Below are positions 1 to 64,000 of a DNA stretch of 64,000 nucleotides, piece by piece. The stretch comes from Methanoplanus limicola DSM 2279. Its GTDB lineage: Archaea > Halobacteriota > Methanomicrobia > Methanomicrobiales > Methanomicrobiaceae. Position 1 is the first letter of the stretch. Each line of letters starts with the position of its first letter. The notes under the pieces are model-generated. The model ran no database searches. It saw nothing but the letters and a program-made list of their open reading frames with translations, and had not been told where the DNA came from. A program made the translations under genes and the position numbers. The DNA lies in NCBI RefSeq assembly GCF_000243255.1, contig NZ_CM001436.1, positions 2,588,635 to 2,652,634 on the forward strand, written 5' to 3'.

Positions 1-646
1 GAATTAAAGAGAGGTCATAATCATCATATTCTCCGTATCTGATAACCTCCGGCTCATACAAATGAGCTGAAACAAGACCGAAAAATACCGGGACAAATAT
101 TATCAGGAGGATTAGCAGAACTGAATATACAGAACTTCTCCTGATATAACCGGAATTTACCCTTCCCAAAGAGACAGACCTGCCGGCATAAAAAGAACCG
201 ATAAGCCCGGCTGTGGCTCCGGATATAACAAACGGAAAGAAGTTTAAAAACGCAGAAATGAGTGTTCCAAACTGAATTAAACTGTTAAAAAACCTTAATG
301 ATGAAATGGCAAGCGGTAGTGCAAGAATGAAAAAACCGGTGAAAAAGCCGCCAAAGGCGCCGTAATACCTTACCTTCAGAGCATCATTTGTGCCGCTCCT
401 CTTAAACCTTTCACTGATCAAAATTCCGGAGAAGAACCCGGCAAGGAACTGGACAAAGACGACCAGAGAGACTATCTGCCAGAATGCACCCGTCATCAGA
501 GCATACATCTGATGACTCCCATAAAAGTACATTATAGCAAAATATGAGATCAAAATGACAACAGTCCCTATAAATCCGCATTTCACCGATATTTTAACCG
601 ATTTGATAAACAGCCCGCTCCCATTGGAACTGTCGGAATCAGCCAT
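1..646 (-). CDS. Hydrophobic membrane protein of unknown function, 3' end outside the window
   Basis: The reading frame starts with ATG at 646 and stays open to base 1, so about 215 residues are visible and the C-terminus is missing. The start MADSDSSNGSG is followed by at least four strongly hydrophobic stretches (near residues 24-45, 58-80, 105-130 and 170-195), consistent with a polytopic membrane protein. Its start lies 2 nt after the stop of the upstream lipoprotein gene, and a GAGGT ribosome site sits across that stop, so the two are almost certainly cotranscribed. I do not recognise the family; DUF-type archaeal membrane proteins encoded next to lipoproteins are common in methanogens. 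Confidence 0.75.
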   Translation of the reverse strand, partial: MADSDSSNGSGLFIKSVKISVKCGFIGTVVILISYFAIMYFYGSHQMYALMTGAFWQIVSLVVFVQFLAGFFSGILISERFKRSGTNDALKVRYYGAFGGFFTGFFILALPLAISSLRFFNSLIQFGTLISAFLNFFPFVISGATAGLIGSFYAGRSVSLGRVNSGYIRRSSVYSVLLILLIIFVPVFFGLVSAHLYEPEVIRYGEYDDYDLSLI

Positions 647-648
647 TC

Positions 649-1488
649 TTAAATTACCTCATAATTCCGGTTAAAATCCCTTCCGTAAATCCGCCCGACA
701 GAAACAGAGACGTTTTCGGTATCCGCCGGAACAGGGTCTGTACGTATAAAAAATCCAATCGCATCACCGTCCCACCTGACAGAGTTAAAGCGTGTAAACT
801 CCTCTGCATCCCTGCCGGTTACAGAAATACTGCCGTTCAGCACAGGTCCGGGTGGCATATTGCTCTTATTCTGCGGGGTTGCAACCTCTTTGATAAACAT
901 TGCATGGGCCACAAAGTAAAACTCTGAACTCTTATTGGTAAACTCTGCGGACTCAAGTTTTACATCAAGACCGTCCTTGCAGAAAGATATCCCCGGATAC
1001 AATTTCATGTTCAGTGCACCCCTGGATTCAACATCATCGGGAAGTTTCTGAGCATACATCTCCGGATTGGAAGGCGTGATCATCGGCCCCTGGCTCACTT
1101 TCCGGTCAATTACATCGCCCGAACTTCCGACTGTGATGGTTATATACTGCAAAAGTCCGTATCCTTTGGAAGGATATGGCGAGAAATGAAATGTATAGAT
1201 GGTTTTTCCGTCTTCTCCGACTGTAACTTTGCTTTCATACTCTCCAGGATCGCTGCCCCCGGTCACATTGGTGAGGGCAGAATCATTAAGGGCGATTAAC
1301 AGTGCCTCATCTTCGGTAATTCCACCGTCCTCCTGAATACACCCACATACTGCACAGACGGATATTATTGTGACTGCCACCATTATTGTTATCATTATAG
1401 CCGGCAACCTGCCGGACATATGTCCCAAATTTATATCTAAATCCAAATCATCTAATTTCATTTTATTACTCAACGGAATTTTATTCAT
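649..1488 (-). CDS. Secreted lipoprotein of unknown function
   Basis: The protein has a hydrophobic segment ending in a lipobox-like VCAVCGC, so it is probably exported and lipid-anchored by the Cys of CGC; the rest (about 230 residues) is predicted to be extracellular. The N-terminal acidic stretch before the signal segment is unusually long (about 30 residues). The frame could be opened by TTG at 1500, but I prefer ATG at 1488 because a TATAAAA element reads on the minus strand at 1518-1512, about 27 nt upstream, which would give a leaderless transcript. An internal ATG nearer the signal segment is also possible. It is followed at 2 nt by a membrane protein gene. No catalytic motif seen. 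Confidence 0.75.
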   Translation of the reverse strand: MNKIPLSNKMKLDDLDLDINLGHMSGRLPAIMITIMVAVTIISVCAVCGCIQEDGGITEDEALLIALNDSALTNVTGGSDPGEYESKVTVGEDGKTIYTFHFSPYPSKGYGLLQYITITVGSSGDVIDRKVSQGPMITPSNPEMYAQKLPDDVESRGALNMKLYPGISFCKDGLDVKLESAEFTNKSSEFYFVAHAMFIKEVATPQNKSNMPPGPVLNGSISVTGRDAEEFTRFNSVRWDGDAIGFFIRTDPVPADTENVSVSVGRIYGRDFNRNYEVI

Positions 1489-1549
1489 AGCCCACTTCAA
1501 TCATATGTTTTTTTTATACATCCCGAATTCTTTATTTATGTCCGGAAAT

Positions 1550-2263
1550 TCACTCATTTTTGCCGGAACTATTCAGCAGGAGATCAGCACGGGTACTCTT
1601 ACCGGAAAAGTATTCCGGTGGAATAATATGCAGCGGTTCATGTATGCCGGATTTCCGGTACACAACCCTGCCATTCACACTGGATATGGAAACTTTGCTT
1701 ATATTGTAATCTTCAGTCTGTATCCTGAAATTATAGATTATATTTCCATCATTCTGACCTGTCACATCAAATGTGTAATACGGCTGCCCATCCATCATGT
1801 ACGGTGAAATGCCCTGATCTCTGATATCTGATAGTGCCAGTTCCAGTGCCTCATCATGACTCACATGATGAATATCATTATTATCCCCGTTCATCATCCC
1901 CGGAGGTCTTGGCGGCGGATATGAACCTCCGACATATACAACCCTTCCGTCCATGCTTACCATCGGAATCACCTGTCCGGCCGGAAAACCGTCATCGGCA
2001 TACTTCTGTATGATAATCATATAGACATACCCTTCCGGAGATTCTGCCACTGCATAATCAGACACAGTATAATTCACACCGCCAATATCAGCCAGAACCT
2101 CAGAGTTCTGAAGAGAAAGCTCAACGGCCTCAGCATAAGTAATATTTTCAGCAGCACCCCCGCCTGTGGCACTATCAAGGCAGCCGCAGAAAAAAACAGC
2201 CACAATTACCACAGGCAGCAGATAAATCAAATATTCTGATATCCCCATAATCATCATTCCCAA
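1550..2263 (-). CDS. Lipoprotein with PepSY-like repeats
   Basis: The signal segment ends in VAVFFCGC, an archaeal lipobox, so the product should be anchored on the outer face of the membrane. Two similar units follow: one begins near residue 41 (ITYAEAVELSLQNSEV) and one near residue 133 (VSHDEALELALSDI), and each ends in a strand of the form (N/D)GRVVY(V/R). This pattern resembles PepSY domains, which bind or inhibit proteases or act in surface proteins; the assignment is by pattern only. The gene lies upstream of, and in the same orientation as, the lipoprotein/membrane protein pair, with a gap of about 60 nt that contains that pair's own TATA element. Confidence 0.75.
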   Translation of the reverse strand: MGMMIMGISEYLIYLLPVVIVAVFFCGCLDSATGGGAAENITYAEAVELSLQNSEVLADIGGVNYTVSDYAVAESPEGYVYMIIIQKYADDGFPAGQVIPMVSMDGRVVYVGGSYPPPRPPGMMNGDNNDIHHVSHDEALELALSDIRDQGISPYMMDGQPYYTFDVTGQNDGNIIYNFRIQTEDYNISKVSISSVNGRVVYRKSGIHEPLHIIPPEYFSGKSTRADLLLNSSGKNE

Positions 2264-2480
2264 AATGCCGACATATGGCTCACATATTTAACAGGATTCA
2301 CCATAAAATACCAATGCCGGCATTTCCATAAATATATTAATATCTCATCCACCCTTTACTTTTCCCCTGAAGATCTCCAGGAAAAAAACACAGACATACC
2401 ATCACAGATTAATTTTAATTTACTCAAAATAATCCTAATTAAATAATCTTAATTCAAAAACAGATATCAGGAGAGAGACT

Positions 2481-3473
2481 TTGCAGTATAAGGAATTCAT
2501 AAACTTCTCAATATACGAATATGACCTGAATAAGTTTGGGGGAGACTGGGAAAATATCCGGAAATTCATAAAAGATAACCAAATTGACGGCGTTGAAATG
2601 CTTGTAAATTTCGATGAAGTTCCGGCAGGCATTCCGGCAGACATTACCGGAGCTGTGCACCTCCCGTCCTTTACCGGGTGGTACAGACTGAAAACTGATG
2701 ATAATTTCAGGATTCCGGACTACTACCCTAAAGACACTGAGAAATATTATTACGGCGGAAAAAAATACTCAGAGGTAATAGAGAACTTCAGTACCTGCCT
2801 TAAAAATGCCTCCATCCTTAATCCTGCATACGGAGTATATCACGGTGGCTACATAGAGACCGAACAGTCATTCCGCAAAGATAAGTTCTCTTCCGACAGG
2901 GATGTGCTGACTGCCACAGCAGAATTTCTAAATACTGTTGCATCCGGATTTCCCGGTGGAGAACCGCCATTTGCAATATTCATAGAAAACCTCTGGTGTC
3001 CGGGACTGACATTTCTTGAACCTGAGGCAGTGGCAGAATTCTGTGACAGTCTCGAATTTAAAAAGTGGGGGCTGATGCTTGATACCGGACATCTGATGAA
3101 TGCCTCAAAATCCTGCTACACTGAAGAGGAGGGCATAGACTGCGTACTCTCAGTCCTTGACAGGCAGGATAAAAAGGTCATTGATAATATCAAAGGGCTT
3201 CATTTCCACTTCAGTGCATCAGCAGAATATCATAACAGTATGACAGAACCTGACAACTTCCGGGAGATGGAGAACAATGAAAAATTCATGTGTATTATGG
3301 AGCATTTCGGAAAAATTGACCATCACAGGCCGTTTACATCCGAAAGATGCCGTGAGATAATAGATTACATAAAGCCCGATTACCTTACCCACGAGTTTAT
3401 CAAAGAGACATCTGATGAGACTGATTCAGCTCTAAAGCAACAGAAAAAAGCGATTGCAGGATATGAAATATAA
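2481..3473 (+). CDS. Sugar-phosphate isomerase/epimerase-like TIM-barrel protein
   Basis: A 330-residue soluble protein with features of the AP-endonuclease-2/xylose-isomerase-like barrel: early VEMLVNFDEV, a middle strand with IFIENLW (metal-binding Glu position), GLMLDTGHLMNA (Asp-x-Gly-His signature near residue 202) and a later GLHFHFSAS strand with His. These are typical divalent-metal ligands of the superfamily. Substrate cannot be inferred. The start is TTG at 2481, chosen because AGGAGAGA lies 5-12 nt upstream. It is divergent from the lipoprotein genes and monocistronic, with the TnpB element directly downstream. Confidence 0.8.
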   Translation: MQYKEFINFSIYEYDLNKFGGDWENIRKFIKDNQIDGVEMLVNFDEVPAGIPADITGAVHLPSFTGWYRLKTDDNFRIPDYYPKDTEKYYYGGKKYSEVIENFSTCLKNASILNPAYGVYHGGYIETEQSFRKDKFSSDRDVLTATAEFLNTVASGFPGGEPPFAIFIENLWCPGLTFLEPEAVAEFCDSLEFKKWGLMLDTGHLMNASKSCYTEEEGIDCVLSVLDRQDKKVIDNIKGLHFHFSASAEYHNSMTEPDNFREMENNEKFMCIMEHFGKIDHHRPFTSERCREIIDYIKPDYLTHEFIKETSDETDSALKQQKKAIAGYEI

Positions 3474-3498
3474 ACAGATTTAAAAATTTAGCGTAAAT

Positions 3499-3521
3499 CC
3501 CCTTGGTCTTTAGCCAAGGGG
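3499..3521 (+). repeat. Left-end hairpin of the TnpB element
   Basis: CCCCTTGG and CCAAGGGG form a perfect 8-bp stem around the loop TCTTTAG. The GGTCTTTAGCC core is identical to that of the right-end hairpin 1.3 kb downstream, matching the paired subterminal hairpins of IS605-type ends. It could alternatively be the right end of an older, lost element. Confidence 0.6.
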
Positions 3522-3615
3522 ATGTAATCGACATCATCTTTGTTCTCAGAGATATATTTTGTAATTGTAGTTTTACCAAAAAATATATTGAGAGTTGAAA
3601 TCAAACCAAATCTAT

Positions 3616-4728
3616 ATGTTGAGAGCCTACAAATACCGAATCTATCCTAACAAAGAACAGGAGAAAATGTTCTTTCAGCATTTCGGTACCTGTAGGTTTA
3701 TCTACAATTGGGGTTTGGAAAATAAAATCCGAACTTATGAAACAGATGGAAAATCAATATCGAGATTTGCATTACAAAAAATGCTACCTGATTTGAAATC
3801 AGAGCATGATTGGATGAAAGATGTTAATTCGCAATCAATACAGAGTGCATTGTTAAATCTTGAGAATGCATTTACTCGTTTCTTCCGGGAAAAGAAAGGA
3901 TTTCCAAAATTCAAATCCCGAAAAAATCCAGTGCAGTCATTTTCAGTTCCACAACATTATATTGTGAATTTTGATACCCATAAAATTAAATTACCTAAAA
4001 TTGGATGGGTTAAAACAAAATTACACAGGAAATATGAAGGAGCTGAAAAAACAGCAACTGTGTCAGTCACATCAACGGGCAAATTTTTCATTAGTATTTT
4101 GGTAGATGATGGACAGGAACAACCTCCTGTACAACATTTTGATGCAGATACAACCGTGGGTGTTGATGTAGGTATCAAAGATTTTGCAATACTTTCCAAT
4201 GGGGAAAAGATTGACAATCCCCGATATTTGAAACAGTCACTTCTCCGAATGAAAGTGTTACAAAAACGATTGAGTAGAAAACAAAAAGGTTCTAACAACA
4301 GAAATAAAGCAAAAAATGCAGTAGCAAAAATTCATGAAAAAATTCACAATCAAAGAAGCGATTTCCAGCACAAACTCTCTTTTAGATTAGTATGCGAGAA
4401 CCAAGCAATTGCACTGGAAACTTTGAATGTTAAAGGGATGCTAAAAAATCATAAATTGTCACAACATATTGCTGATGCATCATGGAGTTCATTTGTTACT
4501 CAATTAGAATATAAGGCACAGAAACACGGTAAAACTATCTTACATATAGGACAGTTTGAACCATCTACAAAAATCTGTAGTGAATGTGGGTATTACAACC
4601 GTGATTTGACTTTATCTGATAGAGACTGGATTTGTCCGGATTGTGGGGTACATCATGACCGGGATATAAATGCCGCAATAAATATCAGGAAATTTGCTTT
4701 TGATAAACAGAATCTAATTGGAATATAA
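3616..4728 (+). CDS. tnpB: RNA-guided endonuclease TnpB
   Basis: TnpB of the IS605/IS1341 group, an ancestor-type relative of Cas12 that uses an element-encoded omega-RNA to cut DNA at the donor site. From the ATG at 3616 it is 370 residues. It has the N-terminal helical/WED segment (YKYRIYPNKEQEKMF), the RuvC nuclease with all three acidic positions visible (Asp184 in GVDVG, Glu268 in ALETL, Asp350 in DRDINAA) and a four-Cys zinc ribbon (CSEC...CPDC) between the last two, so the enzyme looks intact. An in-frame TTG at 3595 would add seven residues (MKSNQIY) but has no family support. The AT-rich codon use (many AAA, ATT) differs from the flanking genes and fits transfer. Confidence 0.93.
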   Translation: MLRAYKYRIYPNKEQEKMFFQHFGTCRFIYNWGLENKIRTYETDGKSISRFALQKMLPDLKSEHDWMKDVNSQSIQSALLNLENAFTRFFREKKGFPKFKSRKNPVQSFSVPQHYIVNFDTHKIKLPKIGWVKTKLHRKYEGAEKTATVSVTSTGKFFISILVDDGQEQPPVQHFDADTTVGVDVGIKDFAILSNGEKIDNPRYLKQSLLRMKVLQKRLSRKQKGSNNRNKAKNAVAKIHEKIHNQRSDFQHKLSFRLVCENQAIALETLNVKGMLKNHKLSQHIADASWSSFVTQLEYKAQKHGKTILHIGQFEPSTKICSECGYYNRDLTLSDRDWICPDCGVHHDRDINAAINIRKFAFDKQNLIGI

Positions 4729-4734
4729 TATCTT

Positions 4735-4834
4735 TACACCCCTGGAACGGGGGGAAGGGCCTGTGGACTTACGAACAATGGTTTGGGGTATGAAGCAGGA
4801 AGCCTCTCTGGTCTTTAGCCCAGAGGTAGTTCAC
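4735..4834 (+). ncRNA. omega-RNA (reRNA) scaffold of TnpB
   Basis: Directly behind the tnpB stop is a conserved-looking block: CCCCTGGAACGGGGGG (4739-4754 region), GGGCCTGTGGACTTACGAAC, GGTTTGGGGTATGAAGCAGG and the terminal hairpin with loop TCTTTAGC, ending in TAGTTCAC at 4834. This order is characteristic of omega-RNA scaffolds of archaeal IS1341-like elements. The natural guide would be the bases just after 4834, i.e. the end of the neighbouring cysteine-rich gene. The 5' end is a guess, as omega-RNAs often start inside tnpB. Confidence 0.65.
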
Positions 4835-4986
4835 AACCCGCAGCACCCGCATGAAGAAAATCCGGTAATCTTCTTCTCCTCTTTTTTATAGCATTCCCCG
4901 CAGATGACTATCGCTCCATAAAATTCCCGGTGATTTACCCGCAGGTACTTCTCCTTCTCCTCACCACAGATTCTGCATTTAACCAG
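4831..4986 (-). CDS. Small cysteine-rich zinc-ribbon-like protein
   Basis: About 51 residues with a CxxC (VKCRICGEE), a second CxxC (ICGECYKK) and a C-terminal CGCCG, suggesting one or two zinc knuckles. The frame is open up to an ATG at 5112, but that 42-residue extension is hydrophobic, lacks family-like features and would overlap the start of the divergent lipoprotein gene. A strong GAGGAGG site lies about 8 nt before a CTG codon at 4986, so a rare CTG start is the best guess. The last Leu codon and the stop come from the terminus of the TnpB element, so the native C-terminus has been replaced. Function unknown. Confidence 0.5.
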   Translation of the reverse strand: MVKCRICGEEKEKYLRVNHREFYGAIVICGECYKKEEKKITGFSSCGCCGL

Positions 4987-5110
4987 GTTTAATCCCTCCT
5001 CTAATCTGTATTGAAACTCAAAGGTTAAAATAATAACCGGAAAAAAGCTTCTGTGCCCATAACAGAGGAAATCAAAAAGCGTATATTTCGATGACTGCAA
5101 AGGCTGTATC

Positions 5111-5284
5111 ATGAAGAAAAAGAAGATTCACTCATTCCTGATATTCATAATACTGATAATATTACTGGCCTTTGCAGGATGCACAGCGGCAACAGAAGAT
5201 AATGACACAGGCCAGATGAGCAGTGTCAGATATTATACGGAAGAATATCCGCCGCTGAATTTTGAAGAGAAGAGGCCGGATTAA
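5111..5284 (+). CDS. 57-residue putative lipoprotein
   Basis: ATG at 5111 opens a 57-codon frame. It encodes a basic start (MKKKKIH), a hydrophobic stretch of about 14 residues and a lipobox LAFAGC, followed by a short acidic tail (TEDNDTGQMSS...NFEEKRPD). The n-h-lipobox order is hard to obtain by chance. The mature part is only about 34 residues, so it may be a small membrane-anchored peptide or the remnant of a longer lipoprotein. It is followed by the palindrome/hairpin at 5319-5380. The ribosome site is weak (AAGG about 8 nt upstream). Confidence 0.6.
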   Translation: MKKKKIHSFLIFIILIILLAFAGCTAATEDNDTGQMSSVRYYTEEYPPLNFEEKRPD

Positions 5285-5318
5285 AAGCAGACCTCTCCTG
5301 CATCTTTACAACCCTCCT

Positions 5319-5380
5319 ATGAAACAGTGCACTGTTTCATTCATTATCTGTGAACCGGCTGGTTCACGAATAACTTTTTT
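5319..5380. terminator. Palindrome plus hairpin between convergent genes, likely bidirectional terminator
   Basis: ATGAAACAGTG at 5319-5329 and its exact reverse complement at 5330-5340 make a 22-bp perfect palindrome. A second hairpin follows (GTGAACC 5350-5356, GGTTCAC 5361-5367, 4-nt loop) with a T6 tract just before 5380. The site lies between the small + strand lipoprotein and the - strand flavoprotein, so a transcription-end role is likely; an operator role of the palindrome is the alternative. Confidence 0.5.
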
Positions 5381-5940
5381 CATACCTGCATAGTCCTGCT
5401 CTCTTTCAGAAGATTTGCCATCCAGGCGAGATTTCTCACCATATACCCGACTGTCAGGTTTGTGTAAAACTGCTTATCCCCCCCGGCATTTGGTGGAATA
5501 ATGCATCCAAGGCAGTTGAGGTCAAAAAGTGTATCCGCCGCAACATTATATGCCCCGTCCTCCTCTCCGGAAATTATTACTCCGGCGACCTTGCCGTAGA
5601 GCGGATTATGTCCGGATTCAGGAGAATCATACGAATATGACCCGTATAGCCTCTCAATTACAAGCTGTGCAACACTTGACCGCACCCCGGACGAGACAGG
5701 AGAACCAATAACTACAATGTCAGACTGCCGTATAATCTCATATATTCCCGGCCATTCGTCATCCCCGCCCATATCAAATGTTCTTCCGAATTTTATGTTG
5801 TAATCGGTAATCCTGATAACTTCACTCTCAATTCCCGTTTCACTGAATAACTCAACTGCCCTGTCAATCAGCGCCCGCGTCTCTGAAAGATCGGGCGGAT
5901 ATTTTAAGGTGCAGTTGAGAAATACTGCTTTTAGCCCCAT
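5380..5940 (-). CDS. NADPH-dependent FMN reductase / flavodoxin-like protein
   Basis: 186-residue flavodoxin-fold protein. It starts with the strand MGLKAVFLNCTLK, then helix, and has DIVVIGSPVSSG near residue 94, the phosphate/FMN-binding loop typical of NADPH-dependent FMN reductases (iron-sulfur flavoprotein-like family without the Cys cluster). A second typical loop is VAGVIISGEEDGAY. It probably reduces quinones, metals or flavin with NAD(P)H; the substrate is not visible. It is monocistronic, convergent with the small lipoprotein gene, and its stop codon touches the T-run of the putative terminator. Confidence 0.85.
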   Translation of the reverse strand: MGLKAVFLNCTLKYPPDLSETRALIDRAVELFSETGIESEVIRITDYNIKFGRTFDMGGDDEWPGIYEIIRQSDIVVIGSPVSSGVRSSVAQLVIERLYGSYSYDSPESGHNPLYGKVAGVIISGEEDGAYNVAADTLFDLNCLGCIIPPNAGGDKQFYTNLTVGYMVRNLAWMANLLKESRTMQV

Positions 5941-6057
5941 GAAGCAGAATAGGCATAAAAGCAGATAAATGTTTGCCGGAAATCAGAGTTCACTCAGAAA
6001 TGCCGAAATCTCCGGAACAATGAGAGATTTATAAAAAAAATATTTTAAAGATTATAA

Positions 6058-6948
6058 TCAGATATTTCCGCCGGAGAATTTAGAAGCCATACTTCCCTTC
6101 TTTTCGACAAATGCACCCTCAATAAATTCCCGGTCAACAAGCGGTGACATCTCGCCGGTCTTTGCATAATGATACAGAAGAGCAACGAGAATACCCTGGA
6201 GTGCCGATATAAGAATTGCAGATACTGCAAAGACGAGAATTGTCAGTACAAGCATGCCCCCGAATACCTCAAAGGGCAGAAACATTGCTGAGAAGAATGT
6301 GCCGACCATGAGCAGGAATGCCGGAATCATCACAATTCCGAATGAGAATCCTGCGATGACAGTCTCACCCCAGGTCTGCTTAAAGAGATGCCAGGATTCC
6401 TTAATTGAAGGGATAGCACCTTTATCTTCAAATATCATAACCGGAATTACAAAGAAGGTTACCAGATTCCAGACAGCTCCGGCAATTCCGATTATAATTT
6501 CGGTGAGGAACCTGCCAAGAGGGTTGTCGGATTCACGCAGCAGGCTTAATATAAGGCCTACTGTTGCCGCAATGAATGCCCAGGCAAATATTGATCCTAT
6601 TTTAGGCATCGCAGCACTGATCCCGTCTTTGAATGCCGGATCATTGCCCTTAATTACCTCGGTTGCATTGTGCACAATTCCGGCTTTGAAGAATGACGAC
6701 ACAAATGCCGTAACTAAAAATATAACAAAGAGCATCACAATCCAGAGTGCATATCCGGTTATTCCCATATTATCAGGGTTTATGCCAGTCCCTGCAAATA
6801 TGAAGAGTGTCGGAATAAAGAGCACTCCAAGAATCAGCAGTATTATAATTCCGGAGATGACCGGATATAATACAAGGCTCTTCTCCCTTGAGAGAATGGC
6901 AAATGTCTGTTTAAACAGGTGCCATCCTCTTGCAATCCTTTGAAACAT
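6058..6948 (-). CDS. DUF6159-type membrane protein
   Basis: 296 residues with about six hydrophobic segments. It opens with MFQRIARGWHLFKQTFAILSREKSLVLYPVISG and has a second WHLFKQTWGE motif near residue 187, so the protein is an internal repeat of a helix-plus-TM unit. This layout fits the archaeal/bacterial DUF6159 family; function is unknown. The C-terminal tail is charged and cytoplasmic. No neighbour in the same direction is close enough for an operon; the upstream intergenic region 6949-7148 is shared with the divergent DUF2178 gene. Confidence 0.8.
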   Translation of the reverse strand: MFQRIARGWHLFKQTFAILSREKSLVLYPVISGIIILLILGVLFIPTLFIFAGTGINPDNMGITGYALWIVMLFVIFLVTAFVSSFFKAGIVHNATEVIKGNDPAFKDGISAAMPKIGSIFAWAFIAATVGLILSLLRESDNPLGRFLTEIIIGIAGAVWNLVTFFVIPVMIFEDKGAIPSIKESWHLFKQTWGETVIAGFSFGIVMIPAFLLMVGTFFSAMFLPFEVFGGMLVLTILVFAVSAILISALQGILVALLYHYAKTGEMSPLVDREFIEGAFVEKKGSMASKFSGGNI

Positions 6949-7065
6949 ATTTTTCTATTCGCTCTCTGTATATAATTTAATTCCGGAAAAATAGCTGATT
7001 AACCCGGTTACACCAGATTCAGGGGGAGGGCTCTATATTACAGGCTGATATGGGAGTTTCACAAA

Positions 7066-7122
7066 TGTTATATAGATCTAACAAGTTATATTATTCTAAC
7101 AAAGCGTTAATTATTTCTAACA
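7066..7122 (+). promoter_or_regulatory. Three TCTAACA repeats, candidate operator of the DUF2178/HTH operon
   Basis: TCTAACA occurs at 7077-7083, 7095-7101 and 7116-7122, with centre spacings of 18 and 21 bp, that is close to two helical turns. The first copy also forms a dyad with TGTTA at 7066-7070. The block sits 27-80 nt before the DUF2178 start. The two-gene unit ends in an Xre-type repressor, so autoregulation through these sites is a natural inference. Confidence 0.45.
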
Positions 7123-7148
7123 CTTTCTGAAAAAAACGGTGAACTGAA

Positions 7149-7721
7149 ATGGAACTGAGCACAATTAACAGACGTATTGCAGTTACGGCAGGACTTGGTA
7201 TCGCAGCGGTGATAACTGCACTCCTTACAGTACTGATGAGTGGCGGAGATCCCGGTGCGGATGTTATCGGGATATCCCTTGTAATCATCGTGGGAATAAC
7301 CCTGGTTGCAGTCATAAAAACGGTTGAAAAAAAGAATATTCTTTACATATGTCTTATCATAGGCCTTCTTATGCTTGTGGCCGGCTCAGCCCTGGCTGTG
7401 ATTCCGGCATCAGGAGATAATTCAGCTTCTTTCTCTGCGATGGCAATAATGGGACTGATTATGGCGCTCATTGCAGCTGTCAGTCTAAGAAAACCAGTCG
7501 ATTACGACATCAGGGACGAGAGAACTCTTAAAGTCGGGACATGGGCAATATCCTATTCATGGTATCTCGCATATCTGATGGTAATTCTTATGTTCTGGCT
7601 CTCGTTCTTCGGAATTGCAGCATTATCCGCAGAAGCGGTTCTTGGAGTGCTGATGCTCCTTATGCCCGTCAGTGCAGCAGTATTTCAGTGGTACTTCTCA
7701 AAGAGGGGTGATGTATATTAA
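7149..7721 (+). CDS. DUF2178-like membrane protein
   Basis: 190 residues with about six predicted membrane helices (near 12-30, 35-52, 58-75, 85-100, 130-150 and 155-175). The soluble loop KPVDYDIRDERTLKV near residues 116-130, ending in DER, is typical of the archaeal DUF2178 family, whose members are regularly encoded beside a short Xre-type regulator. That arrangement is found here, with the regulator 93 nt downstream. Function is unknown. The ribosome site is weak (GGTGAACTGAA). Confidence 0.8.
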   Translation: MELSTINRRIAVTAGLGIAAVITALLTVLMSGGDPGADVIGISLVIIVGITLVAVIKTVEKKNILYICLIIGLLMLVAGSALAVIPASGDNSASFSAMAIMGLIMALIAAVSLRKPVDYDIRDERTLKVGTWAISYSWYLAYLMVILMFWLSFFGIAALSAEAVLGVLMLLMPVSAAVFQWYFSKRGDVY

Positions 7722-7814
7722 ATGCAGGCACAATTCTTCAGAACCGGAAATCAGGGTAAACCGGTGCAGCGGAAGAATGACTGAAGTGAGAGAATACTTT
7801 TTCCGGTAAGCGAT

Positions 7815-8009
7815 ATGGATACGAAAATACGTGAATTCCGGGCAAAGAAGGGCATGACACAGGCTCAGCTTGCAGAGGCTGTCGGAGTTAGAAGGGAGAC
7901 CATTGTCTTTCTTGAGAAGGGGAAGTACAATCCTTCCCTTAAACTTGCACATGATGTAGCAGTGGCTCTTGATTCAGCCATTGATGAGCTGTTTGTCTTT
8001 AAGGATTAA
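7815..8009 (+). CDS. Xre-family HTH transcriptional regulator (YgzD-like)
   Basis: 64-residue single-domain helix-turn-helix protein: [46 protein letters not shown] covers the five helices of a Xre/Cro domain with recognition helix [10 protein letters not shown]. The length is that of the small repressors which pair with DUF2178 or similar membrane proteins. It likely binds the TCTAACA repeats before the operon (inference). ATG at 7815 has a weak upstream site. Confidence 0.9.
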
Positions 8010-8203
8010 ACCTCTCATAAATACTCTTATCTGGCAGGAAGATCAGAAAAAGCAGATAAATTACTTAAATCAACCTGATTTCAGGGAAATTACCTTATCG
8101 CACAAATAGAGATGAGGACTTATTTTGATGCAGCATAGGGTACTAATGTCAGCGGTGCCAAAACGACCGAAAACTAAATGAAATCCTAAAATTAAAAGAA
8201 TGT

Positions 8204-8956
8204 ATGGATAACAATCCTGTTTTTAAGATTTTTGAATCGTCACCCAGTATGGGGCCGGGAGATGATGAGCACACGGAAAAGGCATTTTCAATCATCGCAG
8301 AACCACTAAAAGGAGGTGGTGAGATCCTTGATATTGGTTGCGGGAAGGGTGTACAGACGATGGCCCTTGCCCGCCTTTGTCCGTCCTGCAGGATAATAGC
8401 GACAGATATACACCAGCCTTTCCTTGATGTGGTGGATGAAAAAATTGCAGCCGAAGGTTTTTCCGGGAGAATCAAAACGGTCTGTGTATCTATGGACGAT
8501 CTTCCCTTTGAAGAGGAGTCTTTCGGCATTATATGGGCTGCAGGATGTTCATTCATTATGGGCTTTGAAAATGCTGTGAGGTACTGGAAAAAATTCCTGA
8601 AACCGGGCGGATATATGATGATATCTGATGTGTTCTGGTTCACGGAAAACCCATCGGCTGAGGCAGCGGAGTTCTACGCCGAAATACATCCCGCAATGAT
8701 GATCGAAGATAAAGGATTTGAGATCATCCGGAATGCCGGATTTGAGCTGATTGGATCCTTCAGGCTGCCTTCACGGGTATGGGAAGAGAGCTTCTACGGT
8801 AAACTGAAGGAAAAGTTTGCAGAACTCGAAGAGGAATATGCAGATGATGAGGGCGCTATGATGGTAATTGAGGGGTTGAAACGGCAGACCGAAATCTTTG
8901 ATAAATACTCAGATGAATTTGGGAATACGCATTCTGTAATGAGAAAACCATTGTGA
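8204..8956 (+). CDS. Class I SAM-dependent methyltransferase
   Basis: 250 residues. Motif I ILDIGCGKGVQTM is near residues 41-53, motif II acid in ATDIHQPF, motif IV region IWAAGCSFI and motif VI LKPGGYMMISD near 146, all typical of Rossmann-fold methyltransferases of the ubiquinone/SAM type 11/25 group. The GDDEHTEKAF beginning is shared with small-molecule methyltransferases; the substrate is unknown. It is monocistronic. The preceding 194 nt (8010-8203) contains no gene I can support. Confidence 0.88.
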   Translation: MDNNPVFKIFESSPSMGPGDDEHTEKAFSIIAEPLKGGGEILDIGCGKGVQTMALARLCPSCRIIATDIHQPFLDVVDEKIAAEGFSGRIKTVCVSMDDLPFEEESFGIIWAAGCSFIMGFENAVRYWKKFLKPGGYMMISDVFWFTENPSAEAAEFYAEIHPAMMIEDKGFEIIRNAGFELIGSFRLPSRVWEESFYGKLKEKFAELEEEYADDEGAMMVIEGLKRQTEIFDKYSDEFGNTHSVMRKPL

Positions 8957-9129
8957 AGAATATTATACTATATCACTTCTCATTTTTACCGGAAATTTAT
9001 CGGCCATTTATCTGCTTTCTGCTTAATCCGTCTGTTACAGAGAACATTCGGGGATCATTTCTTTTGAATCGGCCCTTCTTTTATGACCTCCGGTGGCAAA
9101 CCAAAATAATTTATAATGATTAGTATAAA

Positions 9130-10392
9130 ATGAAAAGTGTGAAAAATCCGGCATATATCATTCTGATATTACTTATTGTAGTTATCATAGCCATAATATT
9201 CTCATTGCTCCCGCCAATATCTCCGCAGGACAAACTGAGCGACTCAAACGACTCATGTGATTCTTGCACAGTCCCTAATGGGATAATGATAGACGGAATA
9301 AGCCTTGACACCATACTCTCAGGCGATATCGAGGCTTTTCGTGATGTCGATCCACGGGAGTTCGGCAGGGCAATGGATATCAGCATGTATGATAGTGATG
9401 ACTTAAACAGGCAGGCCGGATTTATGGACTGTGCAGTAACGACGGATCAGTCTCCGGAGGCATTTGCGGACCTTGCAATGAATATTCAGACCGATCTCGT
9501 CCTTGCAATGCAGGAGGCGAACAGGAATACACCCCGTTATTCTCCCGGCGATGAGATAAAAGGCGACATGCCAGACAGTATTTCACTTCTCGATAAATTT
9601 GCATATCTCCCTGCCGAATGGGACCAGACCGGCGGTTCTCCGGAACACTGCGGAAACTGCTGGGTATGGGCCGATACCGGTGCTCTTCAGATGGAGCTTT
9701 TCCGCCAGGAAAATATAAGTGACCGTCTGTCCGTCCAGTATTTCACATCTACATACCACAATGGAACAGGGATCTGGGCCTGCTGCGGCGGGAGTCCGGT
9801 ATGGTTTGCGGATTTCTACAATATTACGGGAAAAGCTGTTCCCCTGAGCAATAATAATGCATCATTTGCAGACTCTGCAACAATGTGCGAAAACGGTGAA
9901 TCAACTCTGGTTCCGGCAAAGACTATACAGACATCGCCGAATTACCCAATCGAAGAGATGCATGCCGAAATGATATCAACTAATTCTGCCTATGAAGAAG
10001 AGGATATATCCAAAGATGATGCAGCCGGTCTGATTAAATCTGCAATCGCCGACGGCAGGGCTGTGGTCATCATCTATACACCGGACAACTGGGACCCTTT
10101 TATGTCATTCTGGGAGAACGGGAATGAATCCGCTGTTTTCAGTCCGAAGTCCACCCCCGGAGCTACAGGAAACGACGGCGGCCACGTTATGCTTATTCTC
10201 GGATACAGTGACACTGTCCCTGACGGGGGATACTGGACTGTGCTCAACAGCTGGGGAGCACCTGCCAACAGGCCGGACGGGACATTCAGGCTGGATATGG
10301 ATATGGACTATTCAATGCAGAACCCGGACGGTGTGAACACCTTTGAATTTTATGTCCAGAACGTAACCTGGGGCAGTATTTCAGGCACCTGA
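9130..10392 (+). CDS. Membrane-anchored C1 (papain-like) cysteine protease
   Basis: 420 residues: one N-terminal membrane helix (residues about 7-30), an about 110-residue propeptide-like stretch, then a papain-type domain. The catalytic positions are visible: Cys177 in the HCGNCW motif, His352 in GGHVML and Asn373 in LNSWG. The domain should face the outside of the cell. A CCGG pair near residue 215 fits disulfides in this family. Archaeal C1 proteases of this kind are reported from several methanogens, with roles in cell-surface turnover assumed but not shown. A TATA-like TTATAAT lies about 19 nt before the ATG, so the mRNA may have almost no leader. Confidence 0.88.
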   Translation: MKSVKNPAYIILILLIVVIIAIIFSLLPPISPQDKLSDSNDSCDSCTVPNGIMIDGISLDTILSGDIEAFRDVDPREFGRAMDISMYDSDDLNRQAGFMDCAVTTDQSPEAFADLAMNIQTDLVLAMQEANRNTPRYSPGDEIKGDMPDSISLLDKFAYLPAEWDQTGGSPEHCGNCWVWADTGALQMELFRQENISDRLSVQYFTSTYHNGTGIWACCGGSPVWFADFYNITGKAVPLSNNNASFADSATMCENGESTLVPAKTIQTSPNYPIEEMHAEMISTNSAYEEEDISKDDAAGLIKSAIADGRAVVIIYTPDNWDPFMSFWENGNESAVFSPKSTPGATGNDGGHVMLILGYSDTVPDGGYWTVLNSWGAPANRPDGTFRLDMDMDYSMQNPDGVNTFEFYVQNVTWGSISGT

Positions 10393-10501
10393 AGAGACAA
10401 CACTTCAAACACTCTTCAGCCTGTTTTCAGGATCCAAACCGTATATGAAAAGGGTGAACTCTCTCCTGTCACAGGTTATCAGGCAGAAATAAAAAAGTAA
10501 A

Positions 10502-10906
10502 TTAAATTAATTTTTTGCCGGCATCTGCTCCGGGCATGCACTCAAACACTTCAGTGACTTTAATGACAAAGAGACCTTTTGCCGGGAGGTTAGGGTTTTT
10601 CTCATGAAAGAGCTTCTTTGCCTCTTCGTATGCCTCCCCTGATGTCAGCATCTCTGCATCGCCTTTGATCTGGTAACATCCCTTAACACCATCACCATAG
10701 AGATAGATGGATGCCTTTGGGTTCTCTGCAACATTTGCGGCGGTCTTTTGCATGAAATTGTCAAGAATCCAGATGGTTTCAGAGTCTTTTAAGTGCAGGG
10801 TTGCCATAGGTGCAACATTCGGGACACCATCCTTTGATGCGGTTGAGAGCGGCAGAACTTTTGTATTTTTGAATGCTTCAATCATTTCTTCGCTTAATTT
10901 TACCAT
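10502..10906 (-). CDS. Pyridoxamine 5'-phosphate oxidase-like FMN-binding protein
   Basis: 134-residue split-barrel protein: LPLSTASKDGVPNVAPMA, TIWILDNFMQKTAANVAENPKASIYLY and a C-terminal VIKVTEVFECMPG are the marks of the PNPOx-like flavin-binding family. The role in methanogens is not established; such proteins bind FMN or F420. A good GGAG ribosome site lies upstream of ATG 10906. It is a single gene. Confidence 0.85.
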   Translation of the reverse strand: MVKLSEEMIEAFKNTKVLPLSTASKDGVPNVAPMATLHLKDSETIWILDNFMQKTAANVAENPKASIYLYGDGVKGCYQIKGDAEMLTSGEAYEEAKKLFHEKNPNLPAKGLFVIKVTEVFECMPGADAGKKLI

Positions 10907-10987
10907 AATTTAACTCCTTTATGTTTACTGAATATTTGGACAGCTCCAAGGTTAAGAATTTGCATTGCCTCCGGGCATTTAGATTCC

Positions 10988-11075
10988 CAAAATGATCTTC
11001 AGCTAAAATCCCCAGACTTCATCCAAATCCTCAAAATGATCTTCAGCTAAAATCCCCAGACTTCATCCATATCCT
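10988..11075. repeat. 44-bp tandem duplication at the 3' end of the XerD-N-like gene
   Basis: Bases 10988-11031 repeat as 11032-11075 with one mismatch (CCAAATCC versus CCATATCC). The second copy contains the last codons and stop of the gene ending at 11047; the first copy repeats the same coding end behind the stop, without effect on the protein. Confidence 0.85.
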
Positions 11076-11493
11076 CAATATCCTCATCAAGATATCTCTT
11101 CATCGTTGCAGTCCACTCTGGTAGACCCTCTTTTATTGCCTCTTTTAGATCATCAAAATCATCTTTTGATATTTCACCCTTCCCAAGCATGAACTGATAG
11201 AACTTCTTCAGGCTTGCAGCATTCTCTTTTATAGCCGCCGGACCTGACCAGCAGCCCTTCCTGATATACCAGTACCCCAGATACATGCCAATCTCAGAAA
11301 CCCCCTCACTGGCACCAAGTCCCTCATTGTCCATCAGATAATCGTTTATGAAAAATTCAACATTTGACAGATGCTTATCTGCAGTCCGTGGGGTAAGTCC
11401 TTTTTCTGTGAGATAGTCCTTATATTCAGAGAGCAGATTTTCGTTATATAATTCTATGTCTTCGCATTCGTCTTCGTAATCTTCTGATGCCAC
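11047..11493 (-). CDS. Small helical protein resembling a tyrosine-recombinase core-binding (SAM-like) domain
   Basis: From GTG at 11493 the product has 148 residues. An AGGT site lies 7 nt upstream and this start begins just after the upstream gene's stop; an ATG at 11580 would overlap that gene by 71 nt and add a non-family extension. The segment LLSEYKDYLTEKGLTPRTADKHLSNVEFFINDYL resembles the N-terminal SAM-like domain of XerC/XerD recombinases, but there is no catalytic R..HxxR..Y domain, so it is not an active recombinase. It forms an operon with the upstream gene. Function unknown. Its 3' end has been tandemly duplicated. Confidence 0.7.
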   Translation of the reverse strand: MASEDYEDECEDIELYNENLLSEYKDYLTEKGLTPRTADKHLSNVEFFINDYLMDNEGLGASEGVSEIGMYLGYWYIRKGCWSGPAAIKENAASLKKFYQFMLGKGEISKDDFDDLKEAIKEGLPEWTATMKRYLDEDIEDMDEVWGF

Positions 11494-11509
11494 AATATTT
11501 ACCTCAGGA

Positions 11510-11863
11510 TTATTCAGAGAGGGAAATTTCACCAGACATCTCTCCTTTAAGGGCTGCCTCTTTGAGTTTAAGCTCAGCAACTCTCTTCTCCAGAGTTTTG
11601 ATAATTTTCCTCAATTCCTGAAGCTCTTTTTTATTCTTATGCTCCATAAGATAGGTCTGTCCCAGTTCTGAAGAGATATAGTTTTCAAGTTCCCTTCTAA
11701 GGAGTTTAAAGTAGGGATTTCCATAAATATTTCCTTCCTTAAATTCCAGTTTCTCCTCCCTTATACCTTTTAGAATGAATTCCTGACTTATACCATATTC
11801 TTTCTGTGCAGTCTTATCACTAAGAGTTGCCCCTTTCCGTGTCCATTCACCATATTCTGCCAT
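11510..11863 (-). CDS. Coiled-coil DNA-binding-like small protein of unknown function
   Basis: 117 residues. The N-terminal half (KTAQKEYGISQEFILKGIREEKLEFKEGNIYGNPYFKLLRRELENYI) reads like an excisionase/MerR-type winged helix: a helix pair followed by an 'NPYFKLLR' wing region. The C-terminal half is a heptad-rich coiled coil (residues about 75-110). It precedes the XerD-N-like gene by 16 nt and has a GAGGA ribosome site, so the two form one operon. I infer a DNA-associated role only from the fold pattern. Confidence 0.7.
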   Translation of the reverse strand: MAEYGEWTRKGATLSDKTAQKEYGISQEFILKGIREEKLEFKEGNIYGNPYFKLLRRELENYISSELGQTYLMEHKNKKELQELRKIIKTLEKRVAELKLKEAALKGEMSGEISLSE

Positions 11864-11913
11864 TTTATTCCTCTGTGAAAAATCTTACTTTTCAGTCAAT
11901 CACCTGTGAATTA

Positions 11914-12501
11914 TTATTCATAGATGTCTTTGTTACTGTAATCCTTACCGCATCCCCATGCCTTATCAACAAACTCACCAAGTCTCCAATAGCGGTTGTC
12001 TGTCATGGTAAGAACCATTGCATCTGCTTTCTTCATATCCGGACGGTTCTTTTCGGTGCAGTCCTCATCTGCATACACACCTTTTATCTCGCCTATGAAT
12101 AGGTAGTTTGTTGGCAGTTCAACAGTTTCCACAAGTTCGCACTCCATCGTAACCGGACATTCACTGATCATGGGAGCACCCTTAAGCTCACCGTAAAAAG
12201 TATCAAAAACTCCGGATTTATCGGCCTTACTTCCTGAAACAAGTCCGCAGTAGTCTGTCGGTACAGCCATACCGGCATTCGGGATATTTATGCTGAAGGT
12301 TTTGTTATTTAAGATCCCCTCAGGCGTTTTGTGTTTTTTGTTAATTCCTACCGAAATCATAGGCGGGTTTGCATTCGCCCTGGATGCCCATCCGACCGTC
12401 ATAAAATTCGCCCGTCCTTCAATCTCAGTTCCGACAAGCACAACCGGCATCGGGATATAGACATTATTTCCGCATTTTATTTTTGACACTGAAATCACCA
12501 C
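11914..12501 (-). CDS. Flavin reductase domain protein (ferric-reductase-like FMN-binding)
   Basis: 195 residues. PMPVVLVGTEIEGRANFMTVGWASRANANPPMISVGINKKHKT is the characteristic FMN-binding split-barrel beginning of the flavoredoxin/flavin reductase family, and the later FSINIPNAGM and YLFIGEIKGVY strands agree. Archaeal members bind FMN and transfer electrons to ferric iron or to partner flavoproteins; the partner is not visible. GTG at 12501 gives this length, but GTG at 12489 has a better-placed GGTGAT site, so the protein may begin four residues later. Confidence 0.87.
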   Translation of the reverse strand: MVISVSKIKCGNNVYIPMPVVLVGTEIEGRANFMTVGWASRANANPPMISVGINKKHKTPEGILNNKTFSINIPNAGMAVPTDYCGLVSGSKADKSGVFDTFYGELKGAPMISECPVTMECELVETVELPTNYLFIGEIKGVYADEDCTEKNRPDMKKADAMVLTMTDNRYWRLGEFVDKAWGCGKDYSNKDIYE

Positions 12502-12581
12502 TGATAATTATAATTTAATAACCGGAAATTTAAAAATTGTGACCGAAAAATTCTAAACTGCAAAAAAAAGGTGAGAAATCT

Positions 12582-13379
12582 TTAAGCTTCCTCAACGGAG
12601 ACTGTCCATTCCCCGTCACAGACTACATTTATGAGATAGTTATTGTCTTCAGTAATCTTTACTGTAACAACATCATCATATGAACCTTCGTGGTAGGCAA
12701 GAGGCATTTCAGCGTTGTCAGCCAGAACCGGATTTCCGTAGTAGTCCATCAGGTGAACCTCAACAAGCTGACTATTGTCTGCCTTAATTGAGAATTTATA
12801 TTCACCTTCGTTTATCTGGAAGAAAGGTGTTGCCTTGTTGCCGACACCTGTAAATGTCTGGGGCACAATTCCGTTTATCATCTGCGGGAATGAGAAGTCA
12901 AGTGTCCATTCTGATTCTGTGTACACCTCAACATCAGCAACTGCATTCTCTTCAAGCATAAACGCCTGAGTCCAGTAATATCTGCCGTCCTTCATGGATT
13001 TTTCAGCCACTGATTCATTAAAGAGACTGGTAAGCCCGATGTAATCCTTCTCAGTCTGAATTGCAATCTCACTCTTCAGGGGTTTATCCTGCGTAAATGT
13101 CAGGAGGTGAACGCCGCCTTTAAACTCAACCGAGGCATTAACATCACCGGTTCCGGAGATTGTGGCTTTTTCCTCACCGGAAACAGGGGTTGCTTCAGGA
13201 GTCTTAACTGCCGTCTCTTCCGGAGTTGCAGCTGTAGTCTCTTCTGCTGTAGGAGTCGCAGTCGCTGCCGGTGTTTTGTCAGCACCGGAATTACCGGTGC
13301 ATCCGGCCGACAGTGCAAAACCTGCAATTAAAAGAGCAAGAAGAGTAAATAAATAAATTTTACTGCTTATTTTTGACAT
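12582..13379 (-). CDS. Surface lipoprotein, paralogue A
   Basis: 265 residues: signal segment, lipobox ALSAGC, an Ala/Thr/Pro-rich linker (residues about 30-65, probably an extended and perhaps glycosylated spacer), then an all-beta region of about 195 residues. It shares with its upstream neighbour (13471-14292) the sequence order QTFxGxGNxATPFFxI and ends in similar cWTxSVE motifs. The two are tandem paralogues, likely from a duplication. The beta domain may be of the PPC/jelly-roll kind that binds ligands outside the cell, but no family could be assigned with confidence. Confidence 0.8.
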   Translation of the reverse strand: MSKISSKIYLFTLLALLIAGFALSAGCTGNSGADKTPAATATPTAEETTAATPEETAVKTPEATPVSGEEKATISGTGDVNASVEFKGGVHLLTFTQDKPLKSEIAIQTEKDYIGLTSLFNESVAEKSMKDGRYYWTQAFMLEENAVADVEVYTESEWTLDFSFPQMINGIVPQTFTGVGNKATPFFQINEGEYKFSIKADNSQLVEVHLMDYYGNPVLADNAEMPLAYHEGSYDDVVTVKITEDNNYLINVVCDGEWTVSVEEA

Positions 13380-13470
13380 ATAACAAAGATTAAACTCAAA
13401 AGTATATCTTAGTTTTGCATTTCTGATGTTTTAAGCCGGCGTAAAAAAAGGGATTTTTTGTCAGGATATT

Positions 13471-14292
13471 TCAGGACTTTTCAACCGAAATCGTCCATTT
13501 GCCGTCACAGTTGATATTTAACAGGTAATTTGTGCTTTTTTCAATAGTTGTACCAACAGTGCCGTTATAATCACCCTCCTGATATGGAAGTGGTATGGCA
13601 TCAAAATCTTCACTTAGGTCCTTACAGAGATGATGTCCATCATCGTCCATAAGCTGAACAAAGATGAAACTGCTATTCTCTGATTTTATTGTAAAGTCAT
13701 ACCCGCCTTTATCAATCCTGAAGAATGGTGTTGCCTGATTGCCGGCACCCTCAAATGTCTGTGGAGGGAGGACATCAATAATCTGCGGAGATGAAAATGA
13801 AACCTTCCACTCCGAATCTGTCTCAACTGAGATATCTGAACTTCCATCACTTATTATGTTACATGCATATGATGAAACATATTTTCCGTCTTTGTTAATA
13901 TATATGGATTTATCCGCCGGAAATGTATTCTGGGCTTCAAAACGACTGTTTTTGCCATCAACCATAATATAAGAAACAGCAGGTTCATTCTGTTCAAATG
14001 TAAGAAGTTTAATGCCATCCTCCAAAGCCATCTTAACATTCCCTTTTCCCTTTCCAAACGCTACTTTCTTTTCATCATCAGAAATTACTTTCGGAGTCTC
14101 TGCCAGGTCTGATGTTATCTGGCCTGTCCTATCTGCTGAAGGAACTTCTGCCGGCACAGCAGTATCTGCCGCAATATTTTCAGAAACAAAATCCTGATCC
14201 GTAACACCTGTGCATCCGGCTGACAACGCAAAAACCGCAGTTAATATGACCAAAACTGCAAAAATTTTAATTTTAATGTAACTCTGAGACAT
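13471..14292 (-). CDS. Surface lipoprotein, paralogue B
   Basis: 273 residues with signal segment, lipobox ALSAGC, a shorter linker than paralogue A and the same C-terminal beta domain (PPQTFEGAGNQATPFFRID, SSFIFVQLMDDDGH, CDGKWTISVEKS). About 90 nt separate the two genes, which could be one operon with B first. A basic or export role cannot be read from the sequence. Confidence 0.8.
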   Translation of the reverse strand: MSQSYIKIKIFAVLVILTAVFALSAGCTGVTDQDFVSENIAADTAVPAEVPSADRTGQITSDLAETPKVISDDEKKVAFGKGKGNVKMALEDGIKLLTFEQNEPAVSYIMVDGKNSRFEAQNTFPADKSIYINKDGKYVSSYACNIISDGSSDISVETDSEWKVSFSSPQIIDVLPPQTFEGAGNQATPFFRIDKGGYDFTIKSENSSFIFVQLMDDDGHHLCKDLSEDFDAIPLPYQEGDYNGTVGTTIEKSTNYLLNINCDGKWTISVEKS

Positions 14293-14524
14293 CAGATATA
14301 GTGTGAACCTGGAAATATATCTCCCTTTTTAAATGATTACATAATTCATAATTATCTCTTTTTTTTAAGATTATTTCCCATAACCATCTGAGAGAAATAG
14401 ATAATTTAATATCCCCGCGGAAGGAAAAAAAGATATCATCGGGAATATGCAGGGATAAATCATATGGGATATTTTGAAACATGGATAGTGTGGCCATCCG
14501 GAATATGAGAATATTTAAGCGAAA

Positions 14525-16261
14525 ATGCGGAGGCCGTCTGTGTCAGTGATAAGTACTGTCATAACAGTTACAGCATCTTTCTGCCTGATATCAGCATTTA
14601 TCACCTGCGGTCTTGGTTTTTTTGTCTATGCCCAAAAACCCTCATCCACTGTGCACAGGCTCTTTCTTGCAGTAATGCTTTCAGCGGCGTACTGGGCAAC
14701 GGGCGAATTTTTCATATGGCAGGCAGAAAGCCTTCAGGGAGTGACATTCTGGCTGAAATTCAGCTCATTCTGGCCCATAACAATCGCTCTAAGCTCACAT
14801 TTCATCCTGGAGTTCACAGGCAGACTGCCGGAGGAGAAGAAAAAAAGCAGAATAATCCTCATAGCAGGCATATATGCCCCTGCTATAATACTCTCAATAG
14901 CAGGGATCTTTACAGAATCTCTCTTCACTGCCGCATTTGATCCTGTTGCCGGTTACATATACCTGCCAACCCGGAACAATATCATCTGCCCAATAGAAAT
15001 TTTTTATACTATGGCTATAATGCTCTGGGCACTCTATGTCGGTTTTATCTCCTGGAGGCGCCCGGAGACGGAGAAGAAACACAGACAGAACAGACTTCTC
15101 TTTGCAGGCATCATAACTGTCGTATTCTTCGGAGCACTCTCCGGAGCAGTACTCCCCCTGTTCAGCATTCATACCCCTAACCTTGTCTTCTTTGGTCTTG
15201 TCATCTTCTCCGTCATAATTGCCTGTGCAATACAGCGTTACGGACTTTTCACTTTAAGCCCGGAAACAGCCGTACCTGAGATAATGAAAACGATGCCTGA
15301 CGGACTTATCCTTGCAGATCAGAACGGTATTATCGTTGCCGCAAATGAATCTGCCGCAAAGATATTTCCGGCCTTAAAAGAGCCGGATGCCGGCAGATCT
15401 GTCAGATCACTCATCGGGGATGAGGAATACCTGACAGTCAGGGATATACTGGCAGAACTGGGCGAAATATCCGACTTTGAAGTCCGAATCACAGAAAAAA
15501 CCCAGCAGTATGTAAGCATAGCAGGTTCATCTGTCAGGGACAGAAACAGCACACCTTCCGGAACTGTATTTATCATCAGGGATATTACACAAAGAAAAGC
15601 CTCAGAAACTGCTCTTAGGGTTTCAAATGATAAACTCTCCATGCTGTCAAGACTTACCCGGCATGACATAGGCAACCTTGTAACTGCCCTCTCCGGCTAC
15701 CTCTCAATTCTTGATGGCAGAATTAAAAATCCGGAAGAGAAACATTACCTCTCACAGGCGACCGTCATCGTTGACAGAATTATAGAGCATCTCGAATTCT
15801 CACGCAGCTATCAGGCGATAGGCTCAAAAAAACCGCAATGGGAAAAACTCAGATATGCAATTGATTCTGCAAAAGAAAGTCTGAAAGAGGACAATATTCA
15901 GATCAATATAAATATATCCGATATTGAGATTTACGCAGATCAACTGCTGGTAAAAGTGGTGTACAACCTGTTTGAGAACGCTGTGAGGCATGGCGATAAG
16001 ATAACAGAGATAACTATCACAACTGAAGAGCAGAAAGACGGCAGCATGATCCTGAAATTTGAAGATGACGGAGCAGGCATACCTGAAGAAGAAAAAGAGA
16101 AGATTTTTTCATACGGCTATGGCAGAAACACCGGTTTTGGACTTGCATTTGCACGTGAAATCTTATCAGTTACCGGAATCAGGATAACAGAGAGAGGCTC
16201 ATTTGGAGAGGGTGCATCTTTTGAGATAGAGATACCCGCAGATGTCTGGCGGAAAATCTGA
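14525..16261 (+). CDS. Sensor histidine kinase: 7TM input, PAS, DHp-like and HATPase domains
   Basis: 578 residues. The first about 225 residues carry seven hydrophobic helices of the type found in '7TM histidine kinase N-terminal' domains. A PAS domain follows (about 240-355, PDGLILADQNGIIVAANES). His380 in LTRHDIGN is the likely phosphoacceptor. The HATPase covers about 465-575 with N-box NLFENAVRHG, G1 DDGAGIPEEE and GFGLAFA. It is monocistronic; no response regulator is adjacent. It may act through a receiver encoded elsewhere. Start ATG at 14525 has a weak upstream site. Confidence 0.9.
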   Translation: MRRPSVSVISTVITVTASFCLISAFITCGLGFFVYAQKPSSTVHRLFLAVMLSAAYWATGEFFIWQAESLQGVTFWLKFSSFWPITIALSSHFILEFTGRLPEEKKKSRIILIAGIYAPAIILSIAGIFTESLFTAAFDPVAGYIYLPTRNNIICPIEIFYTMAIMLWALYVGFISWRRPETEKKHRQNRLLFAGIITVVFFGALSGAVLPLFSIHTPNLVFFGLVIFSVIIACAIQRYGLFTLSPETAVPEIMKTMPDGLILADQNGIIVAANESAAKIFPALKEPDAGRSVRSLIGDEEYLTVRDILAELGEISDFEVRITEKTQQYVSIAGSSVRDRNSTPSGTVFIIRDITQRKASETALRVSNDKLSMLSRLTRHDIGNLVTALSGYLSILDGRIKNPEEKHYLSQATVIVDRIIEHLEFSRSYQAIGSKKPQWEKLRYAIDSAKESLKEDNIQININISDIEIYADQLLVKVVYNLFENAVRHGDKITEITITTEEQKDGSMILKFEDDGAGIPEEEKEKIFSYGYGRNTGFGLAFAREILSVTGIRITERGSFGEGASFEIEIPADVWRKI

Positions 16262-16383
16262 TAATTACAGCCTCACCATCGCAGACAGCAGCAAGCTTTA
16301 TGAATTTTAAAGGCAACAGAATCTTATATTATTTCATTTAATAAAGTGATTCGTGATTCCGGCAAAAAAAAGATGAACAGTTC

Positions 16384-16520
16384 TTATAGTGCACTGCATA
16401 ATGTTTTGGATTAATCTGAGTGTGACGGATATTATTCCAAATCATGCACTTATACCGCACTTCATAGTAATAAGCAAACTTTCCGGCCCATTCCGCAAAG
16501 TATCTGCATTATAACTATAA
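16384..16520 (+). repeat. 137-bp element with TTATAGT terminal inverted repeats, copy 1
   Basis: The segment begins with TTATAGT (16384-16390) and ends with ACTATAA (16514-16520). An about 85% identical copy of 135 bp lies in opposite orientation at 49560-49694 with the same termini, while flanking sequences differ. Each copy contains an internal hairpin (ACTTTCCGG...CCGGAAAGT type, with one mismatch here) and a short open frame reading MFW... . It may be a MITE-like element, a mobile small gene or a structured RNA. Confidence 0.65.
16401..16514 (+). CDS. Possible 37-residue peptide inside the repeated element
   Basis: ATG at 16401 opens 37 codons beginning MFWINLSVTDIIPNH and ending with TAA at 16512. 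The copy at 49.6 kb has the same frame (MFWDDRSVMEIIPNH) with 27 of the first 34 residues identical. No ribosome site is visible and the conservation may only reflect recent common origin, so this is weakly supported. Confidence 0.2.
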   Translation: MFWINLSVTDIIPNHALIPHFIVISKLSGPFRKVSAL

Positions 16521-16544
16521 ACTCAACTTACAGGAGAGACTGAT

Positions 16545-17444
16545 ATGAAAAATACAGAGAACCTTGCTGCAGTTTCGGAGAGTATTGTATATTATATAAT
16601 CAGTCTGCCGGAGAATGCATTGTCAGGCGATCTCTTTTCTGTGGTAATTCTGCTGATACTGCTGTATGCCATTGCCCTCCTGATAATCAGGGTTTCGGCA
16701 GTAATGATAAGATCAATCAAAACGATTGTCATTCTGATCATAATTGCGATATCCCTGTACCTCTTTATTAATGATTTCATCTTCAGACTGATCAGCGAAG
16801 GGCTTTCGGCTGACAATATAGTATTCGGTATGACAGGTCTTATTGCCGGATTTATATCCATCCTTTTAGCATGGCATACAGCAAGGGTTTCAGTCAGAAA
16901 ATACAGGGAGCATAAAGCTGAGAAGATATATAAAGAAGAGATCTCCCGTATTCAGAGAAAAAGAATGGAATATAATAAAATAGAGACAGAACCTGAAAAT
17001 ATCCCGGAAAACAGACATCCTCAACCCGAAGAGGTTGCACAGGCAGCAGATGCAATGCCTGAACATGCCACCAATATATTTACAGAATTTTCCAGGGACA
17101 ACCCGATAGGGACGGTTATTCTCTACCTCATAGTAGCGGAATTCGGAATCTTCTCATCCAAAACAATCTCAGCTGCAACACCTGAAACCGGCCTTGTATT
17201 TTTCATAATATTCATGGCGCTCGCCTTTGTCTTCATAAAGTACACATATAAATGTTATATGACCGGGCTTAAACACCTCGCAGCAGCCTTCGTAATAGGC
17301 TTTCTACTCTCGGTAGTTCTCGGTCATTTCTGGGGTGCAATACCTCTTAAAGATCTCTTATCCGTAAACTACTTTTCATCTGACGCCCTTGTAGCCCTCA
17401 TAACCGGACTGTCACTCAGCCTCTTTATGAGCAGCAAAGGATGA
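16545..17444 (+). CDS. Membrane protein of unknown function
   Basis: 299 residues: three hydrophobic helices in the first 125 residues, a charged cytoplasmic middle (about 125-185, KYREHKAEKIYKEEISRIQRKR) and three or four helices at the C-terminus. No known motif recognised. A good AGGAGA site (16532-16537) precedes ATG 16545 by 7 nt. It begins 25 bp behind the repeated element; the element therefore separates it from its original promoter or supplies one. Confidence 0.75.
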   Translation: MKNTENLAAVSESIVYYIISLPENALSGDLFSVVILLILLYAIALLIIRVSAVMIRSIKTIVILIIIAISLYLFINDFIFRLISEGLSADNIVFGMTGLIAGFISILLAWHTARVSVRKYREHKAEKIYKEEISRIQRKRMEYNKIETEPENIPENRHPQPEEVAQAADAMPEHATNIFTEFSRDNPIGTVILYLIVAEFGIFSSKTISAATPETGLVFFIIFMALAFVFIKYTYKCYMTGLKHLAAAFVIGFLLSVVLGHFWGAIPLKDLLSVNYFSSDALVALITGLSLSLFMSSKG

Positions 17445-17612
17445 AATAACGGGAATTTTTCGATATTTCAGGAAGAATAAGAGTGTATCCGGAAAAATCC
17501 TGAAAAAAAGAGGCAGAATTTTTATTAATTCACCCATATGCCGGCAAATCTGCCTGCACAGAGATAGCAGATGAAAACATCATGATACCAGATACAGATG
17601 TTTTATGAGATA

Positions 17613-18302
17613 TTATCTACTCACGTTCTCCATTAGACTTCCCGCAGGACAGGATAGTTCACATATCCGGCAATGGATGACAGGAGTTCCGTTCAGAGAT
17701 GACTCTGCTTTATCTGAGTCTGTTCTCTTCAGACATCTTTTCCGGCTGTAGATTCCGTCCGGAAATGCACCCACAGGACATTCATTAATGCAGAGACCTC
17801 CGCATGTGTCGCAGGGCGTGGAAATTTCCCGGACTTTTGGGGCTTCTGGTTCAAGATCTGTCCATAACGCCCGGAAACGAATGTGAGGCCCATATCCCGG
17901 AACCAGTACAAGATTGTTCTTCCCAAACACACCAAGCCCTGCAAGGACAGCAGCATCCTTGAGATAGATACCACCATCATATATCTGATAGGGGATTACT
18001 TTTGAAGTTCTTCCATGTTCATCAGAAAGCCAGGCTGAAATTTTCCGGCATATACTTACCAGTTGTCGATCTCCGGGTGTACCCTTTCCTTTTTCCCAAA
18101 AATCCATCTCAGGGTTATCCGGATCATGGAAAAGTCCTGTCACGATAAAAGACCCTTCTCTGGAAGAAAATCCCTTTTCATCGTCTGCAAGTTCTGAAGG
18201 GCAGCCTATAAGCATGTACGCAGGAAGAAATCCCACAGAATCTGCACCATATTCAGTAGCCTTCCTGCATGCTGTATCAACAATCTCTCCATCAGTAGTC
18301 AT
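17613..18302 (-). CDS. 4Fe-4S double-cluster protein of the epoxyqueuosine-reductase (QueG) type, short form
   Basis: 229 residues. The region YQIYDGGIYLKDAAVLAGLGVFGKNNLVLVPGYGPHIRFRALWTD (a DUF1730-like stretch shared with QueG) is followed by two cluster motifs: CDTCGGLCINECP, and RCLKR plus HCRICELSCP. The HEAT-repeat tail of true QueG is missing, so it is more likely one of the reductase-like proteins of corrinoid or other systems common in methanogens. Function remains open. It is monocistronic and divergent from the PAPS-reductase-like gene. Confidence 0.8.
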   Translation of the reverse strand: MTTDGEIVDTACRKATEYGADSVGFLPAYMLIGCPSELADDEKGFSSREGSFIVTGLFHDPDNPEMDFWEKGKGTPGDRQLVSICRKISAWLSDEHGRTSKVIPYQIYDGGIYLKDAAVLAGLGVFGKNNLVLVPGYGPHIRFRALWTDLEPEAPKVREISTPCDTCGGLCINECPVGAFPDGIYSRKRCLKRTDSDKAESSLNGTPVIHCRICELSCPAGSLMENVSR

Positions 18303-18548
18303 ACAATCTGAGATTTATATATCCGGTACCAGAAAATATTATTGGAAGATTACAGACACTAACAGATCCGGCAGACAGTTCAGACATCAGCCGGACAGCT
18401 ATAATAACAAACAGATAAAAGAGACTAAACAGACAAATTCAGGATAGAATCAGTTAAAATTACTCTTCCGCAATTTCAGGAGAGAAAAGAAATCCGGTTC
18501 ACAGCCGCAAACACTACCCTTATCCACCAAAAAAACCCAGTTATTAAT

Positions 18549-20075
18549 GTGAAACGTGAGCCATCTGCCAAAAATAACCTAAACTGGTGCAATAACTGCA
18601 ATATTCCCCTGATTGGGAAGACATGTTCATGCGGCAGTGAACCAAAAAATATACCTCTGCTACGCCCATATGAAGTCAGACCAGCCCTTTCAGCAGATTA
18701 TAAACTGATTAAAACCCTAATAGAGGAGAAATTCGGAGAGGTGCCTTTATCACAGGTAATTCTCCTCAATAAAACCGGAGGAGCTGACCGTAACGATCTA
18801 ATTATCATGAACGGGGAGAGACTTGGCTGGCTTATCTTTGACCCGGTAAAACGTGAACACAGATTTGATATAGCTGTAGAAGCGCTGCCTTTCATCTTCA
18901 GCCATGCCACCAAAGGAATAATTGACATATATACGGATACCGATTACTCCAAAGAGCATGGCAGAATTGGTGGAAAGAAGCTAAAACTAAATTCTCCGGT
19001 TGAAAACGGCACATACATAGTAAAATATAAGGCAAAGGCCGGGACAGGAATTGTAAAAGACGGCAGCATAAAGGTTAAAGAGCTTATACAGGTGTTGCCA
19101 CAGGAAGTCCCTGATCCTGACTGGGATGAAGTAATACAGAAGAATAAATATCACCTCAAAAACCTTGAACGATCGGCTGTCAGAAGCATAAAACAGCATA
19201 TCAATGACCGTCCGACTGCAAACGTCTCCTTCTCCGGAGGCAAGGACAGCACAGTAGTCCTCCATCTCGGTCAGAAAGCCGGCATAAAAAAAGCTTTTTT
19301 TATAGATACAGGACTTGAATTTCCGGAGACAATAGAGTTCGTGGAATCAAAGGACCTGGACATAATCAGGAAAGACGGTGATTTTCGGCAGAAGACAGAG
19401 ATGGAAGGCCCTCCGTCAAAGGACAGCAGATGGTGCTGTAAGCTGCTGAAGTTAATTCCCCTTAACGGATATCTCTCTGAGACTGGGCCTTGTGTTACAG
19501 TTCAGGGCAACCGCTGGTATGAATCGTGGAACAGGGCAGACCTTGAAGAATCAATTGAAAATCCGGGAAATCCACTTCAGCTCAATATTTCACCGATTCG
19601 CAGCTGGAGAGCTTTTGAGGTATTTCTTTATATATGGTGGCAGAACCTCGAAATTAATCCATTATATGAAAAAGGCCTTGAGAGGATTGGCTGCTATCTC
19701 TGTCCGGCCATGCTTGAGAGCGAGTATGAAGTGGTGCGCAATCTGCACCCGGAACTAACAGAAAACTGGGATAAATTTCTCAGCCAGTGGGCGGAGAAGA
19801 ACGAATTTCCGGAAGAATACTTAAAATGGGGTCTCTGGAGATGGAAGTCACTGCCGCCAAAGATGAGGGAGATATGCAGGGATAACGGTATTCCCATAAA
19901 CTATGACAACTCGCCGGATACAGAACCTGCGGATAACCGTGTAAAAACCAGAGAGACAAAACTCAGAAGGACACACGAACCGTCACGCAATTTAATGCCT
20001 GCCGGAAAGAAGAAAAATACTGACAAATCCTCCGCAGGCAAAAAAGAGAATACCAAAAGAAAAAACATCAGATAA
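18549..20075 (+). CDS. Phosphoadenosine phosphosulfate reductase-family protein (PP-loop ATPase with zinc ribbon and PUA-like region)
   Basis: 508 residues. N-terminal zinc ribbon (CNNCNIPLIGKTCSCG, residues 14-29), a PUA-like middle (about 60-185), then a PP-loop domain with SFSGGKDSTVVLHLG near residue 229 and the RWCCKLLKL, GCYLCPAM cysteines that in this group may hold an iron-sulfur cluster. Archaeal homologues are annotated as PAPS reductase but their true substrate is unproven; tRNA thiolation or sulfur assimilation are the usual ideas. The basic tail (about 465-508, Lys-rich) looks unstructured. GTG at 18549 is the only start in range and has no clear ribosome site. Confidence 0.85.
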   Translation: MKREPSAKNNLNWCNNCNIPLIGKTCSCGSEPKNIPLLRPYEVRPALSADYKLIKTLIEEKFGEVPLSQVILLNKTGGADRNDLIIMNGERLGWLIFDPVKREHRFDIAVEALPFIFSHATKGIIDIYTDTDYSKEHGRIGGKKLKLNSPVENGTYIVKYKAKAGTGIVKDGSIKVKELIQVLPQEVPDPDWDEVIQKNKYHLKNLERSAVRSIKQHINDRPTANVSFSGGKDSTVVLHLGQKAGIKKAFFIDTGLEFPETIEFVESKDLDIIRKDGDFRQKTEMEGPPSKDSRWCCKLLKLIPLNGYLSETGPCVTVQGNRWYESWNRADLEESIENPGNPLQLNISPIRSWRAFEVFLYIWWQNLEINPLYEKGLERIGCYLCPAMLESEYEVVRNLHPELTENWDKFLSQWAEKNEFPEEYLKWGLWRWKSLPPKMREICRDNGIPINYDNSPDTEPADNRVKTRETKLRRTHEPSRNLMPAGKKKNTDKSSAGKKENTKRKNIR

Positions 20076-20196
20076 AATATGGATTTTTGATATGACCACG
20101 GAGAGATAAGCAGGAATTTATCCATTCTCCGGAGATGTCATAAATAACGTCTTAATTTTACTTTTTTTTGAAAATCTTAATTATCCGTCTGAAAAA

Positions 20197-21627
20197 TCAG
20201 GCAGATTCTGAATTGATCCTCTCCTCGACACGGGTAAGCAATCTGAGATAGACCATTGCCCAGACGAGAGCCACAACTCCGCCAAGCATATCACCCGCAA
20301 CAACTCCCCACCAGACCCCTTCCTGTCCCATGCCAAGATAATATGTAAATATCCAGGCAATCACTGCGATAAAGGCCAGATTTCTGAGGAAATTCAGGAA
20401 CAGCGAAGTCATACCCTTCCCGACACCCTGAAACATAGAGCAGGTCATCATTCCGGGCGGGACAAATATGTAGAAGAAGCACATCACCTGCAAAAAGGCG
20501 ATCATGCCGGGTGCTATATGGGCGCTCTCCGGAGAATATGTGAAGAGGAGGGTAATCTGCGGTGCAAAAATCCATGTGAGCAGGCTTGTTGCCAGGGCAA
20601 TAATAAATCCAAGCTTTAAACTGTAAATATAAGCAATACGGAGTTTTCCAGGCAGTCTTGCACCGTAAGCCGCCCCTGCAACCGCAACGAGAGATGTTCC
20701 AATTGCAATCTGCGGGATTATCGCAAACATAACAACTCTCCATCCGGTGGTGTATATCGCAACCGCATCTGTGCCCGAGACGGAGACAAGTATGCCGTTT
20801 AATGTTATGACAAGCAGGGACATCAGGAAAAACTCTGTGCTTGCCGGAATTCCGACTCCGAGGATGTCTTTAATTACCGCTGATTTAAGGCGGAAATTTT
20901 TAAATGAGACGGTAACATATGTATCCTTCTTAATCCAGATCCAGTAAAAGAGGATTACCGTTACAAACATAATAGAAATTACGGTTGCGAGAGCAGCACC
21001 GGCGACACCGAGATCCAGATAGTAGATCAGAACCGGGTCAAGGACCATATTAATGACGGATGACACTGCCATTGCATACATTGTCCTCTTTGTATCCCCT
21101 TCTGCACGGAGCATCCCATAGACGATGTTTGTAAAGAGGACAAATACAGTTCCGGAGAAGATTACAAGTCCATAATCGGCAGCAAGTCCTGCAACGTCCC
21201 CTGCACCGAGGAGCAGTGATATGGCAGTAATATTCGGGACAATTGCGGCGGTCAGAACTACTGAAATTATAAGCATTATCAGGATCGAGTGTGATGCCAC
21301 AAGGTCTGCACCCGCCTTATCCTTTGCACCGATTCTCCTTGATATTGCAGATGTCGCACCTGCCCCTATCCCGTTGCCAAACCCGATCAGGACCATAAAG
21401 AGGGGCGTCATAAAACCAACAGCAGCAAGGGCATCGCTTCCAAGCCCTGCAACCCAGAAGGCATCTACAATATTATAGATTGTCATCAGGAGCATTGCGA
21501 TGAACATAGGGCCGGCAAGTTTTCTTATCGCCGATTTCGGATCTCCGGTAAGGACAGATACCCCTTTTGTAGCATTATTATAACTGTCAGATTTTTCTGA
21601 GAGTGAAGGTGATGGTTGTGATGTCAT
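20197..21627 (-). CDS. MATE-family multidrug/cation efflux protein
   Basis: 476 residues with 12 hydrophobic helices in two similar halves; PKSAIRKLAGPMFIAMLLMTIYNIVDAFWVAGLG is the typical first helix pair of DinF/NorM-type transporters, and GNGIGAGATSAISRRIGAKDKAGAD is the family motif after helix 2. It exports drugs or organic cations against Na+ or H+. I set the start at ATG 21627 because GAGGAG lies 9 nt upstream; an ATG at 21645 would place that site inside the gene. Monocistronic. Confidence 0.9.
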   Translation of the reverse strand: MTSQPSPSLSEKSDSYNNATKGVSVLTGDPKSAIRKLAGPMFIAMLLMTIYNIVDAFWVAGLGSDALAAVGFMTPLFMVLIGFGNGIGAGATSAISRRIGAKDKAGADLVASHSILIMLIISVVLTAAIVPNITAISLLLGAGDVAGLAADYGLVIFSGTVFVLFTNIVYGMLRAEGDTKRTMYAMAVSSVINMVLDPVLIYYLDLGVAGAALATVISIMFVTVILFYWIWIKKDTYVTVSFKNFRLKSAVIKDILGVGIPASTEFFLMSLLVITLNGILVSVSGTDAVAIYTTGWRVVMFAIIPQIAIGTSLVAVAGAAYGARLPGKLRIAYIYSLKLGFIIALATSLLTWIFAPQITLLFTYSPESAHIAPGMIAFLQVMCFFYIFVPPGMMTCSMFQGVGKGMTSLFLNFLRNLAFIAVIAWIFTYYLGMGQEGVWWGVVAGDMLGGVVALVWAMVYLRLLTRVEERINSESA

Positions 21628-21934
21628 ATTGATATAGCTCCTCATGAAATGTACTGAAATTCTGGATAAAATCCATTTAAATTAATAATTATTCTAATTT
21701 CAACTGAATATCTGCGGCATAACAAAAAAGTTCTGCCGGAGACTGTGAAATTAATAATAAGAGTGATTAATCACCCGGATTAAAAATTCCTGTACATAAT
21801 ATGTTTTAAAAGAGATATATATATTGTACAACCGGAAATTGATCATGCTGTCTGTTTCTGCCCCTGAAATTACAGCAGTCAAAAAATGACAGCACACAGA
21901 AATTCTCCGGAGAAGAAGAACCATACATCACATT

Positions 21935-22345
21935 TCAGTCTTTAACCAGATTTCTGCCATCCTCAAGGGCATCTTTTAAGTTTTTAACCTCTTCTCTCTC
22001 CTCCATGCCGAGCATCTCAAATATGCTGTCGATGAAGTGTATAATCTCATCTGCGGCTGAGGTTAGCTGATCAATCAGTTCCTGGAGTGCGCCGAGTGTC
22101 CCAACCGGATTTTCACTCAGGTCAAGAGGTTTTACCTCCGGGGAATATAGCTTTGAAGTATTGATCTCAGAGTCTGTTAAGATAGTGTCCGGTTCTGTTG
22201 GGTCTGAAAGCCCCCCGGGTATAAATTCACCTGAAATTCCGGGAATGAAATCCAGACTTCCTGCATATGCAGAACCTGTAAGTGCAGTCCCCACTACAAA
22301 CAGAAGTATAGTCCACCTGTGCATCATCATAAATAATTGGGTCAT
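21935..22345 (-). CDS. Small secreted protein of unknown function
   Basis: 136 residues. N-terminal signal peptide (RWTILLFVVGTALTGSAYAGS, cleavage probably after AYA), then a Pro/Thr-rich part and two amphipathic helices at the C-terminus (ALQELIDQLTSAADEIIHFIDSIFEMLG, EVKNLKDALEDGRNLV) that may form a coiled coil. Several ATG codons are clustered at the start (residues 1, 6-8), so the exact start is uncertain. No family recognised. Confidence 0.65.
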   Translation of the reverse strand: MTQLFMMMHRWTILLFVVGTALTGSAYAGSLDFIPGISGEFIPGGLSDPTEPDTILTDSEINTSKLYSPEVKPLDLSENPVGTLGALQELIDQLTSAADEIIHFIDSIFEMLGMEEREEVKNLKDALEDGRNLVKD

Positions 22346-22856
22346 ATGGGCACTTATTATTTTGCAGGACGGTTAAGAGATGAAGATGTGCAGAGATGAA
22401 ATGATTATTAGTATTTATAATTATTTATCATGATAAAATCAGAAAACAGATTAACAGACTGCCAGATACTGAATCCTGAAATAATAATATATATACATTT
22501 CCGGTGAAAAAAATTTCACCAGAGAATTATTTATTGATTAAAAGTTAAATTATAACTCCAGACATTATTGGACAATCAAAATCCATAAAGCCCAAAATAA
22601 TTATTATTTTCGGAAAAATAGTCCGTATAGATAAATATTTAACATTATTTATCATTACAGATCTTTTTTAACAAAAAGCATTAACCAGCGCCATAAATTA
22701 AATATATCTACTAAGACTCAAAAGAGAAATACGAAATTTAATATACAGTAAAATTATAACAATTTGTAAGACAAAAAAGTAATCCATGAATGTATGTCAT
22801 ATATGATGTGCATATGATCAAATAAAAACAGAGAATTAAAAAAACCAGGTAATTTC
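22346..22856. other. 511-nt non-coding stretch before the first chemoreceptor gene
   Basis: Very AT-rich, with no supportable gene on either strand. It holds the promoter-like element at 22733-22752. Otherwise I see only scattered A- and T-runs. Confidence 0.6.
22733..22752 (+). promoter_or_regulatory. Promoter-like element shared by two chemoreceptor genes
   Basis: GAAATTTAATATACAGTAAAA-like sequence, about 115 nt before the ATG of the first receptor gene. An almost identical stretch (AAATTTAATATACAG plus A-rich) is found at 26890-26909, about 110 nt before the second receptor gene. The TTTAATATA core fits an archaeal TATA box with an A-rich BRE. Confidence 0.45.
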
Positions 22857-25800
22857 ATGCAGACCAAATCAGATATTGAGATACAGAAGGATATGCTGCT
22901 AAATTTCGTTGCAGGCCTTGCAGACGGAAAATTAACAGAGAAGATAACAGATGAATATTCAGGCGAAACGAAAACAGTTGCCGATGAAATAAACAGGACA
23001 ATAGATATTGTTCATGGAATTCTTCATGAGACGGACAGGCTGACAGAATCTGCAATGGCCGGAGAACTCGACGTAAGAGGAGATTCAGACAGATTTCCGG
23101 GGGAATGGGGAAGTATAATTGAAGGGATAAACAACTCCCTTGACGCTTCAACAGGACCGCTTCTCCTCGCTGCTGAGCATATTGAGAGAATCAGCAGGGG
23201 AGATATTCCTAAGAGGATTACAAAGGAATACAACGGGGATTTCAATGAGATTAAAAACAACCTGAATCTCTGCATAGATTCACTCAACAACTGCACATCC
23301 GACATCCATATAATGATAGATGCAGCCTACAGGGGAGAGATCGATACAAAAGTGGACTCTTCCAGGCATAACGGAGTCTATGCCGAGATGATAGAGGGCT
23401 TTAACGAGAGCTTTGCAGAGATGTCAAGGATCATGCACATCTCCGGGGCGTTCATTGAGAGCATAAGCCACGGAAAGGAATTCCCAAAGATTGAGAAGGA
23501 TACAAGCGGTTATTACCTCATAATGAGGGATAATATTAATCACTGTATTGATACCCTTGAGAGGCTTACTTCTGAGACGGAGGCACTGATTGACGCCTCA
23601 GTAAACGGAAGGCTTGACGTAAGGGGAGATACATCCGGACTTGAAGGGAACTGGCACAATATCCTGAATGGCATGAACCGGACTATGGATGCAATCGTTG
23701 AACCGTTCGTTCTGGCGTCTGAATATATCGAGAGGATAAGCAGGGGAGATATTCCGGAGAAGATAAGGGCACAGTACAAAGGTGACTACAACGAGTTAAA
23801 CAACAACTTAAACCTCTGCATTGATGCCTTAAACCACTGCATCTCCGACATAGGCATTATGAACAAAGCTGCATTCAAAGGTGACCTTGACAGGAGGATT
23901 GACACTTCTGAGCATATGGGCAAATACGGAGAGATGATCGACGGATTCAACCAGACCTTTGAGGAGATGGCAAGGATAATCAAAGTCTGCATTAATTTCA
24001 TGGACAATATCAGCCACGGAGCTGTACCGCAGAAGATCACAAAGGAGACATGGGGATATTACCTTGATGTCAAAAACAATGTAAACCGGAGCGTTGATGT
24101 CCTTGAAAAACTGGGTTCTGAGACTGAAACACTCATAGATGCAGCTGTAAACGGAAGGCTTGACGTACGTGCCAATACTTCAGGACTTGAAGGTGCATGG
24201 TACACAACCTTAAACGGAATGAACAGGACTATGGACGCAGTCACTGAGCCGTTTGTACTGGCAGCAGAATATATTGAGAGAATAAGCAGGGGAGATATTC
24301 CGGAGAAGATAAGGGCACAGTACAAAGGTGACTACAACGAGATCAACAACAATTTAAATCTCTGTATTGATGCCTTAAATGCCTGCATAAAAGATGTCGG
24401 GATGATGAACGAGGCCGCCATAAAAGGTGACCTTGACAGAAGAATAGACGTATCAAGGCATAAAGGTGACTTTGCAAAGATTGGCGGCGGCTTAAACGAT
24501 ACATTCGGCGAGATGGCAAGGATTATGAAGATAACCGGAAATTTCATCGAAGGGGTATCATATGGGAAGCAGCTTGACAAAATAACGGCTGAAACATCCG
24601 GATATTATCTTGCAATGAAGAACAATATCAATCACAGTATTGATGTTCTGGTAAATCTTGTCGCCGAGGTAAATAAGCTGACAGAGGCCGCAACGTCCGG
24701 AGATCTTAATGTAAGAAGCAACATTTCAGAGTTTGACGGTGCATGGGCGGTAATTGTCGGCGGAATCAATGACACCATTGAAGCCTTTGCAGTGCCGGCA
24801 AATGAGGGTATAAGAGTCCTTGACGAGTACTCCAACAATAATTATACAGCACGCTTCAATGAAAGAATCAGAGTTGCCGGACGTTTTGAGAATTTCAGGA
24901 ATTCAATAGATAATGTTGGAATTCAGTTCTCAACCGTTGTAAAGGATACAAACAAAGTCGTCCTTGAAGTCAATGCAAACTCAAACGAAGTCTCAAAGGG
25001 CACAAATGAGATTATGAGGGCTTCGGAAGGGGTTGCAACAACCAGCCAGGAGACTGCCCGGCAGACAAAAGAGCTTCTTGAAAATATTGTCGAGATAAAC
25101 CGGCAGATTGCCGACCTTTCAGCATCAAACGAGGAGATTGCCAGCACATCACAGGAGATCCTCGGCAGTGCAGACAATATGGTAAAGATTGGCATGGATG
25201 CCCAGAAGTCAGGCGATGAATCCAAAGTCAAGATGGCAAGGGTTGAGGAGATTGGAAAGAAGAATGTTGACGAGATAAACGCACTCACCGAGCAGATCAA
25301 GGAGGTCAGCAATGTCGTTAAGCTGATAAACGACATTACAGGACAGATAAACCTCCTCGCACTCAATGCCGCCATTGAAGCCGCACGTGCAGGTGAGCAC
25401 GGTCGCGGATTTGCTGTTGTCGCCGGAGAGGTCAAGAACCTCGCAGCAGAGGCAAGGGCTGCAACGGACAACATAGAAAAGGTTGTATCAACTGTGCAGA
25501 CCGGAGCAGGGAATACGTCAAAGGCAATAAATACGGCAAATGTGGAGATACTTGACAGTGTAACGAGCGTGAACGAAACCCTTGAAGGTCTCTATACCAT
25601 AATTAACAGTGCAAAGCAGGTAAGCTCAGACATCGGCGAGGTCACAAAGGCAATTGAGGACCAGGCAAATATCGCCAACAATGTCGTATCTGCGGCAGAC
25701 AAGGGCACACAGATGACAAAGAACGTCCAGGTGCAGGCAGAGGAACTTGCTGCACTGGCGGAGGAATCGAGCGCATCAATAGAGGAGATCGGCAGTGCAA

Positions 25801-25862
25801 TCCATGAAGTGACTGATCTCACAGACCGGCTTAAGACCGACATGGAGATATTCAGAGTATAG
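22857..25862 (+). CDS. Soluble methyl-accepting chemotaxis protein with poly-HAMP array (MCP1)
   Basis: 1001 residues with no membrane segment. Residues about 1-650 consist of alternating units of roughly 45 residues. One type reads like [32 protein letters not shown] (near 111, 204, 294, 384, 478, 568); the other like [27 protein letters not shown]. Each corresponds to a HAMP-like AS1-connector-AS2 unit, so about a dozen are stacked. The C-terminal about 330 residues are the signalling coiled coil, with the hairpin tip [20 protein letters not shown] near 840. It should be a cytoplasmic receptor that binds CheW/CheA; the input may be conformational or protein-borne. The gene is followed 10 nt later by its own cheW. 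AGGTAA precedes ATG 22857. Confidence 0.92.
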
Positions 25863-26322
25863 GGGCATCAAATGACAATAACCGATGTCGTCCAGTTTCA
25901 GATTGGAGATACATTATACGCACTTGACATTCACCTCGCAAGGGAGATTGTAGAGATGATGCCGATAACACCTGTGCCAAGGGCACCGGATTACATCGCC
26001 GGTATAATAAACCTGAGAGGTGAGATTACAAATATCTTAAATCTCAACACTCTTCTCGGACTTGAAAATGAACTGAGCCGGGGTGAGAAGAAGATCATTG
26101 TCCTCGTCCCGGATGCAGCAGGAGGCTCAAATGTCGGAATAATTGTTGATAATGTACACAGTGTGCTTCAGGTCTCGGAAGACAGAATAGAGAAGATTGA
26201 CAATTCAATATCCAGCGAGGCATATGTGAGAGGGGTAATCAAAACCGGAAATGCGTCAGATAATGATGAAAATCTTGTCATCTGGATTGACATCGCCAAA
26301 ATTCTTGAAGATACATTAGTTG
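24737..26322 (+). repeat. 1.6-kb near-identical direct repeat, copy 1 (MCP tip plus cheW)
   Basis: From the end of the HAMP array of MCP1 to the last codons of its cheW, this segment matches 28369-29954 at nearly every base (offset 3632 bp; only scattered, mostly synonymous differences). Sequences upstream within the receptor genes and downstream of the cheW stops diverge. Confidence 0.9.
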
Positions 26323-26330
26323 AGCAGTAA
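25872..26330 (+). CDS. cheW: CheW adaptor 1
   Basis: 152-residue CheW-domain protein: DVVQFQIGDTLYALDIHLAREIVEMMPITPVPRAPDYIAGIINLRGEITNILNLN is the full two-barrel signature beginning, and NLVIWIDIAKIL the C-terminal strand. It couples the receptor encoded 10 nt upstream to a CheA kinase encoded elsewhere. Start ATG 25872 with GGGGCATCAA upstream. Almost identical to CheW 2. A terminator-like hairpin follows the stop. Confidence 0.95.
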   Translation: MTITDVVQFQIGDTLYALDIHLAREIVEMMPITPVPRAPDYIAGIINLRGEITNILNLNTLLGLENELSRGEKKIIVLVPDAAGGSNVGIIVDNVHSVLQVSEDRIEKIDNSISSEAYVRGVIKTGNASDNDENLVIWIDIAKILEDTLVEQ

Positions 26331-26351
26331 CACTTCAGACGAAGTGTTTTA
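26330..26351 (+). terminator. Hairpin plus T-run after cheW 1
   Basis: ACACTTC (26330-26336) and GAAGTGT (26341-26347) form a 7-bp stem with a 4-nt loop, followed by TTTT. It ends the MCP1-cheW unit. Confidence 0.55.
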
Positions 26352-27007
26352 TCACATCCCTTTCCGGAAATTCAGCATCGGAAAGTTCCGGTAAATAAAA
26401 TAACTTTTTTCTGAGCCATTAACCGCGAGTAATTATTTTCACCTGAAGGTCCGGCGCACAAAATATACAATAATAATGATCAGAACCCTGCTTTTTTTTA
26501 ACATACAGGGCCTGGACAATACCAATAATTCCTGATCATAATCAAAGGATTTTTTTTCTGTAAGACTCCAGAACAGATTTTGAAATATCATTCTGACGAG
26601 GAAATCAGGCATTTTTTGTGAGAAACATGAATAATTATTGACTGAAAAGATAGATTCAGAAACACACACATTTAAACATATTTATTCGGGGAGAAAATAA
26701 GAGGGTAGATGAACACCCGGAAAATAAGGCTGAATATCTGTACCATCCCTGAGCACAGAAGAGATAAGACACTGGAAAAATACTTAACATAAAGAGATAA
26801 TTCCCAAAATAAAAGCCAAAATGTTACTTTTTTCATCAGAAAAACTCCTTATATTCACCATACAGAATACCGGGAAACAAACGTAAGGCAAATTTAATAT
26901 ACAGAAAAACCATACAAAATACCATACCATTGTGAATTGCATTAAAGTTGTGCAATTGCGGGGTGCATAAAACCATAGTAATATTTCAAATCAGAGAGGG
27001 CTAAAAC
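26352..27007. other. Non-coding stretch between the first two receptor units
   Basis: About 650 nt without a supportable gene. An open frame of 76 codons on the minus strand has no family likeness and low-complexity composition, so I leave it out. The promoter-like element at 26889-26909 is the only signal I can name. Confidence 0.5.
26889..26909 (+). promoter_or_regulatory. Promoter-like element before MCP2
   Basis: CAAATTTAATATACAGAAAAA, nearly the same as the element before MCP1 at the same distance (about 110 nt) from the start codon. Confidence 0.45.
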
Positions 27008-29494
27008 ATGGAAAACATACCAGTTATGGAAAGTAAATCTGAATCAAACATAGCAGCAGAGCTGGAATTACAGAATGAACTGCTATTGAATTTTGTTTCA
27101 CAACTCTCAAAGGGAGAAAATATTGAGAAGATTAAAGGGGATTATTCGGGGAAGACAAAAGAAATTATTGATGAAATTAACAGCTGCACAGATATAGTCT
27201 ATGGTATACTTCATGAAACAGAAAGACTTACAGAATCTTCAACCGCCGGAGAACTTGACGTAAGAGGAGACGCAGACAGATTCCCAGGAGGATGGGGAAG
27301 CATAATAACAGGAATGAACAACACACTCGATGCAGTTATTCAGCCACTTAATGTAGCAGCAGAATACGTGGAGAGAATAAGCAGGGGAGATATTCCGGAG
27401 AAGATTACTTACAATTACAACGGGGACTTCAACGAGATAAAGAACAACCTCAACCTCTGTATTGAAGGGCTCGGAGGTCTTGTTGAAGCTAACAAAATAT
27501 TGCAGAATATTAAATTAAATGACTTTACTGAGAAGACAAAAGGCAGTTATGCCGGCATATTTAAGGAAGTCTGTGATGCGTTAAATGATGTTATTGATCA
27601 CAACATATACGTCCAGGAGACAGTCTCGCAGATTGCTGAAGGAAACCTTGAAAGGCTGCCCGCATACAAAGCCATAGGCAAACGCTGTGAAAATGACAAG
27701 CTCCTGCCCGCCTACATTGCAATGATGAGCAATATTCAGCTCCTCACTGACGAAACACAGGATTTAACAGATGCTGCCATTATGGGTAAACTTGATGTCC
27801 GTGCTGATTCCTCAAAGCTGAAAGGTGAATATAAAAAACTCGTTGAAGGTGTTAATAACACACTTGATGCAGTCGTTGAACCGTTCGTCCTGGCGGCGGA
27901 GTACATCGAGAGGATAAGCAGGGGAGATATTCCGGAGAAGATCACTGCACAGTACAAAGGCGACTACAATGAGATCAACAACAACCTCAACCTCTGTATT
28001 GATGCCCTTGATGGCTGCATAAAGGATGTCGGGATGATGAACGAGGCAGCAGTCAAAGGTGACCTTGACAGAAGAATAGACGTCTCAAGGCATAAAGGTG
28101 ACTTTGCAAAGATTGGCGGAGGCTTAAACGATACATTCGGCGAGATGGCAAGGGTTCTGAAAATCTGCGGAGATTTTATCGAAAGTGTTTCCTATGGCAG
28201 ACAACTTGAAAAGATAACCGCTGACACAAGTGGATATTATCTTGTAATAAGGGACAACATCAACCACAGTGTTGATGTCACAGGAAATGTTATCTCTGAA
28301 ATAAACAGGCTGACAGATGGCGCAATAGCAGGACAGCTGGAGATCAGAGGGAATACCTCAGAGTTTGACGGTGCATGGGCCGGAATAATCGGCGGAATCA
28401 ATGACACCATTGAAGCCTTTGCAGTGCCGGCAAATGAGGGTATAAGAGTCCTTGACGAGTACTCCAACAATAATTATACAGCACGCTTCAATGAAAGAAT
28501 CAGAGTTGCCGGACGTTTTGAGAATTTCAGGAATTCAATAGATAATGTTGGAATTCAGTTCTCAACCGTTGTAAAGGATACAAACAAAGTCGTCCTTGAA
28601 GTCAATGCAAACTCAAACGAAGTCTCAAAGGGCACAAATGAGATTATGAGGGCTTCGGAAGGGGTTGCAACAACCAGCCAGGAGACTGCCCGGCAGACAA
28701 AAGAGCTTCTTGAAAATATTGTTGAGATAAACCGTCAGATTGCCGACCTTTCGGCATCCAACGAGGAGATTGCAAGCACATCACAGGAGATCCTCGGCAG
28801 TGCAGACAATATGGTAAAGATTGGCATGGATGCCCAGAAGTCAGGCGATGAATCCAAAGTCAAGATGGCAAGGGTTGAGGAGATTGGAAAGAAGAGTGTT
28901 GATGAGATAAACGCACTCACCGAGCAGATCAAGGAGGTCAGCAATGTCGTTAAGCTGATAAACGACATTACAGGACAGATAAACCTCCTCGCACTCAATG
29001 CCGCCATTGAAGCCGCACGTGCAGGTGAGCACGGTCGCGGATTTGCAGTAGTTGCCGGAGAGGTCAAGAACCTCGCAGCAGAGGCAAGGGCTGCAACGGA
29101 CAACATAGAAAAGGTTGTATCAACTGTGCAGACCGGAGCAGGGAATACGTCAAAGGCAATTAATACGGCAAATGTGGAGATACTTGACAGTGTAACGAGT
29201 GTGAACGAAACCCTTGAAGGTCTCTATACTATTATTAACAGTGCAAAGCAGGTAAGCTCAGACATCGGCGAGGTCACAAAGGCAATTGAGGACCAGGCAA
29301 ATATCGCCAACAATGTCGTATCTGCGGCAGACAAGGGCACACAGATGACAAAGAACGTCCAGGTGCAGGCAGAGGAACTTGCTGCACTGGCGGAGGAATC
29401 GAGTGCATCAATAGAGGAGATCGGCAGTGCAATCCATGAAGTGACTGATCTCACAGACCGGCTTAAGACCGACATGGAGATATTCAGAGTATAG
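27008..29494 (+). CDS. Soluble methyl-accepting chemotaxis protein with poly-HAMP array (MCP2)
   Basis: 828 residues, no membrane segment. The N-terminal about 490 residues hold about ten HAMP-like units of the same two types as in MCP1. A divergent section (about 155-240, [20 protein letters not shown]) is not found in MCP1. From residue about 455 on the protein is practically the same as MCP1, including the tip near 664. The gene is preceded by GAGAGGGCT and followed by its cheW after 9 nt. A role as a cytoplasmic receptor sharing the same kinase as MCP1 follows from the identical tip. Confidence 0.92.
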
Positions 29495-29954
29495 GGGCAT
29501 CAAATGACAATAACCGATGTCGTCCAGTTTCAGATTGGAGATACATTATACGCACTTGACATTCACCTCGCAAGGGAGATTGTCGAGATGATGCCAATAA
29601 CACCTGTGCCAAGGGCACCGGATTACATCGCCGGTATAATAAACCTGAGAGGTGAGATTACAAATATCTTAAATCTCAACACCCTTTTAGGCCTTGAAAA
29701 TGAACTGAGCCGGGGTGAGAAGAAGATCATTGTCCTCGTCCCGGATGCAGCAGGAGGCTCAAATGTCGGCATAATTGTGGATAATGTCCACAGTGTCCTT
29801 CAGGTCTCGGAAGACAGAATAGAGAAGATTGACAATTCAATATCCAGCGAGGCATATGTGAGAGGGGTAATCAAAACCGGAAATGCGTCAGATAATGATG
29901 AAAATCTTGTCATCTGGATTGACATCGCCAAAATTCTTGAAGATACATTAACGG
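28369..29954 (+). repeat. 1.6-kb near-identical direct repeat, copy 2
   Basis: Counterpart of 24737-26322; covers the signalling half of MCP2 and the whole of cheW 2. The much higher identity than between the N-terminal halves points to gene conversion or a recent partial duplication. Confidence 0.9.
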
Positions 29955-29962
29955 AGTATTAA
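29504..29962 (+). CDS. cheW: CheW adaptor 2
   Basis: 152 residues, differing from CheW 1 only in the last two residues (EY instead of EQ) as far as I can see. Same CheW signature. It lies 9 nt behind MCP2 and is followed after 24 nt by a CheR-like gene, so MCP2-cheW-cheR1-cheR2 could be one operon. Confidence 0.95.
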   Translation: MTITDVVQFQIGDTLYALDIHLAREIVEMMPITPVPRAPDYIAGIINLRGEITNILNLNTLLGLENELSRGEKKIIVLVPDAAGGSNVGIIVDNVHSVLQVSEDRIEKIDNSISSEAYVRGVIKTGNASDNDENLVIWIDIAKILEDTLTEY

Positions 29963-29986
29963 GTTCAACCTGATACTTGGATTTTA

Positions 29987-30607
29987 ATGGCTTTCACATT
30001 TTTTTTCAGGGATGCTGAAGTACTGAGTGAAATACCGGGACTTATCAGAGAATTTATCTCCGGAGAAGAGATTATTTCAATATGGGATGCAGGCTGTGCA
30101 TCAGGAGCGGAAGTGTACAGCCTTGCGATGATCTTAAGGGAGAACCTTGATGATGACACATTTGATAAAATCCGGATAACAGCATCTGATATAGACTTAA
30201 GCAACAAATTCAGAGATATAATCACCAGCGGAATATATCAGAGAAACAGGCTGAACAGTGTCTCCGAAGCGAGACTTGCAAAATTCTTTACAAAACTTGA
30301 CGAACATACGGACGAATGCTACAGGATATCAGAAGAACTGCGGGAGAAGGTGTCTTACTTCAGAAACGACCTGACCATGCTAAATCCTCCGGAGCAGGGA
30401 GAGACATACAACTTCATAATATGCAAACACGTCCTTGAACATTTTCCGGATGACAAAAAAAGTGAAGTCGTCCGGATGTTTCATAAATCACTTAAAGACG
30501 AGGGGTATCTCCTGATGGAGCATTCACAGAAAATTCCGGAAGAACTCTCAGACATATTCATAAAGACCGACACTGAAAATAATATCTACAGGAAAGCAGA
30601 AGAGTAA
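29987..30607 (+). CDS. CheR-like methyltransferase 1, minimal form
   Basis: 206 residues. It starts directly with TFFFRDAEV, the first motif of the CheR catalytic domain, so the N-terminal helical domain of normal CheR (about 275 residues) is absent. Motif I is WDAGCASGAEVYSLAM near residue 35, then ASDIDLSNKF and a motif-IV-like FIICKHVLEHF. It probably methylates receptor glutamates, but the receptor-binding part may be lacking. No clear ribosome site precedes ATG 29987. Immediately followed by a second CheR-like gene. Confidence 0.82.
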   Translation: MAFTFFFRDAEVLSEIPGLIREFISGEEIISIWDAGCASGAEVYSLAMILRENLDDDTFDKIRITASDIDLSNKFRDIITSGIYQRNRLNSVSEARLAKFFTKLDEHTDECYRISEELREKVSYFRNDLTMLNPPEQGETYNFIICKHVLEHFPDDKKSEVVRMFHKSLKDEGYLLMEHSQKIPEELSDIFIKTDTENNIYRKAEE

Positions 30608-30619
30608 TTATCAGGAGGA

Positions 30620-31234
30620 GTGGTTATCGGGGCGACATACTTTCACAGGGACCTGCATACAATGAAAAAGCTTCTCATGCCCGTCCGTGAGATACTCGAA
30701 TCTGAAGGTAAAGTCAGAATCTGGAGTGCCGGATGTTCAGACGGTTCAGAACCCTTCACAATCGCAATTTTAATATCTGAGGAATTTGAGGGTATTATCC
30801 CTGATTCAGTTGAGATTTTAGCCACCGATGTTGACCCTGATGATGCCTTTGAGAAATTTTTTGAGACAGGAATTTATAAAAGAGAACGCCTGACAAGAAT
30901 CCCGGATAAAATCCGGAAAAGATACTTCCATGAGGATGATAAATCCTCTGAAAATCTCATTCTGAACGATTCACTGAGAAAAAAAGTAAAATTTATGAGG
31001 CATGACCTCCTCTCCGGAATATCTCCCGGAGGGGTTTTTGATATAATCATCTGCAAAAATGTCCTCCTGCATTTTAATGATGCTGAGCAGTCAGCGATAA
31101 CAGGACTATTTTATGACACCCTGAATAATGGTGGTTATCTCGTAACTGAACAGACACACAGACTGTCAGATAAAGATCAGAACTCTTTTGCCAGAATATT
31201 TCCGGATGCGAGAATATACCAAAAAATTTCCTGA
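30620..31234 (+). CDS. CheR-like methyltransferase 2, minimal and divergent
   Basis: 204 residues. TYFHRDLHTMKKL begins the catalytic domain, motif I is WSAGCSDGSEPFTIAIL, then ATDVDPDDAF and IIICKNVLLHF. It is only distantly similar to the upstream neighbour although both have the same reduced architecture. AGGAGG lies only one base before the GTG at 30620, so either translation uses a poorly spaced site or the true start is a non-standard codon just downstream. The gene ends the MCP2 unit; a 320-nt non-coding gap follows. Confidence 0.8.
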   Translation: MVIGATYFHRDLHTMKKLLMPVREILESEGKVRIWSAGCSDGSEPFTIAILISEEFEGIIPDSVEILATDVDPDDAFEKFFETGIYKRERLTRIPDKIRKRYFHEDDKSSENLILNDSLRKKVKFMRHDLLSGISPGGVFDIIICKNVLLHFNDAEQSAITGLFYDTLNNGGYLVTEQTHRLSDKDQNSFARIFPDARIYQKIS

Positions 31235-31557
31235 AATTAAATTACAAAACAGTTAATCATACCTGCACAAAAAATTCCGGCTGAGAAAACGGCCAGATAA
31301 AAAATAATATAAATAATTATTTAAAGCGGCAATAAAAAGGAACATACAAAAAAAATTAATTTTTAATTAAATATGGAAATAATAATTACAAAACGGTGCA
31401 ATATTTAAAAATAATTAAAAATATCTCTCTTTTCTGAAAAATTGTGTAAAAACAAAAACCTATATATCCAAAAGAGAACAATTAGGATCTGTAGATTGCT
31501 ATGCAATTTGGCAAGTCGGAAAGACCTACCATATACGCAATACTTTGAGGCTGAATT
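31235..31557. other. Non-coding stretch before MCP3 with promoter and leader
   Basis: AT-rich, no supportable gene. A TATATAT box at 31461-31467 predicts transcription start near 31488, right before the structured leader described separately. Confidence 0.55.
31488..31550 (+). promoter_or_regulatory. Structured 5' leader of MCP3, possible three-way junction
   Basis: GTAG (31491-31494) can pair with CTAC (31526-31529), enclosing two hairpins: ATTGC/GCAAT (31495-31499/31503-31507) and GTC/GAC (31515-31517/31523-31525) with a GGAAA loop; TTGGCAA joins them. The predicted transcript would start just at this fold. It does not match a riboswitch class I know. The ribosome site GAGG follows at 31547-31550. 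Confidence 0.35.
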
Positions 31558-34164
31558 ATGGAAACAGACATGCTAAAAAAAGCCATTGAGGGGGCACTTA
31601 ATGGCAATATGGATGAAAAGATCGAGATCAGCAGGGTGGATCCCGAACTGAAAACTCTTGGAGAGGGTATAAATAAACTCATTGAAGGCAGAAAAGAGGA
31701 TGCCGGCAGAGGAGACTTCCTGTACCAGGCCCTGATGAAAACTCCTGTGCCAATGGCCCTTACAGATTCCGGGCTCAATATTGTGGATGTAAACGATAAA
31801 TTCACAGATTTAACAGGATATTCAAAAGAGAGAATGCAGAGGCTCAATGTCTCTGATTTCCACAGGGAATTTAAACTGGAACTAATCGAAGGTAAAAGTT
31901 CAAAAGATGCCCTTGAAATGAAAAGCAGTGTTTCAGGCAAATTCAGTATGATCTTTAAAGGCAAAGAGAAGATCATTGAAATTCAGAGCATACCTCTGAT
32001 GGATGACGATGGAAGGGTTACCAATATCAACACTGTTTTAATTGACATAACTACTCTTGAAAACGAGAGAAAGAACTTCGAGGAAAGAGGCGATTATCTA
32101 TATAAAACCATAATGACCGCTCCGATTCCCATTCTGATGATAGACCAAAATCTCATTGTAGAGGATGTAAATGATGATTTTGTAAAACTCACAGGAATGA
32201 GAAAAGAGAACCTCACCTCAGTGAAAGTAAACGAACTTTATGATAACTTCAAAATAACAAAAATTGAAGGTGAAGGTACAAAGGATGCAATAAATCAGAG
32301 GAGAAGGACTGACGGTAAGTTCCATATGACCTTCAAAGGCGAGGAGAGGATAATAAACGTATCGGCAATTCCTGTCTTTGACAAAAACGGTGAGTTTAAG
32401 AATGTCAATACAACCTGGGTCGATATCACTGACATGGAAAATGAGAAGGCCTGGTTTGAATCCATACTTGACGCAATACCGTTCCCGGTCTCAGTCACAG
32501 ACCTGAATATGAACTGGACATACTTAAACCCTGCAACCGCCGGAATGGCAAATGTGGATAAAAAGGATGCTGTCGGAACACAGTGCAACCGGTGGAATGC
32601 AAACATCTGTAAAACAAAGGACTGTGGTGTGGAATGCCTCAGAGCCGGAAAAGAGAAGACATTCTTCGAGCAGGACGGCGGAAACTTCATGGTTGATGCC
32701 GCATGGGTCAGGGACGCAGCGGGAGAAAAAGTCGGCCATGTTGAGGTCATACAGGACATTTCAGCAACCACAAAAGTAGGGGAATACTTAAAAGTGGAAG
32801 TTGCAAAGGTTGCAGCAGACCTTGAATGTATCGCAGAAGGAAGGCCGCAGGACATTAAACTTCAGGTCGGAGAGGCCGATCAATACACAAAGGAAGTCAG
32901 GGAACAGTTCCTTGAGATCAATTCCTCTGTAAGAGCCGTAAACGATAACCTCCTTGCACTTGTTACAGACATCCAGGGGCTTGTAAATGCCGGAGAAGAT
33001 GGTGAACTCAAATACAGGGCAGATTCATCAAAATACAAAGGTGCATACACAGGACTTGTTGAAGGTATGAACAACCTCCTGAAGGCAGCAGCGGTTCCGA
33101 CAGATGAAGCATTAAAAGTCTGTGCAAGCTTTGCAGATGCGGACTTTACAGCAAGATTCTCTGATGAACTGAAGGTTAAAGGGGACTTCTTAAGGCTTAA
33201 AGAGGCACTCAATGACATCGGAATAAACGTATCAGAGAATGTCAGAAATTCAGTTGATGTCACAAAACAGATAGCAATTAACTCCGATGAGGTCGGAAAA
33301 GGAACGGATGAAGTGGCAAAGGCCGCAGAAGCGGTTGCGAACACAAGCCAGAAGGCAGCCGACCTGACAAAAGACCTGCTGATTAATATTGAGGATATAA
33401 ACCGGCAGATTGCCGATCTTTCGGCATCAAACGAGGAGATTGCAAGTACCTCACAGGAGGTATTCAATGCGGCAAACCACGTTGTGGAGATAGGAAAAGA
33501 GGCACAGGGACTTGGCAATGATGCAAACAACAAAATGGGCCATGTCGAAAAAATTGCAAAAGAGAGTGTTGATGAGATAAACGACCTGACCGAGAAGGTA
33601 AAGGAGGTCAGCAATGTCGTTAAGCTCATAAATGACATCACAGGCCAGATTAACCTCCTTGCACTCAATGCAGCAATTGAAGCTGCACGTGCCGGAGAGC
33701 ACGGTCGCGGATTTGCAGTAGTTGCCGGAGAGGTCAAGAACCTTGCAGCAGAAGCAAGAGCGGCAGCAGATTCAATCGGAAATGTCGTCTCAATGGTTCA
33801 GACAAGCAGTGAAAAGACTGCCGGAGCGATAAACAATGCAAACTCTGAGATCGTTGAAGGTGTAGAGAGTGTAACAAAAGCACTTGAGGCACTCAATACC
33901 ATCATTAAGAATGCCGGACAGGTTACAGATGACATAGGTGAGATAACAAAAGCCATAGAGGATCAGGCAAATATCTCAAATAATGTTGTAAAATCGGTTG
34001 AGAGCGGAACAGTGAAAACAAAGGAAGTCCAGAAAGAGGCCGAAGAACTTGCAGCCCTTGCGGAAGAGGCAAGTGCATCTGTTGAGGAGATTGGCAGTGC
34101 AATTCATGAGGTTAATTCACTTGTTAAAGACCTCGATACAGCCAATGCCAGATTTAAGTACTGA
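31558..34164 (+). CDS. Soluble methyl-accepting chemotaxis protein with three PAS domains (MCP3)
   Basis: 868 residues without membrane segments. After a short HAMP-like start ([17 protein letters not shown]...) come three PAS domains (about 58-170, 178-290, 298-410). The third has four Cys (C343, C351, C356, C360) in [18 protein letters not shown], a possible metal, iron-sulfur or redox site. A HAMP-like unit (about 480-560) links to the signalling coiled coil with the tip near 700. It is a good candidate for a cytoplasmic redox or metal sensor. Followed by its own cheW after 13 nt. Confidence 0.92.
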
Positions 34165-34177
34165 ATAAAGGTGTAAT

Positions 34178-34645
34178 ATGGCTGAAATGAGAGATGTAGT
34201 CCAGTTTGAGATCGGAGGAGTGCAGTATGCACTTGACATCCACATCTCACGCGAAATTGTTGAGATGATGCCGATAACTCCGGTTCCAAGAGCACCTGCA
34301 CATATTGCAGGCATAATAAATCTGAGGGGTGAGATAACCAATATCTTAAACCTCAATTATCTGATGGGCCTTCCGCACGGAGAAGAGGCAGAAAACCAAA
34401 AGATCATCGTACTCGTCCCTGATGCAGCAAACGGCTCAAATGTCGGCCTGATTGTTGATGATGTCCAGAGCGTCCTTCAGGTATCCGAGGACGACATAGA
34501 CCAGATGGATGAGACGATGTCAAGAGAGGCCTATGTAAAGGGCATTATCAAGATGGGAAAGGATGAGAATGAAAACAAGGACCTTGTAATCTGGATAGAC
34601 ATTGCAAAGATATTATCAGATACACTGACCGAGTCTGAGGTCTGA
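34178..34645 (+). CDS. cheW: CheW adaptor 3
   Basis: 155-residue CheW with the sequence order of CheW 1/2 but own differences (EIGGVQYALDIHISREIVEMM, GLPHGEEAENQK). It is closer to CheW 4 and 5, as MCP3 is to MCP4 and 5. Start ATG 34178 with AAGGTG upstream. It marks the end of the MCP3 unit. Confidence 0.95.
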   Translation: MAEMRDVVQFEIGGVQYALDIHISREIVEMMPITPVPRAPAHIAGIINLRGEITNILNLNYLMGLPHGEEAENQKIIVLVPDAANGSNVGLIVDDVQSVLQVSEDDIDQMDETMSREAYVKGIIKMGKDENENKDLVIWIDIAKILSDTLTESEV

Positions 34646-35392
34646 ACCGGCAGATTCAAAAATTACAGACAGAACAGTGTAGACCGGAAAAATACCCACA
34701 AATAATTTTTCCAGCCGGAAAATGCAGTAAAAAAAATGCAGTAAAAAAACGCAGCAGAAAAACATTCTTAAACACGGAATAAAGACCTCCTGAAAATATA
34801 ACAGAAAAATACCCGGAAAATACCCGGAAAATAATTATCGCATATAAGTCAGGTCAGAACACCACACCACAATAAATCATACAAAATAAAAATATTAAAG
34901 CCCAAAATATCAGATATGACCCACAAAACACCTCCTTTTTACGCGCAGAACACATAAATACATTTAAATTTCAGAGGCCATTTTACCCAAAAAAAATAAG
35001 TCCGTCCCAAATAATTCAGGCAGAACAGACTAAAAGTAAAGATAATTGGATGAAAAAATACCAAAAATAATAGTAATTTAATTTACAAAACAGAGACAGG
35101 CATTCCGGCAGGGAGTCCGGAATATATATGCATTAATGCCTCACATTTTTAAATAATATTTGAAACAAAGAGACGATATCGAAATAAATTTTCAAATACA
35201 CCTATAAAATAAAATATAATTTCCAAAAAATTATGTAAGATACACTAATTATTTATAACAAAATTAACCACATTTTTTATCATCACAGCATTAACCGTGA
35301 CTATTGGGCAGAATTCCGGTTAATAACAGATAATTGTGAGATGTAATTGATTATCATAACCGGCAGTCAAAATGCCGGTTTAGAGGTGTATT
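34646..35392. other. 747-nt A-rich non-coding stretch before MCP4
   Basis: No gene supported. It contains small imperfect repeats, such as AATACCCGGAAAATACCCGGAAAATA (around 34811-34830) and GCAGTAAAAAAA duplicates around 34725-34750. The last 40 nt form the hairpin leader of MCP4. Confidence 0.5.
35358..35380 (+). promoter_or_regulatory. Hairpin in the leader of MCP4, just before the ribosome site
   Basis: AACCGGCA (35358-35365) and TGCCGGTT (35373-35380) form a perfect 8-bp stem with a 7-nt loop. The ribosome site GAGGT follows within 3 nt and the ATG at 35393, so folding could affect translation or protect the mRNA. Confidence 0.4.
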
Positions 35393-38300
35393 ATGGTGTT
35401 TAAAGAATTTGAAAAAAGCGTTGAAGGGTATATCAGCAATAAAGAAATTGCCCTGATTGACGTGGACGGATGCGAAGGTGAAGAGAAGAAATACGCTCAG
35501 CTCTTCAACAGACTGATAGAAGCTGTCGGAAATAATGAAAAGGAATACGGAAAAGAACTGAGGGAAGCTGAAAGACTTCAGAGGCGTACGGGGGCCCTTC
35601 TGGATTTCAACCCGCAGGGAATAACCGTCCTTGCTGCCGACAAGCACAGAATCCACCTAAACAAAGAGTACGAACGTATCTGGCGGGGAACATATGACGA
35701 ACTGATGGCAAAGAAGCTCTACGACTTTGATATAACCATCACAGCCGGAGCAGATTTCTATGCATCATATGAGACAAAAAAGAATGAAGTCTCAGATATG
35801 GAGATTAAATGGCCAAACGGAGAGGTAACGTACTTAAGACTCTTCCAGACACCTATTCTCAACAATAAAGGTGAGATCGATGTCAATTATTACATCTACC
35901 AGGACTTAACCGAACAGGTTGAGAAGATGAATGCCATCAAAAAACTGGAGGAGCAGTCAAAGGCAATAGTCCGGGAAAACCCTATGCCAATCATCCTCTG
36001 GAATAAGGATACGACAGTCAGAGAGGCAAATAAGGCATTCGTCAAGGTCAGCGGTTTTTCAGAGCAGGAAGCAAAGAATCTTACCAACCGGGATTTCAGG
36101 TACATAAGCCAGGCAGGAAAATCAGTTGCAGAGACGATTGAGACAAAGAAGGCAAGCCACGGCGAAGCCACAATAGAGTTCCCTGCCGGAATTAAGACTG
36201 TTGAGAGATACAATATTCCGCTTCTGGATGAAAACGGCATGGTTGACTCTGTTTTAACGGTTTACAACGATATAACACTGCTAAGGGAAGAGATCAACAA
36301 CTCGGAAAAACTTCAGAAACGTACAGAGGCATTCTTAAAGGACAACCCACAGGGAATAACCGTTCTTGCGGGTGACAAGCACAGGCTTGACCTGAATAAA
36401 GAGTATGAACGGATATGGCGTGGAACATACGATGAACTGATGGCAAAGAAGCTCTATGACTTTGACATTACAGTTACAGGCGGAGACGACTTCTATGCAT
36501 CATATGAGACAAAGAGAAAAGCCGTATCAGATCTTGAAATAAACTGGCAGAACGGAGAGAAGACATATCTCAGGCTGTTCCAGACTCCTATTCTTGACGA
36601 GAACGGTGAAATTGATGTAAATTATTACATCTACCAGGACCTGACCGAACAGACAAATGAATTAAAGGAAGTTCAGAAATTACAGAAACGTGCTGATACC
36701 TTCTTAAAAGACAATCCACAGGCAATAACCGTTCTTGCGCCTGACAAACACAGGCTTGACTTAAATAAGGAATATGAAAGAGCATGGCGTGGAAGTTATA
36801 ACGAACTGATGGCAAAGAAACTCTATGACTTTGATATTACAGTTACGGGCGATGACTTCTATGCCTCATATGAGACAAAGAGAAAGGCAGTATCTGACCT
36901 TGAGATCAGATGGCCGGACCATACAAAATCATATCTCAGGCTCTTCCAGACTCCGATTCTCGATGATGACGGCAATATTGATGTGAACTACTACATCTAC
37001 CAGGACAGAACCCCCGAGGTGTCACAGAGTCTTTACATGGACAGTGAGGTAAAGAAAGTTGCAGCTGACCTTGAAGCCATTGCACAGGGAAGGCCGGAGG
37101 AGATGAAACTTGAGGTTGGCGAGGCTGATCAGTATACAAAAGAGATCAGAAACCAGTTCCTTGAGATTACATCATCAGTCGGAGATGTAAACGAAAGTCT
37201 TGCCAAACTTCTGACCGACATTGAAGCTCTTGTTAAAGCAGGAGAAGATGGAAAACTCGACTTCAGGGCAGATACGAACAAATACCAGGGAGCATATATC
37301 GACATGATCGAAGGAGTAAACAACCTCCTTGTCACAGCTGCCATACCAATCAACGAATCCCTGAAAATATGTGACAGCTTTGCAGATGCAGACTTTACGG
37401 CAAGGTTCTCTGACGATATAAAGGTTAAAGGAGATTTCCTCAGGCTCAAAGAGGCCCTTAACAACATCGGAATAAATGTTGCTGAGAATTTAAAGAAATC
37501 AGCTGAAGTTACAAGACAGGTGGCAATAAACTCAGAAGAGGTAGGGAAAGGGACGAACGAAGTCTCAAAGGCAGCAGAGGCTGTTGCAAACACAAGCCAG
37601 AAGGCAGCAGACCTGACAAAAGACCTGCTGATTAATATTGAGGATATAAACCGGCAGATTGCCGACCTCTCAGCATCAAACGAGGAGATTGCAAGCACCT
37701 CACAGGAAGTTTTCAATGCTGCAAATGGTGTTGTTGAGATAGGCAAAGAGGCACAGGGACTTGGCAATGATGCAAACAAAAAGATGGGCAATGTCGAAAA
37801 AATTGCAAAAGAGAGTGTCAATGAGATAAACGACCTGACCGAGAAGGTAAAGGAGGTCAGCAATGTCGTTAAGCTCATAAATGACATAACAGGCCAGATT
37901 AACCTCCTTGCACTCAATGCCGCCATTGAAGCAGCACGTGCCGGAGAACACGGGCGTGGATTTGCAGTAGTCGCCGGAGAGGTCAAGAACCTTGCGGCAG
38001 AGGCAAGAGCCGCAACCGATTCAATAGAGAGCGTGGTTTCCATGGTGCAGACGAGCAGTGAGAAGACTGCCGGTGCAATCAACAATGCCAACAATGAGAT
38101 AGTAGAGGGTGTAGGAAGTGTCACAAAAGCGCTTGAGGCACTCAATACCATCATTAAGAATGCCGGACAGGTCACAACCGACATAGGCGAGATCACAAGG
38201 GCCATTGAGGATCAGGCAAACATCTCAAACAATGTCGTCAGATCAGTTGACAGCGGAACCCAGAAGACAAAGGAAGTTCAGAGAGAGGCAGAGGAACTCG

Positions 38301-38413
38301 CAGCACTCGCAGAAGAGGCAAGTGCATCCGTTGAGGAGATCGGAAGTGCAATCCATGAAGTCAGTGAACTTGTAAAGGACCTCGACACTGCCAATTCCAG
38401 ATTTAAGTACTGA
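35393..38413 (+). CDS. Soluble methyl-accepting chemotaxis protein with four PAS domains (MCP4)
   Basis: 1006 residues, no membrane segment. Three of the four PAS domains are nearly the same sequence (beginning near 62, 308 and 425; each with [24 protein letters not shown] and a terminal [11 protein letters not shown]), the second one (about 185-295) is unrelated to them. Then follow a HAMP-like part (about 560-680) and the signalling tip near 840. The repeated PAS most likely bind the same ligand or cofactor, giving avidity or graded response. Followed by cheW after 13 nt. Confidence 0.92.
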
Positions 38414-38426
38414 ATTAAGGTGCAAT

Positions 38427-38888
38427 ATGTCTGAAATGAAAGATGTTGTTCAGTTCGAGATTGGAGGGGTGCAGTATGCACTTGACATCCACATCTCACG
38501 TGAAATTGTTGAGATGATGCCGATTACTCCGGTACCAAGAGCACCGGCACATATTGCAGGCATCATAAACCTGAGGGGAGAGATTACCAATATCTTAAAC
38601 CTCAACTGTTTAATGGGCCTCCCTCCCGGAAATGAGGCAGAAAACAGAAAGATTATCGTTCTTGTACCGGAAGCTGCAAACGGGTCCAATGTCGGCCTTA
38701 TTGTCGATGATGTCCAGAGCGTCCTTCAGATATCCTCAGATGACATAGACCAGATGGACGAGACGATGTCAAGGGAAGCATATGTCAAAGGCATTATAAA
38801 ACTGGGAAAGAACGGGGATGATAACAAAGAACTTGTAATCTGGATTGACATCGCCAAAATACTTGAAGACACCCTCGTTGAGAACTGA
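38427..38888 (+). CDS. cheW: CheW adaptor 4
   Basis: 153-residue CheW, full signature (DVVQFEIGGVQYALDIHISREIV). Nearly the same as CheW 5. AAGGTGCAAT precedes ATG 38427. It is the last gene of the MCP4 unit. Confidence 0.95.
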   Translation: MSEMKDVVQFEIGGVQYALDIHISREIVEMMPITPVPRAPAHIAGIINLRGEITNILNLNCLMGLPPGNEAENRKIIVLVPEAANGSNVGLIVDDVQSVLQISSDDIDQMDETMSREAYVKGIIKLGKNGDDNKELVIWIDIAKILEDTLVEN

Positions 38889-39224
38889 TAAAAGGAGATT
38901 CCGGATAACCGGCAGGGAAGAACCGTAGATCTAAGGGGAGGGTCTTTTTGCCCGGAATCCTGACAGATATACTTTTTTTGCAGAAAAATCAGCCATCTCA
39001 CCAATAATTCCGCATATCAAAAGCTGCATCAGGGGCTGCAGAAATTCCTAACTGAAAATATAACGGGATGTGGATTAAGATTATGGGATGTGGATTAAGA
39101 TTATGGGATGTGGATTAAGATTATGAGATGTGGATTAAGATTATGAGATGTGGATTAAGATTATCAAAGACTTTAACGAAGGATATAATAATTATCAGAA
39201 ATAATTAAACATTACTGACCTGTC
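38889..39224. other. Non-coding stretch with tandem repeat before the response-regulator gene
   Basis: 336 nt without a gene. It holds the five-copy 20-bp tandem repeat. AAGGATATAATAATTATC just behind the repeat (39179-39196) may contain the TATA box for the next gene, which starts at 39225. Confidence 0.55.
39065..39164 (+). repeat. Five tandem copies of a 20-bp unit
   Basis: Unit GGGATGTGGATTAAGATTAT at 39065, 39085 and 39105; the last two copies (39125, 39145) begin GAGATG instead of GGGATG. There are no spacers, so this is a VNTR-like array and not a CRISPR. It lies about 60 nt upstream of the response-regulator start. Confidence 0.95.
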
Positions 39225-41306
39225 ATGGAGGCCGAAGAGATAAATAAAATACTTTACGTTGATGATGAACCGGCTCTTCTTGAAGTTACAAAACTCTTCC
39301 TTGAGCAGAAATACAACATTCCGGTTGAGACAAAAAATTCACCGGAAGAAGCCCTGAAATATCTGACCACTGAAACTGTCGATCTGATCATCTCAGATTA
39401 CGAGATGCCGGATATGAACGGGATAGAATTTTTGAAAATATCAAAGGAGAAATATCCTAAGATACCATTTATCATTTATACAGGCAAAGGCAGGGAAGAG
39501 GTCGTTATTGAAGCCCTTAATAATGGTGCTGAATATTATATCCAGAAAGGCGGAGAACCAAAATCACAGTTTGCAGAACTATCTCATAAAATAAGGACGG
39601 CAATTGAGAAGAAAAAGGCCGAAGAAAAACTGATCCGTGATGAAAAACGGTTTGAAACACTACTGGAGTTCACAAACAGATCAACCTCCGACTTAAGAAG
39701 CCTGATGGATTATGCACTTGAGGAAAATATAACCAATACAGAGAGCACTCATGGCTACTTCGCCTTTGTTGAGGAGGAAAATAACCTTTTAAGGATGTAT
39801 TCATGGTCAAAAAATGCAATGGATGAGTGCAGAATAAAAGATATAGCCAGAGAGTTTAGTATCCCAAAAACCGGACTGTGGGGAGAACCGATAAGAGAGA
39901 GAAGAGCCATAATAACAAATGACTATTCCAAAGATAACCCGGGAAAAAAAGGCCTGCCAAAGGGGCATGTCGCAATAAAAAGGCACCTTGGTGTCCCTAT
40001 CTTTGACGGCGAAAAGATAGTTATGCTCGCCGGAGTTGCAAATAAAGAAAATGAATATGATGAATCAGACATCCGGCAGATAACCCTCCTCATGAAAGGG
40101 CTGTGGAATATTATCAGGCACCATGAATATGAGAAAAAGATTGAGACAGCAAAGAATGAACTCAGGGATATAAAGGCAGCAATAAGCTCTGATCACAGCA
40201 TCAATAATGAAAAAGAGGAAAACGGTCTCCCATCCATATCATCTGAAATCCCCAAAGCAGTAACAGATGAAAATTTCCGGGACAAAAGCCACCTAAACCT
40301 GAAAAAACTTCAGGACCTTCAGAATTCACTCTCAGAGGTGCTTGGAGTATCTATGGTAGTTTTATCACCGGACGGTCGACCACTAACAGAGATCAGCAAA
40401 TCCGGCAGCATATGCGATATTCTCGGCCATAATTATGAAAAAGCCGCAGAGATCTGCAAAGAACATTTGGTCCGGGCTATAGAAAATATAAATAGAAATA
40501 ATACTCCAAAAACCTGGGAATGTGAAGCTACAGGACTTATGTGCGGCGCTTTCCCTGTAAATATCCCGGAAGTGTCTGCCGGAATGTGGTGTATCAGAAA
40601 TTGCAGGATAAATACAGGATATGAAAAAATTGACCGTTTCCTGAGATCCGTGCAGGCTGACGAAGAAACATCCCGGCAGATAAGAGATGAATATTCAGCA
40701 CAAAAAATTTATTCTGAGAGTGAATTTAAAAAGATCGTCAGTCTTATATGGTATCTGAATATCTACCTCTCCCATATAGAAGATCTAAACCTCAGAATGT
40801 TAAAAGAAGCCGAAACAAGAGAGAGCTATTATGAAACCTCCGGTAAACTGAAAGAGGCAGGGCTGAAAATACTGAGGTCTGATTCCACAGACGATATTTT
40901 CAGAATAACTCTTATTACTGCAATTGACATCTCCGGTATGGACTGCGGTGCATTATACAGCTACGATGAAAAATCAGACCAGATGCATCTCAGACATTAT
41001 ACAGGAGTTACAGAGAAATTCATAACAGAGAGAGATAAATCCGGCTTAATAAACAGATATTATGATATAATTCTCAAAGGTGACAGTATATATAAAAGCT
41101 GCCGGAATACGGGAAAATCCGGCGAAGAGAGTATAACACGGGAAAATATTAAAACATACGGGATAATTCCCATAATACACTATTCCGGAATAAAAGGATG
41201 TATTGTAGTAGCATCCCACACGGCAGACCGGATAGAATATGACAAAAAACTTATGCTGGAAGCATTGGCTGCTCAGATTGCACCAGGATTTATCAAAGAA
41301 CAATAA
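39225..41306 (+). CDS. Response regulator with GAF, PocR-like and GAF sensor domains
   Basis: 693 residues. The receiver domain has the phosphoacceptor Asp58 (LIISDYEMPD), acidic pair D13/D14 and Lys in IYTGKG. Then a GAF-like domain (about 145-300), a PocR-type sensory domain (about 365-530, LQDLQNSLSEVLGVSMVVLSPDGRPLT and Cys-rich CDILGHNYEKAAEICKEHL) and a second GAF (about 550-690). There is no kinase, DNA-binding or cyclase output, so it may act as a signal integrator or phosphate sink. It lies alone between MCP4 and MCP5 units, in the same direction. Confidence 0.85.
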   Translation: MEAEEINKILYVDDEPALLEVTKLFLEQKYNIPVETKNSPEEALKYLTTETVDLIISDYEMPDMNGIEFLKISKEKYPKIPFIIYTGKGREEVVIEALNNGAEYYIQKGGEPKSQFAELSHKIRTAIEKKKAEEKLIRDEKRFETLLEFTNRSTSDLRSLMDYALEENITNTESTHGYFAFVEEENNLLRMYSWSKNAMDECRIKDIAREFSIPKTGLWGEPIRERRAIITNDYSKDNPGKKGLPKGHVAIKRHLGVPIFDGEKIVMLAGVANKENEYDESDIRQITLLMKGLWNIIRHHEYEKKIETAKNELRDIKAAISSDHSINNEKEENGLPSISSEIPKAVTDENFRDKSHLNLKKLQDLQNSLSEVLGVSMVVLSPDGRPLTEISKSGSICDILGHNYEKAAEICKEHLVRAIENINRNNTPKTWECEATGLMCGAFPVNIPEVSAGMWCIRNCRINTGYEKIDRFLRSVQADEETSRQIRDEYSAQKIYSESEFKKIVSLIWYLNIYLSHIEDLNLRMLKEAETRESYYETSGKLKEAGLKILRSDSTDDIFRITLITAIDISGMDCGALYSYDEKSDQMHLRHYTGVTEKFITERDKSGLINRYYDIILKGDSIYKSCRNTGKSGEESITRENIKTYGIIPIIHYSGIKGCIVVASHTADRIEYDKKLMLEALAAQIAPGFIKEQ

Positions 41307-41312
41307 TATACC

Positions 41313-41349
41313 CATTCCCTTTTTCGGGATGAAAAGTTAAGTCTTTTTT
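41313..41349 (+). terminator. Hairpin and T-run after the response-regulator gene
   Basis: CATTCCC and GGGATG flank a T5 loop (41313-41331) with one bulge; a T8 tract follows at 41343-41350. Likely transcription end. Confidence 0.45.
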
Positions 41350-41559
41350 TTAGCTGTAATATTTACAGACGGAATAATAATCCATAAAGGACTCAAAGTC
41401 CAAAAATGCCCGTATTCGCGGATTACAAAAGAAATTATATTATTCCGGCAGATAAACCGGAGAGATCCTTTCCGCCATGCGCAAAGTATTTATCAGATGG
41501 TCTTCTTAGAGGAGTTTATATTACACATGATAGAGGTGTAAAAATACAAAATTCCGGTT

Positions 41560-43797
41560 GTGATTATAATGAATGTGGCAGAACTGACAGAAAAACTTGG
41601 GAGATATTTAGATGGAGATATAACGGCATCAGTTGATTTAGAGAGAACTGATGATGAACTGGCACCGTTAGGGAAGTTAATTAACAGGCTGATTGACGAA
41701 AAGAATGAATGTGACAGAAAAGGGGATTATCTGTACAAAACTGTAATGACGGCCCCTATCCCTCTTTTAATGATAGACCAAAACCTCATCATTGAAGATG
41801 TGAATGATGATTTTGTCGAATTATCCGGACTTAATAAAGAGAGAATCATCTCACGCAGGATGAATGACCTCTACTCTGAGTTTGCCATCACAAAAATTGA
41901 AGGAGAGGGGACAAAGGACGCCTTTGAGAGGAAAAGAAGAACAGACGGCAAGTTCAACATGACCTTCAGAGGTGAAAAAAGAATAATTAAAGTAGCTGCA
42001 ATACCTGTCATGGATGAGAAGGGTAATGTCAGAAATATAAATACAACATGGGTCGATATAACCGACATTGAGAACGAAAGGGCCTGGTTTGAATCAATTC
42101 TTGACGTAATTCCGTTCCCAGTCTCTGTCACAGATATGGATATGAACTGGACATACCTAAACCCTGCAACAGCAGGAATGGCAAATGTCGATAAAAAAGA
42201 GGCCATAGGCACACAGTGCAGCAGATGGGATGCAAATATATGCAGGACAAAGGACTGCGGTATTGAATGCCTGAGAAAAGGAAAAGAGAAGACATTTTTT
42301 GAACAGGACGGTGGAAACTTCATGGTTGATGTAGCATGGGTCAAAGATGCTGCGGGAAAAAATGTCGGCCATGTTGAGATTATTCAGGATATTACAGCGA
42401 CAACTAAAGTTGGAGAATACCTGAAGCAGGAAGTCGCAAATGTTGCAGCTGACCTTGAATCAATTGCCAAAGGGAAATTTGAGGATGTAAAGCTGACTGT
42501 CGGTGAAGCGGACAGTTATACGAAGGAAGTCAGGGAACAGTTTGTGGAGATTACAGAATCGATAAGATCTGTAAATGATACCTTCAAAGGGCTTGTAGTT
42601 GAGATTGAAGGTCTTGTCAATGCCGGAACAGAAGGAAAACTTGAAACAAGGTCAGAAAGTAAAAAATATCACGGCGAATATGTTGACCTCGTTGAAAACC
42701 TCAATAATTTAATGGATGCCATCGCAACGCCGATAAACGAAGCAATGACAATATGCAACAGTTATGCAGATGCAGATTTCACAGCAAGATTTTCGGACAT
42801 TATCCCTGTAAAAGGAGATTTCCTGAAATTTAAGGATGCAATAAACAACATTGGAATAAATGTTTCAGAAGTTATCAAAGCGACAAACAATGTCACAAAG
42901 CAGATATCAGTCAATTCAGATGAGGTAGGAAAAGGAACTGACGAAGTTGCAAAGGCAGCAGAAGGGGTTGCAAACACAAGCCAGAAAGCGGCGGAACTGA
43001 CAAAAGACCTGCTGATCAGCATTGAAGACATAAACCGGCAGATTGCAGACCTCTCAGCTTCAAATGAGGAGATTGCCAGTACATCACAGGAAGTATTCAA
43101 TGCCGCAAACCATGTCGTTGAGATAGGCAAAGAGGCACAGAGCCTTGGGAATGACGCCAACGTGAAGATGGGCAATGTCGAAAAAATTGCAAAAGAGAGC
43201 GTACACGAGATAAACGACCTGACCGAGAAGGTAAAGGAGGTCAGCAATGTCGTTAAACTGATAAATGACATCACGGGCCAGATTAACCTCCTTGCACTCA
43301 ATGCAGCAATTGAAGCTGCACGTGCAGGCGAGCACGGACGTGGATTCGCTGTTGTCGCCGGAGAAGTCAAAAACCTTGCAGCAGAAGCAAGAGCGGCAGC
43401 AGATTCAATTGGAAATGTCGTCTCAATGGTCCAGACAAGCAGTGAAAAGACTGCCGGTGCAATAAACAATGCCAACAACGAGATAGTAGAGGGTGTAGGA
43501 AGTGTAACAAAAGCACTTGAGGCACTCAATACCATTATTGAAAATGCCGGACAGGTCACAACCGATATAGGCGAGATCACAAAGGCGATTGAGGACCAGG
43601 CAAATATCTCAAACAATGTGGTTCAGTCGGTAGATAAAGGAACCTTAAAGACAAAAGAGGTTCAGAAAGAAGCAGAGGAACTTGCAGCCCTTGCTGAAGA
43701 GGCAAGTGCATCAGTTGAGGAGATTGGAAGTGCAATCCATGAAGTCAGTGCACTTGTAAAGGAACTTGACACTGCAAATGCCAGATTCAAATACTGA
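41560..43797 (+). CDS. Soluble methyl-accepting chemotaxis protein with two PAS domains (MCP5)
   Basis: 745 residues when read from GTG 41560; ATG at 41569 is an alternative start ([10 protein letters not shown]). A short HAMP-like start, two PAS domains (about 55-165 and 175-285), a HAMP-like unit and the signalling coiled coil with tip near 580. The second PAS has the same four Cys spacing as MCP3 (C220, C228, C233, C237). It is in effect a shortened MCP3 lacking its first PAS. The upstream sequence TTACAC...GTGTAA (41521-41541) could fold over GAGG. Followed by cheW after 12 nt. Confidence 0.92.
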
Positions 43798-43809
43798 CAG
43801 GAGATTAAT

Positions 43810-44271
43810 ATGTCTGAAATGAAGGATGTCGTGCAGTTTGAAATAGGCGGAGTACAGTATGCACTCGACATTCATATATCAAGAGAGATTGTTGAGATGA
43901 TGCCTATAACGCCTGTGCCCCGTGCACCTGCACATATTGCCGGCATAATAAACCTAAGGGGTGAGATAACCAATATCTTAAATCTCAACTATCTGATGGG
44001 GCTTCCGCCCGGAAATGAGGCAGAAAACCAAAAGATTATCGTACTTGTCCCTGAAGCTGCAAACGGCTCAAATGTCGGCCTTATTGTCGATGATGTCCAG
44101 AGCGTGCTCCAGATCTCCACCGACGATATAGACCAGATGGATGAGACGATGTCAAAGGTGGCATATGTCAAAGGAATTATCAAGATGGGCAAAGAAGGAG
44201 ATGAAAAGAAGAACCTCGTAATCTGGATTGATATAGCAAAAATACTATCAGATACCCTTACAGAAACCTGA
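43810..44271 (+). CDS. cheW: CheW adaptor 5
   Basis: 153-residue CheW, closely similar to CheW 4. AGGAG site before ATG 43810. It closes the row of five receptor-adaptor pairs and lies 122 nt before the stressosome genes, so readthrough into them is possible. Confidence 0.95.
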   Translation: MSEMKDVVQFEIGGVQYALDIHISREIVEMMPITPVPRAPAHIAGIINLRGEITNILNLNYLMGLPPGNEAENQKIIVLVPEAANGSNVGLIVDDVQSVLQISTDDIDQMDETMSKVAYVKGIIKMGKEGDEKKNLVIWIDIAKILSDTLTET

Positions 44272-44393
44272 AATATATAAAGATAAATTTTTTATTAAAA
44301 AAATTCTGATAATTAAAGTAAAATAACATTTTTGACATCCGGAAATATCTGTCATATCCGGAAATAAAGATAATATACATAAAGGCGGTAAAA

Positions 44394-45230
44394 ATGAGAA
44401 AAACAGAAGAACAGCTGATTAAAGAACTTGCAGAGAGAGATAAAGAGTTAAACTTCCTTTACAGTATCTCAGATATTGTGGATAGCCATGGCAAAAATAT
44501 CAATGAGATCGCCGGAGGAATAATAAAACGCCTCCCAGGTGCACTTCAGTACCCCGATATTGCCTGTGCTGAAATTAATATTAAAGGTGAGAAGATCAGA
44601 ACCGAACCTTTCAGGGAGACTGAATGGCAGATGTCAGACCAGCTTAAGTTTGAAGGAAGGAGAGTTGGTGAGATATCAGTATATTACATGGAAGAAAAAC
44701 CCGGCTTTGATGAAAGCCCGTTCTTAAAAGAAGAAGAAAAACTGCTTAAAACACTTTCTGAGAGAATCAGCAAAATTATTGAGAGAATATGGTCTGAAGA
44801 GGCGCTTGTTGAGAAAACAAAAGAGATAATCAAGTTATCAACCCCTGTTACGCAGATATGGAATGATATCCTGATTCTGCCGCTAATCGGCACACTGGAT
44901 TCTGAGAGAACTCTGCAGATGATGGAGGAACTTCTGATAAAGATCAGGGAAACAGGTGCAAGATTCATCATTATGGACGCAACCGGAGTTGGGACGATAG
45001 ACTCCGCTGTTGCTGCAAATATTCTGAAAACCTCGCAGGCTGTAAAGATGCTCGGTTCACATATGATCTTTACCGGAATTAAACCCGAAGTTGCAATGAC
45101 TATGGTGCATCTCGGAATAGATCTTGGAGATATAATAACAAGGGCAACCCTCCAGGAGGGTGTAGAATATGCCCTGGATGAGAAGGGCCTTGCAATCGTA
45201 AAGAAGAGCATGATCATTCAGAGGCAGTAA
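44394..45230 (+). CDS. RsbR-like stressosome sensor/scaffold (non-heme N-terminus, STAS domain)
   Basis: 278 residues. The N-terminal 130 residues are GAF-like (NFLYSISDIVDSHGKNINEIAGGIIKRLPGAL, ISVYYMEEKPGFDESPFLKEEEKLLKTL). A linker helix leads to the STAS domain (about 145-265) with VTQIWNDILILPLIGTLDS and DATGVGTIDSAVA, where the Thr in the latter corresponds to the phosphorylated region of RsbR. It would co-assemble with RsbS into the stressosome shell and perceive signals through its N-terminal part. AAGGCGGT precedes ATG. First of a five- or six-gene operon. Confidence 0.85.
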   Translation: MRKTEEQLIKELAERDKELNFLYSISDIVDSHGKNINEIAGGIIKRLPGALQYPDIACAEINIKGEKIRTEPFRETEWQMSDQLKFEGRRVGEISVYYMEEKPGFDESPFLKEEEKLLKTLSERISKIIERIWSEEALVEKTKEIIKLSTPVTQIWNDILILPLIGTLDSERTLQMMEELLIKIRETGARFIIMDATGVGTIDSAVAANILKTSQAVKMLGSHMIFTGIKPEVAMTMVHLGIDLGDIITRATLQEGVEYALDEKGLAIVKKSMIIQRQ

Positions 45231-45233
45231 ACC

Positions 45234-45596
45234 ATGGAGAGAATACCCATTCTGAAACTGCAGAGCTATCTTCTGGTTTCTATTCAGACAGATCTCCATG
45301 ATGTAATAATCACTGCCCTTCAGGAGGATATTCTTAAGGAAATATCAGAAACAGGCGCAAGAGGGGTACTGATTGACATCTCTGCTCTTGACCTTGTGGA
45401 TTCATTTATGGCAAGGACTCTGAGGGACTGCGGGATTATGGCCGGACTTTTGGGTGCAAAAGTTGTAATAACCGGAATTCAGCCGGCAGTTGCCATAACT
45501 CTTGTTGACCTTGGTCTTGACCTCTCCGGAATAACAACCGCATGTGACATTGACAGCGGTTTTGAGATATTGCAGGAGATCTCCGCGATAAAATGA
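45234..45596 (+). CDS. rsbS: RsbS-like STAS protein
   Basis: 120-residue single STAS domain: IPILKLQSYLLVSIQTDLHD and VLIDISALDLVDSFMARTL, where Ser57 matches the phosphorylated Ser59 of Bacillus RsbS. In bacteria it forms the core with RsbR and holds RsbT until phosphorylated. Start 3 nt after the RsbR-like stop, with GAGGCAG upstream. Length and position agree with RsbS. Confidence 0.9.
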   Translation: MERIPILKLQSYLLVSIQTDLHDVIITALQEDILKEISETGARGVLIDISALDLVDSFMARTLRDCGIMAGLLGAKVVITGIQPAVAITLVDLGLDLSGITTACDIDSGFEILQEISAIK

Positions 45597-45621
45597 CATT
45601 ATATTATTACGGAGCTTCAGT

Positions 45622-46017
45622 ATGTTCTTAAAATCGGTAGAGATAAAAGATGAGAGCGATATTCTGACATCGAGACGGATGGTCAGGGACGCTTCTCTGG
45701 GTATGGGATTTGGGATAGTGGACCAGACGAAACTTGCAACGGCAGCATCTGAACTGTCCCGGAATATATACCGTTATGCAGGTTTTGGGACAGTCAGTAT
45801 TGAGAGCATAAAAAATCCCGACGGAATTAAGATAATATTTGAGGATGAAGGGCCGGGGATGGAAGATACTGAACTTGCCATGAAAGAGGGATATACTACA
45901 ACTCCGGGAAGCCTGGGGCTTGGCCTTTCGGGATCAAAACGCCTTGTTGACGAGATGACCATAGATTCTGAACCGGGAAAAGGGACAAGAATTGAGATAA
46001 TCAAATACCTGCCATGA
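45622..46017 (+). CDS. rsbT: RsbT-like serine/threonine switch kinase
   Basis: 131-residue HATPase_c kinase: N-box ASELSRNIYRYAG, G1 EDEGPGMEDTELAMKEGYTT and GLGLSGSKRL, all as in RsbT. It would phosphorylate the STAS proteins and then be released to act on a partner. GGAG before ATG 45622. Its last bases overlap the start of the next gene (ATGA). Confidence 0.9.
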   Translation: MFLKSVEIKDESDILTSRRMVRDASLGMGFGIVDQTKLATAASELSRNIYRYAGFGTVSIESIKNPDGIKIIFEDEGPGMEDTELAMKEGYTTTPGSLGLGLSGSKRLVDEMTIDSEPGKGTRIEIIKYLP

Positions 46018-47018
46018 ACTCAGAATACAGGTGCAGGCAGGTATTTCTGGATGCACATAAATCAGCGGTAAAAAACGATATACACGGCCTTGCATCCCGG
46101 AATAATTTCCCGGATAAAATAATAGACGAGATCGATATCATTGCCGCAGAACTTGCCTCAAATCATATAAAACATGATACAATAAACGGGAGGATGAAAT
46201 ACGGAGTATTTAGTGACGAAAAATCCGGGATATATCTTGAGATAATTTCAGAAGATGAAGGGCCGGGCATCCCGGATTACGAACTTGCACTTGAGGACGG
46301 CTACACGACCTCATCCAGGAGTATGGGTGTCGGACTTGGTTCAGTAAGAAGACTCTCTGACGAATTCAGCATAAAATCCAGCATCTCGGGAACGATAATA
46401 CGCATAAAAAAATACGAGGAAAAATTACCTTCTGTTCCGGAGAAAAGTCTTAGAATAAGTGTACTTACACGCCATCATCCGCTTGAGAACGTCTGCGGTG
46501 ACGGCTATTATATTGAGAGGTTTAAAAACGGAGCATGTATAGCTGTGATAGACGGGCTTGGACACGGGATTCATGCACGTGAAGCTTCAGCATGTGCAGA
46601 GGAGTATTTAAGGCATAACGCTTCCGCAGAACCGATCAAATCCCTGCTTGAGGGACTTGGTGAAAAACTTAAAAAGACAAGGGGTGCAGTGGCGGGCATC
46701 ATGTTCATCAATGAGGATAAAGGAATTATGGAATTTGGAGGTGTGGGCGATATATCAGTTCACCTCTATCCAAAGGAGGAACACATAAGTTTTCACTCGG
46801 TACCCGGAATACTGGGTATGAGGAGAAGAGAAGTTACCATTCAGAGACATCCCTGGGTGAGCGGTAAGAGTATGGCGGTCATTCATTCTGACGGTATCAG
46901 TGCAAAACTGGACATTAACGGCTGCCTGCCGGAAGAACGCCCTGAAAGAATAGCACATTATATAATGAATGAGTACTGGCGGAAGAATGATGACGGAACA
47001 GTTGTGGTGGTGAAATAA
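46014..47018 (+). CDS. Fusion of an RsbT-like ATPase domain with an RsbX/PP2C-like phosphatase
   Basis: 334 residues. Residues 1-140 are a second RsbT-like HATPase (AAELASNHIKHD, EDEGPGIPDYELALEDGYTT, GVGLGSVRR). Residues about 150-334 are a PP2C/SpoIIE-type phosphatase of the RsbX kind with VCGDGYYIERF and AVIDGLGHG metal sites, FGGVGDISV and IHSDGISA. In bacterial stressosomes RsbX removes phosphates from RsbR/RsbS; here that enzyme is joined to a kinase-like domain. The fusion is known from bacterial modules. Overlaps the rsbT stop by 4 nt. Confidence 0.87.
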   Translation: MNSEYRCRQVFLDAHKSAVKNDIHGLASRNNFPDKIIDEIDIIAAELASNHIKHDTINGRMKYGVFSDEKSGIYLEIISEDEGPGIPDYELALEDGYTTSSRSMGVGLGSVRRLSDEFSIKSSISGTIIRIKKYEEKLPSVPEKSLRISVLTRHHPLENVCGDGYYIERFKNGACIAVIDGLGHGIHAREASACAEEYLRHNASAEPIKSLLEGLGEKLKKTRGAVAGIMFINEDKGIMEFGGVGDISVHLYPKEEHISFHSVPGILGMRRREVTIQRHPWVSGKSMAVIHSDGISAKLDINGCLPEERPERIAHYIMNEYWRKNDDGTVVVVK

Positions 47019-47462
47019 TTGAATGACAAACCGGATATAATTTACCTTCAGGAGAAACTTGACAGGAAAACAAAGGAAGTTCAGGAGTTAAGCATTGAAC
47101 TTGAGAAGACAAATGAAGGCCTTATAGCTCTTTATACCGAGCTTGATGATACAAACCGGATGCTCACGGAGAGCAATAAAAAACTGAAGGAGGAAGAGAA
47201 GAGGCTTCTTTCTTATCTCTTTGAAACCGTAAACAAGACCAGAAATCCGGTTGTGAGCATCACCAGAAATCTGGAGCTTCTTGAAGAGATGACAGTTCAG
47301 GATGATTTTGACCGGGATGATGTAAAAGCTATAATTGAGGTGATTAAATCCAATGCAAAGATGATCAATGAGAATATTTCTGAGCTGAATAAGGTCGCCC
47401 TTGCCGGCTCAGACAGGGTGCTTGACCATTACAGGGAATTCCTGACAGACCAGAGGGAATAA
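47019..47462 (+). CDS. Coiled-coil protein with histidine-kinase-like dimerisation region but no kinase domain
   Basis: 147 residues. The start DRKTKEVQELSIELEKTNEGLIALYTELDD resembles the linker found in the sensor kinases that follow bacterial RsbRSTX modules. The segment NKTRNPVVSITRNLELLEE occupies the place of an H-box (usually HELRTPL) but has Arg-Asn instead of His, and there is no HATPase. So it is probably an adaptor or a relic of the kinase. TTG start directly after the preceding TAA. Confidence 0.7.
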   Translation: MNDKPDIIYLQEKLDRKTKEVQELSIELEKTNEGLIALYTELDDTNRMLTESNKKLKEEEKRLLSYLFETVNKTRNPVVSITRNLELLEEMTVQDDFDRDDVKAIIEVIKSNAKMINENISELNKVALAGSDRVLDHYREFLTDQRE

Positions 47463-47550
47463 TATTTCCGGGCAGGAAATACTATGAATTTTATAGCATA
47501 TGAAGAGAAATGCCACGCAATATTTTGGATAAACGCCGGGAAATAATTCA

Positions 47551-48105
47551 ATGCCTGTAATAGCAGAGGCTCTGTCTGAATCTGATGTCATTATAGCAAT
47601 GGCGGAGGCAGGGACGCTAAGAAAAAACGTTATAACCAATATATCAGAACTATGCAGCCTTGGATTTGCGGGGATTGTGATATCTATCAACGAACCATGG
47701 CTGATAATGAATAAGGCTCTCAGTAAAAACGGGACAGATACATCAAAACTCTTTTTCATAGACTGTATAACCATTACGGCTGTCGGACAAAAAAAAGATG
47801 AGAATAACTGTATATACATCAACAGCCCGGGACAGCTGACAAATATCGGAATTGCACTGACCAGGGCTATGGGCGGGATAAAGGATAAAGAGAATCTCTT
47901 CTTAATGATAGATTCGGTGAACACGATGTTTGTCTATAACGATTCCACTCAGATCATCCGCTTCCTGCATATGTTTGCAAATAAGGCAAGGCTGAATTCT
48001 TTAAAAGGTATTATGTTTTCTGTAAAAAATGCGGTTGACCCTGTCATCTCAGCACAGCTTGCAACCTTTGCTGACGAAACTGTGGACCTTGATGCAGATG
48101 AATAA
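47551..48105 (+). CDS. KaiC-like / DUF7504-type protein without Walker A
   Basis: 184 residues. The strand order FAGIVISINEPWLIMNKALSKNG, LFFIDCITITAVG and LFLMIDSVNTMFVYNDSTQIIRFLHMFANKARL resembles the RecA/KaiC-like domain used in archaeal signal proteins, but the P-loop GxxxxGKT is missing. It is therefore unlikely to bind ATP in the normal way. It lies 88 nt behind the coiled-coil protein and may be the output protein of the stressosome module (inference from position only). Confidence 0.6.
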   Translation: MPVIAEALSESDVIIAMAEAGTLRKNVITNISELCSLGFAGIVISINEPWLIMNKALSKNGTDTSKLFFIDCITITAVGQKKDENNCIYINSPGQLTNIGIALTRAMGGIKDKENLFLMIDSVNTMFVYNDSTQIIRFLHMFANKARLNSLKGIMFSVKNAVDPVISAQLATFADETVDLDADE

Positions 48106-48231
48106 ACCTAAATGACAGTCATAATTCCGGTCATAGCTCTTTTTTTCCGGAAAAAAGGGTATCTTAAACAGCCGGATAGTGGGGAGAATAAATCATGTTT
48201 TTTCTTAAAAAAACTGCAATTACAGACAAAT

Positions 48232-48954
48232 ATGACAGAATCAGATAAAAAAGGGGAATTTTCGGACAGTATGAAGAAATTCATACAGAGGGTATATCCG
48301 GAATATAGTCCTGAGCTGGTTGAACCTCATCTCGTCTGTATAAAACGATTTGAAGAGAGGTTCTTCTGGCTTGATGAGATCTATGATAACCGGGAGAGAT
48401 ATAATCTCCACTGGGCACTGCATGAAGCCGGAGACATTTTTAAGAGCCTTATGGATGAATCCGGGACGAATATAATCAATTCCATCCAGAAGCACTATAC
48501 TCAGGAAGAGAGGAAAAGGCTTAACGAACTTACATCAAATATGGACCGGGTTGCAAGGGAAAAAGAATCTGCAATCGCACGCAGAACAGAGTACTTCAAT
48601 ACTATATCCAATCTTGTCACACTTGTGGACATAATTATTTCAGTTGTTCTGATTGTCATCATCTCAGAGATTTCCCATGTGGGAAACGCTATTTTTGATC
48701 CGGTCATTCTTGTTCTTATCTTCACCGGAATTGTAGCATTTCTGAAGGTTACACTTGACCGGTTTATTATTATTCCATGGGTTACCGGACTTGGATGGAA
48801 GAAATACCTGAGTGAGGTAGAGGCGACAAGGCAGATTCTGGTTGATGTAGAGGCAGTTAATGTAGTGGTAATAGCGGCGATTAAGGAAGAAAGGGCTCCT
48901 GAGGTGACATATAAACTGATTGAGAGAGGTACCAGGGAGATCTCCCTGATATGA
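48232..48954 (+). CDS. Two-TM membrane protein of unknown function, copy 1
   Basis: 240 residues from ATG 48232. An upstream frame could start at 48112, but the paralogue at 54606 begins at the equivalent residue (SDKKGEF), so I choose 48232. N-terminal helical soluble part (about 1-115), then two membrane helices (near 125-145 and 155-175) and a C-terminal cytoplasmic part (LGWKKYLSEVEATRQILVDVEAVNVVVIAAIKEE). Its stop overlaps the start of a degraded gene. The upstream ACAGCCGGA stretch is also shared with the paralogue. Function unknown. Confidence 0.75.
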   Translation: MTESDKKGEFSDSMKKFIQRVYPEYSPELVEPHLVCIKRFEERFFWLDEIYDNRERYNLHWALHEAGDIFKSLMDESGTNIINSIQKHYTQEERKRLNELTSNMDRVAREKESAIARRTEYFNTISNLVTLVDIIISVVLIVIISEISHVGNAIFDPVILVLIFTGIVAFLKVTLDRFIIIPWVTGLGWKKYLSEVEATRQILVDVEAVNVVVIAAIKEERAPEVTYKLIERGTREISLI

Positions 48955-49157
48955 AAACAGATTCTGAAATTAAGATTTCCGGTCCTGAAATACTGAACCG
49001 GCACCCTAAAATTGTTTAAGCTGAACGGTTTACTGCTCTTATTCAGAGGGATAAATTTGATCATACAAAATGTCGGGAATCTCTCTTTGATGGTTTAAGC
49101 GGAGAGAAGATTAGCAGAAGAGCGATGGAACACCAGAAGCATATTAAAGGGGAATAA
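48951..49157 (+). pseudogene. Degraded VEAERF-type short gene, copy A
   Basis: Reading from ATG 48951 gives MKTDSEIKISGPEILNRHPKIV, then TAA at 49017-49019 in the place of the Glu of the motif VEAERF, then AERFTALIQRDKFDHTKCRESLF... in the same frame to TAA 49155. The family consensus is LGIVEAERFIALI.R..FDYTKWR; several residues are changed here. A single base change made the stop. The full family product has about 68 residues and is of unknown function (perhaps an antitoxin-like partner). Confidence 0.75.
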
Positions 49158-49189
49158 TCCCGGAAATCAGAAAATTGGAGAAGAGTCAA

Positions 49190-49250
49190 ACATACCAATT
49201 ACGATTAGTACCAATCAGTATTAGGAATTTGTTGACGTGAGTTAAAACAG
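49190..49250 (+). pseudogene. Relic of the 5' end of an ATPase/DUF234 gene
   Basis: CCAATTACGATTAGTACCAATCAGTATTAGGAATTTGTTGACGTGA closely follows, base for base, the operator/start region 59533-59580 of the intact ATPase gene (CTAATCACGATTAGTACTAATCATGATTAGGGATTTTATTGATCGTGA), but the start codon is lost and the coding similarity ends after about 30 nt. It stands behind the degraded VEAERF gene. Confidence 0.55.
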
Positions 49251-49521
49251 GAATTTCCTATACAGCAATATGACAATAACGTTCTAAAATCTCTGAGATA
49301 GCGAGATTAACCGGAAATCAATCAGACATTAAAATATTCTGATAAAACACATAACTCCGGGCATAATTGGTATTCTGCCGGCAAATTATATAATCAGCAG
49401 GTTATTCATCACCGGATATAAGAACGAAATGATCCAGTTCACTGCGAAGTGGAGCATTGTTATCGGAGTAATTCCCAAAGCCTTTACACGGAAATCACAT
49501 TAATTCTGAAAACTGAAATAT

Positions 49522-49677
49522 TCAGACACCAAACCTCTTTTTAACAAAATATTGCAGGATTATAGTATAATGCAGAACTTTCCGGAATAATCCGGAAAGT
49601 TTGCTTATTACTATGAAGTGCGGCATAAGTGCATGGTTTGGAATAATCTCCATTACACTCCGATCATCCCAAAACAT
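49522..49677 (-). CDS. Possible 51-residue peptide in the second copy of the repeated element
   Basis: ATG at 49677 (minus) opens MFWDDRSVMEIIPNHALMPH and runs past the element to a TGA at 49522. It keeps the frame of the copy at 16401. No ribosome site. Weak evidence; listed because both copies keep the same frame. Confidence 0.18.
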   Translation of the reverse strand: MFWDDRSVMEIIPNHALMPHFIVISKLSGLFRKVLHYTIILQYFVKKRFGV

Positions 49678-49694
49678 TATGCGATGCACTATAA
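49560..49694 (-). repeat. 135-bp element with TTATAGT terminal inverted repeats, copy 2
   Basis: Inverted relative to copy 1 at 16384-16520. Ends TTATAGT (49560) and ACTATAA (49694); the internal palindrome ACTTTCCGGA/TCCGGAAAGT (49577-49586/49591-49600) is a perfect 10-bp stem with a 4-nt loop. Confidence 0.65.
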
Positions 49695-49833
49695 TAATTT
49701 GTATATTCTCAGGAATTTTAGTTTGTGTTCCGACACAATCAGATTATTTTAAGAATTCCCCATAATAATTATGACTCAAAACCATTTGACAATCTTTTTT
49801 TATGATTAAAAATAACAAAAGTAATACCAAATT

Positions 49834-49855
49834 TAACAAAAATTAATAATTGTTA
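49834..49855 (+). promoter_or_regulatory. TAACAA/TTGTTA dyad before the ABC importer operon
   Basis: TAACAA (49834-49839) and TTGTTA (49850-49855) form an inverted repeat with 10-bp spacing; another TAACAA is at 49813-49818. It lies 20-40 nt before the first gene and overlaps the expected promoter, so it could bind a metal-responsive repressor. Inference. Confidence 0.35.
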
Positions 49856-49875
49856 CAACAAATTGGATTGGTTGT

Positions 49876-50427
49876 ATGAAAGATAATAAATTCGGCAAAT
49901 GGATTATTCCGGCAGTATTACTTATGATTGTACTGCTCACCCTGCCTGTTATGGGTTCACCAGTTGTTAACCGGGATGTTTCGGTTTCAGGAGATAAGGC
50001 AGAAGTCACTTTTACAGTTGAATCAGATGAACCGTTCGCAGTCGGAATTTTAGAGACTGTACCTGACGGATGGGTTTTTGCAGAGGACGACAGTATGACC
50101 TCTTCATCAGGAAACTTTGAGACTGACCAAAAAAACAGCAAAATAGCGTTTTTTCTCTCGGATGAAAAGTCAGTATCATATGAGCTGACCGGAAACGGAG
50201 ACGGGAAGACGGGGTTTAAGACTGAATGGGTAGACCTCCTGACACTTACTCCGGATATGAAAGAAGGAAAGGAGAGATGGACAGCACTTGGTATTGGTGC
50301 TGTGGAAGAGAAAGGCAGTCCGGATTCAGGTATGGAGAAGAGTCCCGGATTTGGAATTATTGCGGTAATTGCAGCATTTATCGCAACCGGAGCAGTTCTG
50401 GCAATATCCGGCAGAAAGGAGGAATGA
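49876..50427 (+). CDS. Secreted surface protein with PGF-CTERM-like sorting signal
   Basis: 183 residues: a signal peptide (KWIIPAVLLMIVLLTLPVMGS), a beta-rich extracellular part of about 120 residues and a C-terminal SPGFGIIAVIAAFIATGAVLAI helix followed by SGRKEE. The PGF motif before a hydrophobic helix and basic end is the archaeosortase A signal, by which the protein is cleaved and lipid-linked. As the first gene of the importer operon it could be a cell-surface binding or docking protein for the transported chelate. Four nt before the next gene. Confidence 0.8.
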   Translation: MKDNKFGKWIIPAVLLMIVLLTLPVMGSPVVNRDVSVSGDKAEVTFTVESDEPFAVGILETVPDGWVFAEDDSMTSSSGNFETDQKNSKIAFFLSDEKSVSYELTGNGDGKTGFKTEWVDLLTLTPDMKEGKERWTALGIGAVEEKGSPDSGMEKSPGFGIIAVIAAFIATGAVLAISGRKEE

Positions 50428-50430
50428 GAT

Positions 50431-51687
50431 ATGAAGACATCAGTTAAATTTCTGATTACTGCCCTGACAATGACCTTTTTTGTAGTTTTTCCGGCAGTTG
50501 CAGGCGGCTCACTTCCGCTGGGAGCAGACGGGGAGATTACAGAAGAGATGGTATCAGATGCGGTATGCGGCTATATGCTTGGCAATAACGACCTGACACT
50601 TGACGAAGTCTCGGACGCAGCGTATGTCTATAAAGTCTGGAATGGTAAACCGCATACCGTAACTGACATGGACGGACGTACCATGACATTTTACCGCCCG
50701 ATAGAACGGATAATCACCACAAATCCTGATAATTCACGTCTTGTGATCGCTTACGGCAACGGCGATCTCCTTGTCGGATCAGACGAGTGCACAGTTGGTT
50801 CACGCTGTGTATGTCCGATGACCACCGGAGATGAGATCTACTATGAGGAATGCTGGGAGAGCTGCACAGACGGCGGACTTAACAATGTCCCGCAGACGAG
50901 CACAAGATATGAAGTCAATTATGAACTTATGACCTCACTTCAGCCCGACATCATCTTTGAAGCTGAGTTCTGGAAAGACCGTGCGGAAGACATGGCAGAG
51001 AAGACAGGTGCTCCGGTCTTTGTTTCCGGATGCGACTTTGAGTACAGCACAATGAAAAACCACTTTGTATCAGTAGGAGATGCTCTTTCAAAGGAGAAGG
51101 AAGCAGGAGAACTCGTCTCCTTTATGGATAAAAAGATCAATATGATAACATCCATAACAGACAATATCCCCGAAGATGAAAAGCCGACCGTTTACTTCGC
51201 TCCAAGAGGCGCAAAGAAGGGATTTTATGACGCAAAAGAGGGCAGGGACTTTACAAGAACAGTAAACACCTATGATGCCCTCACTATGGCAGGCGGAATC
51301 AATGTAGCAGAGGAATGTGCAGACGGTGATGTAAATGTGGCAATTGAACAGATAATCGCCTGGGACCCTGATGTAATTCTTGTTGCATGCTCTGATCCCG
51401 AGGATGCAGGTCTCCAGTTTATCATCGATTCTCCTGAACTTCAGTCGATTAAAGCCATCAAAGAGGGTAAGGTCTACAATGTTTTCTACCCCAACTGCCG
51501 TGGCCGTCCGACTGACATCAACCTCATCAACCTGATCTATATCGCAAAGATACTCTATCCTGACAGATTTGCAGATATTGACATTGAGGCCGAAGGTAAT
51601 GAGATAGAAAAAGCATTCCTTGGAACAGACGGTGTATATACAGCATATTCTGAGTACCTGAAATTCCCCGTGGAGCAGGAGATATAA
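50431..51687 (+). CDS. ABC importer substrate-binding protein (iron-siderophore/cobalamin type)
   Basis: 418 residues. Signal peptide (residues 1-25), then a BtuF/FepB-type fold: ITTNPDNSRLVIAYGNGDLLVGSDE, VNYELMTSLQPDIIFEA, KKINMITSITDNIPEDEKPTVYFAPRGA and a C-terminal lobe AIEQIIAWDPDVILVAC. The Cys-rich loop (CTVGSRCVCPMTTGDEIYYEECWESC) is unusual and might bind metal. The N-terminal about 70 residues (ITEEMVSDAVCGYMLGNN) resemble a small dockerin-like or 'SBP extension' module. There is no lipobox, so the anchor is unclear. Confidence 0.87.
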   Translation: MKTSVKFLITALTMTFFVVFPAVAGGSLPLGADGEITEEMVSDAVCGYMLGNNDLTLDEVSDAAYVYKVWNGKPHTVTDMDGRTMTFYRPIERIITTNPDNSRLVIAYGNGDLLVGSDECTVGSRCVCPMTTGDEIYYEECWESCTDGGLNNVPQTSTRYEVNYELMTSLQPDIIFEAEFWKDRAEDMAEKTGAPVFVSGCDFEYSTMKNHFVSVGDALSKEKEAGELVSFMDKKINMITSITDNIPEDEKPTVYFAPRGAKKGFYDAKEGRDFTRTVNTYDALTMAGGINVAEECADGDVNVAIEQIIAWDPDVILVACSDPEDAGLQFIIDSPELQSIKAIKEGKVYNVFYPNCRGRPTDINLINLIYIAKILYPDRFADIDIEAEGNEIEKAFLGTDGVYTAYSEYLKFPVEQEI

Positions 51688-52514
51688 TGGATATAATCGA
51701 TTATAACCTGATATGGAGGATATTGAGGAGGAAAAACAACAACCCCTCTTTTGACTGGGACAGCAGAGCAGCTTCATTTAATAAAGCGGTTTTGGGCGGA
51801 ACAGATGAAGCACTGAAAAATGTCAGAGCACTGGGCCTTATGCCCACCGATACTGTTCTCGACATGGGTGCAGGAACGGGGAGATATACAGTCCCTCTTG
51901 CACAGAATGCCGCCCATGTAACTGTTCTTGAACCTTCAGAAGGCATGCTTGCCTTTCTTAATGAGAATATGAAAAGCGCCGGACTTGAGAACTATTCGGT
52001 CGTCAGACAAAAATTTGAGGATGTAAAAGCCGGCATTGATATTCCGGTGCATGACGTTGTCTTTGCATCCAACTCACTCGGTTTTGATGACCTTAAGGCC
52101 GGACTTGATAAACTGAATTCACTTGCAAAGAGAACGGTAAATATTCTCTGGTTTGCCGGGCCGATGCGGCATATGCCTGACCCTGAGCTTATGAAGAGGC
52201 TTGGGGCTGAAGCGGCTGATATGACAACTCCGGATTATCTCACCATTGTGCATGTTCTGCACAGTATGGGCATTTACCCCAATGTTTCGGTTGAGAAGAG
52301 CATACGGAGGCTGAGTTATGACTCTCCTGATGAAGCGTCTGACTTCTGGACAGAGAGGGGAAATTATACAGAAGAAGAACGGGAGATAATCAGGGAGTAT
52401 ATGAAAGAGACTCTGATACCTGATTATTCCGGCATATACAGGACAAAGAGAGTCTATTATCCGGTAAGAATCTGGTGGAATAAGGAGGATTTCTGCAATG
52501 ACTCCGGAATATGA
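51687..52514 (+). CDS. SAM-dependent methyltransferase within the importer operon
   Basis: 275 residues; motif I VLDMGAGTGRYTVPLAQ near residue 57, then VTVLEPSEGML and VVFASNSLGF as acidic/motif-IV positions. The ATG overlaps the stop of the binding-protein gene by 1 nt, and its end overlaps the permease by 17 nt, so it is translationally coupled. Methyltransferases in such operons may modify or process the imported chelate; not proven. Confidence 0.87.
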   Translation: MDIIDYNLIWRILRRKNNNPSFDWDSRAASFNKAVLGGTDEALKNVRALGLMPTDTVLDMGAGTGRYTVPLAQNAAHVTVLEPSEGMLAFLNENMKSAGLENYSVVRQKFEDVKAGIDIPVHDVVFASNSLGFDDLKAGLDKLNSLAKRTVNILWFAGPMRHMPDPELMKRLGAEAADMTTPDYLTIVHVLHSMGIYPNVSVEKSIRRLSYDSPDEASDFWTERGNYTEEEREIIREYMKETLIPDYSGIYRTKRVYYPVRIWWNKEDFCNDSGI

Positions 52515-53619
52515 GCCGGTATCTGAACATGCAAAAAAACACAGAATTGAGCGTAAGAAAAAGCTTGAAGAGGTTCAAAACGAACATAAAAGGCTTCAGG
52601 GAAGAAAGTATCTCTTCCTTGCCGGAATTTTAGGTGCGATATTTATCGCAACCGGATTTATAATCACGCTCGGACCCCTGGACATCTCTATTTTACAGGT
52701 ATATGAGACACTTTTTGCAAGGTTTATTCCTTCAGTCTTTAACATGGACGATGTCTTTGAACAGGTTGTGTGGAATATCCGGTTCCCAAGAATCATCGGC
52801 GGCATCTTTGCCGGATTCGGGTTTGGCATATGCGGATGCGTCATGCAGGCGGTGCTGAAAAATCCGCTCGCAAGCCCTTTCACACTCGGAATTTCAGCCG
52901 GGGCACATTTCGGGGTAGCCCTTGCTGCCGTATTCGGGGTTGCCCTGATCGGCGGGGCATATATCTTAATCGCCAATGCTTTCATCTTTGCAATGGCATG
53001 CTCCTTTTTTATTGTCGCTCTTGCGGCTCTGAAGGGTGCGACATCCGAGACGCTCATCCTTGCCGGAATTGCGGTTAACTACCTATTCTCAGGTCTCTCC
53101 CAGCTTATGGCATATTTTGCAAATGACGAGCAGCTTCGCCTTATGACCACATGGGGTATGGGGGACTTATCTGCGTTTTCCTGGAATAAGTTTCTGCTAT
53201 TCTTTGTTATCTTTGCAGTATGCACACCTCTTCTGATGTCAAAGGCACAGGATTTAAACCTGATGACAATCGGGGATGATTCTGCAAAGAGCCTCGGAGT
53301 TGACGCTGACAGGGTACGGATGTTTACAATGATTGTCTCTTCTTTTCTTGTTGCGACCATCGTCTGCTTTACGGGGACAATAGGCTTTATCGGGCTTGTT
53401 GCGCCGCATATGGCAAGAATGATAATCGGGGCTGATCACAGGATATTAATTCCGGCATCCGGAATTCTTGGGGCAATGCTTCTTATAGCCGCTGATGCGG
53501 TTGCGATGAATGTTATCGGACCTGTGGTAATCCCTACCGGAATTATGACCTCACTGCTTGGAGTGCCGTTCTTCCTGTATCTTATACTTAAGGGTAAGAG
53601 AAAGGAGTTCTGGCAATGA
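52498..53619 (+). CDS. FecCD/BtuC-family ABC transporter permease
   Basis: 373 residues with about ten membrane helices. RFPRIIGGIFAGFGFGICGCVMQAVLKNPLASPFTLGISAGAHFG is the standard FecCD beginning motif, and GFIGLVAPHMARMIIGADHR the ATPase-coupling motif. A charged N-terminus of about 40 residues is predicted in the cytoplasm. The gene overlaps those on either side. Confidence 0.94.
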   Translation: MTPEYEPVSEHAKKHRIERKKKLEEVQNEHKRLQGRKYLFLAGILGAIFIATGFIITLGPLDISILQVYETLFARFIPSVFNMDDVFEQVVWNIRFPRIIGGIFAGFGFGICGCVMQAVLKNPLASPFTLGISAGAHFGVALAAVFGVALIGGAYILIANAFIFAMACSFFIVALAALKGATSETLILAGIAVNYLFSGLSQLMAYFANDEQLRLMTTWGMGDLSAFSWNKFLLFFVIFAVCTPLLMSKAQDLNLMTIGDDSAKSLGVDADRVRMFTMIVSSFLVATIVCFTGTIGFIGLVAPHMARMIIGADHRILIPASGILGAMLLIAADAVAMNVIGPVVIPTGIMTSLLGVPFFLYLILKGKRKEFWQ

Positions 53620-54425
53620 AGGTAAAACTGTCGGTTAAGGGCCTGGAATTTGCATATGATTCTGTTCCGGTTCTAAAGGGTCTTACTCTTGACATAAGGG
53701 AAGGGAGGATGGTCTCAATTCTCGGACCCAACGGGTGCGGGAAGTCCACATTTCTGAAATGTGTCAACCAGGTGCTCAGTCCGAAAACGGGCCTTGTGGA
53801 GGTTGACGGTGAGAAGGTATCCGGAATTTCAAGGCGGGAGCTTGCAAAGAGGATGTCGTATGTGCCCCAGTCGTCTGTACGAGTCTTTCCGCATACTGTC
53901 TTTGATGTAATTTTAATGGGAAGAAGGCCGCATCTTGGCTGGACAGGTTCAGGGGAGGACGAGGAGAGGGTCTGGGATGTGATAGACCTTTTAGGACTTG
54001 AGGATATTGCACTCTCCTCTTTTAATGCACTATCCGGCGGGCAGCAGCAGAAGGCACTCATCGGAAGGGCACTGGTGCAGGAGACCGGTTTTATGCTGCT
54101 TGATGAGCCGACTTCAAACCTTGACCTCTGGCACCAGATGGATGTGATGAGAATTGTTGAAGAGCTTGTCGCAGAGGGCAAAATCACGGCCATGATGGCG
54201 GTTCATGACCTGAATATGGCTGCGAAATACTCAGATGATATAATTATGATGAAAAACGGGCAGATAATCGCCGCAGGAGAACCGTGGGAGGTTTTGACAC
54301 CGGAGAATATCTCAGGTGTTTACGGGGTTGAGGCCGAGGTGAGGGACCTCGGTGACGGAAAAACACCTCTTGTTGTTCCGATAAGGCAGATGAGAAGTGA
54401 CTGCTGTATGCCGGTTCCGCCGTGA
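53616..54425 (+). CDS. ABC transporter ATP-binding protein (iron-siderophore/cobalamin type)
   Basis: 269 residues: Walker A GPNGCGKST near 37-45, Q-loop VPQSS, signature LSGGQQQKALIGRAL and Walker B MLLDEPTSNLD, H-loop AVHDLNM. It closes the importer. The C-terminal about 30 residues are an appended part (PLVVPIRQMRSDCCMPVPP). Overlap of 4 nt with the permease gene. A T-run (54449-54455) follows the stop, giving a possible transcription end. Confidence 0.94.
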   Translation: MKVKLSVKGLEFAYDSVPVLKGLTLDIREGRMVSILGPNGCGKSTFLKCVNQVLSPKTGLVEVDGEKVSGISRRELAKRMSYVPQSSVRVFPHTVFDVILMGRRPHLGWTGSGEDEERVWDVIDLLGLEDIALSSFNALSGGQQQKALIGRALVQETGFMLLDEPTSNLDLWHQMDVMRIVEELVAEGKITAMMAVHDLNMAAKYSDDIIMMKNGQIIAAGEPWEVLTPENISGVYGVEAEVRDLGDGKTPLVVPIRQMRSDCCMPVPP

Positions 54426-54466
54426 TACTTTCATATAACATTTCCTGATTTTTTTAAGAGAATTAA

Positions 54467-54493
54467 ACCTGTCATATGAACTGCATGACAGGT
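54467..54493. repeat. Hairpin behind the ABC operon
   Basis: ACCTGTCAT (54467-54475) and ATGACAGGT (54485-54493) form a 9-bp perfect stem with a 9-nt loop. It stands behind the T-run of the ABC operon and before the duplicated membrane-protein gene. Confidence 0.5.
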
Positions 54494-54605
54494 CCACCAT
54501 TCGGGCGCAACTATATTCACCGTGAAGAGAAGAGTATCTTAAACAGCCGGACAGTTAAGAAAATAATTCAGGTTCCTGCCTAAAAGATTGTAATCACTGG
54601 TAAAT

Positions 54606-55352
54606 ATGAATAAATCAGATAAAAAAGGGGAATTTGCCGAAAGTATGAAGAAATTCATACAGAGAGTATATCCGGAATATGGTCCTGAGCTGGTTGATCC
54701 TCATCTCTGCTGTATAAACCGGTTTGAAGAGATGCTACTCCGGCTTGATGAGATCTATGATAACCGGGAGAGATACAATCTTCACTGGGCACTGCATGAG
54801 GCCGGAGAGACTTTTAAGAGCCTGATGGATGAAGCAGGGACAGATATAAGCCAGTCCCTTCAGAAGCATTACACTCAGGAAGAGAGGGAGAGGCTTAAAG
54901 AACTTACATCAAAGATGGACTGGGTTGCAAGAGAAAAGGAATTTGCAATCTCACGCAGAACAGAGTACTTCAATACTATATCCAATCTTCTCACACGTGT
55001 GGACATAATAATATCAGTTGCTCTGATAGTCATCATCTCGGAGATTTCCCATCTGGGGAACACTATTTTTGGTTCAGTCATTCTTGTTCTTATCTTCACC
55101 GGAATTGTGGCATTTCTGAAGGTTACATTTGACCGGTTTTTTATTATCCCATGGATTGCCAGGCTTGGCTGGAAGAAATATCTCAATGAGGTAGAGGCAA
55201 CAAGGCAGATTCTGGTTGATGTAGAGGCAGTTAATGTAGTGGTAATAGCGGCAATTAAAGACGAAAAGACCCCGGAGGTGACATATAAGCTGATTGAGAG
55301 AGGAACAAGGGAGATATCCCTGATATCAGATCATATATTTTTTCCGGATTAA
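54606..55352 (+). CDS. Two-TM membrane protein of unknown function, copy 2
   Basis: 248 residues, clearly a paralogue of the protein at 48232-48954: same N-terminal SDKKGEF..SMKKFIQRVYPEY, the two membrane helices and the C-terminal LGWKKYLNEVEATRQILVDVEAVNVVVIAAI. This copy has an extra DHIFFPD tail. The two copies flank the ABC operon like a pair of bookends. Function unknown. Confidence 0.78.
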   Translation: MNKSDKKGEFAESMKKFIQRVYPEYGPELVDPHLCCINRFEEMLLRLDEIYDNRERYNLHWALHEAGETFKSLMDEAGTDISQSLQKHYTQEERERLKELTSKMDWVAREKEFAISRRTEYFNTISNLLTRVDIIISVALIVIISEISHLGNTIFGSVILVLIFTGIVAFLKVTFDRFFIIPWIARLGWKKYLNEVEATRQILVDVEAVNVVVIAAIKDEKTPEVTYKLIERGTREISLISDHIFFPD

Positions 55353-55419
55353 AAAAATCACTGCCTGGATTATACAGCTAAAAACAGAAAATAAAAGAAT
55401 TATAATTATGTATCAGGAG

Positions 55420-55911
55420 TTATGACGTAGCCACCCTTCCTCCGGGAGGCATGCCTCCCTGTGGCCCAAGTGCCTCTTCAAGCTCTTCAACAGTAACTCC
55501 AAGCTCTGATGCGGCTGCATTCAGATCAATGTCAGCCCCTCCACCCATGCCGCCAAGTACAGCAATAAGCTGATCCTCTGTCACTCCGAGGGTTTCAGCC
55601 GCTAAAGCTAAGTCCGGCTCAACACGGACATCTCCCGGCATTTCCATCCCTCCCGGAATTCCTGCTTCTGTTCCTGCCCGGTCCACATTCTCAGAGGGCA
55701 TCTCTTCCGGATTTATCTCTTCACCTGTCATTTCAGATCTTGTCACTTCAGGAGCCGGAATGGAAATGGGAGCAGCAGTTATCTCTGCCTGACTCTGTGA
55801 GGTCGTATCTGCTGACTCTGACTGTGATGTGCAGCCGCACGAGAGGAAGCATAATGCCATCAATGATACTGCAAACAGTAAAAATATTTTATTTTTTCTT
55901 TTGATTTCCAT
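55420..55911 (-). CDS. Lipoprotein with acidic, Gly/Met/Pro-rich mature part
   Basis: 163 residues from ATG 55911; the ATG at 55956 would add a 15-residue lead that hampers the signal peptide. Signal segment with lipobox LSCGC, a Ser/Thr/Glu-rich linker, then two repeats of a short helical motif (LALAAETLGVTEDQLIAVLGG near 108 and LNAAASELGVTVEELEEALGP near 134), which resembles a duplicated calcium-independent helix pair. It lies in front of the DUF4956/VTC/CotH genes in the same direction and may be part of their unit as the last gene. Function unknown. Confidence 0.72.
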   Translation of the reverse strand: MEIKRKNKIFLLFAVSLMALCFLSCGCTSQSESADTTSQSQAEITAAPISIPAPEVTRSEMTGEEINPEEMPSENVDRAGTEAGIPGGMEMPGDVRVEPDLALAAETLGVTEDQLIAVLGGMGGGADIDLNAAASELGVTVEELEEALGPQGGMPPGGRVATS

Positions 55912-56014
55912 GTTATTACCACATATAATTATTATTCTTATTCTGCCGCTATGCACTCAGAAAGGATTATAACAGAGATTGTCTGCCCGATTCTGATTAT
56001 CTGTCAGATTCAGA

Positions 56015-56755
56015 TCAATTACCTGAGCCTGATTCATTTACTAAGGTCGTATCCATTTCAGATTTATCACATGCTTTTAACTCCGATCCATCTGTGATTT
56101 CATTATCCGTTCCAGGTTTGTTATCCGGTTTCAAACCGGATTTATCACCTGAATCTGCTTCTGATTTTTCAGCTGAATTTCCGGAATAGAATATCCTGAT
56201 TTCAGCCGCATCACGCAGGAAATCAATCTTTAAGACATCCACATCCAGAATATTCAGACCGGTTCTTTCTTTAAGATCCTCAATCATCTCCGCTTTTTTA
56301 TCGGCTTTTACGAGATCTATCTTCTCATAGAGCACCTCTTTCTGCATAATCTCATTTTTAAATCCCCAGCCGTTTTCAAGAATCCAGATGACGGCTATCA
56401 CTGCCAGGTTTATGACAGCGATTCTGGTGTATTCACCCGATTCAAAGAGCACTGAATTCAGAATCGGAAGGGCAACCATCACAAAGAGATATGTCATCTC
56501 CCTGATGGGAACAGTCTCCGTCCTGTATCTCAGAATGGAGAAGAGAGCAAAAAGCCCAAAGCCCGCACCAATAGAGAGTTCAATGCTTGTGAAGAGGCCC
56601 ATTATAAAATACACTATCACATTGAATGCAAGAAAAGTGAATATGAAATTATGTTCACTCTTCCTGGGGTAATAGATGAATCTGACGATAATGAAAGCAC
56701 TGATGAAATTTATTACAAAACCTGCAATGAGCAGCATAGCTGAGTTTAGCAGCAC
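56015..56755 (-). CDS. DUF4956 membrane protein
   Basis: 246 residues; about four membrane helices (near 3-25, 40-60, 65-80, 100-125), then a cytoplasmic domain (KADKKAEMIEDLKERTGLNILDVDVLKIDFLRD). The RYRTETVPIREMTYLF segment is typical of DUF4956, a family usually found next to VTC-type polyphosphate polymerases and CotH kinases, as here. The C-terminal 40 residues are acidic and Ser/Asp-rich, probably disordered. Overlaps the VTC gene by 10 nt. Confidence 0.88.
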   Translation of the reverse strand: MLLNSAMLLIAGFVINFISAFIIVRFIYYPRKSEHNFIFTFLAFNVIVYFIMGLFTSIELSIGAGFGLFALFSILRYRTETVPIREMTYLFVMVALPILNSVLFESGEYTRIAVINLAVIAVIWILENGWGFKNEIMQKEVLYEKIDLVKADKKAEMIEDLKERTGLNILDVDVLKIDFLRDAAEIRIFYSGNSAEKSEADSGDKSGLKPDNKPGTDNEITDGSELKACDKSEMDTTLVNESGSGN

Positions 56756-57576
56756 AGTGCTTCACCTCCGGAAATCCGGGAGAGGTACATCAGGTTTGGC
56801 TTGAACCGGTTGTGCTTCAGGTGTTTATAGATGAGTGATACCCCGATGCAGTACTTTGAAAAGCTCCTCTTGCGGATACCAAAAGCCTGCATTACAGAGA
56901 GTGCTTTAGAGTAGGAAGCGTTCCTGCTGCTCTTCACTTCAGCGATTACAACTTCAGGCAGTGAAATTTCATCATCAGAATTACTGAAAGTAAGACCAAA
57001 GTCAAAGGTGATTCTCTCATCGTAGTTCTTTGATACAAAAGTTACCCTTGAATATTCTGTTGTCAGAACCGGGTGGAAATCATGATAGTCATATGGAAAG
57101 TTAGACTTCAGGAAGAGATCCTGCTCTTCTTTTGGGAGTATGCCGGATTCACTGGTTTCTATACGCTTCTTTATCGTAACCCCGGTATTCTTCTTCTCCT
57201 TAATCTCCACATAACTCTCTCCTGAAGAGAGATAACGGCGGGTTCTGAGCTTATAGCGGTTCAGCTTCCCGCTGTGGTGCTGGTGATAGGTTATAAAGGA
57301 GTTGTCATCATAATAGACAGTTTCATAACCGCTTACTGTGCAGCCTTCAACATCAAGGAGTCTGTAATCTCCGGACAGTGCAGAGATTATCTCAAGGCAT
57401 TTCTCAAAGGTCATTAGGTATTTTGACTCACGCCTGCTCATGAGACTGGCATCAGATCTCTTCAGTTCATCAAGGGTTATTATTTCATAATTATCTGTTC
57501 CGGATGAAATTTTCCGGATAATATCATCTGCGGTGTTGTTATTTTCATCCGGAATTTTCTGTGCTGTTGGGTTCAT
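56746..57576 (-). CDS. VTC-domain polyphosphate polymerase-like protein
   Basis: 276 residues from ATG 57576; I prefer this start because GGAGAT lies 7 nt upstream, rather than an in-frame start at 57636 inside the CotH gene. The VTC/TTM features are SRRESKYLMTFEKCLEII, a basic strand LNRYKLRTRRYLSSGESYVEIKEKKN, IKKRIE and EVVIAEVKSS. The tunnel-forming basic and acidic residues of the family are thus present. Such proteins make polyphosphate from ATP or bind it; in the family the membrane part is supplied by DUF4956, encoded next to it. Confidence 0.85.
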   Translation of the reverse strand: MNPTAQKIPDENNNTADDIIRKISSGTDNYEIITLDELKRSDASLMSRRESKYLMTFEKCLEIISALSGDYRLLDVEGCTVSGYETVYYDDNSFITYHQHHSGKLNRYKLRTRRYLSSGESYVEIKEKKNTGVTIKKRIETSESGILPKEEQDLFLKSNFPYDYHDFHPVLTTEYSRVTFVSKNYDERITFDFGLTFSNSDDEISLPEVVIAEVKSSRNASYSKALSVMQAFGIRKRSFSKYCIGVSLIYKHLKHNRFKPNLMYLSRISGGEALCC

Positions 57577-57604
57577 ATCTGTATCTCCATATTTTTTGTT
57601 ATTT

Positions 57605-59398
57605 TTATTGGCCGGAGATAAACTCCATGACCGCATTATAGCGGCTGTATGTATGCTCTATCAATTCATTCAGTGATTCAGCGAAGTCTTCCGGACTTTC
57701 AAGATGGGTATAGCCCTCTGTTTCACCATTCTCACCTGTGACGTACGGTTCAATCATCGAATGGTAACGGGTGTATAACTCTTCCATCTTTTCAGGCTCA
57801 AAGGAGTCATTTGCAACCATCTCAAGATAATCCAGATATTTTCCGTAGTAAACCGGATCATCGGCAATGTACCTTATCAGAGGCCAGTTATCCCCGGCAT
57901 CGTCAAGGGACAGTGATAGACTTTTTCCCGTTCCGCCTCTGCCATCTCCCGCTGCCTGACCATTTCCACCCTCATTTCCGGGGAAGAAACCACCCTGCCG
58001 GGGATTTTCAGCAACACTGTCAGCCTGAAATCCGGCCATATTCTCCATGAGAACGGGATTTTCTGCCGGGAGTTCTCCTTCATTTCCGGCCATGCCGTCT
58101 CTCAGGGCGAAATTATTGTCCCAGGGTACCCAGGTTATTCTGCCGTCTGAAGGGTCTGTATAGAGGTAGAAATTCCGGCAGTTTCCGCCGTATGTATCCC
58201 AGTTCTGGATGACTGTATTTGTTGCCAGCCATCTGAGGAATTCATCAACATTAAGGACAGATTCAAGATCTTCCCTCCACTGTTGCGGATCTTTGGTTCT
58301 GAGATCAGAGTTGAGGATTTCATACAGTGATTCTACATCAGTCCAGTCTGCCTCATCCTCATTTGTCTTCTTCTCAAAGGCTTCTGTATCAAATGTGCCT
58401 TCTGCGAATGTTGCCCCGTCGCCCTGCGGTTTGTAAACATTTCCGGAGTCGTCTTCAAACTGTGTCTCTGTTACAGTGTCTTCGATACTTTCGACCATTG
58501 TGTAGAGGCCGAAATATACCGGACCTTCACCGTAATCGACATATACCCTGTAAAATGCTGTGTACGGTGCAGGGACACCCGAATCACGGAATATTGAAGG
58601 CACTATCATATCACGCATCAGCGAATCATCACCATAGCCGCTCTGAAGATTTAATTCATCAAAGCCGTAGAATCTCTGGTTTTTTATCGCCGGATTTTCA
58701 TCCTCGAACTTATCGAAGTTAAGCTTAAATGAGATCTTGTTATTTCCTTCGCTCCATGAACTTCTAAGCGTCATCTGCCCCTTAAAGCGGATACCAACAT
58801 CCTCCCATTCAAGCCCTTCAAATGTGACATCTGACCGGACATATACGGGGGTTGCCTCATCTATCATTCCATCCGGGCCGCCCTCCGGCATACCGCCGTT
58901 TTGCCGGTCCGCAGGATCTCCGGGATTTACCATTTCGGAACCGTGGTTTTTCGCACTGAAATCCTCAGGGATATTTCCGGCACCGAAGTTTCCATCTCCG
59001 TTATTTCCGCCGGGCATGCTCTTTGAATCTGAATTCCCGAATTCACCGTATATTTCAGTCATATTGTCAAGCATCTCCTGCCAGTTTTCAGGAGATATTG
59101 TGATATTTATGACCTGGACCTCATCGTCCGGAAATACAACTGAGTAATCAGGATCTGCCTTATTGCCATGTGAGGGGTCATCTTTCTCCCATGACGGTTC
59201 TGTGGATGTTAATGAAGAGTCTGTCAGGCCTGAATCCGGTGATGCTATATCGCCCTCATTTCCTGCACCAATACAGCCACAACTAAAGATTAACACCGTA
59301 AATGCAAAAATGACCGATATTTTTTTGCCGGAAAAAATATTCAGTCTCAGCTTCTCTTTTCCTTTAATATTCTTAGTATTATCAGCTGTCTTCACCAC
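57605..59398 (-). CDS. CotH-type atypical protein kinase, lipid-anchored
   Basis: 597 residues. N-terminal signal segment and lipobox FSCGC place the enzyme outside the cell. The CotH domain spans about 75-585; VRSDVTFEGLEWEDVGIRFKGQM and SLMRDMIVPSIFRDSGVPAPYTAFYRVYVDYG represent the N-lobe, NWDTYGGNCRNFYLYTDPSDG and WVPWDNNFALRDG carry the catalytic and metal Asp/Asn. The residues 130-195 and 420-465 are Gly/Asn-rich and Met-rich inserts. CotH kinases phosphorylate secreted proteins in Bacillus spores; a secreted substrate here is unknown. First gene of the CotH-VTC-DUF4956 unit. Confidence 0.87.
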   Translation of the reverse strand: MVKTADNTKNIKGKEKLRLNIFSGKKISVIFAFTVLIFSCGCIGAGNEGDIASPDSGLTDSSLTSTEPSWEKDDPSHGNKADPDYSVVFPDDEVQVINITISPENWQEMLDNMTEIYGEFGNSDSKSMPGGNNGDGNFGAGNIPEDFSAKNHGSEMVNPGDPADRQNGGMPEGGPDGMIDEATPVYVRSDVTFEGLEWEDVGIRFKGQMTLRSSWSEGNNKISFKLNFDKFEDENPAIKNQRFYGFDELNLQSGYGDDSLMRDMIVPSIFRDSGVPAPYTAFYRVYVDYGEGPVYFGLYTMVESIEDTVTETQFEDDSGNVYKPQGDGATFAEGTFDTEAFEKKTNEDEADWTDVESLYEILNSDLRTKDPQQWREDLESVLNVDEFLRWLATNTVIQNWDTYGGNCRNFYLYTDPSDGRITWVPWDNNFALRDGMAGNEGELPAENPVLMENMAGFQADSVAENPRQGGFFPGNEGGNGQAAGDGRGGTGKSLSLSLDDAGDNWPLIRYIADDPVYYGKYLDYLEMVANDSFEPEKMEELYTRYHSMIEPYVTGENGETEGYTHLESPEDFAESLNELIEHTYSRYNAVMEFISGQ

Positions 59399-59533
59399 AA
59401 TGTACAGTAAGTTTTACATTATGTTATAAATATGATACACATAGTGGCGGTTAAATGTGGTGCTGATATGATTATCAGCCCTGCATCATGAAAATCAGAT
59501 CAGACGGTAAACAGGTACCGGAAAATTATAATA

Positions 59534-59563
59534 CTAATCACGATTAGTACTAATCATGATTAG
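59534..59563. promoter_or_regulatory. Two tandem 14-bp palindromes over the ATPase start codon
   Basis: CTAATCACGATTAG (59534-59547) and the perfect palindrome CTAATCATGATTAG (59550-59563) lie 16 bp apart, the second across the ATG at 59556. Binding of a dimeric repressor here would block both transcription and translation. The same block is retained in the relic at 49.2 kb, supporting its role as a fixed element of this gene. Confidence 0.5.
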
Positions 59564-60941
59564 GGATTTTATTGATCGTGAAGAAGAGAGGGAGGTTCTG
59601 AAGAAGGAATGGAATTCAGATGGCGCCCGTCTCATAATAATCTATGGCAGGAGGCGTGTTGGAAAAACAAGGCTTGTAAACGAATTCATAAAAGGCAAAG
59701 AGGGTATAATGTTCTTTGCCGAAGATGTCACAGTTCAGATTCAGATTAACGGCCTCAAAGCCGAAATTGCCGGATATTTAAACGATGAACTCCTGCAGGG
59801 CCTGACAATAAAATCATGGACTGAGTTATTCACATATATTCTGAAAAATCCGCCTGAGAAGAGATCATACCTGATAATAGATGAATTCACATACCTGATA
59901 AAAAGCGATAAAAGTATTCTTTCAGCAATCCAGAAGGCGTGGGACAGGGGACTTTCAGATTCAAACTGGTGCATCATTCTCTCCGGATCCCTGCTAAACC
60001 TGATGAGTGAATATGCTCTCTCCTATACCTCACCGTTATATGGCAGAAGAACAAGAGATATGCTCTTAAAACCTCTTGAATTTAAAGACGCAAAACTATT
60101 TCTCAGCCAGAATGAAAAAGACAGCTTAAAAACCTATTTCACAACCGGAGGAGTGCCTGAATATCTGCAAAAGGCATCAGAATATGGGACATTTGAAGAA
60201 TTTGTGAGAAATGAATTTTTCTCAAACTTCGGTTACTTCTATCGTGAGCCTTATTTCCTCCTGTCACAGGAATTCCGGGAATTAAAGACCTACCAGGGAA
60301 TACTGTCAGCCATTGCAGAAGGCAGGACAAAACCTTCTGAGATTGCAGTAAACTGCGGAATTGATACCAGAAAGATATATCCATACCTCGAAGGACTGAT
60401 AAGGCTTGGATTTATCGAAAAAGAGACACCATTCTTAAGCAGCCAAAAATCCGGGATATACATAATCAAAGATTCTGTTATTGATTTCTGGTACAGTTTT
60501 GTAAGCACGAACAGAAGTGAGATTGAGAGAGGATGTTACACGAATACTGACTTTAACAAATATTTCGGAAAGAAATTTGAGTCTTTTGTCAGAAATGAGA
60601 TTGCACCGGCTATATTTCCCAAAGCCAGAACCGGCAGATGGTGGCATAAAGGAGAGGAAATTGATCTGATTGCAGTAGATGATAATGCAAAGATGATAGT
60701 ATTTGCAGAAGTAAAATACGGAACAAAATCGGCATCCGATGCCTTAAAAATACTTAAAAAACTTGAGAAGAAATCAGAATACGTCAATAACAGCACAAAA
60801 AACAATGAGGATTACATACAGAAATATGCGTTGTTTGCCGGAGAAATCACTGATAAAGATAAAATTATGGACAGAGATAAAACCAAAGGGGATAATTATC
60901 TGGTTTATGATCTTGACGATATGCTGAAATATCTGATGTGA
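59556..60941 (+). CDS. Archaeal AAA+ ATPase with DUF234 nuclease-like C-terminus
   Basis: 461 residues. Walker A GRRRVGKT near 32-39, Walker B YLIIDEFTYL near 110, sensor region IILSGSLLNLM, then a winged helix (about 255-300) and the DUF234 end FVRNEIAPAIF, WHKGEEIDLIAVDD, VFAEVKYG, which looks like a PD-(D/E)xK nuclease fold with D, E and K in place. The family is spread by lateral transfer in archaea and its role is unknown, with defence or mobile-element maintenance among ideas. The palindromes at its start suggest tight control. Confidence 0.92.
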   Translation: MIRDFIDREEEREVLKKEWNSDGARLIIIYGRRRVGKTRLVNEFIKGKEGIMFFAEDVTVQIQINGLKAEIAGYLNDELLQGLTIKSWTELFTYILKNPPEKRSYLIIDEFTYLIKSDKSILSAIQKAWDRGLSDSNWCIILSGSLLNLMSEYALSYTSPLYGRRTRDMLLKPLEFKDAKLFLSQNEKDSLKTYFTTGGVPEYLQKASEYGTFEEFVRNEFFSNFGYFYREPYFLLSQEFRELKTYQGILSAIAEGRTKPSEIAVNCGIDTRKIYPYLEGLIRLGFIEKETPFLSSQKSGIYIIKDSVIDFWYSFVSTNRSEIERGCYTNTDFNKYFGKKFESFVRNEIAPAIFPKARTGRWWHKGEEIDLIAVDDNAKMIVFAEVKYGTKSASDALKILKKLEKKSEYVNNSTKNNEDYIQKYALFAGEITDKDKIMDRDKTKGDNYLVYDLDDMLKYLM

Positions 60942-61035
60942 TAAATAATTTCATATGCTACTCTGAGAAATGATGAAATATCTGGTATGACAATTATGAA
61001 TCCTGTAAATTTTGTAATGGAATGTGAGGATTAAA

Positions 61036-61243
61036 ATGAAAACAGATTCTGAAATTAAAATTTCCGGTCTTGAAATACTAAACCAGCATCAAGGCAATGG
61101 TCGAAGCTGAACGATTTATCGCTCTTATTCAAAGGGATAAATTTGATTATACAAAATGGCGGGAATCCCTCTTTGAAGATTTAAGCGGAGAAGAGATAAG
61201 CAGAAGGGCAATGGAGCATCAGAAGCATCTTAAAGAGGAATAA
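61036..61243 (+). pseudogene. Degraded VEAERF-type short gene, copy B (frameshift)
   Basis: ATG 61036 reads MKTDSEIKISGLEILNQHQ, then a 1-nt frame change; from ATG 61097 a 48-residue frame runs MVEAERFIALIQRDKFDYTKWRESLF to TAA 61243. The second part fits the family consensus well, so the product could still be made from ATG 61097, but the conserved lead is in another frame. Homologous to copy A at 48951. Confidence 0.7.
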
Positions 61244-61337
61244 GACCTGAAAATGTAACCAGGGGGTTCATGGATGACTTTTTAAAACTGATCATCCCAG
61301 ATTAATTCAGCCATATTATAAGAGCAAAAAGAGTTTT

Positions 61338-61508
61338 TTATTCAAATAAATCATCTACTGAACCCGATGTAACATTCCCTGATTCATAGTTTGCAACAGC
61401 TTCTTCAGCTCGCCTTTTTATCTTCTCTCTTTTTGATTCTGCAAGTCTCTTCCTTTTAACCTGCAAGGAGAACTGCATTTCCCTCCGGAAAAGATGCTTT
61501 CTAATCAT
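61338..61508 (-). CDS. 56-residue charged protein, function unknown
   Basis: MIRKHLFRREMQFSLQVKRKRL, a highly basic helix-like half, followed by an acidic C-terminus ending in SVDDLFE. AGAGGA lies about 10 nt before the ATG at 61508. Its start overlaps a larger open frame upstream that looks like the C-terminal remnant of another gene, so it could have been the second gene of a two-gene unit (antitoxin-like or DNA-binding). Not recognised. Confidence 0.4.
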   Translation of the reverse strand: MIRKHLFRREMQFSLQVKRKRLAESKREKIKRRAEEAVANYESGNVTSGSVDDLFE

Positions 61509-61509
61509 T

Positions 61510-61695
61510 TCATTGTTCCTCTTCTATTCTTTCAGTCATGTAGTTATTATAAAATATTCCTTCAGGAAAGACATTCACCCCTATTCGCAGATCAAAAAAC
61601 ACATTATTTAAGAGCGCCAGAAAAATGTGGTGGTGAAATAATTTAAAAAATACAAAATATCTGAAGTTTAAGGCTGATATCTGGCAAATAGAGAA
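61510..61695 (-). pseudogene. C-terminal remnant of an unidentified gene
   Basis: A frame without a start codon in its first half reads ...LALLNNVFFDLRIGVNVFPEG and IFYNNYMTERIEEEQ to a TGA at 61510. The composition is protein-like near the end, while the beginning (FHHHIF) looks like non-coding DNA. Probably the end of a lost gene upstream of the 56-residue protein gene. Confidence 0.3.
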
Positions 61696-61786
61696 CTAAA
61701 AATAATATATAGACTATCATTAAGCATGACCACAACAAAAGATATTTTGCCAGATGAAGTATTTAAATACCCACACAATTTGATGA

Positions 61787-62002
61787 AAAGCCGAAAAAGA
61801 GAACTACATATCAATTCATCAGAATGGTGATCTCAATAACAATGGCATCATAGACATCGGTGATGTGTCAAGGGTTGCCTATATGGTTGCCGGAAAAATA
61901 CCTGAGAACCTGGAAGCAGATTTCAATGGAAACGGAGTTGTTGATATTGGAGATGCCTCAAAGATTGCTTACTATTTCATAGGCAATGTTGACGAACTGT
62001 AA
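61787..62002 (+). pseudogene. Orphan dockerin type I domain, 5' part missing
   Basis: Frame open from 61787 to TAA 62002. From 61820 it reads QNGDLNNNGIIDIGDVSRV and, after a linker, ADFNGNGVVDIGDASKIAYYF: two Ca-binding dockerin repeats (DxNxxGxxDxxD). No start, signal or catalytic part; the upstream bases are unrelated. It is the C-terminus of a secreted protein that has otherwise been lost. Confidence 0.7.
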
Positions 62003-62106
62003 GTAATATCAATTCCCACAAATAACAAAATTGACCAACAATCACCCTTTTTAAGTAGTCCTGTTAATTGGAGCATGATAATACCAGTTGCAACCTCACC
62101 AAAAAA

Positions 62107-62125
62107 TTATATATACATATATAAT
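62107..62125 (+). promoter_or_regulatory. TATA box of the toxin-antitoxin operon, leaderless start
   Basis: TTATATATACATATATAAT lies about 25 nt before the ATG at 62138, placing the transcription start almost at the start codon. This supports 62138 rather than an upstream ATG at 62075 as the translation start. Confidence 0.6.
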
Positions 62126-62137
62126 CAAATACCAATT

Positions 62138-62413
62138 ATGACTACTACTGCAAACAGGGCTGATCACTCCCCAAGACTTGATACAATCCTAATGGTCGAA
62201 GAATTCATTAAAGAAAACAGCGGAGAATACAAAAAAACTGAGCTATGGAACAATCTCCCTAAAAAAATGATGTATCAGACATTTATGAAAATTATTGATT
62301 ATCTAATATCATCCAACAAAATCGGAGCAGATGCAGAAGGATATATTATCTGGATATACAACCCGGAACTTTATAAAAAATATGCTGCACGTGAGGATCT
62401 AAGGATAAGATGA
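62138..62413 (+). CDS. Antitoxin-like partner of the RelE-like toxin
   Basis: 91 residues (MTTTANRADHSPRL...). A short helical/winged-helix protein: LDTILMVEEFIKENSGEYKKTELWNNLPKKMMYQTFMKIIDYLISSNKIGADAEGYIIW looks like a winged helix for DNA binding. Overlap of 4 nt with the toxin gene (ATGA) indicates translational coupling. By position and size it is the antitoxin; the family is one seen repeatedly in front of archaeal RelE-like toxins, but I cannot name it with certainty. Confidence 0.72.
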   Translation: MTTTANRADHSPRLDTILMVEEFIKENSGEYKKTELWNNLPKKMMYQTFMKIIDYLISSNKIGADAEGYIIWIYNPELYKKYAAREDLRIR

Positions 62414-62754
62414 AGTGCAGAATTACTTTCTGTGATGATGAACTTAAAAAGCAGTGGGATTCACTTAATACTTCTAAAAAACATTCAGACATTCAACTCT
62501 TAAAAGAATTAAACAGTGCATTCGATAAAATTGAACATAATCCATTTTGTGGGAAGAGAATACAAAAAAAACTAATTCCAAAAAGTTTTCAGAAAAAATA
62601 CGGCCCATTGGACAACCTTCTGAAGTACAACCTTTCATCTTCCTGGCGGTTATGCTACTATATTACATCTGATGATAACGGAGCAATATCAGTGATTGTC
62701 AAATGGATGGATCATAAAGAATATGACAGAACCTTTGGTTATCACTCATCATGA
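62410..62754 (+). CDS. RelE/ParE-superfamily toxin
   Basis: 114 residues. MKCRITFCDDELKKQWDSL, LLKELNSAFDKIEHNPFCGKRIQKKLIPKSF and a beta-rich end LSSSWRLCYYITSDDNGAISVIVKWMDHKEYDRTFGYH follow the RelE fold, with the basic/aromatic end (R..Y..D) typical of ribosome-dependent mRNA interferases. It is likely neutralised by the upstream product. Confidence 0.8.
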   Translation: MKCRITFCDDELKKQWDSLNTSKKHSDIQLLKELNSAFDKIEHNPFCGKRIQKKLIPKSFQKKYGPLDNLLKYNLSSSWRLCYYITSDDNGAISVIVKWMDHKEYDRTFGYHSS

Positions 62755-62769
62755 AACCAATTTCTGATA

Positions 62770-62841
62770 TGGACCTGGCGGGATTTGAACCCGCGGCCTT
62801 TACGATGCGAACGTAACGATCTACCCCTGATCTACAGGCCC
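62770..62841 (-). tRNA. tRNA-Ala (anticodon CGC)
   Basis: 72 nt on the minus strand: acceptor GGGCCTG pairs with CAGGTCC (one G-T), D-arm GATC-AGGGGTA-GATC, anticodon stem TTACG/CGTAA with loop TTCGCAT (anticodon CGC, reading GCG), T-arm GCGGG-TTCAAAT-CCCGC, discriminator A. No CCA is encoded. No intron. Confidence 0.92.
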
Positions 62842-63173
62842 TGACCAGCAATCCCCCGATAATTGTCAGGCAATTATTGTATGATCTGCATTAATTAAAA
62901 CATGCCGGAATTATACAGGTTAATTATTTCAGGTAATTATTCAGGTAATAATTTTGGGCGATAGTCCCCGAACAACAAACCCCACCATCAGAATGCCCGG
63001 TAAAAGGCGTCAAAAAAATATTTCCCGGCCATATTTCAATACAGAAATACGGCAACATCAGATTAAATTCTCAGATAACGAACAGATATCAACCGGAGAT
63101 CGATCATAGATTTTCCGGATAACAATCAGAGATCAACCGGAAATATAAGATATCAAGAAATTCCTGTGAAAAA
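62842..63173. other. Non-coding stretch between tRNA and TFB
   Basis: 332 nt with several short GATCAACCGGA-type direct repeats (around 63091 and 63130) but no gene that I can support. Confidence 0.5.
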
Positions 63174-64000
63174 TCACAGAATAATCTCAATATCAAGTTT
63201 CTCTGCAAGTTCTTTGTATCTGTTCCTGATTGTAACCTCAGTCACACCGGCAACCTCGGCAACCTCACGCTGTGTTCTGCGTTCTCCGCCAAGAATTGAC
63301 GAGATATAGATAGCTGCGGCAGCGACACCGGTCGGCCCTCTTCCGCTTGTAAGCTCCTTCTCACCGGCCTGCCTGAGGATCTCAACCGCCCTTGACTGGA
63401 CCTCACCCTTAAGGGTAAGACCTGAACAGAAACGCGGCACATAATCAATAGGAGATGTCGGCAGAAGTTTTAATCCGAGTTCCCTTGAGATAAACCTGTA
63501 TGTCCTTCCGATCTCCTTTCTTGAGACACGGGATACCTCGGCAATCTCATCAAGCGTTCGTGGGACATTGCACTGGCGGCAGGCTGCATAAAGTGCAGCT
63601 GCTGCAACACCCTCAATACTCCTTCCGCGAATGAGATTCTTCTCAACAGCGTCACGATAGACTACAGCCGCAGTCTCACGGACATTCCTTGGAAGACCAA
63701 GAGCAGATGCCATACGGTCAAGTTCAGATAGTGCAAATGCAAGGTTTCTCTCCGTAGCATTTGATACACGAATCCTCCTCTGCCATTTACGCAGACGGTA
63801 AAGCTGTGCACGGTTCTTTGAAGAGATTGCACGGCCATAGGAGTCACGGTTTCTCCAGTCGATCATTGTTGAAAGACCCTTGTCGTGAATTGTGAAGGTC
63901 ATCGGTGCACCGACACGTGAACGCTTCATCCTCTGGTCATGATCGAAGGCACGCCACTCAGGACCGCGGTCAATAAACTCCTCTTCAAGAACAAGACCAC
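63174..64000 (-). CDS. tfb: Transcription initiation factor TFB (TFIIB), start outside the window
   Basis: The visible about 275 residues cover the linker ([40 protein letters not shown]), both cyclin repeats ([52 protein letters not shown] and the second ending [34 protein letters not shown]) and the recognition helix that binds BRE. The N-terminal zinc ribbon lies beyond base 64000. It recruits RNA polymerase with TBP. Sequence is that of a typical archaeal TFB. Confidence 0.97.

Follow-up and report, generated by a model that had tools for sequence, protein, structure and literature searches.

Repeats of about 130 bp in Methanoplanus limicola are probably IS630-type miniature transposons with two covarying hairpins

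Introduction

The window analysed here, i.e., the whole stretch of 64 kb at positions 2588635-2652634 of one 3.20-Mb contig of Methanoplanus limicola DSM 2279, contains the same short repeat twice and in opposite orientation. This raises the question whether the repeat is a mobile element, and if so of which family and moved by what, or rather a conserved RNA. The initial annotation of the window named both readings, i.e., a MITE-like element of this genome or a conserved small RNA. A full-text search of the literature on Methanoplanus transposable elements and transposases and on MITEs of Methanomicrobiales found no description of the element. Given the evidence below, we consider it very likely that the repeat represents a MITE, i.e., a miniature transposon that is non-autonomous, and that it is of the IS630/Tc1-mariner type.

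Results

Two copies within the window

Both copies were recovered where the initial annotation had placed them (Table 1), on opposite strands and each with the TTATAGT/ACTATAA ends it had described. The high likeness it noted holds as well, with the exact figure moving from about 85% to 88% (BLAST, whole element). The repeat had been delimited as 137 bp. This extent is too large, since the outermost TA at either end belongs to the duplicated target, which leaves mobile units of 131 bp (copy 1) and 129 bp (copy 2). Where an internal hairpin had been reported, each copy forms two, and the folds beat those of shuffled sequences on both strands (z = -2.5/-3.6 for copy 1 and -6.8/-5.9 for copy 2).

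Table 1. Coordinates of the two copies within the window and of their parts
Feature	Positions	Strand	Basis or remark
Copy 1 as first reported	16384..16520	+	duplicated target TA at 16385-16386 and 16518-16519
Copy 1 mobile unit, 131 bp, TAGTGC...AACTA	16387..16517	+	empty sites of related copies; 43-copy comparison
Copy 1 left hairpin core	16401..16445	+	covariation (helix 18-35/49-64 of alignment A2)
Copy 1 right hairpin, ATAGTAATAAGC...CTAT	16464..16518	+	fold; covariation
Copy 2 as first reported	49560..49694	-	duplicated target TA at 49561-49562 and 49692-49693
Copy 2 mobile unit, 129 bp	49563..49691	-	43-copy comparison
Copy 2 left hairpin core	49633..49677	-	fold; covariation
Copy 2 right hairpin	49562..49614	-	fold; covariation

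The neighbours of copy 1 are a gene for a sensor histidine kinase (Pfam HisKA_7TM, PAS, HATPase_c), with its end at 16261, and, from 16545 on, a reading frame of 299 aa that has no Pfam match. For copy 2, the two flanking reading frames, neither with a Pfam match, stop at 48954 and begin at 49876, respectively. The covariance model described below found no third copy in the 64-kb window; one additional weak match falls on copy 2, read from the other strand. No Rfam 15 family reaches its curated threshold at the copies, a tRNA being the sole Rfam match in the window. As a separate observation, ACTTTCCGGA with at most one mismatch occurs 19 times in the 64-kb window, compared to 3.7 expected, with four occurrences inside the two copies; TTTCCGG seems to be common in the host genome.

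Copies in the host genome

A BLAST search of the host genome with copy 1 returned 28 matches, of which 24 have E <= 2e-4 and 13 cover at least 120 of the 137 bases, such that the repeat is not due to chance. From 20 copies of the own genus (alignment A2) we built the covariance model (CM) R1, which yields 35 matches in the same genome at E <= 2.4e-5, two of them halves of one copy; the CM copies at 267713, 1280721 and 1088751 are known from the model match. That is, the host carries about 35 copies. Further copies and conserved ends, the lack of which the initial annotation had named as speaking against its element, were thus found here as well as in relatives (see below).

Among 43 compared copies, 37 have a core of 127-131 bp. 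TAGT...ACTA is exact in most copies, and beyond it an imperfect terminal repeat, TATAGTnnAnTGCAnAA, is found at both ends. With 129 bp, the element is too short to encode a transposase of its own. Rough ORF calls place the copies mostly in intergenic regions, and a hand count based on these calls finds them sense as well as antisense to the neighbouring genes. The copies fall into at least two subfamilies, of which one is more frequent in the host and the other in the sister species (G001). Four short forms without left hairpin (L015, L017, L019, L020) have a common GTGCAC/GCAC junction, while a fifth (L026) shows a different one; the four look like slippage products or like another mobile form, about 70 bp long.

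One old copy, at about 1388-3264 of locus L100 (2541500-2546000 of the host contig), is split by a DDE-like insertion sequence. The latter comprises a 312-aa reading frame plus remnants, with ends CAGTACTTTAAAC and an apparent 5-bp TAATC duplication.

Distribution in related genomes

In a CM search of 232 genomes of the order, 16 show matches with E <= 1e-3, namely the two genomes of the own genus, every one of the 12 genomes of g37, which is a genus of another family, and one each of two further genera (g30, g6). The class-level search spanned the identical 232 genomes. In searches of more than 40 genomes the best 14 candidates per genome were scored, such that copy numbers there are lower bounds, e.g., at least nine copies in genome G199 of g37. 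The related copies outside the host are mostly equal in length, and the best ones of g37 keep a span of 134 bases, i.e., the element with TA on each side and one T. The first description as an element "of this genome" is therefore too narrow. The arm patterns gave no matches in collections of genome contigs and viral contigs, from which the own or a very near genome is possibly excluded.

Two repeats were seen next to copies. In the sister species, segments of 200-340 bp beside two copies are repeated with 86-97% identity (L038, L039; contig C1, about 793600-800200). In G203 (contig C1), the right flank of one copy (947967-948068) recurs 3 kb downstream (950908-951008) with 91% identity.

Empty sites and target duplication

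We sought tags from both sides of 19 host copies in the sister species. The element is absent there at all eight examined loci with both tags conserved close together. For three copies (L001, L012, L020) the tags are further apart, and the counterpart of L020 holds a right-end-like fragment (L062). For the remaining eight, one tag is missing or the tags are found at distant places. One decayed old copy is common to both species (L025 in the host, L040 in the sister). None of the eight aligned loci provides an empty site that can be read to the base, because their intergenic flanks are too diverged.

Such sites are available within g37. Site 1, which by eye adjoins a CBS-like coding sequence, is filled in G201 and G199 and empty in G203, G204, G208, G210 and G205. 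The empty form reads GGGCATTATAAC-TTTTTTT and the filled one GGGCG-TTA-[TAGTGC...TTCTA]-TATAA-TTTTTTT, which requires that TA (TATA at the most) was duplicated and that a single base was lost. Site 2 is filled in G199 and G201 (GATACC-TA-[TAGTGC...ATACTA]-TA-ATAGG) and empty in G203 and G208 (GATACC-TA-ATAGG) as well as, with one substitution, in G205 (GATACA-TA-ATAGG); G204, which diverges right of the site, was left out of this count. Site 2 is compatible with a TA duplication only.

This agrees with the 43-copy comparison, where TA is found left of the core in 42 copies, right of it in 36 and on both sides in 35, with a T before the left TA in 38. The search for target duplications that the initial annotation had proposed thus ends with TA, as given by the filled and empty sites of the related g37 copies. 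Given this duplication, the mobile unit, as read from the aligned sites, is the 129 bp TAGTGC...ACTA between two TAs.

A candidate partner with IS630-type ends

DDE_3 (PF13358) was sought in the 16 element-carrying genomes, and eight show matches. In addition, we used a profile (A7) of the DDE part of IS630 elements with TATAGT...TTGCA ends, which matches in 31 of the 232 genomes at E <= 1e-8. The host genome has neither a PF13358 nor an A7 match, i.e., no autonomous partner was found in the host genome itself, and an IS630 gene is also absent from G199 with its at least nine copies. Within g37, A7 matches of any kind occur in five of 12 genomes, with full-length close ones in two (G205 and, decayed, G210). 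IS630 genes and copies of the element coexist in G205, G210 and G135.

The partner-type proteins belong to the IS630 family (Pfam DDE_3, NCBIfam NF033545). For three of the IS630 elements the ends were seen to start with TATAGT followed by TTGCA. A screen of the ends of 18 A7 loci found 13 with a TATAGT...ACTATA pair 1063-1086 bp apart and no such pair for L254, L258, L265, L267 and L269, although L254 has TATAGT at both ends in later end lists. Only five loci (L251 to L255) continue like the MITE, i.e., with TGCA or GCA at the equal place. Their ends, TATAGTnnnTTGCAATAC and TATAGTTAGTTGCATAACATTTTGAAATAAT, are spaced by 1083-1084 bp in L251, L252 and L255 and by 1063 bp in the decayed L253. 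An IS of 1.08 kb with matching ends is thus present in five genomes of the order, once in decayed form, which is the full-size IS whose search had been suggested, located in related genomes.

The left consensus of the MITE is identical to the right end of the L251 IS in 23 of 31 bases, and its right end to the left end of the L255 IS in 18 of 22 bases. The MITE is therefore inverted relative to the IS. The left arms of 35 copies, excluding TATAGT, were turned into a weight matrix, with which we scored 312 distinct TATAGT sites. These stem from loci chosen for these elements and hence are not a random sample. IS right ends score 12.1 (L251), 11.0 (L253), 9.3 (L254), 7.1 (L252) and 2.9 (L255). 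Above and between the top four, there are only ends of MITE copies (among them the CM match L185 with 11.9) and one end of the IS630 element L269 with 7.5. Out of 20000 shuffles of the IS sequence that follows TATAGT, as good a score is reached by none for L251, L253 and L254, by one for L252 and by two for L255. When the right arm is compared to the left ends of the IS, the respective numbers are 35 (L251), 18 (L252), 148 (L253) and 0 (L255), such that this pairing appears as the weaker side of the sequence match.

Two of the IS630-family elements, L225 and L226 (in G135 and G205), illustrate the relation. They have [TA]TAGTnnnnTGCA ends and TA flanks like the MITE, with end similarity over about 31 and 22 bp, and differ by their length of 1084 bp and two overlapping reading frames (163 and 180 aa). 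With its ends matching those of IS630-family IS, the element looks like an IS630 deletion derivative, and the 1.08-kb transposon is, judged by these ends, probably what moves it.

Several other candidates were discarded. The sister species holds an intact IS630 element (L227, 939-2024, 337 aa), whose ends, TATAGTCC, share little more than TATAGT with the MITE. In G209, there are IS630 elements that belong to other groups (ends GTGCCCCTCG) and share TATAGT or less. Three pairs of CM matches in the host were considered as a full-size parent: the pair 891175/892764 flanks a photolyase gene, 2542887/2544672 are the halves of one old copy split by an insertion sequence with TAATC duplication, and 3181226/3182132 are two separate copies. 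For the Y1 fragment L033/L050, nothing related was found. The host genome also contains four 1.57-kb IS200/IS605-type elements of more than 99% identity (L029-L032: 610642-613998, 2096185-2099541, 2114452-2117808 and 544928-548284), each with a TnpB-like frame besides its Y1 gene; one of the four elements is located about 1 kb from a short MITE copy.

Covariation of the two hairpins

We assessed covariation in an alignment of 23 copies from both genera (A6). The two-hairpin structure is paired in 92.5% of the cells, 14 of its 33 pairs are changed on both sides, and several pairs show at least three Watson-Crick types. Doubly changed cells number 51 compared to 13.4 (sd 3.1) in shuffles and at most 15 in slid controls, counted over copies that share descent and thus not independent, as holds for the G.U counts below. 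Covariation is also present, but smaller, within the 20 copies of the own genus. Here, a fold that pairs the two ends and replaces the right hairpin exceeds the controls too; therefore, structure alone does not single out one fold.

The left hairpin shows G.U and A.C pairs at 22:2 in A6, 15:0 in g37 only and 30:11 in the BLAST-collected A2, where the g37 part of A6 was collected by the covariance model, which favours G.U over A.C. The right hairpin does not show such asymmetry (9:13 in A6). Correction of palindromes can yield covariation without function.

Discussion

Alternative explanations

The many copies, precise ends, TA duplication in related copies and a full-size IS630 with matching ends bear out the MITE-like reading of the initial annotation. 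An IS200/IS605 origin, which we favoured at first for the two hairpins and the fixed TTATA, would instead make the repeat a PATE-like element with hairpin ends, which a Y1 transposase working on single strands would place 3' of TTATA with no duplication. The asymmetric ends with two hairpins, the frequent T ahead of the left TA (38 of 43 copies) and the four nearly identical Y1/TnpB elements of the host would all fit, but the empty sites show duplicated TA rather than unduplicated TTATA, which refutes the idea at site 2. Furthermore, Y1_Tnp is found in none of the 12 g37 genomes, all of which carry the element, and the hairpin with which the IS200/IS605 element of the host ends is another one (CCCACGAC..GTCGTGGG), such that we give this origin hardly any credence. 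It is also quite improbable that the MITE belongs to a DDE family other than IS630 and has its TA targets and TATAGT ends by coincidence. The tabulated entry for the 136-bp MITE of Methanospirillum hungatei, which is possibly this element, gives a duplication of 4 bp and assigns no family to its partner (PMC3852290), which would agree with such a family. Against it stand the TA duplication and an end match that runs 31 bp into the IS630 element, well past TATAGT.

The hairpins bring in RNA. If the repeat were a small RNA or an RNA regulatory element that has spread through the genome, is conserved for its function and is mobile only in a secondary way, one would expect the observed covariation (14 of 33 pairs changed on both sides, 51 doubly changed cells vs 13.4) and, from single-stranded use of the plus strand, the G.U excess of the left hairpin. 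The right hairpin lacks this asymmetry (9 to 13), however, and the g37 part of A6 was selected by a G.U-favouring covariance model. Copies are sense and antisense to flanking genes and mostly not at orthologous places, no Rfam match is found at the copies, four of them (L015, L017, L019, L020) entirely lack the left hairpin, and palindrome correction could provide covariation without function. Such a small RNA, which we hold to be improbable, is not needed to explain the copies, while the covarying hairpins may mean that the element also acts as RNA. A milder version, to which we assign a somewhat better though still low chance, is that a structured RNA or single-strand DNA signal is under selection: the left hairpin is paired on one strand across two archaeal families, with G.U and hardly any A.C, and the signal would act in neighbour transcripts or in the element's own spread.

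Proposed mechanism

For the IS630-type MITE, which we prefer, we infer mobilisation in trans. An IS630 element would have lost its transposase region, with its two ends coming to flank the inverted-repeat core. IS630 transposase provided in trans would then have excised the element and inserted it at TA, in both orientations and mostly between genes. Since the host has no IS630 gene, the mobiliser would be lost or located elsewhere, and the about 35 copies might either be stranded or rely on an element that comes and goes. This plain IS630 model leaves the strong covariation of the hairpins unexplained. The compensatory changes between the genera suggest that the two hairpins are either needed, as RNA or single-stranded DNA, or maintained by palindrome correction at replication; any role as RNA would be putative.

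Relation to known elements

An archaeal counterpart of similar size is the MITE of M. hungatei, given in Table 4 of Kamoun et al. (2013, PMC3852290) with 136 bp, six copies, 15-bp repeats, a 4-bp duplication, the partner 'ISHmu1' and no known family. It may be the present element, compared by description only; that entry's 4-bp duplication, 15-bp repeats and lack of a family differ from the TA duplication and IS630 type found here.

Among bacterial elements, all likened by description, RUP of Streptococcus pneumoniae with its partner IS630-Spn1 (107 bp, intergenic, high copy number, TA target, IS630-like ends; as outlined in PMC2229807) resembles the MITE in being small, intergenic, abundant, TA-targeted and IS630-like at its ends. 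The present element differs in being archaeal, in a host without IS630 transposase and in its two separate covarying hairpins. Correia/NEMIS elements of Neisseria, too, have ends that start with TATAGTG. They are of similar size (about 107 or 155 bp), likewise end in TA and duplicate it, and have a hairpin, which forms a stable RNA; the 24-bp terminal repeats, the IHF site of the long form and the proposed RNase III processing, in contrast, are Correia features (same outline, PMC2229807). ERIC/IRU of enterobacteria share small size (127 bp according to the entry in PMC2759123), TA at the termini and target duplication (as described in PMC2229807), while ERIC has 7-bp terminal repeats.

Implications

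Family, target duplication and likely mobiliser can now be given for an element of two distant methanogen genera, and the same may hold for the M. hungatei MITE that was published in 2013 with no family assigned. To the RUP-like kind, i.e., elements with IS630 ends, TA target and about 100-150 bp, an archaeal case is added. It raises the question why a transposon that should move as double-stranded DNA keeps the pairing of two hairpins across genera. If the structured-RNA reading were true, this would be an archaeal mobile element that persists without resident transposase through a role at the RNA level.
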